NCBI GenBank assembly: GCA_027064525.1
Contig: JAMOPJ010000042.1
Span: forward strand, 1-34,434
Length of the DNA: 34,434 nucleotides
Reading direction: 5' to 3'
Source: Archaeoglobaceae archaeon
GTDB lineage: Archaea; Halobacteriota; Archaeoglobi; Archaeoglobales; Archaeoglobaceae
Part shown: piece by piece, positions 1 to 34,434 of the stretch
Layout: the number at the start of each line of letters is the position of its first letter
How positions within the stretch are numbered: position 1 is the first letter of the stretch
Notes under the pieces: model-generated
Told to the model about the DNA's origin: nothing
Databases searched by the model: none
The model's input: the letters and a program-made list of their open reading frames with translations, nothing else
Translations under genes and position numbers: made by a program

Positions 1-253
1 TTGACACGATCACTACGGGAGCCATGATCCTCAGGTTCGCCAATCCTCTCTTAACGAGCTGCGGAGCGGACGAAAGAGCACTTGTGAGAGCCATTATCAG
101 TCCGGCACCTCTTATGAAGTCCACGTGAAACGGAAAGAACGCTGTCGTCAGCGGAACGAACAGAACTCCTCCTCCAACTCCAGATATCGGCGCTATTATT
201 CCGATCACCAGTGTAAACAGGAACAGACACAGAGGCCAGAACCACCAGTCCAT
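1..253 (-). CDS. TauE/SafE-family permease, N-terminal part (cut by window edge)
   Basis: The minus strand from the ATG at 253 stays open to the window edge (84 codons). It begins MDWWFWPLCLFLFTLVIGII and continues with a glycine-rich segment, SGVGGGVLFVPL, followed by GAGLIMALTSALSSAP. That pattern of a first membrane helix, a GxGGG turn and a second helix is typical of the sulfite exporter TauE/SafE (DUF81) permeases. GGAGGTG just before the ATG supports this start. The rest of the gene is outside the window. A second, full-length member of the family lies at 1812-3245, so this locus carries two such permeases next to the sulfate-reduction genes. A role in sulfite, sulfate or organosulfonate transport is inferred from family and context only. 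Confidence 0.8.
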   Translation of the reverse strand, partial: MDWWFWPLCLFLFTLVIGIIAPISGVGGGVLFVPLTTAFFPFHVDFIRGAGLIMALTSALSSAPQLVKRGLANLRIMAPVVIVS

Positions 254-557
254 AGGGCCACCTCCACATATTAACTCCGAATTTTACTCCGTGTCCGATA
301 CCTTTGTTAACGGCGAATCGATAATAACAATATATAAGATTTGTCATTTATATTCCACAATTAATAACGATTAAGATTCGATGTGAGAGATGGCCCAATA
401 AAAGCGATCAATTATTAAAAAACAAATATCGTCTATCAAGATATACATCTTGCAAATAATCAAATAATATTAAAATATTTTTATTTTTTAAAATTATATA
501 AAAAATTCATAATATATGTAGCACTTCCAAATAAATCAGCTACAGAATAGTCAACTT
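254..557. promoter_or_regulatory. AT-rich intergenic region with an inverted repeat
   Basis: No convincing gene is seen in these 304 bases, which are very AT-rich. The one structured element is a 6-bp inverted repeat with a 4-bp spacer at 437-452 (CAAGAT-ATAC-ATCTTG). It could be a site for a dimeric regulator such as the ribbon-helix-helix protein encoded next door, or simply part of the terminator region of that gene. A promoter for the leftmost permease must lie in the part near 280-330 (TATA-like sequence on the minus strand). Confidence 0.35.
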
Positions 558-1124
558 TCACTTTCTCTTTTTCTCTACAAGCAATAGCGTTCTTGGAGCC
601 TCGACGATGTCCACAGATATATCGAGAGCTCTAAATAACCCCCTAAGAAAAGCCTTGATAAAGTTCTTGGAATGAGGTGTTGGCAGAACCAAGGTGTAGC
701 AGCCGGAACTTATCTTCAACTTGAACCAGTTTTTGTATTCGGTGTATTTCAATATCTCCCTTAAATCGGTCAGCTCTATGCTCCTAAAATATATCCCGTG
801 CCTATATCCTTCTTCCTCCGTAAGTTTCCAGAACTCATCCGATCCATACTTCTCTATCTCATTTAGCATGGCGTCCCAAAGTTCGATGTCTATGATGACA
901 TGATCGCCACCGTGAAGGAGTTCGGCATATATGGCGAGTTCCTTGAGAGAAGGAGTATCCTCAAGCTCAGATTGATATGCCATCATTATGGATGACCTTA
1001 CCACCTGAGAAATAGTCTGTCCTCTTTTTTTCGTCAGCTCTCTTAAAGCTCTGAAGGTTTCAGGATCCAAAGCTACAGATATCCTCCTAAAGCCTTCATG
1101 GTTGCCATATTCAATGTATTCCAT
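558..1124 (-). CDS. CopG/ribbon-helix-helix transcriptional regulator with C-terminal sensor-like domain
   Basis: This 188-residue protein has an N-terminal ribbon-helix-helix segment: strand FRRISVALDPETFRALRELT, then a helix-turn-helix RGQTISQVVRSSI (about residues 12-45). This is the DNA-binding fold of the CopG/NikR/Arc class, which binds as a dimer. The remaining ~140 residues are a mixed alpha/beta domain that I do not recognise. They could be a ligand or sensory domain, since they are much longer than in a minimal CopG protein. It is divergent from the operon of stress protein and TauE/SafE permease across a 209-bp AT-rich gap, so local control of that operon is plausible but inferred. 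The ATG at 1124 begins MEYIEYGNHEGF and no better start is seen. Confidence 0.75.
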   Translation of the reverse strand: MEYIEYGNHEGFRRISVALDPETFRALRELTKKRGQTISQVVRSSIMMAYQSELEDTPSLKELAIYAELLHGGDHVIIDIELWDAMLNEIEKYGSDEFWKLTEEEGYRHGIYFRSIELTDLREILKYTEYKNWFKLKISSGCYTLVLPTPHSKNFIKAFLRGLFRALDISVDIVEAPRTLLLVEKKRK

Positions 1125-1333
1125 GTTTCTTTTATTTTGACTACTACTACTTAAGTTTTGTTTATTATTTTTATTAGTTTTTCATACCGAATAAAATTTA
1201 TATTATCTAATAATTAAAATTTGATTTTCCGCTCCAATTAATAAAGATTTTATTACTTATTATCAAAACTTAATAAATAACAACAAAATTTATATTAAAG
1301 AAAAAACAAACAGAAAAATGGAGGTGAAATGCT
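1125..1333. promoter_or_regulatory. Divergent promoter region with duplicated AT-rich box
   Basis: This gap separates the minus-strand regulator from the plus-strand stress-protein operon. The 13-mer AAAATTTATATTA occurs twice in the same orientation, at 1193-1205 and 1285-1297. The second copy is about 30 nt before the likely transcript start of the downstream gene, so it fits a TATA box; the first copy may be a second promoter or a regulator site. GGAGGTG at 1320-1326 is the ribosome-binding site of the gene starting at 1334. Confidence 0.45.
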
Positions 1334-1801
1334 ATGCCCGAGGTGTGCGAGAGAGAAGTTATGTTTAGTCTGCCAGAGATATCCAAAATACTGCTGGTGC
1401 TCAGGAACGACGCCGACTACAGAAAGGCGATTGAGAATGCAATAAGCATAGCAAGCGGAAAGAACGCGAAGATATACGTTCTCTACGCCGTTGACATGGA
1501 GCTACCGCCAATAGTTCCAGAGAAGGTTGAGAAAGAGATTTACGAGAAGCTCAGAGAGGAAGGAAAGAAGATAGTCGATGAGGCGATAGAGAAGCTTAAA
1601 GCGGCAGGAATCGAAGCTGAGCCCATCGGGATGCATTTCGGATTTGCAGTTGAAAGGATTCTAAAAGCTGAGAAGGAGCTGAACCCAGATCTAATAATTC
1701 TGAGCACGAGAGGGCTTTCAACGTTGAAGAAGATTTTGATGGGGAGCATTTCTGAGGAAGTTACGAAAGAGGCGAAAGCTCCTGTTCTGCTCGTGAAGTG
1801 A
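1334..1801 (+). CDS. Universal stress protein (UspA) family protein
   Basis: The 155-residue product has the Usp alpha/beta Rossmann-like layout. It opens with strand SKILLVLRNDADYRKAIENA and ends with the nucleotide-loop region STRGLSTLKKILMGSISEEV and the terminal strand APVLLVK. In ATP-binding members the loop reads G-x2-G-x9-G-S/T. Here the first Gly is Ser but the second Gly and the GS are kept, so nucleotide binding is possible but not certain. It leads an operon: its stop codon overlaps the ribosome-binding site of the TauE/SafE permease, which suggests coupled translation and a regulatory partnership with the transporter. The start is fixed by GGAGGTG seven bases upstream. Confidence 0.9.
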   Translation: MPEVCEREVMFSLPEISKILLVLRNDADYRKAIENAISIASGKNAKIYVLYAVDMELPPIVPEKVEKEIYEKLREEGKKIVDEAIEKLKAAGIEAEPIGMHFGFAVERILKAEKELNPDLIILSTRGLSTLKKILMGSISEEVTKEAKAPVLLVK

Positions 1802-1811
1802 GGTGTTGTGT

Positions 1812-3245
1812 ATGGGAGGACTGCCAGCCGGCGGGCTCAGCGCGATTCCGCCTGAAGCTTTCATACACATAGGCTGGGAAGAAGCATTATTTCTGCTCGC
1901 ACTGGGATTCTTCGGAGGAATGCTCAGCGGTTTCATAGGTAGCGGTGGAGCCTTCGTTCTAACGCCGGGAATGATGTCTATAGGAGTTCCTGGACCGGTT
2001 GCGATCGCATCCAACATGTGCCACAAGTTCCCGAAGGCAATGATAGGTGCTTGGAGGAGGATGAAAGTAGGACACTTGGACGTAAAGCTTGCGATACTCT
2101 TCGCGATATCTGCAATAGCTGGTGTTCAGGTTGGTATCTATGTCCAAAGATTGATACTGAAGACATTGGGTGTTACAGGAACGAACCTATACGTCAGCTT
2201 GGCGTTCGTAATCGTTCTGCCGATAGTTGCCGCTCTATGTCTCAGAGATGTCTTAAAGGCGAGGAAGTATGGAATCGAAGATGTAGAGCCTCAACTTGCC
2301 AAGAAGCTTGAGCAGAAGTTCAGAATCCCGCCCATGATCCACTTTAAGACCGCTGGAAGAAGGCAGTCGCTATGGCTGACGATTCCGTGCGGATTTGGAA
2401 CAGGATTCTTAGCAGCTACTATAGCTGTTGGAGGTTTCATAGGCGTTCCAACGATGATATACGTCATAGGAGCTCCGAGTTTCGTGGCGAGCGGAACAGA
2501 ATTGGGAGTAGCTTTCGTCATGGGTTCGACGGGAACGTGGACTTGGGCATACTTCGTCGGAGCTGTCGACTTCAGGCTTACTACGCTCATACTTGCCACA
2601 TCTTTGATAGGAGTTCAGATTGGGGCGGTGGGAACGACTTACGTTAGACAATACTTCATAAAGCTCGCGATGGCTACTGTAATGCTGATTGTCACGTGCA
2701 GCAGAGCATGCGCAATTCCGGGTTATCTCGTAGAATTAGGCTGGATATCGCTTGACGAAAGTATTGTAAACACCTTGAATTCGTTGGTCTTCCCGCTGAT
2801 GATACTGGCTCTGATTTCCGTAACTCCAATGGTTTTAATTCCGATGCTCAACGTCAGAAGAACCCTCGCAAGGCTCGGAGTTTTGAACGAGGCATTGGTG
2901 GTTCCGAAGCACAAGGGAAGACTAATTCCGAAGACTATATTGTTCTTCACGCTGACCGCGCTCAACTACTACCTGCTGTTCAGAGACCAGTGGGCTTGGG
3001 TCGAGTTCATAACTTCCATACCGCACGCTCCTCCATTAACAGCCGCACTACTTTCTACCGCTGTTGTTTTCCTCGCGATCTACTGGTCGATAGTCCATGG
3101 AACCTTTGCTCATTGCGTCCTCGATCTGGTAAAGATCACAGCTCTCAGGGACGACTTAGCAAAGAAGATAAGCGAGAAGGGATACGAAGGCATCCACGAG
3201 TGGGTTGCGAGCGTGAAGTCTGGAGGTGCAACAGCTTCCAGATAA
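1812..3245 (+). CDS. TauE/SafE-family membrane permease, full length
   Basis: This 477-residue polytopic membrane protein carries the two repeated TauE/SafE signatures. The first is FFGGMLSGFIGSGGAFVLTP near residue 40. The second, near residue 205, is FGTGFLAATIAVGGFIGVPT. Both have the Gly-rich G-x-G-G turn and are followed by conserved helices, giving about ten or eleven membrane spans. It is longer than the usual 250-300 residues because of a charged cytoplasmic stretch between the halves and a C-terminal extension with two or three extra helices. The ATG at 1812 is preferred over the GTG at 1803 because GAGGTG (1800-1805) is then correctly spaced. It is sandwiched between two Usp genes and lies beside the sulfate-reduction cluster, so sulfate or sulfite movement is an attractive but unproven role. 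Confidence 0.85.
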   Translation: MGGLPAGGLSAIPPEAFIHIGWEEALFLLALGFFGGMLSGFIGSGGAFVLTPGMMSIGVPGPVAIASNMCHKFPKAMIGAWRRMKVGHLDVKLAILFAISAIAGVQVGIYVQRLILKTLGVTGTNLYVSLAFVIVLPIVAALCLRDVLKARKYGIEDVEPQLAKKLEQKFRIPPMIHFKTAGRRQSLWLTIPCGFGTGFLAATIAVGGFIGVPTMIYVIGAPSFVASGTELGVAFVMGSTGTWTWAYFVGAVDFRLTTLILATSLIGVQIGAVGTTYVRQYFIKLAMATVMLIVTCSRACAIPGYLVELGWISLDESIVNTLNSLVFPLMILALISVTPMVLIPMLNVRRTLARLGVLNEALVVPKHKGRLIPKTILFFTLTALNYYLLFRDQWAWVEFITSIPHAPPLTAALLSTAVVFLAIYWSIVHGTFAHCVLDLVKITALRDDLAKKISEKGYEGIHEWVASVKSGGATASR

Positions 3246-3269
3246 ATTCTTTTATTTGAGGTGGGGTAA

Positions 3270-4079
3270 ATGTTCGAAAGAGTTTTGATTCCGACGGATT
3301 TCTCACCGTATGCGGATAAAACCCTCGAATGCGGTTTTGAACTAAAGAATTTAGGAGTTGGGGAAGTGGTTCTACTGCATGTGATCGATCCTGACATACT
3401 GGAGTTCGTCGATGCTTTTTATGGAGCGGATGTCCCAACGATCATGGAGGACTTGAGGAATAAGGCTAAGGAGAAACTTGAAGAGAGAGTAAGATTGCTA
3501 AAGGAGCAGGGTATTGAGGCAAGGTATGAGATTGCCGTAGGTGATCCGGCCACTGAGATCGTTAAGGCTTCTGAAAGATTTTCTCTAATTTTGATCGGTG
3601 CGAAAGGTAAGAACGCGTTGAGTGCTACATTCTTGGGTAGCGTTTCCGAGGCGGTTATAAGGTCTGCCAAGGTTCCTATATTGGTTACGAAGTTGAAGGT
3701 CGTTGAGAGAAAGGATGGGGCGTATTACTGCGAGCTTATATATGGTAGGATGTTTGACAAGGTTCTGTATGCAACAGATTTTTCCGAATGTTCTGAGGCC
3801 CTGAAAGTTCTCAATGGGTATCCTAAGGAGGTCATAGTTTTGCATGTTCTCGAAAAAGGAGAAAGCGAAGGAAATGTAGAGTCTAAGCTTAAGGAGATCA
3901 AATTCGACAACACAGAATACGTCATAGCTGAAGGAAAGCCGTGTAAAGAGATCTTAAAGGTCAGCGAAGATAAAAGATGCACGATGATAGTGGTTGGGAA
4001 ATCCAAGGTTGAGGGTTTCTTCGGAACGACTGTAGATTGCGTCGTTAGGAGATCAAAGATACCAGTTTTGATAGTCTAA
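3270..4079 (+). CDS. Tandem-domain universal stress protein
   Basis: Two Usp domains sit in one 269-residue chain. Domain 1 starts MFERVLIPTDFSPYADKTLE and ends near residue 137 with IGAKGKNALSATFLGSVSEA, a full G-x2-G-x9-G-S type nucleotide loop. Domain 2 restarts with MFDKVLYATDFSECSEALKV and ends VGKSKVEGFFGTTVDCVVRR, a shorter and less canonical loop. The asymmetry suggests that only the first domain binds ATP. Strong GAGGTGGGG precedes the ATG by four bases. It is the third gene of the Usp-permease-Usp operon, 24 bases after the permease. Function in the cell is unknown beyond the family's general link to stress and regulation. Confidence 0.88.
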   Translation: MFERVLIPTDFSPYADKTLECGFELKNLGVGEVVLLHVIDPDILEFVDAFYGADVPTIMEDLRNKAKEKLEERVRLLKEQGIEARYEIAVGDPATEIVKASERFSLILIGAKGKNALSATFLGSVSEAVIRSAKVPILVTKLKVVERKDGAYYCELIYGRMFDKVLYATDFSECSEALKVLNGYPKEVIVLHVLEKGESEGNVESKLKEIKFDNTEYVIAEGKPCKEILKVSEDKRCTMIVVGKSKVEGFFGTTVDCVVRRSKIPVLIV

Positions 4080-4222
4080 ATTTTATTTTTTATTTTTATT
4101 ATTTTTAATAAAAGTTATTAAAAATTTGTAAAATTGCTCAAAAGTGCTAAAAATTATGCAATTTTAATAAGAAAGATTTTTAAGAAATAAGAAGATACGT
4201 TGATATGATGGGGGGTGAGAAC

Positions 4223-4843
4223 ATGCGCAAGATGACTATCCTCGCTATGGTGATTGCGGGAGTGTCGATAGCCATAGCATGGTGGTTGCACGCAACGAAG
4301 GAGATAATGTGGCTCATAGCTTTGCTGGCACTCTCAGTGTTTGTAAGTGACACCTCAGAAAGTCCAACAGTGCTTGAGGATGAGAGAAAGGAAGAAAAGA
4401 GGAATATGAAGATACTCGTTGGAGCTGACGGTTCAGAGAAGTCTATGAAGGCAGTAGATTATGCGGCAAGCTTAGCTTTAAAGAACGACGGAGAAGTGTT
4501 ACTCGTCCACGTAGTTGCAATGGATCCGAGAATCCCGCCCTCAATATGGGTTACCCCAGAGATAGAGGCGAGGGACAGGAAGTTCATCGAAGATTTGAGA
4601 AAGACGGCCGAAAATATGCTCAATGACATAGCAACAAGACTCAGGGAAATGGGCGTTAACGTGAAAACGAGGATAGAGTTTGGAGATCCAGCGGAGCAGA
4701 TACTCAAGATAGCTGACGAGGAAAATGTTGACATGATAGTAGTTGGTGTGAGGGGTATAAGCAGGTGGAAGAAGATACTGATGGGAAGCGTATCGGAAAA
4801 GGTAGCAAACGAGGCTAAGGTTCCAGTTATGATCGTTAGATGA
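4223..4843 (+). CDS. Membrane-anchored universal stress protein (two-helix anchor fused to Usp)
   Basis: The 206-residue protein begins with two hydrophobic helices (about residues 4-20, TILAMVIAGVSIAIAWW, and 27-41, EIMWLIALLALSVFV). A charged linker of about 20 residues leads to a complete Usp domain starting MKILVGADGSEKSMKAVDYA, with the loop VGVRGISRWKKILMGSVSEK (G-x2-G-x9-GS). The domain should face the cytoplasm. A purine-rich GGGGGTGAG at about 4209-4217 lies just before the ATG at 4223, so I prefer it to the ATG at 4205. The gene has its own AT-rich upstream region and stands alone, convergent with qmoC. The Usp part could sense ATP or stress at the membrane near a transporter. That is inference. 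Confidence 0.8.
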   Translation: MRKMTILAMVIAGVSIAIAWWLHATKEIMWLIALLALSVFVSDTSESPTVLEDERKEEKRNMKILVGADGSEKSMKAVDYAASLALKNDGEVLLVHVVAMDPRIPPSIWVTPEIEARDRKFIEDLRKTAENMLNDIATRLREMGVNVKTRIEFGDPAEQILKIADEENVDMIVVGVRGISRWKKILMGSVSEKVANEAKVPVMIVR

Positions 4844-4994
4844 TCTTTCAATTTCTATTAATTTTTTTTCTAGCAACTTCAGGTATTCCGCAACTACTAA
4901 AATCGCTAGGATATTTATTGCACTAAATTAAAACTAAATTAAATATCTCTAATCAATGTTGAACAGCATCAAGTTGCCCACTACAACAAAAAAA
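4844..4994. terminator. Convergent gene-end region with T-tracts in both directions
   Basis: Two genes converge here. A T-run (about 4863-4870) follows the plus-strand stress-protein gene. On the other strand, an A-run at 4988-4994 reads as a T-run just after the qmoC stop codon. Such oligo-T tracts are the usual archaeal intrinsic termination signal. Nothing else is seen. Confidence 0.45.
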
Positions 4995-6143
4995 TTAGAA
5001 TGGAAGCTTTGGTTCTCTGCCACTTGCCTTTGCGTAGGCCATTGCGACTCCTCTGTAGATCAGGTGCGCGAACTTGGAGTATGGCGCATATGCTATCAGC
5101 ATGAACACCGCTATTAGGTGGACAACGTAGAGGTAGTATGCCGCGACGCTACCAGCCAGTCTAGCAAGCTCAGTGATTATGCCCGTTATTGCGACCGCAT
5201 ACAGCGTCAGCAGGAAGAACCAGTCGAAGTATGAACCACCCTTGACATCGGGGTTCGTCAGCCTGTTGTAGATTGCGAACGAACATCCCAAGAAGAGTGC
5301 GATCGCACCCAAGTTGCCCAAGATCTTAGCCGGATGCCATATCGGAAGGTGTGGCATTCCGAAGACGTATTTGGCCACGACATCGAGTCCGGCGGTGATA
5401 CCCAGAGCTATGAATCCGTAAAACATCAGGAGGTGGGCGTAGTATCTGTTCCTGTTCACCTCACAGATCTTAAACCAGCTGTGCTTTATTATGTCCCAGA
5501 TCGCATAGACGACTGCATCCAAGAAGCACATACCACCCTGCACTTCGAGCTCTGCCCCTTCCTTAGGCTCGACTGTTATAGTCTTACCGCCACCCTCTGT
5601 CAAAGCGTTCCAGAACCTCCAAAGTCCTATCAATGCGATGAGAACCGCCAGCCCTCCGAAGATGAAACCACCAGCCTCAACGAACTCCATTGGTATGAAC
5701 TTACTGTAGACGATCTCCTCTCCACCGGAGGGAACACTGAGGCCAAATGCTGAAATCAGAGCTCCGATCAATATTATGGGTATCAAAACGAACAACGGGA
5801 AGTATACTGGGTTGTTCACGATCTTAGCCATGAAGCTCGGCCACGAATACTCTGCTATCATCCTTGCTCTCAAAGCAGCTAAGACCTCTCCGGGCTTAGC
5901 GTCTCTTGGACAATACTTGGAACAGTCGTTGCAGTTGTGGCAGAGCCAAACGTCAGGATCTTTCAAGAGCTTCTCTTTCAGACCCCACTGGGCCCAGATC
6001 ATCTCCTTCCTTGGAAATGGGCTATTTTCGGGGCTTAGCGGACAAACCACAGAACACGTTGCACACTGCATACACTTCTTAAGGGTCTTTCCACCCAACT
6101 TTATTACTTCCCTGACGAACTTCGGATCGGCTTCAACTGCCAT
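4995..6143 (-). CDS. qmoC: Quinone-interacting membrane oxidoreductase subunit C
   Basis: QmoC is the membrane subunit that takes electrons from menaquinol for APS reduction. The 382-residue chain has an N-terminal HdrC-like ferredoxin domain with two cysteine clusters, CMQCATCSVVCP and CHNCNDCSKYCP (about residues 25-80), each able to hold a [4Fe-4S] centre. A cytochrome-b-like domain with about six membrane helices follows. Histidines within helices (YAHLLMFYG, YVVHLIAVF, KFAHLIYRG) are candidate haem ligands. The ATG at 6143 is chosen because GGGGTGG lies just upstream. A longer reading to 6221 would overlap the qmoB end and has no such site. It is the last gene of qmoABC, 28 bases after qmoB. 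Confidence 0.93.
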   Translation of the reverse strand: MAVEADPKFVREVIKLGGKTLKKCMQCATCSVVCPLSPENSPFPRKEMIWAQWGLKEKLLKDPDVWLCHNCNDCSKYCPRDAKPGEVLAALRARMIAEYSWPSFMAKIVNNPVYFPLFVLIPIILIGALISAFGLSVPSGGEEIVYSKFIPMEFVEAGGFIFGGLAVLIALIGLWRFWNALTEGGGKTITVEPKEGAELEVQGGMCFLDAVVYAIWDIIKHSWFKICEVNRNRYYAHLLMFYGFIALGITAGLDVVAKYVFGMPHLPIWHPAKILGNLGAIALFLGCSFAIYNRLTNPDVKGGSYFDWFFLLTLYAVAITGIITELARLAGSVAAYYLYVVHLIAVFMLIAYAPYSKFAHLIYRGVAMAYAKASGREPKLPF

Positions 6144-6171
6144 AATACCACCCCACAAAAATATAAGAAAT

Positions 6172-8421
6172 TTAGAAGCCCTTGTATGGGTTCGGACCGA
6201 TCTTCTTAATCTCCTCAACAAAGCCGTCCAATATCTCGGGTATCTTGGGCCAATCGGATATCTCCACCTCCAATATCTTTACTCTCTCTGGCTCTAAGAA
6301 CAACCTCTGCAGAGTCTCCTGGACGTTCTCCATTCTTCTATTTGCAAGCTCCGAACCTCTTATGAAGTGGCACTGATAATCTTCGCCAAACTTACATCCG
6401 AGCAGTAGTATGCCATCAATACCTCTTGACAGCGAGTCTGCGATGAATACCACGTTTACTGAACCAAGGCATCTAACCGGGATTATTCTGACGAACGGAT
6501 TGAACTTCAGTCCGTTCTTTGCCGCCATGTCTATCGCCGGATATGCGTCGTTTTCACATGCGAAGACGATTATTCTCGGCTTGGTCTCCTCCGAAGGAAC
6601 CGAAACGGCCTTGAGCATCGATGAGATCATGTCAACGCTGTATTGCTTGAACGATATGATCTTCTCTGGGCAAGCTCCGAAGCAGATACCACATCTCCTG
6701 CATCTTAACGGGTTCGGCTTTGGCGTTCCCTTCTCGTCCTCATCGAGCGAACCAAACGGACATTCCTCGGTGCACCTCTTACACTGCGTGCACCTCTGGA
6801 GGAAGAAGTTCGGATAGTCGATGTCTCCAGTCCTCGGGAAGGTCGTCTTACCCTGAGCAACCAATTCGACACACTGAATAGCCTTCAACGCCGCACCTCT
6901 TGCGTCGAGCTCACAATCTCTGACAGTCATCGGTGCTCTAACGCAACCGGCTGCATAAATTCCGGTTCTTCTGCTTTCGTATGGGAAGCATATGTAGTGT
7001 GAATCGGGCATTCCGTAGCGGAGTGTCGGAAGCTCTGGCCCTTGCCTGTATTGCAGGTTGAGAATCTGCTCCTTGTCCTTGTTTGCGAACGCCACCTCTT
7101 TAGGAACTGCGGGCCTAATGTGCGAGTATGGAGGCTCGCCTTCGTCTGGATACTCCTCCTTTGTCGTGTAGATTCCATACATCGCAGACAGCATTCCAGT
7201 CGCGAGGACGACCAAATCCACAGTTACCTTGACATCCTCACCCAGCAATGTGTCGGTCACTTCAACCACAAGATCCCCATATTCGTCCTCGTAGATGCTC
7301 TTAACCTGACCCTTCGTGAGGAATATACCCTCATCTTCCTGCGCTCTCTTGTAGAATTCCTCGTAGATTCCAACTGTCCTCATATCTTTGTAGAATATGT
7401 AAACATTCGCGTCCTTGTTGAGCTCCCTTATGCAGAGTGCCTCCTTGAGCGATGTCATGCAGCAGACCGTCGAGCAGTATGGAATGTGCTCCGGATCCCT
7501 CTGTCCGGCGCAGAGTATAAAGGCCACGTTCTTCACGGGCTTTCCATCTGAAGGCCTAACCAAATTACCCTCCTTCAGCATCTGTTCAAGCTCGATGTTG
7601 GTAACGACGTTCGCAAACTTGCCGTATCCCAAATGCTCAAGTTTTGAAGGATCGTAAGGCTTCCAACCAGCCGCAACCACTATTGCACCCACTCTAAAGC
7701 TCTCTTCACTTCCATTTGTGCTGACAATAACATCGAACATTCCCGGCTGTCCAGAGATCGACTTGATCCTTGCAGACGTGAAGACCTTGATCCTATCGTT
7801 GCTTTCAACCTCCTTTATCTTCTCCTCCAAGTATGCAGAAGCATCCATAAGCTCTCTGTATGGCTGCTTACCCGGCAAGATCTTCGAGAACTTTCTAACC
7901 CAACCTCCAAGCTCCGGCTCCTTTTCGACGAGATAAACGTTGTATCCCGCCTTGGCTATCTCAATGGCCGCAGTTAATCCGGTAACTCCACCACCGACGA
8001 CGAGAATGTCCTTCGAAGTCTCCTCTATGTATGGCTCTGGGAAGTCTGCTTTCTGAGCCTTTACTACTCCCATCTTTACGTAGTCTTCCGCCATCATCTG
8101 CGTGTCTTCGTTGTTCGGCTCGTGCGTCCAAACTACGCCCTCTCTCAGGTTCACCCTCTCGACGAATACTTTCTCGCCGAAGTCGAATACCTCCTTCTTA
8201 ACTCTCGGCGAACAAGCGGCAATGACAACACCCGTTAACCCCTCACTGCTTATGTCGCTCTTTATCATGCTGACGGCTTCTTCGCTGCAGAGATGATCGT
8301 GGATCTTGACGGGAACTTTGAACTCGTTCTCTACTGCCTCTTTAATCTTCTCAACATCTATAGCGTCGCCAATTCCACAACCCTTGCATATGTAAACGGC
8401 AACCTTCTTTTCTTCAGCCAA
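6172..8421 (-). CDS. qmoB: Quinone-interacting membrane oxidoreductase subunit B (HdrA/MvhD-like)
   Basis: This 749-residue flavo-iron-sulfur subunit resembles a heterodisulfide reductase HdrA fused to an MvhD-type domain. The N-terminus has a short CKGCGIG segment. An FAD-binding stretch follows near residue 140 (ILVVGGGVTGLTAAIEIAKA), then the HdrA cysteine motif CAGQRDPEHIPYCSTVCC. Two ferredoxin clusters come near residues 545-590 (CTQCKRCTEECPFG and CRRCGICFGACPEK). The C-terminal ~140 residues, with VFACENDAYPAI, PVRCLGSVN and LLGCKFGEDYQCHFIRG, match MvhD/FrhD, the domain that passes electrons in methanogen hydrogenase-Hdr complexes. It probably links QmoA/QmoC to AprBA and could take part in electron bifurcation. 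That last point is inference. GGGGGTGAT inside the qmoA end serves its start. Confidence 0.94.
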   Translation of the reverse strand: MAEEKKVAVYICKGCGIGDAIDVEKIKEAVENEFKVPVKIHDHLCSEEAVSMIKSDISSEGLTGVVIAACSPRVKKEVFDFGEKVFVERVNLREGVVWTHEPNNEDTQMMAEDYVKMGVVKAQKADFPEPYIEETSKDILVVGGGVTGLTAAIEIAKAGYNVYLVEKEPELGGWVRKFSKILPGKQPYRELMDASAYLEEKIKEVESNDRIKVFTSARIKSISGQPGMFDVIVSTNGSEESFRVGAIVVAAGWKPYDPSKLEHLGYGKFANVVTNIELEQMLKEGNLVRPSDGKPVKNVAFILCAGQRDPEHIPYCSTVCCMTSLKEALCIRELNKDANVYIFYKDMRTVGIYEEFYKRAQEDEGIFLTKGQVKSIYEDEYGDLVVEVTDTLLGEDVKVTVDLVVLATGMLSAMYGIYTTKEEYPDEGEPPYSHIRPAVPKEVAFANKDKEQILNLQYRQGPELPTLRYGMPDSHYICFPYESRRTGIYAAGCVRAPMTVRDCELDARGAALKAIQCVELVAQGKTTFPRTGDIDYPNFFLQRCTQCKRCTEECPFGSLDEDEKGTPKPNPLRCRRCGICFGACPEKIISFKQYSVDMISSMLKAVSVPSEETKPRIIVFACENDAYPAIDMAAKNGLKFNPFVRIIPVRCLGSVNVVFIADSLSRGIDGILLLGCKFGEDYQCHFIRGSELANRRMENVQETLQRLFLEPERVKILEVEISDWPKIPEILDGFVEEIKKIGPNPYKGF

Positions 8422-8426
8422 TTAAA

Positions 8427-9650
8427 TCACCCCCTAATAACCTGGATAGCCTTAAGAACTGCTCCTGTCGCATCCTGATTGCTCGTTGCCACGTCAGCAG
8501 GCTTCCTTGCAACACCGCATGGGATTATTCCTTCCTTCTCAACCACGAAACCAAACTCATCGTATTCTATTCCATCGATCTTCTGAACGGCCGTTGAGGG
8601 CTGCATTCCGGTGGCGAGGACTACCATTTCAACCTCCATGCTAACCTTCCTGCCCGTCGATGTATCTTCAGCATGGACGATCAGGTTGCCGTTTCCTGCA
8701 TCCTCTATCTTAGCAACTTTCCCCTTTATGAACTGGATGTTCTCATCGCTCGCAACCTTTGCGAAGAAGTCCTCATACCTTCCATAGGCTCTCAGATCGA
8801 TGTAGAACACGTAAACCTTAGCATCTGGAATCTGCTCCCTGACATATAACGCATGCTTCATCGATGCTAAGCAACATACAGCGGAGCAGAACGGTAAGTG
8901 GTTTTCATCTCTACTTCCAGCGCACTGGACGAAAGCTACACTCTTTGGCTCTTTGCCGTCGGAAGGTCTAACGATCTTGCCCTTCGTTGGGCCGTTTGGT
9001 GAAGCGAGTCTCTCCATCATCATGTTCGTTATGACGTTCGGATGATCCGGCAATAGGTTGGTAAGCTTAGACTTGTCGTATGGGTTCCAGCCCGTCGCAA
9101 CGATTATCGCCTTCGCATTTATCGTTATCTCTTCCGGCTTCATGTCAAGATCGATAGCGTTGTATTTACATGCTGAAACGCACTGCCCACACTTGTCGCA
9201 AGCTTCAGCATCGATCACGTAGAGCTGAGGGAACGCCATCTCGTGCGGGAGGTATATGGCCTTGCACTTGTCCATTCCAAAGTTGAAAGGATTCGGCATC
9301 TCCACAGGGCAAACTTCAACGCAAGCTCCGCAGGCTGTGCAGGCGTCAGTTACAAATCTTGGCTTCTTCTCCACTCTAACTGTGAAGTTTCCAGCACTTC
9401 CCGAAACACTCTTCACTTCAGCCATCGTTATGTATTTGAGGTTCTTGCAGTTTTGCAACCTCTTGAAGAGTATCTCGAGTCCGCAGTATGGAGGACAGAT
9501 CTTGGGGAAGTATCTAGTGAGCTGTGTTACTCGCCCACCTAAGTAAGGATTCTTTTCCACAAGAATAACACTGTATCCTGTCTCCGCTGCTTCAATTGCA
9601 GCAGTTAATCCAGAAATACCACCGCCGATAACTAAGATGTCTGCTTCCAT
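8427..9650 (-). CDS. qmoA: Quinone-interacting membrane oxidoreductase subunit A (HdrA-like)
   Basis: QmoA is a soluble HdrA-like flavoprotein. The 407 residues open with an FAD Rossmann motif (ILVIGGGISGLTAAIEAAE) and the HdrA-type Cys element KICPPYCGLEI near residue 52. Next come two ferredoxin-like clusters, CTACGACVEVCPVEMP and CDKCGQCVSACKYN (about residues 107-170), then CAGSRDENHLPFCSAVCC. Together with QmoB and QmoC it links the menaquinone pool to APS reductase. It follows aprA by 155 bases and is preceded by GGGAGGG, so it may have its own promoter. Its stop is five bases from the qmoB start, so A and B are certainly co-expressed. Confidence 0.94.
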   Translation of the reverse strand: MEADILVIGGGISGLTAAIEAAETGYSVILVEKNPYLGGRVTQLTRYFPKICPPYCGLEILFKRLQNCKNLKYITMAEVKSVSGSAGNFTVRVEKKPRFVTDACTACGACVEVCPVEMPNPFNFGMDKCKAIYLPHEMAFPQLYVIDAEACDKCGQCVSACKYNAIDLDMKPEEITINAKAIIVATGWNPYDKSKLTNLLPDHPNVITNMMMERLASPNGPTKGKIVRPSDGKEPKSVAFVQCAGSRDENHLPFCSAVCCLASMKHALYVREQIPDAKVYVFYIDLRAYGRYEDFFAKVASDENIQFIKGKVAKIEDAGNGNLIVHAEDTSTGRKVSMEVEMVVLATGMQPSTAVQKIDGIEYDEFGFVVEKEGIIPCGVARKPADVATSNQDATGAVLKAIQVIRG

Positions 9651-9805
9651 AATAACCCTCCCTCAAGCATTTTGGAATAATTTTAGGAAGTTTAAAAACA
9701 TTTCCATTTATCACGTAGCTCGACGATAGCGAATTTTTAAAACTAAAATAATTCATTTTTATATTAAATCTAAATAATATCAAGCACAAAAATAAAGGAA
9801 AAAAT
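9651..9805 (-). promoter_or_regulatory. aprA-qmoA intergenic region with possible internal promoter
   Basis: The 155-bp gap between aprA and qmoA is AT-rich and far longer than the other gaps in this cluster (5-116 bp). On the minus strand TATA-like tracts occur near 9735-9745 and 9685-9695, and a GGGAGGG ribosome-binding site lies right before the qmoA ATG. The qmo genes may therefore be transcribed both by read-through and from their own promoter. I see no clear hairpin or operator here. Confidence 0.35.
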
Positions 9806-11746
9806 TTAGAGTTGCCAGTCGACGATCTGGATGTATGGAACCTTCTGGAGCTCCCACTCGCCGGTCTCTGGGTTCCTCCTGCCGACGACGAAGCACTTCC
9901 AGTTCTCGTCGTCCAAGTTCGGATAGTCAGTTCTGTAGTAGTAGCCAGGCCATCTGGTCTCCTGTCTGAAGAGCATGTGCTGGACGTGTGCCTCGGCTAC
10001 GATGACTCTGTGCCACATCTCCCAGCATCTCATGAGCTCGTGGAGGTTCCTCGCAGCGAGCTTCTCCATGTCCTCCTTGAGCATCTGCAGCCTCTCGAGA
10101 GCGATCTTCAACATCTTCTCGTTGGTCTTGTACCACATTGAAGCTCCAGCCGCATATTCATCCATGATCTTCTGGAGTCTCCAGAGCGCCTGCTTCGGGA
10201 ACAGGTAGTTCGGGTTGATGTCCTCTCTCGTTGAAGCTCCCTTGAACTGCTCGTAGGTGACCATCGGCTGGAATATCTTCTTCTTAAGCTCCTGAACCTT
10301 AGCGTCGTCAACCTCTGGGTTCGGGTTCTGTTCTACGATGTATCTTACAGCCTCCTTACCGGCAATTCTACCCTCCGTGAACGAACCGCTTGAGAACTTG
10401 TGCGGGTTAGCTCCAGAACAGTCACCGACTGCGAACAATCCCTTGATTGTCGTCATTCTGTTGTAGCAGAGTGGGAACAACTTCTTGTACTCCTCTGGCA
10501 TCAAGTCCTCTGGTCCGCAGACCCACAGACCAGCACAGCCTGAGTGTGAACCCATCATGTATGGCTCGGCCGTCATGATCTCCGAAGGCACCTTCTCTGG
10601 CTCGATGTTCAAAGCAGCCCAGAGCAATGCCTGTGAAACTGTCATGTCGAGGAAGTCCTCCCAAGCCTCCTCGATCAACTTCTTGAGATCCTTACCCTCT
10701 TCGCTGAGCTTCTTGATGGCCCACTCTGTTCTCATGAGGATCGGACCCTTACCTTCCATGAGCTCTACGAGCATCTGGTGGTTTCTAAGCGGTGTCGGAG
10801 TTGGGACAGCGTCAGCGTATGGCTTGTACTGGGCAATTGTCTCCTTCTTCTCGATGTAAACCTCATCGTATGCGTTCGTAGCTACTGACTTGAACAACAG
10901 GAACCATGCACCAACTGGTCCGTAACCATCCTTGAATCTTGCCGGGATGAATCTGTGCTCCATCTGGCATGTGTGGGCACCAGCCTCGATGGCCATTGCG
11001 TAACCGCTACCCGTGTTGAACACTGCATACCAGATTCTACCCATACCCTCTCCGGTGCTTCTCGGCTTGAACAGCAATGTTGCTCCACCCGTTGCAAGAA
11101 TTACTGCCTTAGCCTTGAAGATGTAGAACTTCGGCTCTCTTACGCTGAAACCTACTGCACCAGCAACCCTCTGTGGGTCGTTCTTGTCAAGTAGCAAGTG
11201 TGTTACCATTACTCTCTCAATGATGTTCTCCTCACCAAGAGCCATCTTCGTAGCTTCAGCGATGATCGGCTTGTAGGACTCACCGTGAATCATGACTTGC
11301 CATCTACCCTCTCTGACATACTTGCCGTTCTCATCCTTCCAGATCGGCAATCCCCACTTCTCAAAGAGGTGAACGGTTCCATCAACATGTCTTGCGTAGT
11401 CGGCTACCAAGTCCTCTCTTGCAATACCCATCATGTCGAGAGTTACGTATCTGACGTAGTCCTCAATCGTGTTCGGCTTGTCACCTACCTGCTGAGCCCT
11501 GCCAGAGAGACCGAGGTATGTGTTGATAGCTGACAGACCCTGAGCGATGGCACCGCTCCTCTCAATTGCTGCTTTCTCTACAAGTGTTACTTTCAATCCG
11601 GCAGCTTTGGCCCAGTATGCAGCCTCATAGGCTGCACCACAGCCTGAGAAACCTCCACCGACAATCAAGACATCAGTCTCTATTGTAACATCTTCTACAT
11701 CTTCTGGCTTGTATGTTTCTATATTCTTATATACCTCAACCGCCAT
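9806..11746 (-). CDS. aprA: Adenylylsulfate (APS) reductase alpha subunit
   Basis: AprA is the catalytic FAD subunit of dissimilatory APS reductase, converting APS to sulfite and AMP in the cytoplasm. At 646 residues it has the expected length. The FAD Rossmann motif VLIVGGGFSGCGAAYEAAYW lies near residue 27. The segment around MEHRFIPARFKDGYGPVGAW holds the Arg that the family uses at the active site, and GSHSGCAGLWVCGPEDL supplies the catalytic His region. The rest matches the fumarate-reductase-like capping and helical domains. GGAGGTG precedes the start. It lies 23 bases after aprB, the usual B-A order, and forms the AprBA heterodimer. Confidence 0.97.
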   Translation of the reverse strand: MAVEVYKNIETYKPEDVEDVTIETDVLIVGGGFSGCGAAYEAAYWAKAAGLKVTLVEKAAIERSGAIAQGLSAINTYLGLSGRAQQVGDKPNTIEDYVRYVTLDMMGIAREDLVADYARHVDGTVHLFEKWGLPIWKDENGKYVREGRWQVMIHGESYKPIIAEATKMALGEENIIERVMVTHLLLDKNDPQRVAGAVGFSVREPKFYIFKAKAVILATGGATLLFKPRSTGEGMGRIWYAVFNTGSGYAMAIEAGAHTCQMEHRFIPARFKDGYGPVGAWFLLFKSVATNAYDEVYIEKKETIAQYKPYADAVPTPTPLRNHQMLVELMEGKGPILMRTEWAIKKLSEEGKDLKKLIEEAWEDFLDMTVSQALLWAALNIEPEKVPSEIMTAEPYMMGSHSGCAGLWVCGPEDLMPEEYKKLFPLCYNRMTTIKGLFAVGDCSGANPHKFSSGSFTEGRIAGKEAVRYIVEQNPNPEVDDAKVQELKKKIFQPMVTYEQFKGASTREDINPNYLFPKQALWRLQKIMDEYAAGASMWYKTNEKMLKIALERLQMLKEDMEKLAARNLHELMRCWEMWHRVIVAEAHVQHMLFRQETRWPGYYYRTDYPNLDDENWKCFVVGRRNPETGEWELQKVPYIQIVDWQL

Positions 11747-11769
11747 TTAAAACACCTCCAAAATTAAAT

Positions 11770-12222
11770 TTAAGCCTTCTTCTTAACCTCAGGAAGAGAG
11801 TCCATATCCAAAATCTGCGGCTCACCAGCAAGCAAGTTGTTCTTCAAGTTGTCAAGGTTTGGCTCTGGGAAGCCCTCGAATGGCTGAATTGAACCCCATG
11901 GGGTCGTTCTGATTGGGAACTTGAACCTCAAGATCTTTCCGTTTCTGAACTTGATTGTCCACATGATTGCGTCAGTTCCTCTCATCGGGACACACTGTGC
12001 CCCAAGGGGCACGAAGTCCACATAACCTCTCATGTCAATAGCACCCTGCGGGCATATCTTTACACAGGAGTAGCACTCCCAGCACATGTCTGGCTCCTGG
12101 TTGTATGCTTTCATCTGCTCTTTGTCCAGAACCATCAAATCGTTGGGGCAGATGTATTGGCACGCTGTCTTCTCCAAAGCCTTACAACCGTCACACTTTT
12201 CCGGGTTTACATAGCTTGGCAT
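11770..12222 (-). CDS. aprB: Adenylylsulfate (APS) reductase beta subunit (iron-sulfur)
   Basis: AprB relays electrons through two [4Fe-4S] clusters to the FAD of AprA. The cysteine patterns are visible: CDGCKALEKTACQYICP (cluster with a long insert between second and third Cys) and CWECYSCVKICPQGAI, both within the first ~70 residues. The C-terminal half (WTIKFRNGKILRFKFPIR and the Pro-rich tail) is the extended arm that wraps around AprA in known structures. The ATG at 12222 gives a 150-residue protein starting MPSYVNPEKC, and GGAGGTGA is spaced correctly before it. The TTG at 12237 would remove that site. Confidence 0.97.
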   Translation of the reverse strand: MPSYVNPEKCDGCKALEKTACQYICPNDLMVLDKEQMKAYNQEPDMCWECYSCVKICPQGAIDMRGYVDFVPLGAQCVPMRGTDAIMWTIKFRNGKILRFKFPIRTTPWGSIQPFEGFPEPNLDNLKNNLLAGEPQILDMDSLPEVKKKA

Positions 12223-12338
12223 ACGTTTCACCTCCAAATTCTAAAATTTCGAATTTTCAAAGACTTCAACCCTTACATGGCTTAAAAATTTAAAAAATTT
12301 ACTATTTTTTCCGACTTTAAGATGCTCTTTGATGACCA
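12223..12338 (-). promoter_or_regulatory. Possible internal promoter for aprBA
   Basis: This 116-bp gap is AT-rich. On the minus strand a run of A/T at about 12282-12300 can act as a TATA box, which would place transcription start near 12265, some 40 nt before the aprB ATG with the GGAGGTGA site in the leader. aprBA may thus be boosted relative to sat, as suits the abundance of APS reductase. This is inferred from spacing only. Confidence 0.35.
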
Positions 12339-12686
12339 TTACTCGATCTCAGGTGGCGGAATGTATTCGGACTCTTTCTTAGCAGCCTCCTGAATCTCTG
12401 GCAATCTCTCGAGGACTTTGTCGATCACGTCGAGCGACTTTGCCTTTGCAATCTCTTCGAAGAGCGCTCTCTTGAAAGCGACTGGCAGATCCTCAATGAA
12501 CCCTCTTGAGTCGATTCTCGCTCTGTCGAAGGCCTTAAGGATCTCCTGAGACTTCTCCTCTGGAACCTCGACTACGAGCATCTTAAGCTGACCGCCGAAG
12601 AGATCCTGGATCTTCTCCTCTAACGGCGTTCCCTTGATCTTCGCAAGTCTGCTCTCATCCAGAATAACACCAATGTAATGAACCAT
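12339..12686 (-). CDS. Small conserved protein encoded between sat and aprB (function unknown)
   Basis: This 115-residue acidic, soluble protein starts MVHYIGVILDESRLAKIKGT and ends with a Pro/Glu tail (YIPPPEIE). It has no cysteines, signal peptide or membrane helix. The pattern of an N-terminal strand, LKMLVVEVPEEKSQEILKAF (strand-helix) and further helices suggests a small alpha/beta fold. From memory, Archaeoglobus fulgidus also has an unknown small gene between sat and aprBA, which I believe belongs to a DUF family restricted to such clusters. The ATG at 12686 is chosen because GAGGTGG precedes it. It starts 10 bases after the sat stop, so it is co-transcribed with sat. A role as assembly or regulatory partner of Sat or AprBA is a guess. 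Confidence 0.82.
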   Translation of the reverse strand: MVHYIGVILDESRLAKIKGTPLEEKIQDLFGGQLKMLVVEVPEEKSQEILKAFDRARIDSRGFIEDLPVAFKRALFEEIAKAKSLDVIDKVLERLPEIQEAAKKESEYIPPPEIE

Positions 12687-12696
12687 TTCAACCACC

Positions 12697-14067
12697 TCAC
12701 GCCTTAGGAATCTCCATTGGAGCCAAATCGATTTCAAGCTCCTTGTTCAAGTTCTCCAGATACTTGTTGTTTACGAACGGATAGCCGAAGACCTTCCACC
12801 ACTTGACTATCGCCTTGTAAACCTCTGGCCTCATGACAACCTTAGGCGGCATAACACCTTCAGCAACCATACCTCTGAGGAACGAACCGCTGAACTTCTG
12901 CTTCTGCTTGACGTGTCCACAGTTCTCGCTGTAGGCGATCTCTCCGCAAACGGGGCAATACCAGAACTCGGCCATGTTCTGCGGTATTATCTTTAGACCC
13001 TTGTCGACTTCGTTCGGCGGAGCCTCGAATCCGAAGCTCGGAATTCCCTCGCTCCAGAGGATCTGGGTGGCGTATTTGTCGTAGTATTCACCTACCGCAG
13101 CGTGGTCTCTACCGAACATGTGGTGTGTGCATCCCATGTTCTGCCTGATGATACCGTGCAACAGCGACTCGATCGGGTTACCGTATCTCATGTCCCAGAG
13201 CGTGAACGTGACCATGTGTCTTGACGGCTTGATGTATCCATACTTGTTAACAGCCTCGTGACCCTCCAAGATCGCCTCGTTCGGATAGTCACCCTTTCTC
13301 TTAGCTCCGATGATGGCGTTAACCAAGATACCATGGCACGGCTCGATGTCACCCGTGTATGCCGCACACTTCATCAGCATCTCGTGACCAGTGTGAGGCA
13401 CGTTCCTCGTCTGGTGGGCGATGCATGTTCTCCACTTCTTGACATGCTTTATGACCGCTCTGCATTCAGCTGGAGGCAACCAGAACCTGTCGTAAGGTTC
13501 TCTGAACTTCGGCGGGTTGATTATCGTCCACTTTCCAGCTATTACGTTCGGATTCATGCACCTGTAGATCATCCAACCCGGATGCTTCTCGTCGAACGGC
13601 TGCCTAACTACTTCAGGGTTCTTTTCAGGAGTTCCAAATGTCCTCGTAGCTACATCCTTCGGATCAATCTTGTAGATCTCCTCAACATCCATCACAGCGA
13701 AAGGCTGACCCTTGAGCTTCAACAGGAGTCTGTCACCCTCTTTGACATCCAATGCCTTAAGATCGTCGTCGCTCACGTCGAGAAGAATCGGATACGGGAA
13801 TACCCAACCGTTCTCAAGTCTTCTTTCCTCCAAAACTCTCTCAAGTTCGTTCTGAGTCATCGAACCCTCAACTGGGCTGAAGAAACCGTAGCAGACAGAA
13901 ATGATCTCTCTGTAAACGTGCCTTATCGGAACTCCGTTCGGATCCGTCGTCGCTTTCAAATCGAACTCTATCGCACCAGCGGCCATGCTTTCGGCGTATT
14001 CTCTCTTTTCGATAACCCTATAAACCAACTCTCCACCGTGTGGTGGTGGCATGTTCAATTTAGCCAT
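12697..14067 (-). CDS. sat: Sulfate adenylyltransferase (ATP sulfurylase), dissimilatory
   Basis: Sat activates sulfate with ATP to APS and pyrophosphate, the first step of dissimilatory sulfate reduction. The 456-residue length matches homo-oligomeric archaeal ATP sulfurylases. Active-site motifs are intact: QTRNVPHTGHE (HxxH-type phosphate-binding loop, about residue 220) and MFGRDHAAVG (about residue 318). A zinc-binding segment CPVCGEIAYSENCGH lies near residue 370. No C-terminal APS-kinase-like domain follows, as expected for a prokaryotic dissimilatory enzyme. GGAGGTGAAAAG precedes the ATG. It is the first gene of the sat-ORF-aprBA-qmoABC cluster and has its own upstream promoter. Confidence 0.97.
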   Translation of the reverse strand: MAKLNMPPPHGGELVYRVIEKREYAESMAAGAIEFDLKATTDPNGVPIRHVYREIISVCYGFFSPVEGSMTQNELERVLEERRLENGWVFPYPILLDVSDDDLKALDVKEGDRLLLKLKGQPFAVMDVEEIYKIDPKDVATRTFGTPEKNPEVVRQPFDEKHPGWMIYRCMNPNVIAGKWTIINPPKFREPYDRFWLPPAECRAVIKHVKKWRTCIAHQTRNVPHTGHEMLMKCAAYTGDIEPCHGILVNAIIGAKRKGDYPNEAILEGHEAVNKYGYIKPSRHMVTFTLWDMRYGNPIESLLHGIIRQNMGCTHHMFGRDHAAVGEYYDKYATQILWSEGIPSFGFEAPPNEVDKGLKIIPQNMAEFWYCPVCGEIAYSENCGHVKQKQKFSGSFLRGMVAEGVMPPKVVMRPEVYKAIVKWWKVFGYPFVNNKYLENLNKELEIDLAPMEIPKA

Positions 14068-14094
14068 CTTTTCACCTCCAAAACTAACAACTCC

Positions 14095-14135
14095 GTATCC
14101 AATACCGTCATTAACGACAGCATATATATTGTTTT
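14095..14135 (-). promoter_or_regulatory. sat promoter with palindrome between TATA box and start
   Basis: On the minus strand a TATA tract (AATATATATG, 14121-14130) would start transcription near 14100, about 33 nt before the sat ATG, leaving room for the GGAGGTG site. Between the two lies an imperfect palindrome at 14107-14118 (GTCATTAACGAC, i.e. GTC-n-TTAA-n-GAC). A repressor bound there would block initiation, so this is a candidate operator for the sulfate-reduction cluster. Protein and effector are unknown. Confidence 0.45.
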
Positions 14136-14356
14136 CTATTTTTTTTAACTACGTCATTTAATAAACCTTGACGAATCCATATAAATGTTTCGAAATAATT
14201 TTAAACAATAAATTGTATGAAATTTCCAACATCCAAATTTCGAATTATTTAGACTATCTTTTATAAGATCTTAAACCGAGAGCGTTTTTAATCTAAGGTT
14301 TTATGACAATATTACATAACGATAATAATGAGATAATAATTTTTTGGGGAACATAG

Positions 14357-14761
14357 TTACTCAAACAATCTTTTCTGTCTCAAATTGCCTACGAGTTCGT
14401 CAAATTCCAAACCAGAGTAAAACACCTCATCATCGATCTTGTAACCGTTCCTCGTCTGTTTGAGATGACTCAAACATAAAAATCTCCAACCCTCCTTCGC
14501 GATCTTTATCGCTATGAACGGCTCAGCACCAAATATTTTCGAAAATTTAACCAAATTTTCAACATCCTCTCTTGAAACGTAAACCGGTAAATTAGACCTC
14601 ATCTTGACTTCGATTGCTATGTATCTTCTACCGTTTCCAGCAATTATATCCGGAGCTGGATAGCTCATAGAACCGCTCGCAGGAGCTCTTATTGCAGCGA
14701 AACCTTTCTCCCAAAGCATGTGAACCAATTCTCTCTCAGATCTGTAGCCTTTGGACTTCAC
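14357..14761 (-). CDS. hjc: Archaeal Holliday junction resolvase Hjc
   Basis: Hjc cuts four-way DNA junctions in recombination and fork repair. The 134-residue protein shows the PD-(D/E)xK nuclease core: an early Glu in SKGYRSERELVHML, then SGSMSYPAPDIIAGNGRR (metal-binding Asp) and YIAIEVKMRSN (E-x-K). Those residues lie near positions 10, 38 and 52, the usual Hjc spacing. The length is typical for the family. It begins 32 bases after the argB stop on the same strand, so the two are likely co-transcribed. The link with arginine synthesis has no clear functional meaning. Confidence 0.93.
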   Translation of the reverse strand: MKSKGYRSERELVHMLWEKGFAAIRAPASGSMSYPAPDIIAGNGRRYIAIEVKMRSNLPVYVSREDVENLVKFSKIFGAEPFIAIKIAKEGWRFLCLSHLKQTRNGYKIDDEVFYSGLEFDELVGNLRQKRLFE

Positions 14762-14793
14762 GGAAGCATGGATATCGAAAAATTTAAAATCGT

Positions 14794-15666
14794 TTACGGT
14801 TCAATCATCGTTCCTATTCCCTCCCTCGTGAAGAGTTCAAGCAGAATTGCATGTTCTCTTGAGCCGTCTATTATGTGTGCCCTCTCCACGCCGCCTTTTA
14901 AAGCCTTAAGAACGGCTTCAACCTTTGGAATCATACCTCCAACTATCTTACCCTCGTTTAGCATTTTTTCAAGCTCAACGACCTTTATCTTAGAGATAAG
15001 CGACGATTTATCTTTGATATCTCTGAGAATTCCCGGAACGTCCGTTAGCATTATAAGCTTTTTAGCCTTCATAGCTGCCGCTATATTTCCGGCTACGATG
15101 TCAGCGTTTAGGTTGTATGTATTACCCTCCAAATCCGTTGCGACAGGAGAAACTACTGGAATGTAACCGTGATCGATCAAGATCTTCAGTATTTCGGGAT
15201 TGACGTATTCAGTTTCTCCTACGTAGCCCAAGTCTATAACGACTTCTCTCCCGTCTTTCTTCTTCTTTATAATTTTCTTCTTTGCGATTATAAGCAACCC
15301 ATCTTTACCACTCAACCCAACGGCCCTTCCGCCGTTCTTTATGAACGTCGTTACGATTTTGGAGTTTATCTTTCCATCGAGAACCATCTCAACGATTTCC
15401 ATCGTCTCTTTATCCGTAACTCTCAAGCCGTCAACGAACTTCGGCTTTATACCGAGTTTTTCCATCTTTTCCGTGATCTCAGGCCCTCCGCCGTGAACTA
15501 CGATCGGCTTTATACCTACAAAATAAAGTAACAATATATCCTTGATCGTGCTCTCAAGTATGCTCTCGTTCACCATAGCATGTCCGCCAATTTTTATGAC
15601 CATGCAAGAGCCGTAGAACTCCTTGATGTAGGGCAAAGCTTCAACGAGCACTTGAACTTTCTTCAT
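14794..15666 (-). CDS. argB: Acetylglutamate kinase
   Basis: ArgB phosphorylates N-acetyl-L-glutamate in arginine biosynthesis. In this 290-residue amino-acid-kinase-fold protein the nucleotide and substrate loops are clear: VIKIGGHAM near residue 24, VHGGGPEI near residue 58 and the NLNADIVAGNIAAAMKAKKL segment near residue 182. GKIVGGMIPKVEAVLKALKG near residue 238 completes the signature. A lysine-rich insertion (AKKKIIKKKKDGRE) lies mid-protein. A TATA-like tract (about 15688-15697, minus strand) is centred about 26 nt before the ATG, so the message is probably leaderless even though GGAGGT abuts the start. Confidence 0.95.
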   Translation of the reverse strand: MKKVQVLVEALPYIKEFYGSCMVIKIGGHAMVNESILESTIKDILLLYFVGIKPIVVHGGGPEITEKMEKLGIKPKFVDGLRVTDKETMEIVEMVLDGKINSKIVTTFIKNGGRAVGLSGKDGLLIIAKKKIIKKKKDGREVVIDLGYVGETEYVNPEILKILIDHGYIPVVSPVATDLEGNTYNLNADIVAGNIAAAMKAKKLIMLTDVPGILRDIKDKSSLISKIKVVELEKMLNEGKIVGGMIPKVEAVLKALKGGVERAHIIDGSREHAILLELFTREGIGTMIEP

Positions 15667-15742
15667 ACCTCCAACGGGATCGCTTTTGTTTAAAAGTTTG
15701 CTGAAGCCAAAAAACTAAAATATTTGCTCTCTAAAATAAGCT
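15667..15742. promoter_or_regulatory. Divergent leaderless promoters of argB and the polyprenol-kinase-like gene
   Basis: The 76-bp gap between divergent genes holds two TATA tracts at leaderless spacing. On the minus strand CTTTTAAAC at about 15689-15697 lies ~26 nt before the argB ATG. On the plus strand AAAATATTT at about 15717-15725 lies ~22-26 nt before the ATG at 15743. No room remains for large operators. Confidence 0.5.
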
Positions 15743-16288
15743 ATGGATTATAAAGAAATACTGAGAAAATCGATCCATTTTTTAGGCTTATCCTACATCC
15801 CAGCCTACGAGATCTTGGGCAGAGAAAAGATGATAATTTCTGTCGGAGCGATCACGCTATTTGCAATCTTCATAGAGGTGTTGAGGCATAGATACCGCAT
15901 TCTACCAGAATTTTTGCTCCGAAACTATGAAAGAAAAGGCATAGGAGCATACATATACTTCGGCATTGCAACGTTCATCATTACGGTTTTGCTACCGAGA
16001 AACGCTTGCTTCATTGGAATAATCGTCGGCTCTTTGGGTGATGGAGTCTCTGGAATTTTAAAACACTCCTTCAAGTTAAGCAGACCTTGGGCATCCTTAG
16101 GAATGCTAATAGCTTCGGTATTGGTCATCTACATTCTCAATCTGCTTTCAATTCAAGCCTTTCTTGCGGTTATCGCGGGAGTGGCTGTGGAAAGGATTGA
16201 AAGGATCGGAAGGCATTATATCAACGATAATCTGAGTGTTCCTACTGTTTCGGCTTTCGTCTATCAAGCCTTAGAAATCGTTTTATGA
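15743..16288 (+). CDS. Dolichol/diacylglycerol kinase-like (SEC59/DGK1 family) membrane protein
   Basis: This 181-residue membrane protein has the features of CTP-dependent polyprenol and diacylglycerol kinases. The N-terminal RKSIHFLGLSYIP is the family's R-K-x-x-H-F/L-G signature. Five or six hydrophobic helices follow, with the conserved cytoplasmic segment GSLGDGVSGILKHSFKLSRP (G-D-G-x-x-G-...-G-like) near residue 98. It probably phosphorylates a polyprenol used in protein glycosylation or lipid metabolism. The exact substrate cannot be told from sequence. The TGA overlaps the ATG of the next gene (ATGA), so it is translationally coupled to the HD-domain protein. Confidence 0.75.
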   Translation: MDYKEILRKSIHFLGLSYIPAYEILGREKMIISVGAITLFAIFIEVLRHRYRILPEFLLRNYERKGIGAYIYFGIATFIITVLLPRNACFIGIIVGSLGDGVSGILKHSFKLSRPWASLGMLIASVLVIYILNLLSIQAFLAVIAGVAVERIERIGRHYINDNLSVPTVSAFVYQALEIVL

Positions 16289-16860
16289 TGATGGGGCTAC
16301 CTTTTTTCATGGATCGAGATTCAGCCCTAAATCTTCTCAAGCAATTCGTCAAGAACGACAAGCTGATCAAACATTGCATAGCCGTTGGAGCCATAATGAA
16401 AGAACTCGCTAAGGAATTAGGAGAAGATGAGAACAAATGGGAGATAATCGGAATTCTGCACGATATCGACTATGAGATGGTCGAAGGTGACATGAGTAAA
16501 CATGGAGTTGTAGGGGCGGATATTTTGAAGAAACACGGCATAGACGATGAGATATGTGAGATCGTGAAGAGACACAACCATATGCTGTTCGGCGATTACG
16601 AAAAACCAGTTGAAATAGCTTTGCAATCAGCCGATGCGGTTTCCGGCCTAATAATAGCATGCGCACTGGTTAAGGGCGGGAAGATCACGGAAGTCACACC
16701 AAAGACCGTAAAAAAGAAGTTTAAGGAGAAAAGCTTTGCAGCTGGATGTGATAGAAACAGAATTAGAATGATCGAAAAACTTGGAATTGAGTTACCAAAG
16801 CTTTATGAAATTGCGATAAGGGGTTTGATAGATGTTAAAGATGAGCTCGGGCTTGAGTGA
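16285..16860 (+). CDS. HD-domain phosphohydrolase-like protein
   Basis: The 191-residue soluble protein carries the metal-binding HD superfamily motif: His near residue 30 (LIKHCIAVG), the doublet in GILHDIDYEM near 59-60, RHNHML near residue 95, and Asp in LQSADAVSGLI near 115. Such proteins hydrolyse phosphomonoesters or phosphodiesters of nucleotides; no partner domain indicates the substrate. In-frame ATGs also exist at 16288, 16291 and 16309. The last would begin MDRDSALNLL and is a reasonable alternative, since the first eight residues are not typical of HD proteins. The 3' end overlaps the protease gene by 29 bases, so three genes form one operon. Confidence 0.85.
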   Translation: MMMGLPFFMDRDSALNLLKQFVKNDKLIKHCIAVGAIMKELAKELGEDENKWEIIGILHDIDYEMVEGDMSKHGVVGADILKKHGIDDEICEIVKRHNHMLFGDYEKPVEIALQSADAVSGLIIACALVKGGKITEVTPKTVKKKFKEKSFAAGCDRNRIRMIEKLGIELPKLYEIAIRGLIDVKDELGLE

Positions 16861-18349
16861 GCTTGAGATATTTGGAATAGTTCTGTTCGTAGCTTATTGG
16901 ATAGCAATCGAAATTTTGAAGAGAAGAGGAATTCTGCAACGTAGGAACATCACAGCAATTGGCCCAATTCTAATGATCAGAACAACTAAAGGACTCGAAC
17001 TTTTGGAGAGGATTTCAAAGCCGAAGAATTTCTGGAGGGCTATAGCTACGCTCGGGATTCCAGCAGTTTTCGTAGGCATGGCGTTCATGTTCTCCCTAAT
17101 CCTGATCATGGACTACATAATGATCACGAATCCTCCAAAGCCATCTCCCGCAACGAATCCGAGAAACGCCCTACTCATTCCGGGAATCAACCAGTTCATA
17201 CCCCTCGTCTGGGGATTGATCGGTTTGATGGTCACACTGATAGTCCACGAATTCAGCCACGCGATACTGTGCAGAGTTGAGGGCGTAAAGGTCAAATCCT
17301 TAGGAGTTCTGCTCGCATTGATTCCGATAGGCGGTTTTGCTGAACCGGATGAGAAAGAGATCATGGACGCGAAAAAGCTCAGGAGAATTCAGAGGATAAG
17401 GATATACTCCGCCGGAGTTATCAGCAACTTCATAGTTGCATCGATAGCTTTCCTAGCCTTCTTTCACCTCCTGGGCTTTCTACAACCGCACGTGGTGGTG
17501 ATGGATTCAAAGATTGAGAATGTGAAGAATGGGAGCGTAATCTTGAGTATAAATGGATTGAAGGTCAGCAACGAAGAAGACGTTCGAAAGGCTTTGAGCA
17601 TCGATGACCATGTAATCATCGAGCTGGAGAACGGAAAAAAGCTCAAACTTGAGAAGATTGCTGGAGTTTACATCGCTGGAGTAATCCACGACTATCCGGC
17701 TGAGAGAGCTGGGATCAAGAAGGGAGATGTGATAGTTGCTGTGAACGGCATTAAAACTCCCACCATCAAAGAATTTACGGAAGTCATGAGATCGACGAAG
17801 CCAAACGAAACTGTTACAGTTTCCATATACGACGGGAAATCGATAAGAACCGTCAATATCACCCTTGCGAAATCTCCCCAAGGATATCACGGTTTTATGG
17901 GCGTGTGGATAGGAGGTGATTACGTTTCGGGATTGGTTTTGGGATATTCGGATAGACTGCTGGCAAATCTGAAGTCGATACCAAAACAACTCGTGAACAT
18001 AAAGGGTTGGCTCTACGTCATCGCCATGCCGTTCATGTTCCAAGGCTTTAGCGGAGAACTCCTGAGGTTCTTCACACCCACAGGCGTTTGGAAAGAATTA
18101 GGAAATACTATATTCTATCTGCTGAACACCCTCTACTGGATAGGCTGGATAAACTTCTACGTTGGACTCTTCAACTGCCTACCAGCTGTGCCGTTAGACG
18201 GTGGCAGAGTCTTCCAAGAAACGCTCATGTCGATATTCAAAGGAGAAAGAGGCAAGGAGATATCAGCAGTGATTGTCAGAACTCTTGCGATGATGGTGTT
18301 TCTGTCGATTGCTTTATCAATTTTAATTCCGAATCTGCGAATCATCTAA
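16832..18349 (+). CDS. Site-2-type intramembrane metalloprotease (M50) with PDZ domains
   Basis: This 505-residue membrane protein is an RseP/S2P-class zinc protease that cleaves substrates inside the membrane. The zinc motif HEFSH sits in a helix near residue 140 (LMVTLIVHEFSHAILCRVEG). The third ligand motif is NCLPAVPLDGGRVF near residue 445. Between them lies a region of about 190 residues with one clear PDZ domain (YPAERAGIKKGDVIVAVNGI) and a weaker PDZ-like half before it (GSVILSINGLKVSNEEDVRK). The start at 16832 has GGGG eight bases upstream; the ATG at 16841 is possible. It overlaps the HD gene, so both come from one transcript. Natural substrates in archaea are unknown. Confidence 0.9.
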   Translation: MLKMSSGLSELEIFGIVLFVAYWIAIEILKRRGILQRRNITAIGPILMIRTTKGLELLERISKPKNFWRAIATLGIPAVFVGMAFMFSLILIMDYIMITNPPKPSPATNPRNALLIPGINQFIPLVWGLIGLMVTLIVHEFSHAILCRVEGVKVKSLGVLLALIPIGGFAEPDEKEIMDAKKLRRIQRIRIYSAGVISNFIVASIAFLAFFHLLGFLQPHVVVMDSKIENVKNGSVILSINGLKVSNEEDVRKALSIDDHVIIELENGKKLKLEKIAGVYIAGVIHDYPAERAGIKKGDVIVAVNGIKTPTIKEFTEVMRSTKPNETVTVSIYDGKSIRTVNITLAKSPQGYHGFMGVWIGGDYVSGLVLGYSDRLLANLKSIPKQLVNIKGWLYVIAMPFMFQGFSGELLRFFTPTGVWKELGNTIFYLLNTLYWIGWINFYVGLFNCLPAVPLDGGRVFQETLMSIFKGERGKEISAVIVRTLAMMVFLSIALSILIPNLRII

Positions 18350-18410
18350 AAATTTTAAATAAAAAATATTAAAAATTAAATTAATTTTTTTCAATTTTTA
18401 GGCTGACCGA

Positions 18411-18442
18411 AAAATTAATATCCCCTTTTGAATACATATTCA
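18411..18442 (+). promoter_or_regulatory. Leaderless promoter with inverted repeat at the start site
   Basis: A TATA tract (AAAATTAATA, about 18411-18420) lies just under 30 nt before the ATG at 18445, so the message probably starts at or next to the ATG. The 14-mer TGAATA-CA-TATTCA at 18429-18442 is a 6-bp inverted repeat with a 2-bp centre, placed exactly across the expected transcription start. That is where an archaeal repressor would act. Confidence 0.45.
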
Positions 18443-18444
18443 AT

Positions 18445-18636
18445 ATGCCAGGTGGGGATGGAACTGGCCCATGGGGTTGGGGGCCAAGAACTGGCAGAAG
18501 AGCAGGATTTTGTTCCGGCTATCCGGTTCCGGGGTTCATGAACAGATGGGTCTTCCCACCGTTCGGTGGTAGATGGTTGGCTTTCTGGGGTGGCTGGAGA
18601 TTCGCGAGAAGATGGAGAGGCAGGAGGTGGTGGTGA
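18445..18636 (+). CDS. DUF5320-like small glycine/tryptophan-rich protein
   Basis: The 63-residue protein begins [20 protein letters not shown], the hallmark of the DUF5320 family seen in many anaerobes ([22 protein letters not shown]). One cysteine follows in [10 protein letters not shown], and the tail is rich in Trp, Arg and Gly ([11 protein letters not shown]). No enzyme motif or membrane helix is evident. From memory, members often sit near small redox or iron-molybdenum-cofactor-type genes. Its TGA overlaps the next ATG (TGATG), so the two are translationally coupled. Function is unknown; an RNA- or metal-associated role would be speculation. Confidence 0.8.
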
Positions 18637-18872
18637 TGCCTTGGTGGGCCGGCTGGGGATGGGGAAGAGGCTGGGGCTGGAGATGGTGGTACTGGGCTAC
18701 GGGATTGCCGGGATGGCTTAGATGGGCATACTTCACACCTTGGACATACCCACCAGCACCAAGGCCAGAAGAGGAGCTTGAGATGCTCGAAGACCTCAAG
18801 AAGGAGCTCGAAGCCGAGCTTGAGGATATAAAGAAGAGGATTGAGGAGCTGAAGAAAGAACTCGGCAAGTAA
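18636..18872 (+). CDS. Tryptophan-rich protein with C-terminal coiled coil (DUF5320-associated)
   Basis: The 78-residue product starts [20 protein letters not shown], an extraordinary Trp/Gly run of about ten tryptophans in the first 20 residues. A proline-rich hinge ([10 protein letters not shown]) follows, then a ~40-residue charged coiled coil ([20 protein letters not shown]...). The start at 18636 is set by GGAGGTGG upstream and the TGATG overlap with the preceding gene. The upstream reading to 18573 is rejected. The layout suggests an aromatic head and an oligomerising tail. It should be expressed with the DUF5320 protein, and perhaps with the CGGC-domain gene that follows. Function is unknown. 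Confidence 0.8.
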
Positions 18873-18953
18873 AATTAAATTAAATTTTTTTGATAAAATT
18901 TTAATTTACAAATAAATCAAAAATCTTTTATAATGGTTTTATGAGCTACTCTT

Positions 18954-19301
18954 ATGAAGGTTGGTATAATCAGATGCGAGATTGTCGCAGAAAACTGCCC
19001 CGGTTCTGGCTGTTTTAAGGCAATAAGGGAGAAGAAGGGAGTTTTTGAGGGTGTTAACGAAGATATCATTATCGTTGGATTCATGACATGTGGGGGTTGC
19101 CCGGGGAAGAAGGTGGCCTTTAAAGCTAAAGCGCTACTTGAGAAGGGTGCAGATACGATAGTCATATCATCATGCATAACCAAAGGATACCCGGTTGGAA
19201 AGGCGTTCGTTTGTCCAAACGTCGAAGAGATCAAAAAGGCCATCGAGGCAACGGTAAAGAAGGTCAAGCCCGATGCGAAGGTATTGGACTGGACTCACTA
19301 G
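18954..19301 (+). CDS. CGGC-domain protein (putative metal-binding)
   Basis: This 115-residue soluble protein matches the CGGC domain (PF08821 from memory). It starts MKVGIIRCEIVAENCPGSGC and contains FMTCGGCPGKKVAFKAKALL, with a further Cys in ISSCITKGYPV and VCPNVEEIKKAI. The spaced cysteines suggest binding of a metal or metal cluster, though the reaction is unknown. A TATA tract (TTTTATAAT, 18926-18934) is about 24 nt upstream of the ATG, so it is probably transcribed separately and leaderless, not with the two small genes before it. Confidence 0.88.
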   Translation: MKVGIIRCEIVAENCPGSGCFKAIREKKGVFEGVNEDIIIVGFMTCGGCPGKKVAFKAKALLEKGADTIVISSCITKGYPVGKAFVCPNVEEIKKAIEATVKKVKPDAKVLDWTH

Positions 19302-19325
19302 ACCATTTAAATTCCTAAAGTAGTC

Positions 19326-19360
19326 CCCGTAGGTAACGTAAAAGCTACCTATTTAACGGA
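19326..19360. other. Hairpin between the CGGC gene and sepF
   Basis: TAGGTA (19330-19335) and TACCTA (19346-19351) form a 6-bp stem around a 10-nt loop, and outer CCG/CGG bases (about 19327-19329 and 19357-19359) could extend it with bulges. It lies after the CGGC-domain stop and before the sepF promoter, so a terminator or processing signal is plausible. No T-tract follows, so this is not a classical terminator. Confidence 0.35.
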
Positions 19361-19375
19361 AGGATGTTCAGTAAG

Positions 19376-19383
19376 TTTAAATA
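19376..19383 (+). promoter_or_regulatory. TATA box of sepF
   Basis: TTTAAATA is centred 26-27 nt before the ATG of sepF and no ribosome-binding site lies between them. This is the usual geometry of a leaderless archaeal transcript. Confidence 0.55.
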
Positions 19384-19405
19384 TGTTTGATACTTATGCC
19401 ATAAC

Positions 19406-19774
19406 ATGGGGATATTCGAAAAGCTCTTGGGAAAATCCGAGAAGGTTCCAGTTGAAGAGTATGAGGAACTCGATCTGAGCGAATACGAAGCTGAGATCGA
19501 AAGTGAAGGAGCTACCTACATCAAGGTAGCTGAGATAACCGGAATAAACGAGATTCCAGAGATAAGAAGACAGATCTATGAAGGAAACATAGTGATCGCA
19601 GACATAGCCTACATAAAGCACGACAAGCTACAGTTCGAGAGAGTTTTGAAGGATCTTAGGCTTTTGGCTGAAGATGTAAACGGAGATATCGTTGGATTGG
19701 GAGAAGATTATATCATAATAACCCCAACTGGAATAAAGGTCGACAGGAACAAGATAAGGGGGGTAAAGAGGTAG
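19406..19774 (+). CDS. sepF: Archaeal SepF, FtsZ membrane anchor
   Basis: SepF ties the FtsZ ring to the membrane in archaea that divide with FtsZ. The 122-residue protein opens with an amphipathic, membrane-binding N-terminus (MGIFEKLLGK). An acidic linker of about 25 residues leads to the SepF core (formerly DUF552), with TYIKVAEITGINEIPEIRRQ, NIVIADIAYI and LAEDVNGDIVGLGEDYIIIT. The ATG at 19406 keeps the short anchor helix intact. It is followed after a single base by the ZPR1-type gene, then by an overlapping mqnC, so a division protein, a zinc-finger protein and a quinone-synthesis enzyme share one operon here. Confidence 0.9.
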   Translation: MGIFEKLLGKSEKVPVEEYEELDLSEYEAEIESEGATYIKVAEITGINEIPEIRRQIYEGNIVIADIAYIKHDKLQFERVLKDLRLLAEDVNGDIVGLGEDYIIITPTGIKVDRNKIRGVKR

Positions 19775-19775
19775 G

Positions 19776-20369
19776 ATGTTTAGCTGTCCCGTCTGTGGAA
19801 GAGAACTCAGAATTATAATGACAACATACGATACTCCGTTCTTTGGAAAGGTTCTGCTCACCTCCGTTTCATGCGAATGTGGATTCAAGCATGCAGATGC
19901 CGTAGTTGCGGAAGTCAAGGAGCCCGTGAGGTTTACGATAAAGATAAACAAGGATAATCTCTTCACAAAGGTAATCAGATCCACCTCGGGCACGATAAGA
20001 ATTCCAGAATTAGGAATCGACATAGAACCCGGGCCAGCGTCTCAAGCTTTCATAACGAACTTGGAAGGAATACTAGCAAGGGTCGAAGATATCGTCCAGA
20101 TGGCCAAGAGGTGGAACGCCGATAACGAGGAGAAGGTGAAGATCTGTGATCAGATTCTAAAAAGAATTAAGGACACGATCGAAGGAAGAGATGAACTCAC
20201 GCTGATCCTTGAGGATCCTTTAGGGAACAGCTTAATACTTTCGGATGATGCATTCAAGGAGAGACTGAAGAAGGAAGAGGCGGAGAGACTCAAAACGGGA
20301 ATGACTATCATGGACATAACGGGATTGAGTGAGACCGAACTGATGAAGCTAAAAGATAAGGAGCTATGA
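19776..20369 (+). CDS. ZPR1-type zinc-finger protein
   Basis: The 197-residue protein has a single ZPR1 module: N-terminal zinc site FSCPVCGRE with a second pair in SVSCECGFKHADAV. The A/B-type domain follows, with KVIRSTSGTIRIPELGIDIE and EDPLGNSLILSDD. Eukaryotic ZPR1 carries two such modules and binds EF-1alpha; archaeal proteins carry one. An archaeal role in translation-factor binding or folding is an inference. Its GAGGT ribosome-binding site lies inside the end of sepF, and its stop overlaps the mqnC ATG (ATGA). Confidence 0.88.
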   Translation: MFSCPVCGRELRIIMTTYDTPFFGKVLLTSVSCECGFKHADAVVAEVKEPVRFTIKINKDNLFTKVIRSTSGTIRIPELGIDIEPGPASQAFITNLEGILARVEDIVQMAKRWNADNEEKVKICDQILKRIKDTIEGRDELTLILEDPLGNSLILSDDAFKERLKKEEAERLKTGMTIMDITGLSETELMKLKDKEL

Positions 20370-21442
20370 AAGACTTGATCGATTTTTACGTTATCAAGAA
20401 TTTGAAGGGAGAGAATTTAGATTTTGATGAAGCTCTTCAGCTTTTCGAGCTCTCATTGCCAGTTTTGGGCAGAATTGCTGACAAGATTAGGCAAATAAAG
20501 TGTGGAGATCTCGTAACGTTCGTCATAGATAGGAACATAAACTACACGAACAAGTGCATATCGAAGTGCAAGTTCTGCGCATTCTATGCCAAGAACGATG
20601 ATGAGGTTTATGTATTGAGCAAGGAGGAGATTTTGAAGAAGATTGAAGAGGCAGTCCAGCTGGGAGCAACGCAGATTTTGATGCAAGGTGGGATTAACCC
20701 TGATTTGGGAATCGAGTGGTTTGAGGATGTTTTTAGAGCTATAAAGGAAAAGTTTCCGAACGTTGCGATCCACAGCCTCTCAGCTCCTGAGATAAAGTTC
20801 CTCGCTAAAAAGGAGAGAATGAGCGTTAAGGAGGTTTTGGAGAGGTTAAGAGATGCAGGGCTCGATTCTCTGCCGGGTGGTGGTGCCGAGATTCTGACAG
20901 ATAAGGTTAGAAAAATAATCAGCCCGAACAAGATAAAATCTGAGGAGTGGCTTGAGGTAATGGAGATCGCTCACAGTATAGGTATGAAAACGACTGCAAC
21001 GATGATGTTTGGACATATCGAGACGAATGAGGACATAATAGAGCATCTTTTCAAGATCAGAGATCTACAATCGAAAACAGGTGGATTTACAGCATTCATC
21101 CCTTGGACATTCCAGCCGAACAGAACTGAGCTCTATGAAAGCGTAAAGGAGCCCGCACCTCCAACAAGGTATCTTCAAGTTTTGGCGATATCGAGGATAG
21201 TCCTGCACAACTTCAGAAATATCCAAACCTCCTGGCTAACTCAAGGCTTTGAGATCGCCACGTTGGGTTTGGTATTTGGTGCAAACGATTTTGGCGGTGT
21301 GATGCTTGAGGAGAACGTTGTTAGGGCTACTGGTAAGCCGTTCAGGCCGGCGAGGGTTGAGGAGATAATTAAAGCCGTTCGATCGATAGGTAGGCCGGTC
21401 GCATTGAGAGACACGTATTATAGAATTTTGAAGCTTTTTTAG
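20366..21442 (+). CDS. mqnC: Cyclic dehypoxanthinyl futalosine synthase (radical SAM)
   Basis: MqnC cyclises dehypoxanthinyl futalosine in the futalosine route to menaquinone. The 358-residue protein has the radical SAM Cys motif CISKCKFC (C-x3-C-x2-C) near residue 62. The motifs separating MqnC from CofH and MqnE are present: HSLSAPEI, GLDSLPGGGAEIL, TTATMMFGHIET and TGGFTAFIPWTFQPN. Menaquinone is the electron donor for QmoC, so this gene supports the same respiratory chain as the cluster at 5-14 kb. It starts within the ZPR1 stop codon (ATGA overlap). The mqnA, B, D and E partners are not in this window. Confidence 0.93.
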   Translation: MKDLIDFYVIKNLKGENLDFDEALQLFELSLPVLGRIADKIRQIKCGDLVTFVIDRNINYTNKCISKCKFCAFYAKNDDEVYVLSKEEILKKIEEAVQLGATQILMQGGINPDLGIEWFEDVFRAIKEKFPNVAIHSLSAPEIKFLAKKERMSVKEVLERLRDAGLDSLPGGGAEILTDKVRKIISPNKIKSEEWLEVMEIAHSIGMKTTATMMFGHIETNEDIIEHLFKIRDLQSKTGGFTAFIPWTFQPNRTELYESVKEPAPPTRYLQVLAISRIVLHNFRNIQTSWLTQGFEIATLGLVFGANDFGGVMLEENVVRATGKPFRPARVEEIIKAVRSIGRPVALRDTYYRILKLF

Positions 21443-21480
21443 ACTATTTTCAGTCTTTCGGTTATTACCCCTACTCGTTG

Positions 21481-21517
21481 AGCTTTAATATTTGCTTAAC
21501 TTTAATTAATTAAAGCT
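21481..21517. terminator. Inverted repeat between convergent mqnC and small membrane gene
   Basis: AGCTTTAAT (21481-21489) and ATTAAAGCT (21509-21517) form a perfect 9-bp inverted repeat around a 19-nt AT-rich loop. It lies between convergent genes and overlaps the stop codon of the minus-strand one, so a bidirectional termination or 3'-end signal is likely. Confidence 0.45.
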
Positions 21518-21734
21518 TTGAAACCCTATAAGCCTTGTATATGATCAGCCATCCAACAGTAACCACCAACACTCCGATTGCAATCATCCTGATTCCAATC
21601 TCTCTATCGGACAATCCCATGAATATTCCAGCGGTAACGATGATGTAGCCTAAGAACTTCACCCCAGAGCCGATAAAAAATAGTTTAAGGACTTTTCTGG
21701 TTAAAGGATCAGCTCTCCTCCAGTGGAGATACAT
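21510..21734 (-). CDS. Small two-helix membrane protein of unknown function
   Basis: The 74-residue protein has a basic N-terminus (MYLHWRRADPLTRKVLKL) and two hydrophobic helices (IGSGVKFLGYIIVTAGIF and IRMIAIGVLVVTVGWLIIY). It should sit in the membrane with both ends inside. The ATG lies within the end of pycB, overlapping it by 26 bases, with GAGGT a few bases upstream, so expression depends on the pycB message. Nothing suggests that it continues the carboxylase. I do not recognise the family. Confidence 0.6.
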   Translation of the reverse strand: MYLHWRRADPLTRKVLKLFFIGSGVKFLGYIIVTAGIFMGLSDREIGIRMIAIGVLVVTVGWLIIYKAYRVSKL

Positions 21735-23154
21735 TTACCTCAAACACTTCTCCCTCTATCTCCACCTTGAACTTTCCTTCAATCTTTCCTCCCGGAACCG
21801 GGAACGGCTCCTCCTCGAGCTCCCCCTTCAAGAACTTCAATCCCGTTTGCGGGAATAGAGCATAAATAAGCACATCCTCGTCGCTCGGATCCTCTATTCC
21901 CGCCTCTATCAACTCCTGCCTTCTCTTCTCGAACTCAGGCTCAAGCAGATCTGCAGGTCTGCAGTCTATCGGCTTCTCATCGCCCAAAATCTTCTTCCTT
22001 ATCTCCTCCTTTATTGGAGCCGGAGTCCTTCCATACATCCCCTTCACAAGATCCCTCGTCTCCTTCGTCACGACCTTATACCTCTCTCCCGTCAGAACGT
22101 TCAAAACCGCCTGAACTCCAACTATCTGGCTCGTGGGAGTTACCAAGGGCACGTAGCCCAAATCTTCTCTAACTCTTGGAACCTCCTTCAACACCTCTGG
22201 CAACTTGTCCAAAGCGTTGTATTCCTTCAATTGGGCTATGAGGTTGGAGAACATCCCACCCGGAATCTGATATACCAAGACGTTCGTGTCCGGAATCGTG
22301 GAACGCCAGTCCAAGTAGCCGGAATACTTCTCCCTTATCTTCATGAAATACTCTCTAACCTCCAAAAGCACGTCCAAATCAACGCCAGTGTCGTATCCAA
22401 GCTCGTTCAACGCATAAACCAAGCTCTCCGTTGGAGGATGGGATGTTCCACCGCTCAATGGAGACATGACAGTGTCGATCATCTTCGCTCCCGCCTCTAC
22501 GGCCTTAAGCAAAGCCATAGAAGCCATCCCGCTCGTGTAGTGGGAGTGAACGTCTATGGGCAACCCGACCTCCTTTCTCAAGGCTTTTACAAGGCGGTAG
22601 GCCATCTTAGGAGAGAGTAAACCGGCCATGTCTTTTATGCAGAGGGAATCCACCTCCAAATATGCGAGCTCGTTCGCTATCTCTATATACTTCTCTATCG
22701 TATGGACGGGGCTTATGGTGTAGCATATCGCCCCCTGCACATGTGCTCCAAGCTTCTTAGCGACCTTTATCGAAGTCACGAGGTTTCTAACATCGTTGAG
22801 TGCATCGAAGATTCTGAAGACATCCATTCCATATTCTACAGTCTTCTGAACGAACTTCTCGACTATATCGTCGGGATAGTGCCTATAACCGACGAGGTTC
22901 TGCCCTCTCAAGAGCATAGAAATGAGAGCGTTCTTGACCCTCTTCCTTATCTCCCTAAGTCTTTCCCAAGGGTTTTCGTTCAGGAATCTATGACAGGCAT
23001 CGAAAGTGGCTCCACCCCAAACTTCGAAGCAGTAAATTCCAGCTGAATCGAAAGTTTCGAGTATGGGCAACATGTCCCTCGTTCTCATCCTCGTAGCCAA
23101 AAGCGACTGATGAGCGTCTCTAAGGGTTAGATCAACGATCTTTACCTTTGCCAT
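21709..23154 (-). CDS. pycB: Pyruvate carboxylase subunit B / oxaloacetate decarboxylase alpha subunit, no biotin-carrier domain
   Basis: The carboxyltransferase TIM-barrel is complete: VDLTLRDAHQSLLATRMRTR at the N-terminus, GLPIDVHSHYTSGMA (metal His), SLCIKDMAGLLSP (active-site Lys) and a conserved PETAL-like C-terminal helical domain. The protein then ends at 481 residues with a first carrier-type strand (KFKVEIEGEVFEVNV) and a stop, where most PycB/OadA proteins continue for ~80 residues to the biotinyl-lysine (AMKM) domain. Here the biotin carrier must be a separate protein, or the subunit is changed. TATA (CTATAAAAA, 23176-23184 minus) is ~26 nt before the ATG, indicating a leaderless message. 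Pyruvate carboxylation to oxaloacetate is the likely role. Confidence 0.88.
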   Translation of the reverse strand: MAKVKIVDLTLRDAHQSLLATRMRTRDMLPILETFDSAGIYCFEVWGGATFDACHRFLNENPWERLREIRKRVKNALISMLLRGQNLVGYRHYPDDIVEKFVQKTVEYGMDVFRIFDALNDVRNLVTSIKVAKKLGAHVQGAICYTISPVHTIEKYIEIANELAYLEVDSLCIKDMAGLLSPKMAYRLVKALRKEVGLPIDVHSHYTSGMASMALLKAVEAGAKMIDTVMSPLSGGTSHPPTESLVYALNELGYDTGVDLDVLLEVREYFMKIREKYSGYLDWRSTIPDTNVLVYQIPGGMFSNLIAQLKEYNALDKLPEVLKEVPRVREDLGYVPLVTPTSQIVGVQAVLNVLTGERYKVVTKETRDLVKGMYGRTPAPIKEEIRKKILGDEKPIDCRPADLLEPEFEKRRQELIEAGIEDPSDEDVLIYALFPQTGLKFLKGELEEEPFPVPGGKIEGKFKVEIEGEVFEVNVSPLEES

Positions 23155-23230
23155 CGCAAACCATAGTCAAAACCAATTTTTATAGGTTTCGTTGTCAGCA
23201 AGAGTTATATATCTACCGAACATGTGTTCG
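23155..23230. promoter_or_regulatory. Divergent leaderless promoters (pycB / transporter pair)
   Basis: On the minus strand CTATAAAAA at 23176-23184 is centred 26 nt before the pycB ATG. On the plus strand TTATATAT at 23205-23212 is centred 22-26 nt before the ATGs at 23231 and 23234. Neither gene has a clear ribosome-binding site, so both transcripts are probably leaderless. Confidence 0.5.
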
Positions 23231-23374
23231 ATGATGAAGTTGCTTGAGGTAGCGTTCGTAGTAGCAATGCTGATACCGTTCGCAACGCACTGGGATTGGA
23301 CGTATTTCTACTGGATCGCTGTTACAGCGACGTATTTGGCATACATAGCAGTGAGGAGGTGGGAGTATGAATGA
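23231..23374 (+). CDS. Small membrane partner of the sodium:solute symporter
   Basis: This is a ~47-residue protein starting MMKLLEVAFVVAMLIPFATH, with two short hydrophobic helices separated by HWDWTYFYW and a basic end (VRRWEYE). In-frame ATGs at 23222, 23231 and 23234 are possible; spacing from the TATA box favours 23231 or 23234. Its last eight bases overlap the transporter start, so the two are coupled. Small proteins of this layout (DUF3311-like) commonly precede SSS transporters and are thought to be accessory subunits. That match is from memory. Confidence 0.7.
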   Translation: MMKLLEVAFVVAMLIPFATHWDWTYFYWIAVTATYLAYIAVRRWEYE

Positions 23375-24707
23375 ATTCATAGCATTAATAATCTTCTACG
23401 CTATAATAGGAACGGCGATAGCCCTCTATGCGAGGAGAGGAGTCAGAACTCAGGAGGACTATTTTATAGGTGGAAGAAACATTGGAGGAATAATCTCAGC
23501 GCTCACGTATGCCGCTACTACTTACTCAGCCTTCATGATGGTCGGGCTGGTGGGTTTGAGCTACAAGACTGGCGTTGGTGCAGCCGGATTCGAGCTGATG
23601 TATTTAGTTGGAACCCTCTTCCTCCTATCCTACTACGCCCCCAAAGTTTGGAAGTTGGGTAAGGAAAAGGGTTTGGTTTCTCCGGCTGAGATCTTCACGC
23701 ATAGATATGGAGTTGTAACGGCCAAGCTCGCTACCATCTTAGCGTTGATAGCTCTGATTCCATACACGTCCATTCAAATGATAGGTGTGGCCCTAATCTT
23801 GCAGAAGAATGCGGGAATTGGCTTTGCAAGCGGAGTAGCAATAGCCTCGATTTTGATAGCTCTATGGGCTTTCTTGGGTGGGTTGAGGGGTGTAGCATGG
23901 ACGGATGCTATTCAGGGTGTTTTCATGCTCACAGTTGCGATATTGGCAGTCCTATGGACTTTCAATTACATGGGCGGTTTCGAGATACCAAATGAATTGG
24001 CAGTCGTTCCAAACGAGTTCTGGACACCATTGAGATTTGCAACGCTCACGATTCCTTGGTTTTTCTTCGCATTGACGAATCCTCAGGTTTTCCAGAGGTT
24101 GTTCATTCCGAAAGATGAGAAAGCGATAAAGAGAATGGTCGTTCTCTTCGGTCTGTTTGGGTTAATATACACTGTGCTCGTAACGTTCTTAGGATTGGAT
24201 CTGAGATTTGGAACCGAAATAGGGAAGTTTCCAGCTATTGCAGACAGGGACAAGGTGACTCCAACTCTGCTCGGCATGATGCCAGAATGGATAGCTCTTC
24301 CGCTGGCTCTGAGCATAATAGCAGCCGCAGTAACGACCGCGAACTCGATAATTCTGACACTTTCGTCAATGGTTCTGAGAGATGTGGTAGGCGAGAAGGG
24401 GAAGGTAATCGGCGGAAAGATAGTCGTGATTGTGCTGACGATCATAGTTGCAATGTTCGCATTGAAAAGAATAAGTTACATAGTTGAGCTCGCAGTTCTG
24501 TCTTCTACCATCCTGCTGTGCCAGCTACCCCTGATATTGGGAGTATTCCACTGGAAATGGGGAAAGGAGAAAACTGGTTTAGCAACGCTGATATGCGGTT
24601 TCGTAACGGCGATAGCCCTTTCGGCAATGATGCATCCCATGGTTTCGATTGCAACATTCTGCGTATCTTTTGCAGTATTTCTGGCGATGAGCTCAATCGA
24701 GAGGTAG
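23367..24707 (+). CDS. Sodium:solute symporter (SSS family)
   Basis: The 446-residue membrane protein has about 13 hydrophobic helices and the SSS layout. An N-terminal stretch with EDYFIGGRNIGGIISALTYA precedes the first conserved helix (GGR-x-x-G, common in pantothenate/proline-type members). GGLRGVAWTDAIQGVFM near residue 175 is a strong SSS signature; TNPQVFQRLF and AAAVTTANSIILTLSSMVLR contribute to the Na+ sites. The substrate cannot be told. Candidates include pantothenate, proline or a carboxylate; the neighbouring pycB favours an organic acid, but this is a guess. The start overlaps the small partner gene. Its 3' end overlaps the convergent lipoprotein gene by 15 bases. Confidence 0.9.
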   Translation: MNEFIALIIFYAIIGTAIALYARRGVRTQEDYFIGGRNIGGIISALTYAATTYSAFMMVGLVGLSYKTGVGAAGFELMYLVGTLFLLSYYAPKVWKLGKEKGLVSPAEIFTHRYGVVTAKLATILALIALIPYTSIQMIGVALILQKNAGIGFASGVAIASILIALWAFLGGLRGVAWTDAIQGVFMLTVAILAVLWTFNYMGGFEIPNELAVVPNEFWTPLRFATLTIPWFFFALTNPQVFQRLFIPKDEKAIKRMVVLFGLFGLIYTVLVTFLGLDLRFGTEIGKFPAIADRDKVTPTLLGMMPEWIALPLALSIIAAAVTTANSIILTLSSMVLRDVVGEKGKVIGGKIVVIVLTIIVAMFALKRISYIVELAVLSSTILLCQLPLILGVFHWKWGKEKTGLATLICGFVTAIALSAMMHPMVSIATFCVSFAVFLAMSSIER

Positions 24708-25706
24708 GGGAACTATGCCCACCTCCCTGCAGGCTTCGATATTCACTAAATAGCCATTCCATGGATTATCATCCGTCAGATTCTTCCAATTTTTGTTTAG
24801 CTCTTCCAATCCTTTATTCAAAGCCACAGAAAAGCTTGAGTTGATTAGAGTCGTTTCGAGGGCGAACATCAGCTTGTCATGGGAATCGATCCAAGCTACG
24901 AAGGCATGGTTCGGTAAAAGAACTATGTATGGCTTTATGCCCAACGCCTCCATCGCAGATGCAAATAAAACGGCTCCATCAACGCAGTTTATTGCTCTAA
25001 GCCTTAGAGATTCCGCCGGCAAGCGAACTCGTTGGACGTAATCTCTCCCGTATGTGAAGGGTGTGTTGACATAGCTGACGTTATAGTCGTATTTCAAGGC
25101 ATTGAATATCGCCTCGATCTGTGGTAGAATTTTATCCTTAGCTCCTTTAAGTTCATGGTTCGGAGCAAACTCCTTAGCCTTTGCAAGCAACTCTTGAACC
25201 GATCTATCGTCCGGAGTTACGAAGACCGCTATGTAATCCTGCATGTTTATCCTCCTTCCATCCCTGCATTTCAGAACCCACACCATTACATCCAAAGGAT
25301 AAACGTCCACCATCACCGTCTGCTCGCACCAAGTTTTCCAGTTATCCCCGCTCCTGTATTCAACCTTGTAGTGAAGGCAGATCTTGGTCTTCGCCTTGAT
25401 CTCCTTGATCTTTTCAGGAATTAGGGGAATGGTTTGATTGATAGTCACGGTTTTCTTGGGTGGAATCACTAGCGTTGAAATGGCCGGATTGCTAATTCCA
25501 ACGTATTCCGAGGTTATTTTGACAGTTATCGGCCTATCTGTAGGATTAGTGATCCTGAACGTTACGTCGGGTATCTTCTGCTCCCAAAACGCGTTGTAGA
25601 ACGCCAAAGGATAGGGATCGTAATACGAAGCTTGAACGGCCAGCTTTTCGGAACAGCCCAGTGTGGCAACTGCAAGCAGCATTATCGCCATGAAAAACTT
25701 TTTCAT
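24693..25706 (-). CDS. Lipoprotein with transglutaminase-like domain
   Basis: The 337-residue protein starts with a lysine-rich signal and a lipobox (MKKFFMAIMLLAVATLGCSE, Cys18), so it should be lipid-anchored outside the cell. Residues ~45-130 look like a beta-sandwich (VTFRITNPTDRPITVKITSE). The C-terminal part carries a transglutaminase-like core: RAINCVDGAVLFASAMEAL (Cys), LPNHAFVAWIDSHDK (His) and FALETTLINSS (possible acidic third residue), with the helix containing Cys ending in G-I-K-P. Peptide or amide cleavage or cross-linking outside the cell is likely; the substrate is unknown. A TATA tract (AAAGATATAAGC, minus) sits ~26 nt before the ATG, giving a leaderless message. The end overlaps the convergent transporter gene. 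Confidence 0.8.
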   Translation of the reverse strand: MKKFFMAIMLLAVATLGCSEKLAVQASYYDPYPLAFYNAFWEQKIPDVTFRITNPTDRPITVKITSEYVGISNPAISTLVIPPKKTVTINQTIPLIPEKIKEIKAKTKICLHYKVEYRSGDNWKTWCEQTVMVDVYPLDVMVWVLKCRDGRRINMQDYIAVFVTPDDRSVQELLAKAKEFAPNHELKGAKDKILPQIEAIFNALKYDYNVSYVNTPFTYGRDYVQRVRLPAESLRLRAINCVDGAVLFASAMEALGIKPYIVLLPNHAFVAWIDSHDKLMFALETTLINSSFSVALNKGLEELNKNWKNLTDDNPWNGYLVNIEACREVGIVPLPLD

Positions 25707-25797
25707 AGGCTATCGATTCAAATCCTTGCTTATATCTTTATCTAAGCTTTAAACACGACCGAAATCTTTATAATCTCTTAGATAGATGCTTTTTCGA

Positions 25798-25871
25798 GGG
25801 CCGGTAGCTCAGCCTGGTAGAGCGTCGCCTTGGCATGGCGAAGGCCTGGGGTTCAAATCCCCACCGGTCCA
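25798..25871 (+). tRNA. tRNA-Ala (anticodon GGC)
   Basis: The cloverleaf is complete and intronless: acceptor GGGCCGG pairs with CCGGTCC, with the G3-U70 wobble that marks alanine tRNAs. The D arm GCTC/GAGC, anticodon stem TCGCC/GGCGA with loop TTGGCAT (anticodon GGC) and T arm TGGGG/CCCCA are all present. The 3' CCA is not encoded. A TATA-like tract at about 25767-25773 lies at suitable distance upstream. Confidence 0.96.
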
Positions 25872-26250
25872 TTCTAACTTCTGTGCAGTTTTCAGTAACA
25901 CCAATCTTTAACCTTATAATCTATAACTTTTAAAGGAGATATCTGGCCCATTTCTTCTATCTAAAACAGAGCCCTGTTTGAATTTATAATTGGATTATGA
26001 TTGAATCGTTATAGGATCCAATGAATCTCGAAGCTAGTAAATTTTCGGTATTCATTATAAAAATATGTAATACAATGATTGGTCGAGATGGAACCTGCCG
26101 AGATTATGCTATTTAGTAGCGTAATTCTGGAGGATCATGGATTGAATCTGGGATAAAACTAAATTCTACATTTTCACTTTTCTGCAATTTTATAATTTCT
26201 CCAACTATGGCACCCCAATTGGAGAATCATTATATTATATTAAAAAATAA
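25872..26250. other. Gene-free AT-rich stretch after tRNA-Ala
   Basis: No ORF, RNA or repeat is convincing here. The longest readable piece is a 22-codon open frame from the ATG at about 26089 (MEPAEIMLFSSVILEDHGLN...), which ends at a TAA and could be a fragment of a decayed gene. The stretch lies next to the regulator pseudogene at 26395-26744, so it may be a remnant of a once-coding region. Confidence 0.4.
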
Positions 26251-26307
26251 GGCTCAGAATTGGATTCATTCATCATAATATCAGACGCGGGCTACCTCAT
26301 CATAGCC
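26251..26307 (-). ncRNA. C/D-box sRNA with two 16S rRNA guides
   Basis: All four boxes are perfect on the minus strand: C ATGATGA (26297-26303), D' CTGA (26281-26284), C' ATGATGA (26270-26276) and D CTGA (26254-26257). GGC/GCC closes the ends. The 12-nt guides are GGTAGCCCGCGT (before D') and ATGAATCCAATT (before D). Their complements are ACGCGGGCTACC and AATTGGATTCAT. Eleven bases of each match conserved archaeal 16S segments as I remember them (ACACGCGGGCTACAATGG and TTTAATTGGATTCAACG). By the fifth-base rule the 2'-O-methylated residues would be G1231 and G962 (E. coli numbering, approximate). A TATA tract lies ~26 nt upstream (about 26335). Confidence 0.9.
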
Positions 26308-26394
26308 ATCTTGTAAATCTTTTAGTTGTCATAAAATACTTATCGGATTAATCTGAACTCCCAATATCTCCAATCTTATCAGTTTTTTTGCAGG

Positions 26395-26744
26395 TTAATC
26401 CTGATCTATGAACTTCAAAAGCTTAGGATTAATAGCATACAACTTTTTTCCTTTTCTACCAATATCAGGTCGAGATACTACAAAACCCCCAGCTTCAAGT
26501 TCCTTTAATACACGCTATATTGTCTTATAAGATGGAAATCTTTGCAATACCATGTTTATCGATTAGCTCAGCAACTACCCCTCTTATCTCCTTCAAGAAT
26601 CTTCTCATTCTTGAAGATTCCCTTCTTCTTCAGTTCTTCATAGATCTTAGTAAAGAGTTCAGGTACATCCTCAAAATCACCTACCCAAAATTCTAATTTT
26701 GGTTTGCGTTCTGCCAAATCTGCTAATATGATAATCATTTTCAT
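26395..26744 (-). pseudogene. Decayed winged-helix DNA-binding protein gene
   Basis: Reading the minus strand from the ATG at 26744 gives MKMIIILADLAERKPKLEFW and onward for 57 codons to a TGA. A frameshift near there continues as GVVAELIDKHGIAKIS. A second shift gives PSYKTI, an in-frame TAG, then RVLKELEAGGFVVSRPDIGR and KGKKLYAINPKLLKFIDQD. The last part has the helix, wing and hairpin of a winged-helix regulator. Two frameshifts and one stop in 350 bases mean a dead gene. No protein can be made beyond the first 57 residues. Confidence 0.75.
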
Positions 26745-26777
26745 GAAATTTTTCTTTAATTATAAATAGCATCACAG

Positions 26778-26833
26778 CCACTCAGCAGTGGTAAAGTTCA
26801 TCACGTTTCAGCGGCTCGCTTTCATCATCGTGG
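26778..26833 (-). ncRNA. C/D-box sRNA (minus member of divergent pair)
   Basis: Boxes on the minus strand are C ATGATGA (26822-26828), D' CTGA (26808-26811), C' GTGATGA (26798-26804) and D CTGA (26782-26785). CCAC/GTGG ends pair as a terminal stem. Guides are AAGCGAGCCG (before D', 10 nt) and ACTTTACCACTG (before D, 12 nt). I could not assign targets from memory. A TATA-like tract at about 26857-26865 on the minus strand is at correct distance, so it is transcribed away from the plus-strand sRNA next to it. Confidence 0.88.
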
Positions 26834-26866
26834 CTAAAGATATTTGCCCAACGGTCTAAAAAACTG
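26834..26866. promoter_or_regulatory. Compact bidirectional promoter of two C/D-box sRNAs
   Basis: About 43 bp separate the two divergent C boxes (26828 and 26872). AAAGATATTTGC (about 26836-26847) serves the plus-strand RNA. AGTTTTTTA on the minus strand (about 26857-26865) serves the minus-strand one. Each TATA tract is ~26 nt from the expected RNA 5' end, so the two promoters overlap head to head. Confidence 0.5.
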
Positions 26867-26924
26867 TGGCGATGATGAAGGGCCAACGCGCTGAGATGTG
26901 ATGAAATGTTCCGCCTCTGAGCGT
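26867..26924 (+). ncRNA. C/D-box sRNA (plus member of divergent pair)
   Basis: Boxes on the plus strand are C ATGATGA (26872-26878), D' CTGA (26891-26894), C' GTGATGA (26898-26904) and D CTGA (26917-26920). Guides are AGGGCCAACGCG (before D') and AATGTTCCGCCT (before D), both 12 nt. Flanking GGC/GCG bases give only a weak terminal stem. Targets were not identified. The RNA ends only ~38 bases before the map start codon, so read-through into map is possible. Confidence 0.88.
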
Positions 26925-26958
26925 AACTCTAATCTTCTCCAAGCGCTGAATCGAATCG

Positions 26959-27819
26959 ATGAGTCTTGAGAAGTATATCGAAGCCGGTAAAATTCTCAAG
27001 CAGGTGAGAGAAGAAGCGATAAAGCTAATAAAGCCCGGAGTTAAGCTCTTGGAGGTTGCAGAGTTCGTCGAAAATAGGATCAGAGAACTTGGAGCAGAAC
27101 CGGCTTTTCCGTGCAATATTTCGATAAACAGCGATGCAGCACATTTCACACCAAAAGCTAATGACGAAAGGGTGTTTAAAGAGGGGGATGTCGTTAAGCT
27201 TGACATCGGCGCACACATAGACGGCTACATAGCCGATACAGCTGTGACTGTCGATTTGGGAGATCACGAAGATCTCGTTAGGGCGGCTGAAGAGGCTTTG
27301 AAGAACGCCATAGAGGTTATACACGCTGGAGTAAATACAGCTGAGATTAGCGAAGCTATATTTAGCACTATAACCGAATTCGGGTTTAAGCCGATCATAA
27401 ACCTAACCGGACACGGTCTGGATCGCTATGTAGCCCATGCACCTCCCACGATATACAACGTTAAGATTGAGAAGGGAGTGGAGCTTAAGGAAGGAATGGT
27501 GATCGCCATCGAGCCTTTCGTAACGAACGGCGTTGGGAAAGTTGCTGAGAGGGGGGAATGCGAGATCTTCTCGTTGATAGCAGTTAAGCCAGTTAGGATG
27601 AAGCAGGCGAGACGGCTTATGGAGGAAATCCTGAGAAAGTATAAGACTCTGCCGTTTGCTAAGAGGTGGTTAAAGGCTTCAGATATCATTCTGGCAAAGC
27701 TTGTTAGAGAGGGAGTTCTTAGGGCCTATCCAGTGCTTACGGAGGTTGGGAAGGGATTGGTCAGTCAAACGGAACACACGGTTATAGTCGAAGAGAACGG
27801 AGCAAGAGTGATCACTTGA
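26959..27819 (+). CDS. map: Methionine aminopeptidase, type II
   Basis: This enzyme removes the initiator Met from new proteins. The 286-residue protein has the pita-bread fold ligands: Asp in VVKLDIGAHIDGYIADTAVT (two Asp, near residues 82 and 93), His in NLTGHGLDRYVAHA near residue 154, Glu in MVIAIEPFVTNG and Glu in VSQTEHTVIV near the C-terminus. The ~60-residue helical insert before the last ligand (ARRLMEEILRKYKTLPFAKR) marks the archaeal/eukaryotic type II enzyme. A divalent metal pair is required. Translation starts at ATG 26959 (MSLEKYIEAGKILKQ); no strong ribosome-binding site is seen. Confidence 0.95.
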   Translation: MSLEKYIEAGKILKQVREEAIKLIKPGVKLLEVAEFVENRIRELGAEPAFPCNISINSDAAHFTPKANDERVFKEGDVVKLDIGAHIDGYIADTAVTVDLGDHEDLVRAAEEALKNAIEVIHAGVNTAEISEAIFSTITEFGFKPIINLTGHGLDRYVAHAPPTIYNVKIEKGVELKEGMVIAIEPFVTNGVGKVAERGECEIFSLIAVKPVRMKQARRLMEEILRKYKTLPFAKRWLKASDIILAKLVREGVLRAYPVLTEVGKGLVSQTEHTVIVEENGARVIT

Positions 27820-27882
27820 CACATTTAAAATTTTAATCAATATCACAATAGATTTTTAGATCGACAAAAATCGGTGAAAAGT

Positions 27883-28788
27883 ATGAAAATAGTGGTTCTT
27901 TCTGGAGGAACGGGAACACCAAAGCTCTTGCAAGGATTGAAGGAACTTGTTGATGATCTTACAGTAATCGTGAACACTGCTGAGGATATCTGGATTTCCG
28001 GGAACAAAATCTGTCCAGATATAGACTCCGTTATATACGCTCTGGCTGAGATTATAGACGATGAAAAGTGGTGGGGGGTAAAAGGTGACACGTTCAAAAC
28101 GCACGAACAGCTAAAGAGGCTTGGATTTGATGAGTTCATGATGATCGGAGATCTGGATAGAGCTACTCACATATTTCGTTCCGAACTGCTTAGGCAAGGC
28201 TACACGCTAACGGAAGCTACGAAAAAGCTGAAGAACGCATTCGGTGTGAAGGCCGAAGTGTTGCCGATGTGCGAAGAGGAGGTAGCTACGATCATAGTAA
28301 CTCCACAAGGCGAGATGCACTTTCAGGAGTTCTGGGTTAAACATAAAGGCAAGCCTGAAGTTCTGGACATATATTTTAAAGGAATCGAGAATGCTAAAGC
28401 TACGTATGACGTAATTGAAGCTTTAGAGGAGTGTGATGGTGTAATAATAGGGCCAAGCAACCCAATTACGAGTATAATACCCATTCTACTCGTTAGAGGA
28501 GTAAAAGAAAGGCTAAAGCAAAAGAAGGTCATAGCGGTTTCACCTATCGTGGGGAATAGACCTGTGAGCGGGCCAGCTGGTAAGTTTATGAGAGTTAAGG
28601 GCTATGATGTTTCTCCGTTAGGTGTTGCGGATGTTTATGCCGATTTTTTGGATGTACTTGTGGTAGATAACTCCGATGTTAATTTAGTCGGTAATTATAA
28701 GGGAATTGAAGTCGTAGCAACGGACACAATTATGAAAGATAAAGAGGACGCTAAGAGGTTGAGCGAATTTTTAATTGAACTTCTTTAG
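27883..28788 (+). CDS. cofD: 2-phospho-L-lactate transferase (coenzyme F420 biosynthesis)
   Basis: CofD joins the phospholactyl (or related) group to the deazaflavin Fo to form F420-0. The 301-residue protein starts with the nucleotide loop [20 protein letters not shown]. It keeps the [20 protein letters not shown] segment, the WWGVKGDTF and GDLDRATHI motifs, and [13 protein letters not shown] near residue 190. F420 is an electron carrier in Archaeoglobus. The ATG at 27883 is chosen over the GTG at 27874 because GGTGA lies just upstream. Its 3' end overlaps the convergent nucleotidyltransferase gene by four bases. Confidence 0.95.
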
Positions 28789-29099
28789 ACTTCGATAATC
28801 TCATCATCTCCTATAAATCTCTTATAGAACTTCCACGCCCTTTCGGTCAGCAGGTGGAATTCAAATGGAGTATCGAAGTATTTCTCGAACAGCAAGTCAT
28901 AGATTTCAAGCTTCTTCTCCCTAGATTCGAAGTCATCGGACACGATTGCAATATCTATATCGCTTAAACCGATGGAGTAATCTCCCCTGACGACAGATCC
29001 GAATACGTAAACTTTAAAGTTTTTAAGCCTATTCGAGAGGAGACTCTTTATTTCCTTTACATATTTTATATAATTTTTGAAAAAAATTATTCGCTCCAT
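28785..29099 (-). CDS. MNT-type nucleotidyltransferase (HEPN partner)
   Basis: The 104-residue protein is a minimal nucleotidyltransferase: [20 protein letters not shown] carries the G-S-x-x-R-G-D and S-D-I-D-I (two metal-binding Asp) motif near residues 30-50. In HEPN/MNT modules this subunit acts as antitoxin, in known cases by adding AMP to the HEPN toxin. Its ATG overlaps the HEPN gene end by 13 bases, so the two are translated together. Both lie convergent to cofD. Function as a toxin-antitoxin pair is by family; some HEPN/MNT pairs have other roles. Confidence 0.88.
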
Positions 29100-29467
29100 A
29101 ACAGTCGTTTTAACTCTTTCAGCGCTTTGAATGCTTCTTCAACTTCTTCATTGAAAAATTCCTCAAAGTAGTAGCGAGATGTAATGTAAGCCCTTTCAAG
29201 ATTTCTTAAAACGACCTTATACCTATCTATATAGCTCATTATCTCCTTCTTCTTGTATACTTCGGCCAAATCTCTAAGCAACTTCCTAAGGCTGTGAGTT
29301 CTTTCAAAATAACCTTTTAAATCTAAGAGTTTAGCCTTTATCATCAGTTGGAACGCTTGCTCTATATGAAACATTGCCAGATCGTTATCTCCATGTTCGA
29401 AGTCAAATCTTGCATCCCTCTCAAACTTCTCCGCCCTCCTTATGTAGAGCTCAATTTCTTCCTTCAC
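29087..29467 (-). CDS. HEPN-domain protein (MNT partner)
   Basis: This all-helical 126-residue protein contains the HEPN core: LYIRRAEKFERDARFDFEHG, NDLAMFHIEQAFQLMIKAKL and the RTHSLRKLLRDLA helix. A typical HEPN RNase carries R-x4-6-H. The C-terminal helix here reads ERAYITSRYYFEEFF without the His, so the nuclease site may be altered or lie elsewhere. Translation probably starts at GTG 29467; a TATA tract (TCTATATG, 29490-29497 minus) is ~26 nt upstream, so the message is leaderless. The D box of a C/D sRNA at 29502 lies directly next to this promoter. It is the first gene of the HEPN-MNT pair. Confidence 0.85.
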   Translation of the reverse strand: MKEEIELYIRRAEKFERDARFDFEHGDNDLAMFHIEQAFQLMIKAKLLDLKGYFERTHSLRKLLRDLAEVYKKKEIMSYIDRYKVVLRNLERAYITSRYYFEEFFNEEVEEAFKALKELKRLLWSE

Positions 29468-29496
29468 CTAAATTTACTCTAATGTCGAACATATAG

Positions 29497-29557
29497 ATTT
29501 TTCAGTAAACCCAGCCTTCATCATCATCTCAGTAGGTACCGACCATCATCATCTAAT
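29497..29557 (-). ncRNA. C/D-box sRNA (second of tandem pair)
   Basis: Boxes on the minus strand: C ATGATGA (29546-29552), D' CTGA (29529-29532), C' ATGATGA (29518-29524; an overlapping second copy at 29521-29527) and D CTGA (29502-29505). Guides are TGGTCGGTACCTA (before D', 13 nt) and AGGCTGGGTTTA (before D, 12 nt). Only about 17 bases separate its C box from the end of the first sRNA, so both probably come from one processed transcript. Target sites were not found. Confidence 0.85.
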
Positions 29558-29564
29558 AAAAATC

Positions 29565-29624
29565 TATCCTCAGCCAGCCATCCTTTCATCATATGTCAGC
29601 AGCTCACCAGCTTCATCATCGGCA
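29565..29624 (-). ncRNA. C/D-box sRNA (first of tandem pair)
   Basis: Boxes on the minus strand: C ATGATGA (29613-29619), D' CTGA (29596-29599), C' ATGATGA (29586-29592) and D CTGA (29570-29573). Guides are AGCTGGTGAGCTG (before D', 13 nt) and AAGGATGGCTGG (before D, 12 nt). A TATA tract (TTTATTAAAA region, about 29647-29657) lies ~26 nt before the expected 5' end. It is downstream of, and on the same strand as, the membrane-protein gene at 29672-30262. Targets were not identified. Confidence 0.88.
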
Positions 29625-29671
29625 TATCGAATACTACTGGAGGTTTTAATAAATTTTATAGAGCACAAAAA

Positions 29672-30262
29672 TCAAATTTCGTTGTGAAGCTCTTTTAACT
29701 TCTCAATCTTCACTCTGTAGTAGGGATACAGCAAGGGTATAGCCCACTCCGTGGGTTCCGCAAAGTCCATGAGCATGCTCGCCCTCTCGTGAGCCGGAGC
29801 CAGCAAGGAAATGGGCAAAAGGACTAATGAATAGAAAAATAAAAACTGCCCAAGACCGGGCCAAAATATCTCTACGAAAACACCGACTAAAAGTAGAGTT
29901 GCTAACATCAACATTCTAATCACTATTGCTCTCTTCGCAATTTCTGCCTTCTTCTCGTATATCTGAAGTTCCAGAATGTAATCCCATTTATCCTTGATTT
30001 TTGGTCTTTCCAGAGGTTTAAACTCGTAAACAGAAAGGATAGCTTCAAGCTCTTTAAAGCCACGAGGTATAACGATCTCAACTCCCCACTTATAATTAAT
30101 AATTTTAATTTTCTTCAAAAATCCAAGTTTGTATTTAATCAATCTCAGTCCGTATCTTGTCCGATACTTTTCAATCTCGTATCTCAAATTTTTACGCCTC
30201 AAAAAATCCTCTACGATCTCCATAGCTTTTTCAATGTCGAGTGAGAGCAATTTACGGGTCAT
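29672..30262 (-). CDS. Membrane protein of unknown function
   Basis: The 196-residue protein has a basic N-terminal half of about 110 residues (helix and strands, e.g. RYGLRLIKYKLGFLKKIKII). Two close membrane helices follow (IRMLMLATLLLVGVFVEIFW and FLFFYSLVLLPISLLAPA), then a 45-residue C-terminal tail. Both termini probably face the cytoplasm. No enzymatic motif is visible and I do not recognise the family. The ATG at 30262 has a TATA-like tract ~26 nt upstream (about 30289), which supports a leaderless start. It is followed on the same strand by two C/D-box sRNAs and then the HEPN/MNT genes. Confidence 0.65.
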   Translation of the reverse strand: MTRKLLSLDIEKAMEIVEDFLRRKNLRYEIEKYRTRYGLRLIKYKLGFLKKIKIINYKWGVEIVIPRGFKELEAILSVYEFKPLERPKIKDKWDYILELQIYEKKAEIAKRAIVIRMLMLATLLLVGVFVEIFWPGLGQFLFFYSLVLLPISLLAPAHERASMLMDFAEPTEWAIPLLYPYYRVKIEKLKELHNEI

Positions 30263-30305
30263 TATTACATCTAAGATCGCTTTCGACTTTTAATGATTCT
30301 AAAGC

Positions 30306-31343
30306 TTATTGCCAACTCGGAATAACATCCACTATCCAGCGATCGATGTATCCCTCATAGTAAATCGTCGAACCATTCAAGTGATGTCTGTAAGTAACGG
30401 GAATTGCTACCCTTTTTTCGACGATTTTTCCGTTCTCAGAAATTTTCATCTCAACCGTAACGTTTCCGGGAGAGAATCTGCCACTAATAATTTTCCATCT
30501 CATTATTGTAACGTTATGCTCTTCTGCGAACTTCAACGCCATTTCAAGCTCTTTAATTGAATGATTGCGCTTGATCCTATCAGAAAATAGGTCGTATAAC
30601 GCAGTGACGTTCCTCTCATTGAAGTATTCGACGAATTTTCCGATATAATAGTCTGGAGTTAATGGTGTTCGCATTCCAGGAGGTGGTGTTACCCGAGGAG
30701 TTTGAATTTTTGGTGTGTAGGTTAATCTGCTAATTGTGGAATTCAATGAGATGTTTAATTTATCGTCTGAATGCATATCATTCACGATTGTGATACCATC
30801 GACTCTAATCTTAGCTATTAGCGTTGCGCTTGATTCAGAACAATTGCAGGACCGATTGACAATTGGTGAGCAATCTTTAGCGAAGATATCGCCGACAACG
30901 TAAATTTTATTCTTTCTGAAGAATATGCCAAGGGTGCTAAGCTTCCATTTATCCGTGGTTACATTGATGAATGCTAACCTAACGTTTATGGGTTCGCATT
31001 CATAAATCGTGTAATTTATCCTAAGCGACCTACCATTGATTATCTTACATTCCCATCTATCAAGTATTTTTACTATTCGAACTTCTACTGGCTCAACAGA
31101 TTTGTTAATAATTTTAATAAATTTGATAATACCATCTTTCTCAAGTATGAATACACCATCTAGCGGAACTACGATATTCCAACTTACGTTACCGTAATTC
31201 GAGGCTATCCTGTAATTCTCGGTAGTCACATTCTTTGTACCTGTAACATTCTCAACCTTGGCTGGAAAGATTAAAATTCCTGCTAATATCGTTGAAATAA
31301 CCCCAAATACAATTATGACTGATACAATTCTCCAATGTTTCAT
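30306..31343 (-). CDS. Secreted or membrane-anchored protein with many N-glycosylation sites
   Basis: From ATG 31343 the 345-residue protein begins MKHWRIVSVIIVFGVISTIL, a signal anchor or signal peptide. The rest is extracellular. I count 15 N-x-S/T sequons, which points to heavy N-glycosylation. Residues ~30-240 are beta-rich with two Cys near NRSCNCSES, then a Pro/Thr-rich linker (TPRVTPPPGMRTPLTP). The C-terminal ~110 residues (KFVEYFNERNVTALYDLFSD) resemble an NTF2-like/DUF4878-type domain. Longer starts (31370, or TTG 31439) are rejected because the TATA box (about 31367-31378) would put the transcript start near 31347. No function can be assigned. Confidence 0.7.
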   Translation of the reverse strand: MKHWRIVSVIIVFGVISTILAGILIFPAKVENVTGTKNVTTENYRIASNYGNVSWNIVVPLDGVFILEKDGIIKFIKIINKSVEPVEVRIVKILDRWECKIINGRSLRINYTIYECEPINVRLAFINVTTDKWKLSTLGIFFRKNKIYVVGDIFAKDCSPIVNRSCNCSESSATLIAKIRVDGITIVNDMHSDDKLNISLNSTISRLTYTPKIQTPRVTPPPGMRTPLTPDYYIGKFVEYFNERNVTALYDLFSDRIKRNHSIKELEMALKFAEEHNVTIMRWKIISGRFSPGNVTVEMKISENGKIVEKRVAIPVTYRHHLNGSTIYYEGYIDRWIVDVIPSWQ

Positions 31344-31368
31344 TAGATTACGTTTATGACGTAACTCC

Positions 31369-31408
31369 ATAAATATCTTCTGACCATATAATGAGAATAA
31401 TATGTTTA
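31369..31408 (-). promoter_or_regulatory. Shared upstream element, copy 2 (glycoprotein gene)
   Basis: The 40-mer here matches 35 of 40 bases of 33997-34036. Its core on the minus strand is ATATGGTCAGAA (31378-31389), just upstream of the TATA tract that serves the gene starting at 31343. A third, weaker copy lies at 34054-34086. The spacing fits an activator or repressor site next to the TATA box. Confidence 0.6.
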
Positions 31409-31476
31409 GTAAAATATCTATCAAATTATAAATTTGCAAGATATAATTAGAAATTAAAATTTTTATTTAAATACTT

Positions 31477-31579
31477 TCAAAAAGCATTAGCCCAAACAAG
31501 CACAGTAAAAGTTGCCCCAATGATATAACTTCCAGACGAATAAGGGAGAAAACCAACAAGGTAAGTCCAAAGCTTTCAA
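31477..31579 (-). pseudogene. Possible frameshifted small membrane-protein gene
   Basis: A textbook AAGGAGGTGAT ribosome-binding site (about 31584-31594) precedes a TTG codon at 31579. That frame gives LKALDLPCWFS... and stops after 30 codons. One base later the other frame gives the hydrophobic stretch TYLVGFLPYSSGSYIIGATF and then TVLVWANAF, ending at 31477. One base removed after KAL would join start signal and membrane helix. It may be a decayed small membrane protein or a sequence error. Confidence is low. Confidence 0.3.
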
Positions 31580-31766
31580 TTTATCACCTCCTTGCTAAGT
31601 ATTTCAAGGTTTGATGAAAGTTCTAAAAAAAATTAGCTTAAATCAAGATTATAGCATAACCGAGAACGACTGGCATCGGCAGGAAGATCAAGAAAACTCT
31701 TACATACTTGTATGCTATGCAAAAGGCTGAAGGAATCAATGTAAATTTTAGATAGGTTAACGCCAG

Positions 31767-32249
31767 CTAGATTAAGGCGTAATTGTAGCTCCAAGTGAAC
31801 GATTTACGGATTGTGCCGGTTGGGAGAGCAAATAGTATGGCTAAACCCAAGGACACTAAAAACCAGAAAAAGAAAGCTATGGCTTCTTTTTTACTTGCAC
31901 CTATTCTGAGAAGCAGAGATGTAGCAAAGATGTCTGGAATCACTGTCAGGCTAAAGGTTACTAGGAGCCATAGCATTTTAGCAGTGTTGATATCCTTTAT
32001 ATGGAGCATATATGCCATGACACCTAAGCTTAAGAAAAGACCAAATGCGAAGATGCCTGCAAGCGAGAAATTTTTAGTGAACACATTGTCAAATCTGACT
32101 AAAAGGAGTGGTATCGAAGCCAGTAAAAGCATAAGCCCAATGAATTCTACACTCGGCTGAAACTTCAGCCCTACTGCTATCAAGATAATATTAACAAAAA
32201 ATATTAAAATGTTTATATATTCTGAAATTTTTTCATTACTTACCTTCAT
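31767..32249 (-). CDS. Multi-span membrane protein, ends at in-frame TAG before a conserved C-terminus
   Basis: The annotated reading gives 160 residues with about five membrane helices (NILIFFVNIILIAVGLKF, FIGLMLLLASIPLLLV and others) and ends at a TAG (31767-31769). The same frame stays open for 42 more codons to TAA at 31638-31640, reading LALTYLKFTLIPSAFCIAYK and YVRVFLIFLPMPVVLGYAII. That extension aligns with the C-terminus of the paralogous neighbour at 32265-32864 (LINYLTAVAIPVTLCYTATK ... ALLIFMIPVVYVILD). So the stop looks like a nonsense mutation in a ~203-residue protein, or recoding, less likely. The gene starts 15 bases after its neighbour. Function unknown. Confidence 0.65.
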   Translation of the reverse strand: MKVSNEKISEYINILIFFVNIILIAVGLKFQPSVEFIGLMLLLASIPLLLVRFDNVFTKNFSLAGIFAFGLFLSLGVMAYMLHIKDINTAKMLWLLVTFSLTVIPDIFATSLLLRIGASKKEAIAFFFWFLVSLGLAILFALPTGTIRKSFTWSYNYALI

Positions 32250-32264
32250 GACTAATCCCCACTT

Positions 32265-32864
32265 TTAACTTGGAACGAGTTCCAATATTTTAACTAATAA
32301 AATGTCCAATATCACATAAACTACTGGAATCATAAAAATAAGTAAAGCTTTTGTAGTAGGATTCTTAGTTTTGGTGGCGGTGTAACAAAGTGTTACGGGA
32401 ATAGCTACCGCTGTCAGGTAGTTGATCAAATCGTTAAATATTAGTGTCATTCTTGTTACTTTGAGTTTTACTAATGCTTCTATTGGTGGATAGCCGTTAG
32501 GGAGTTTGTATAGTAGCCCGAAACTTTCGAAGAGCACGATTAGAAGAAATATAAATATTAAATCTGTTTGTTTAAAATAGTTATCTTTACTCAGTATCGA
32601 CAGAGCGATTACTGATGGGATAACGATGTATACTAAAGCAATTCCAACGATCGAATGCAAAGAGTCTGCGATGATTTTAATCACCCCACAAAGTTGAGTA
32701 TGATAGTATATACTGCCGCTGACAATTGTCGAAAGAATTAATCCTGTCAAGAATAGCGTAATTATTCTAAAATTGGAGGTATCTTTCAGTATAGATAATA
32801 CAATAATTATTAACAATAATATAAAAATAAAATATAAATAATTTATAAAATTAAAGATTTGCAT
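32265..32864 (-). CDS. Multi-span membrane protein, paralogue of its neighbour
   Basis: The 199-residue protein has about six hydrophobic helices and no soluble domain of note. It resembles the 31638-32249 product: LPNG against LPTG before the last loop, and a similar final pair of helices. The two genes therefore look like a tandem duplication. AGGTGG lies a few bases before the ATG, inside the end of the phospholipase-like gene, whose stop is two bases upstream. It is therefore co-transcribed with that exoprotein gene and could help export, anchoring or immunity. I do not recognise the family. Confidence 0.7.
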   Translation of the reverse strand: MQIFNFINYLYFIFILLLIIIVLSILKDTSNFRIITLFLTGLILSTIVSGSIYYHTQLCGVIKIIADSLHSIVGIALVYIVIPSVIALSILSKDNYFKQTDLIFIFLLIVLFESFGLLYKLPNGYPPIEALVKLKVTRMTLIFNDLINYLTAVAIPVTLCYTATKTKNPTTKALLIFMIPVVYVILDILLVKILELVPS

Positions 32865-32866
32865 TC

Positions 32867-33953
32867 TTAACCACCTATAACGTATTTAACTAAACCTAAT
32901 GTCCACTTAGAAGTTTCGAGTAAACAATTTTCCGTTATCTCCTTAACAGTTTTGTCTGTCTTAAATGTATCTGGATTGTTGTATATTTTAAGGTAAAGCG
33001 TATCAACATACTGATGTGAATACTTCGCAAGATTTACAGTGGCGTCCCACGGGTCGTCGATCGAATAATAGTAGTTATTTCCAGATACCACAGATTTAAA
33101 GTTGTACCCAGAGTTCCAGTTACTTGATACATAGTTTTCGTATGCGTAGTGAACCCATGAATTGAGAACCTGATCTAACTCTCTTCCAGTATGCAGTGGG
33201 TTTCCTACATCCGTTAGAAAATGACTACTCCACCCTAACCCCTGAAAAGCCTTACTATATTGTTTTAACTCATAGTAGGACTTAGCACCTATAGCATAGT
33301 ACCAGCAGTAATATGGAGCAGAACCCATTCCAGTATCTGGATTATAGTAGTGATCTGACGGTAAATGAGGCCATTGATCCGGATCATCCGCAGCATCTTT
33401 TGCTATTTTTGCATAAGTATCGTTAACACCCCACTTCTTGCATGATATGTATATTATGTCCTGATGGGTGTCCGCATTCCAAAGAATTCCCACTTCTCCT
33501 CCGTATCTCGTTCTGAAGTATTCATTAACAGCTTGAGCAATTTTCTTTAGCATAGCTTCCTCATCCTTTGTTAAGTCTATTTTAGCCTTTGAACTCATGG
33601 TAATTAAAGTCACCCTACCGTTTTTGATCACTTTTACGGGGTATTTCTTCCACAGTTTCTTTACAAATTCCTTAAGTTCAGCTTTCTCTTTCTTTGTCAG
33701 AAGTTTACTGCTATCTATATACTTGAATGTTGCCACCCTACCCTTTTCCGTGCCGCCAGCGGCAATTATTATCCAATAAGGTGTTTCATTCTTGAGTGTC
33801 GGATCAACCTTTACAATGTTTACATCTCTGTGCAATTGCCACTTTCTTTGTAGCTATTATTGGTTTCATCTCAGTTGCCACTGCAGCCCCTGCCATGCTA
33901 CTGATCGTAACTAATACCACTAACAAACCTACTAAACTCTTCCAAACTCTCAT
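32867..33953 (-). CDS. Secreted zinc-dependent phospholipase C / S1-P1 nuclease-like protein, signal peptide one frame off
   Basis: The main frame (32867-33835 as open, TTG-initiated) encodes the enzyme part. Zinc-ligand patterns of the PLC/S1-P1 nuclease class are visible: ILWNADTHQDIIY, LPSDHYYNPDTGMG, WSSHFLTDVGNPLHTGREL (H-x3-D and H) and SWVHYAYENYV (H-x3-E). A signal peptide MRVWKSLVGLLVVLVTISSM with GAGGTGG before its ATG (33953) is present upstream but in another frame, which ends after 49 codons (TGA at 33804-33806). One base removed near 33845-33852 (AAAGAAAG) would join the two. The gene is either truncated, frameshifted by error, or recoded. Lipid or nucleic-acid hydrolysis outside the cell is inferred. 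Confidence 0.7.
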
Positions 33954-33996
33954 TCTACCACCTCTTTTCCTCCAGATCACACTTGGACATCTTTCT

Positions 33997-34036
33997 ATAA
34001 GTATTTTCTGACCATATAATGCAAATAATATTTTTA
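33997..34036 (-). promoter_or_regulatory. Shared upstream element, copy 1 (phospholipase-like gene)
   Basis: It is 35/40 identical to 31369-31408, with core ATATGGTCAGAA on the minus strand (34006-34017). A TATA-like ATACTTATAG (about 33994-34003) sits just downstream, placing transcription start near 33973, ~20 nt before the ATG at 33953, with the GAGGTGG site in the leader. Confidence 0.6.
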
Positions 34037-34053
34037 ATGGTATTTTCTTAATT

Positions 34054-34086
34054 ATATAATTCTCAAGATATGGCCAGAAAATTTAT
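34054..34086 (+). promoter_or_regulatory. Shared upstream element, copy 3 (secreted beta-sandwich gene)
   Basis: On the plus strand this reads ATATAATTCTCA, then the core ATATGGCCAGAA (34068-34079), close to copy 2 (ATATTATTCTCA and ATATGGTCAGAA). The TATA tract AATTTATATATG follows directly and is ~26 nt before the ATG at 34113. Thus the element keeps the same position relative to the TATA box as in the two minus-strand copies. Confidence 0.55.
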
Positions 34087-34112
34087 ATATGTAATAATCA
34101 TAAGTTTAAGAC

Positions 34113-34434
34113 ATGAAAACTGTAAAATTAATTATTATGCTTGCGGTTCTACCAATGTTCACGCCGGTGGTGAGTGCTAAGAAGATCTCAACTCAAACGG
34201 TTTCTGACACGATAACTCAAGGAGAGACGGACTGGTATTGTGAATACACATCGTCGAGCTTTAGTGTTTACTTGCTTTGGAACAATCCATCCAACAGCTT
34301 AACACTGACGATTTACTCGCCTGATGGAGCTGTTTACGGCCCGTACTACGATTCCGATGATGGTAGAATAGATGGAAAGATCGCATTGAATATAAGGAAT
34401 GCTGTGCCTGGAATATGGATTTTCAGGATATACG
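34113..34434 (+). CDS. Secreted beta-sandwich protein, N-terminal part (cut by window edge)
   Basis: Open from ATG 34113 to the window edge (107 codons). It starts MKTVKLIIMLAVLPMFTPVV, a signal peptide with likely cleavage near VVSA. The following residues (QTVSDTITQGETDWYCEYTS, then LTLTIYSPDGAVYGPYYDSD and GIWIFRIYG) form a beta-sandwich of the pre-peptidase C-terminal (PPC) type, often found in secreted archaeal proteins as a carbohydrate- or surface-binding module. A TATA tract ~26 nt upstream indicates a leaderless message. It is divergent from the phospholipase-like gene and shares an upstream element with it. Confidence 0.75.
   Translation, partial: MKTVKLIIMLAVLPMFTPVVSAKKISTQTVSDTITQGETDWYCEYTSSSFSVYLLWNNPSNSLTLTIYSPDGAVYGPYYDSDDGRIDGKIALNIRNAVPGIWIFRIY

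Follow-up and report, generated by a model that had tools for sequence, protein, structure and literature searches.

Head-to-head box C/D guide sRNA genes with predicted interleaved promoters in Archaeoglobaceae

The sRNA pair and its neighborhood

Box C/D sRNAs are guides that place chemical marks on ribosomal and transfer RNA. The window analyzed here, 34,434 nt of contig C42 in the 53-contig draft genome of an Archaeoglobaceae archaeon (referred to as G000), carries two such genes head to head, A-minus and A-plus (together pair A; Table 1). A-minus reads ATGATGA-AAGCGAGCCG-CTGA-AAC-GTGATGA-ACTTTACCACTG-CTGA on the minus strand (26828-26782), and A-plus reads ATGATGA-AGGGCCAACGCG-CTGA-GAT-GTGATGA-AATGTTCCGCCT-CTGA on the plus strand (26872-26920). 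Both strands thus have complete C, D', C' (GTGATGA in both) and D boxes in the order of an archaeal box C/D sRNA, with guides of 9-14 nt; the D' guides are AAGCGAGCCG and AGGGCCAACGCG, and the D guides ACTTTACCACTG and AATGTTCCGCCT, respectively. A preliminary description of this DNA had reported a complete array on each strand and C boxes 43 bp apart, and our reading of the boxes bears out both, the distance being exactly 43 bp. A-minus is closed by a perfect 6-bp terminal stem (AGCCAC/GTGGCT, 26830-26835 with 26776-26781), and the stem of A-plus has only ~2-3 bp (GC/GC in the window, GGC/GCC in the related genome G038). The likeness to archaeal box C/D guide sRNAs extends to the C (RUGAUGA), D (CUGA) and C'/D' boxes, the 10-12-nt guides adjoining the D boxes, the 3-nt D'-C' spacers, the terminal stem, and the complementarity to rRNA and tRNA described below; in themselves the two RNAs are unexceptional C/D guides that add to a known class. 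An Rfam scan of the window at the gathering score found a tRNA-Ala alone and no C/D sRNA family match, which is expected since C/D sRNAs are short, variable, and without a dedicated model.

Table 1. Positions of pair A, its predicted promoter elements, and other features in the window (target numbering as in G036).
Feature	Position	Strand	Remarks
Control C/D sRNA	26254-26303	-	Matches 16S nt 1211/939
A-minus C/D-box sRNA	26776..26835	-	Probable run 26835-26776, inferred from terminal stem
A-minus D box	26785-26782	-	
A-minus C box	26828-26822	-	
Spacer between A-minus and A-plus C boxes	26829..26871	.	43 bp; predicted to hold both core promoters
BRE/TATA-like element TAAAGATATTTG for A-plus	26835-26846	+	First base is the predicted A-minus 5' end
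BRE/TATA-like element CAGTTTTTTAGA for A-minus	26866-26855	-	First base abuts the predicted A-plus 5' end
A-plus C/D-box sRNA	~26866..26924	+	Ends approximate, inferred
A-plus C box	26872-26878	+	
A-plus D box	26917-26920	+	
Methionine-aminopeptidase-like M24 peptidase gene	26959..27819	+	Pfam Peptidase_M24 E=8.6e-40
Control C/D sRNA	29502-29552	-	Matches 16S nt 1236/1270
Control C/D sRNA	29570-29619	-	Matches 23S nt 1227/1201

The M24 peptidase ORF starts 38 bp downstream of A-plus and may share a transcript with it. When related genomes were compared, as the preliminary description had proposed, boxes and guides proved to be kept in three congeners: all four guides and arrays of pair A are present in G036, G037, and G038 (three of the four other genomes of the genus), with a spacer of 41-43 bp and upstream of the same M24 aminopeptidase gene. 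The pair was not found in the fourth, G035, from whose assembly the adjoining aminopeptidase gene is also missing. Guide differences among the congeners fall mainly at outer duplex positions (position 1 of the A-minus D guide; position 12 of the A-plus D' and D guides). The most diverged copy, that of G036, has a largely changed spacer sequence (41 bp), with AT-rich tracts at unchanged distance from each C box. On the far side of A-minus the neighbors differ in the relatives.

Just past the 3' end of A-minus, the window contains a broken ORF (26400-26745, minus strand) with many stops in one frame and, in another frame, a 73-aa fragment without a Pfam match; a TATA-like tract near 26757-26770 precedes it. 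Three more complete C/D sRNAs lie elsewhere in the window on the minus strand (Table 1), the last two in tandem, 17 bp apart.

Candidate targets of the guides

Targets were sought among the rRNAs of relatives and 45 of the tRNAs of G000, with 60 shuffles of each guide for comparison. The rRNAs of relatives were used because the G000 assembly, despite a completeness rating of 99.99%, contains no 23S rRNA and only the 5' part of the 16S rRNA. As positive controls, the three other C/D sRNAs of the window gave 10-12-bp rRNA matches (Table 1).

Three of the four guides of pair A have complementarity to rRNA or tRNA that covers the nucleotide fifth from the D or D' box. The A-plus D guide forms 11 bp with 23S rRNA (nt 1776 in G036, nt 1744 in G001), which none of the 60 shuffles equaled; this target rests on the relatives, since the 23S rRNA of G000 is missing from its assembly. 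The A-plus D' guide forms 10 bp with tRNA-Gly(UCC) (1/60 shuffles), and the A-minus D guide forms 10 bp, one of them G-U, with the D-arm of tRNA-Ser(GGA) and tRNA-Ser(GCU) (2/60 shuffles), where the predicted site is G18. The A-minus D' guide is an orphan, as its best match was equaled by 14 of 60 shuffles. The earlier statement that neither guide could be matched to a target is thus superseded by candidate targets, better than shuffles, for three of the four. We also considered a 7-bp match of the A-plus D' guide to 23S rRNA near nt 1806, 30 nt from the D target, and ranked it below tRNA-Gly(UCC), as its pairing fails at positions 2-4.

We propose that the two genes are expressed and that their RNAs work with L7Ae-Nop5-fibrillarin. 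The A-minus D guide would direct 2'-O-methylation of G18 in tRNA-Ser, the A-plus D guide would direct methylation of the 23S nucleotide, and the A-plus D' guide would probably act on tRNA-Gly(UCC). The combination of one tRNA guide and one orphan guide in A-minus is shared with tRNA-directed sRNAs reported from Pyrobaculum (PMC7994747).

A guide matching the same tRNA-Ser site is also present in G015 and G017, pairing perfectly in G017 and with one mismatch in G015, for which a compensating tRNA change was looked for and not found. We rejected the sRNA carrying it as an ortholog of A-minus, since its D' guide and its setting differ; the tRNA-Ser site is a recurrent target, and the likeness is not one of orthology.

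On another contig of G000 (C48, L088), two tRNA genes lie within ~1.2 kb (9797-9880 and 10844-10925). One is an ordinary tRNA-Leu(UAA); the other, not properly delimited by ARAGORN, is a Leu(UAA)-type copy with a tRNA-Ser-like D-arm (GAGTGGTAAGGC), which would share the target site of A-minus.

Head-to-head pairs in other archaea and the promoters between them

A DNA search within G000 led to a further head-to-head C/D pair, a block on contig C2 at 70% identity over 148 bp (E 4.7e-10). Using a pattern of head-to-head C boxes 30-60 bp apart to scan the family, we found four pairs in G000 (contigs C2, C33, C42, which is the window, and C51), further pairs in all four congeners and in two of the three of an A. 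profundus-like genus (including G015), and none in the 48 other genomes of the family. Reversed-pattern controls gave no match in the family; these controls, together with the conservation of all four arrays in G036, G037, and G038, make pair A more than a chance match. After both arms were checked, five guide families were recognized, namely A (the window), B, C, D, and F (genus and A. profundus-like genus). An apparent third pair in G036 (contig C13) was dropped as it had only one complete arm, and single pattern matches elsewhere in the phylum sample were taken as chance, no fetched locus outside the family having both arms.

A stricter pattern (34-48 bp allowed) was then applied to 84,980 prokaryotic species and returned 30 loci. 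Both full arms were present in 16, all of them archaeal (Archaeoglobaceae, Ignisphaera, Njordarchaeota with two loci in one genome, two Thermoproteota MAGs, and a Thermoproteales MAG), absence elsewhere being weak evidence with so strict a pattern, which may pass over pairs with other guide lengths or degenerate C'/D' boxes in Thermococcales, Pyrobaculum, and Sulfolobales. Although 34-48 bp was allowed, the spacers of these 16 loci measure 38-43 bp, and those of all verified pairs 37-44 bp. The bacterial matches were treated as chance, as they lack a second complete arm and their number is, by our estimate, about what chance predicts. The recurrence of this close spacing in other archaea suggests a genuine mode of packing guide-RNA genes.

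Within the spacer of pair A, BRE/TATA-like elements are present ~31 nt upstream of each C box, i.e., ~25-26 nt upstream of the expected 5' ends. The TATA tract that the preliminary description gave at ~26 nt for each RNA therefore stands as to position, with the reservation that each element is individually modest (6-7 of 11 consensus matches) and that its placement is significant only over the whole pair set. When ten distinct spacers from Archaeoglobaceae were profiled from either end, the A+T content was highest on each strand about -27 to -34 relative to the C box, with a center richer in G+C. At -26..-36 the A+T fraction is 0.77, and the highest value among the shuffles is 0.69 (0/5000 reach 0.77). 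An AAA-N-TTTAWATA-like element scores 149 in the sense and 116 in the antisense direction (shuffle maximum 125), so that each strand has a directional AAA+TTTA element ~31 nt ahead of its C box.

If 5-7 nt are transcribed before each C box, the starts of the two sRNAs are predicted to lie ~26-32 bp apart, with ~31 bp predicted for pair A, and each BRE/TATA is predicted to fall in the start region of the other gene. Such starts are too close for a single shared TATA (~50 bp in Pyrococcus), so that two interleaved promoters are needed. The earlier notion of a divergent shared promoter is retained as overlapping opposite promoters, on the grounds of conservation, fixed spacing in unrelated pairs, and directional elements, and changed from one shared promoter to two interleaved ones. 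Bidirectional archaeal promoters with one TATA are documented, with proof in vitro (PMC6640164): in Pyrococcus furiosus, TBP/TFB promoter DNA likewise gives RNAs both ways, from one TATA midway between starts ~49-50 bp apart, and the antisense RNA is thought to be non-functional. It is nonetheless very improbable that one symmetric BRE-TATA-BRE of this kind drives both sRNAs here, where the spacers of 37-44 bp show two AT-rich zones, both off-center, around a relatively G+C-rich middle, where the predicted separation of the starts is well short of ~50 bp, and where both products are structured guide RNAs.

Archaeal C/D sRNAs are reported to arise most commonly by excision from longer precursors, and most to lack promoters of their own (PMC7994747); the conserved linkage of A-plus to the aminopeptidase ORF fits such a route. 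On this view, processing of the 5' leader of the aminopeptidase mRNA would release A-plus, a leftward transcript would be the source of A-minus, and the AT-rich spacer would be incidental or the promoter of one ordinary gene. This we consider unlikely. No intact leftward gene adjoins A-minus, where there is the broken ORF and variable neighbors in relatives; directional elements occur on both strands; and the same spacer anatomy is found at pairs with no protein gene to serve. In the pair on contig C2, the promoters serve no protein gene there, since the flanking protein genes converge on the pair.

We favor the reading, at a probability of about 0.76, that A-minus and A-plus are functional genes for archaeal box C/D guide sRNAs and that each is transcribed from a separate TBP/TFB promoter, this pair of promoters being interleaved in opposite directions within 43 bp. 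Mutual exclusion or coupling of the two genes, as raised in the preliminary description, would follow from the spacer geometry, as would promoter competition: two preinitiation complexes could not occupy the spacer together, and the genes would fire in turn from a shared patch. Bidirectional promoters of E. coli and Salmonella are comparable in that the core element of each direction overlaps the start region of the other and binding for one direction prevents that for the other (PMC12825309, PMC10268837); they differ in their Sigma70 -10 symmetry, starts typically 18 bp apart, and other machinery, and are an analog rather than the same class. Overlapping bidirectional promoters of E. coli compete only if one direction is strong (PMC12825309), and by this comparison competition in pair A may be negligible at low firing rates.

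The reason for the layout is likely compaction, given that the shortest spacers are as long as one promoter measured from the C box (~37 bp, the minimum that holds BRE, TATA, and start); head-to-head pairing would let two genes use the same 37-44 bp. Compaction alone does not explain the absence of spacers >44 bp. We looked for a consistent functional link between the targets of paired sRNAs and found none, and a regulatory purpose of the pairing is unsupported because the partners' targets are not consistently shared. Compaction with incidental coupling is the simpler reading.

The gene contexts listed for archaeal C/D sRNAs in a review (PMC7994747) are ORF-end overlaps, tandem clusters, tRNA fusions, and intergenic genes, and include no head-to-head pair with interleaved promoters. 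A text search of the openly readable literature found no paper on the compact paired-promoter C/D arrangement, which appears undocumented there. The transcription of archaeal guide RNAs is unsettled, most being thought to lack their own promoters, and a recurrent, precisely spaced divergent arrangement makes clear start-site predictions. The pairs also offer a natural test of interference between two basal archaeal promoters on the same DNA.

Duplication and nesting of the pairs

The whole of block A has an inverted paralog in pair B (alignment z = 8.0; 0/300 shuffles with the boxes fixed reach the score). The other nine pairings are mostly at chance level; C-D, D-F (both orientations), and C-F reach z 2.6-5.0 with low absolute scores. 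Between A and B, the spacer is identical at 31/43 positions (72%) and the guides at 20/46 (43%), and B-minus now matches 16S rRNA at nt 1035 and 1177. By this alignment, the unit was duplicated as a block and its guides then changed, which illustrates how two new guide specificities could appear together, in a single step and with expression already in place.

Pairs C and F are associated in a different manner. In G035, G037, G038, and G036 (the last by reading the sequence), pair C is flanked on the outside by the two F sRNAs, in the order F1<- C1<- ->C2 ->F2, and on contig C51 of G000 this order is kept with ~0.6-0.8 kb between members. F1 and F2 directly face each other in G015 and G017, across a 37-38-bp spacer, the G015 pair being at C1:1297214-1297322. 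Two histories would give these arrangements: insertion of C into the F pair, or loss of C followed by a return of F1 and F2 to the face-to-face geometry.

Because hyperthermophiles have many C/D sRNAs, some will stand back to back, and the lack of a consistent common target molecule between partners would fit a chance juxtaposition without functional or evolutionary meaning. Such an origin is extremely improbable in view of the four pairs in one genome, the narrow 37-44-bp spacing in unrelated pairs across archaeal phyla, the duplication of one pair as a block, and, in the A. profundus-like genus, the face-to-face spacing that the F pair may have re-formed. Beyond the interleaved-promoter reading of pair A, we tentatively raise the idea, which we hold to be possible though doubtful, that head-to-head C/D pairs are a distinct module under selection, in which 37-44 bp of shared promoter DNA would balance two guide RNAs by mutual occlusion, and which would spread by block duplication with guide replacement and by nesting.

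Near pair B on contig C2 (L002, 1503-1702), three C/D sRNAs occupy 200 bp: two form the head-to-head pair, and the third, on the minus strand, converges on B-plus with ~12 bp between D boxes. The four-sRNA cluster of C and F (L162, L143, L167, L166, and L224 on contig C51 of G000) is symmetric, with one head-to-head pair nested in another. In this cluster, F1 lies ~37 nt beyond C1 and has its own TATA-like tract, and F2 lies only a few nt beyond C2, the two possibly forming a dicistron.
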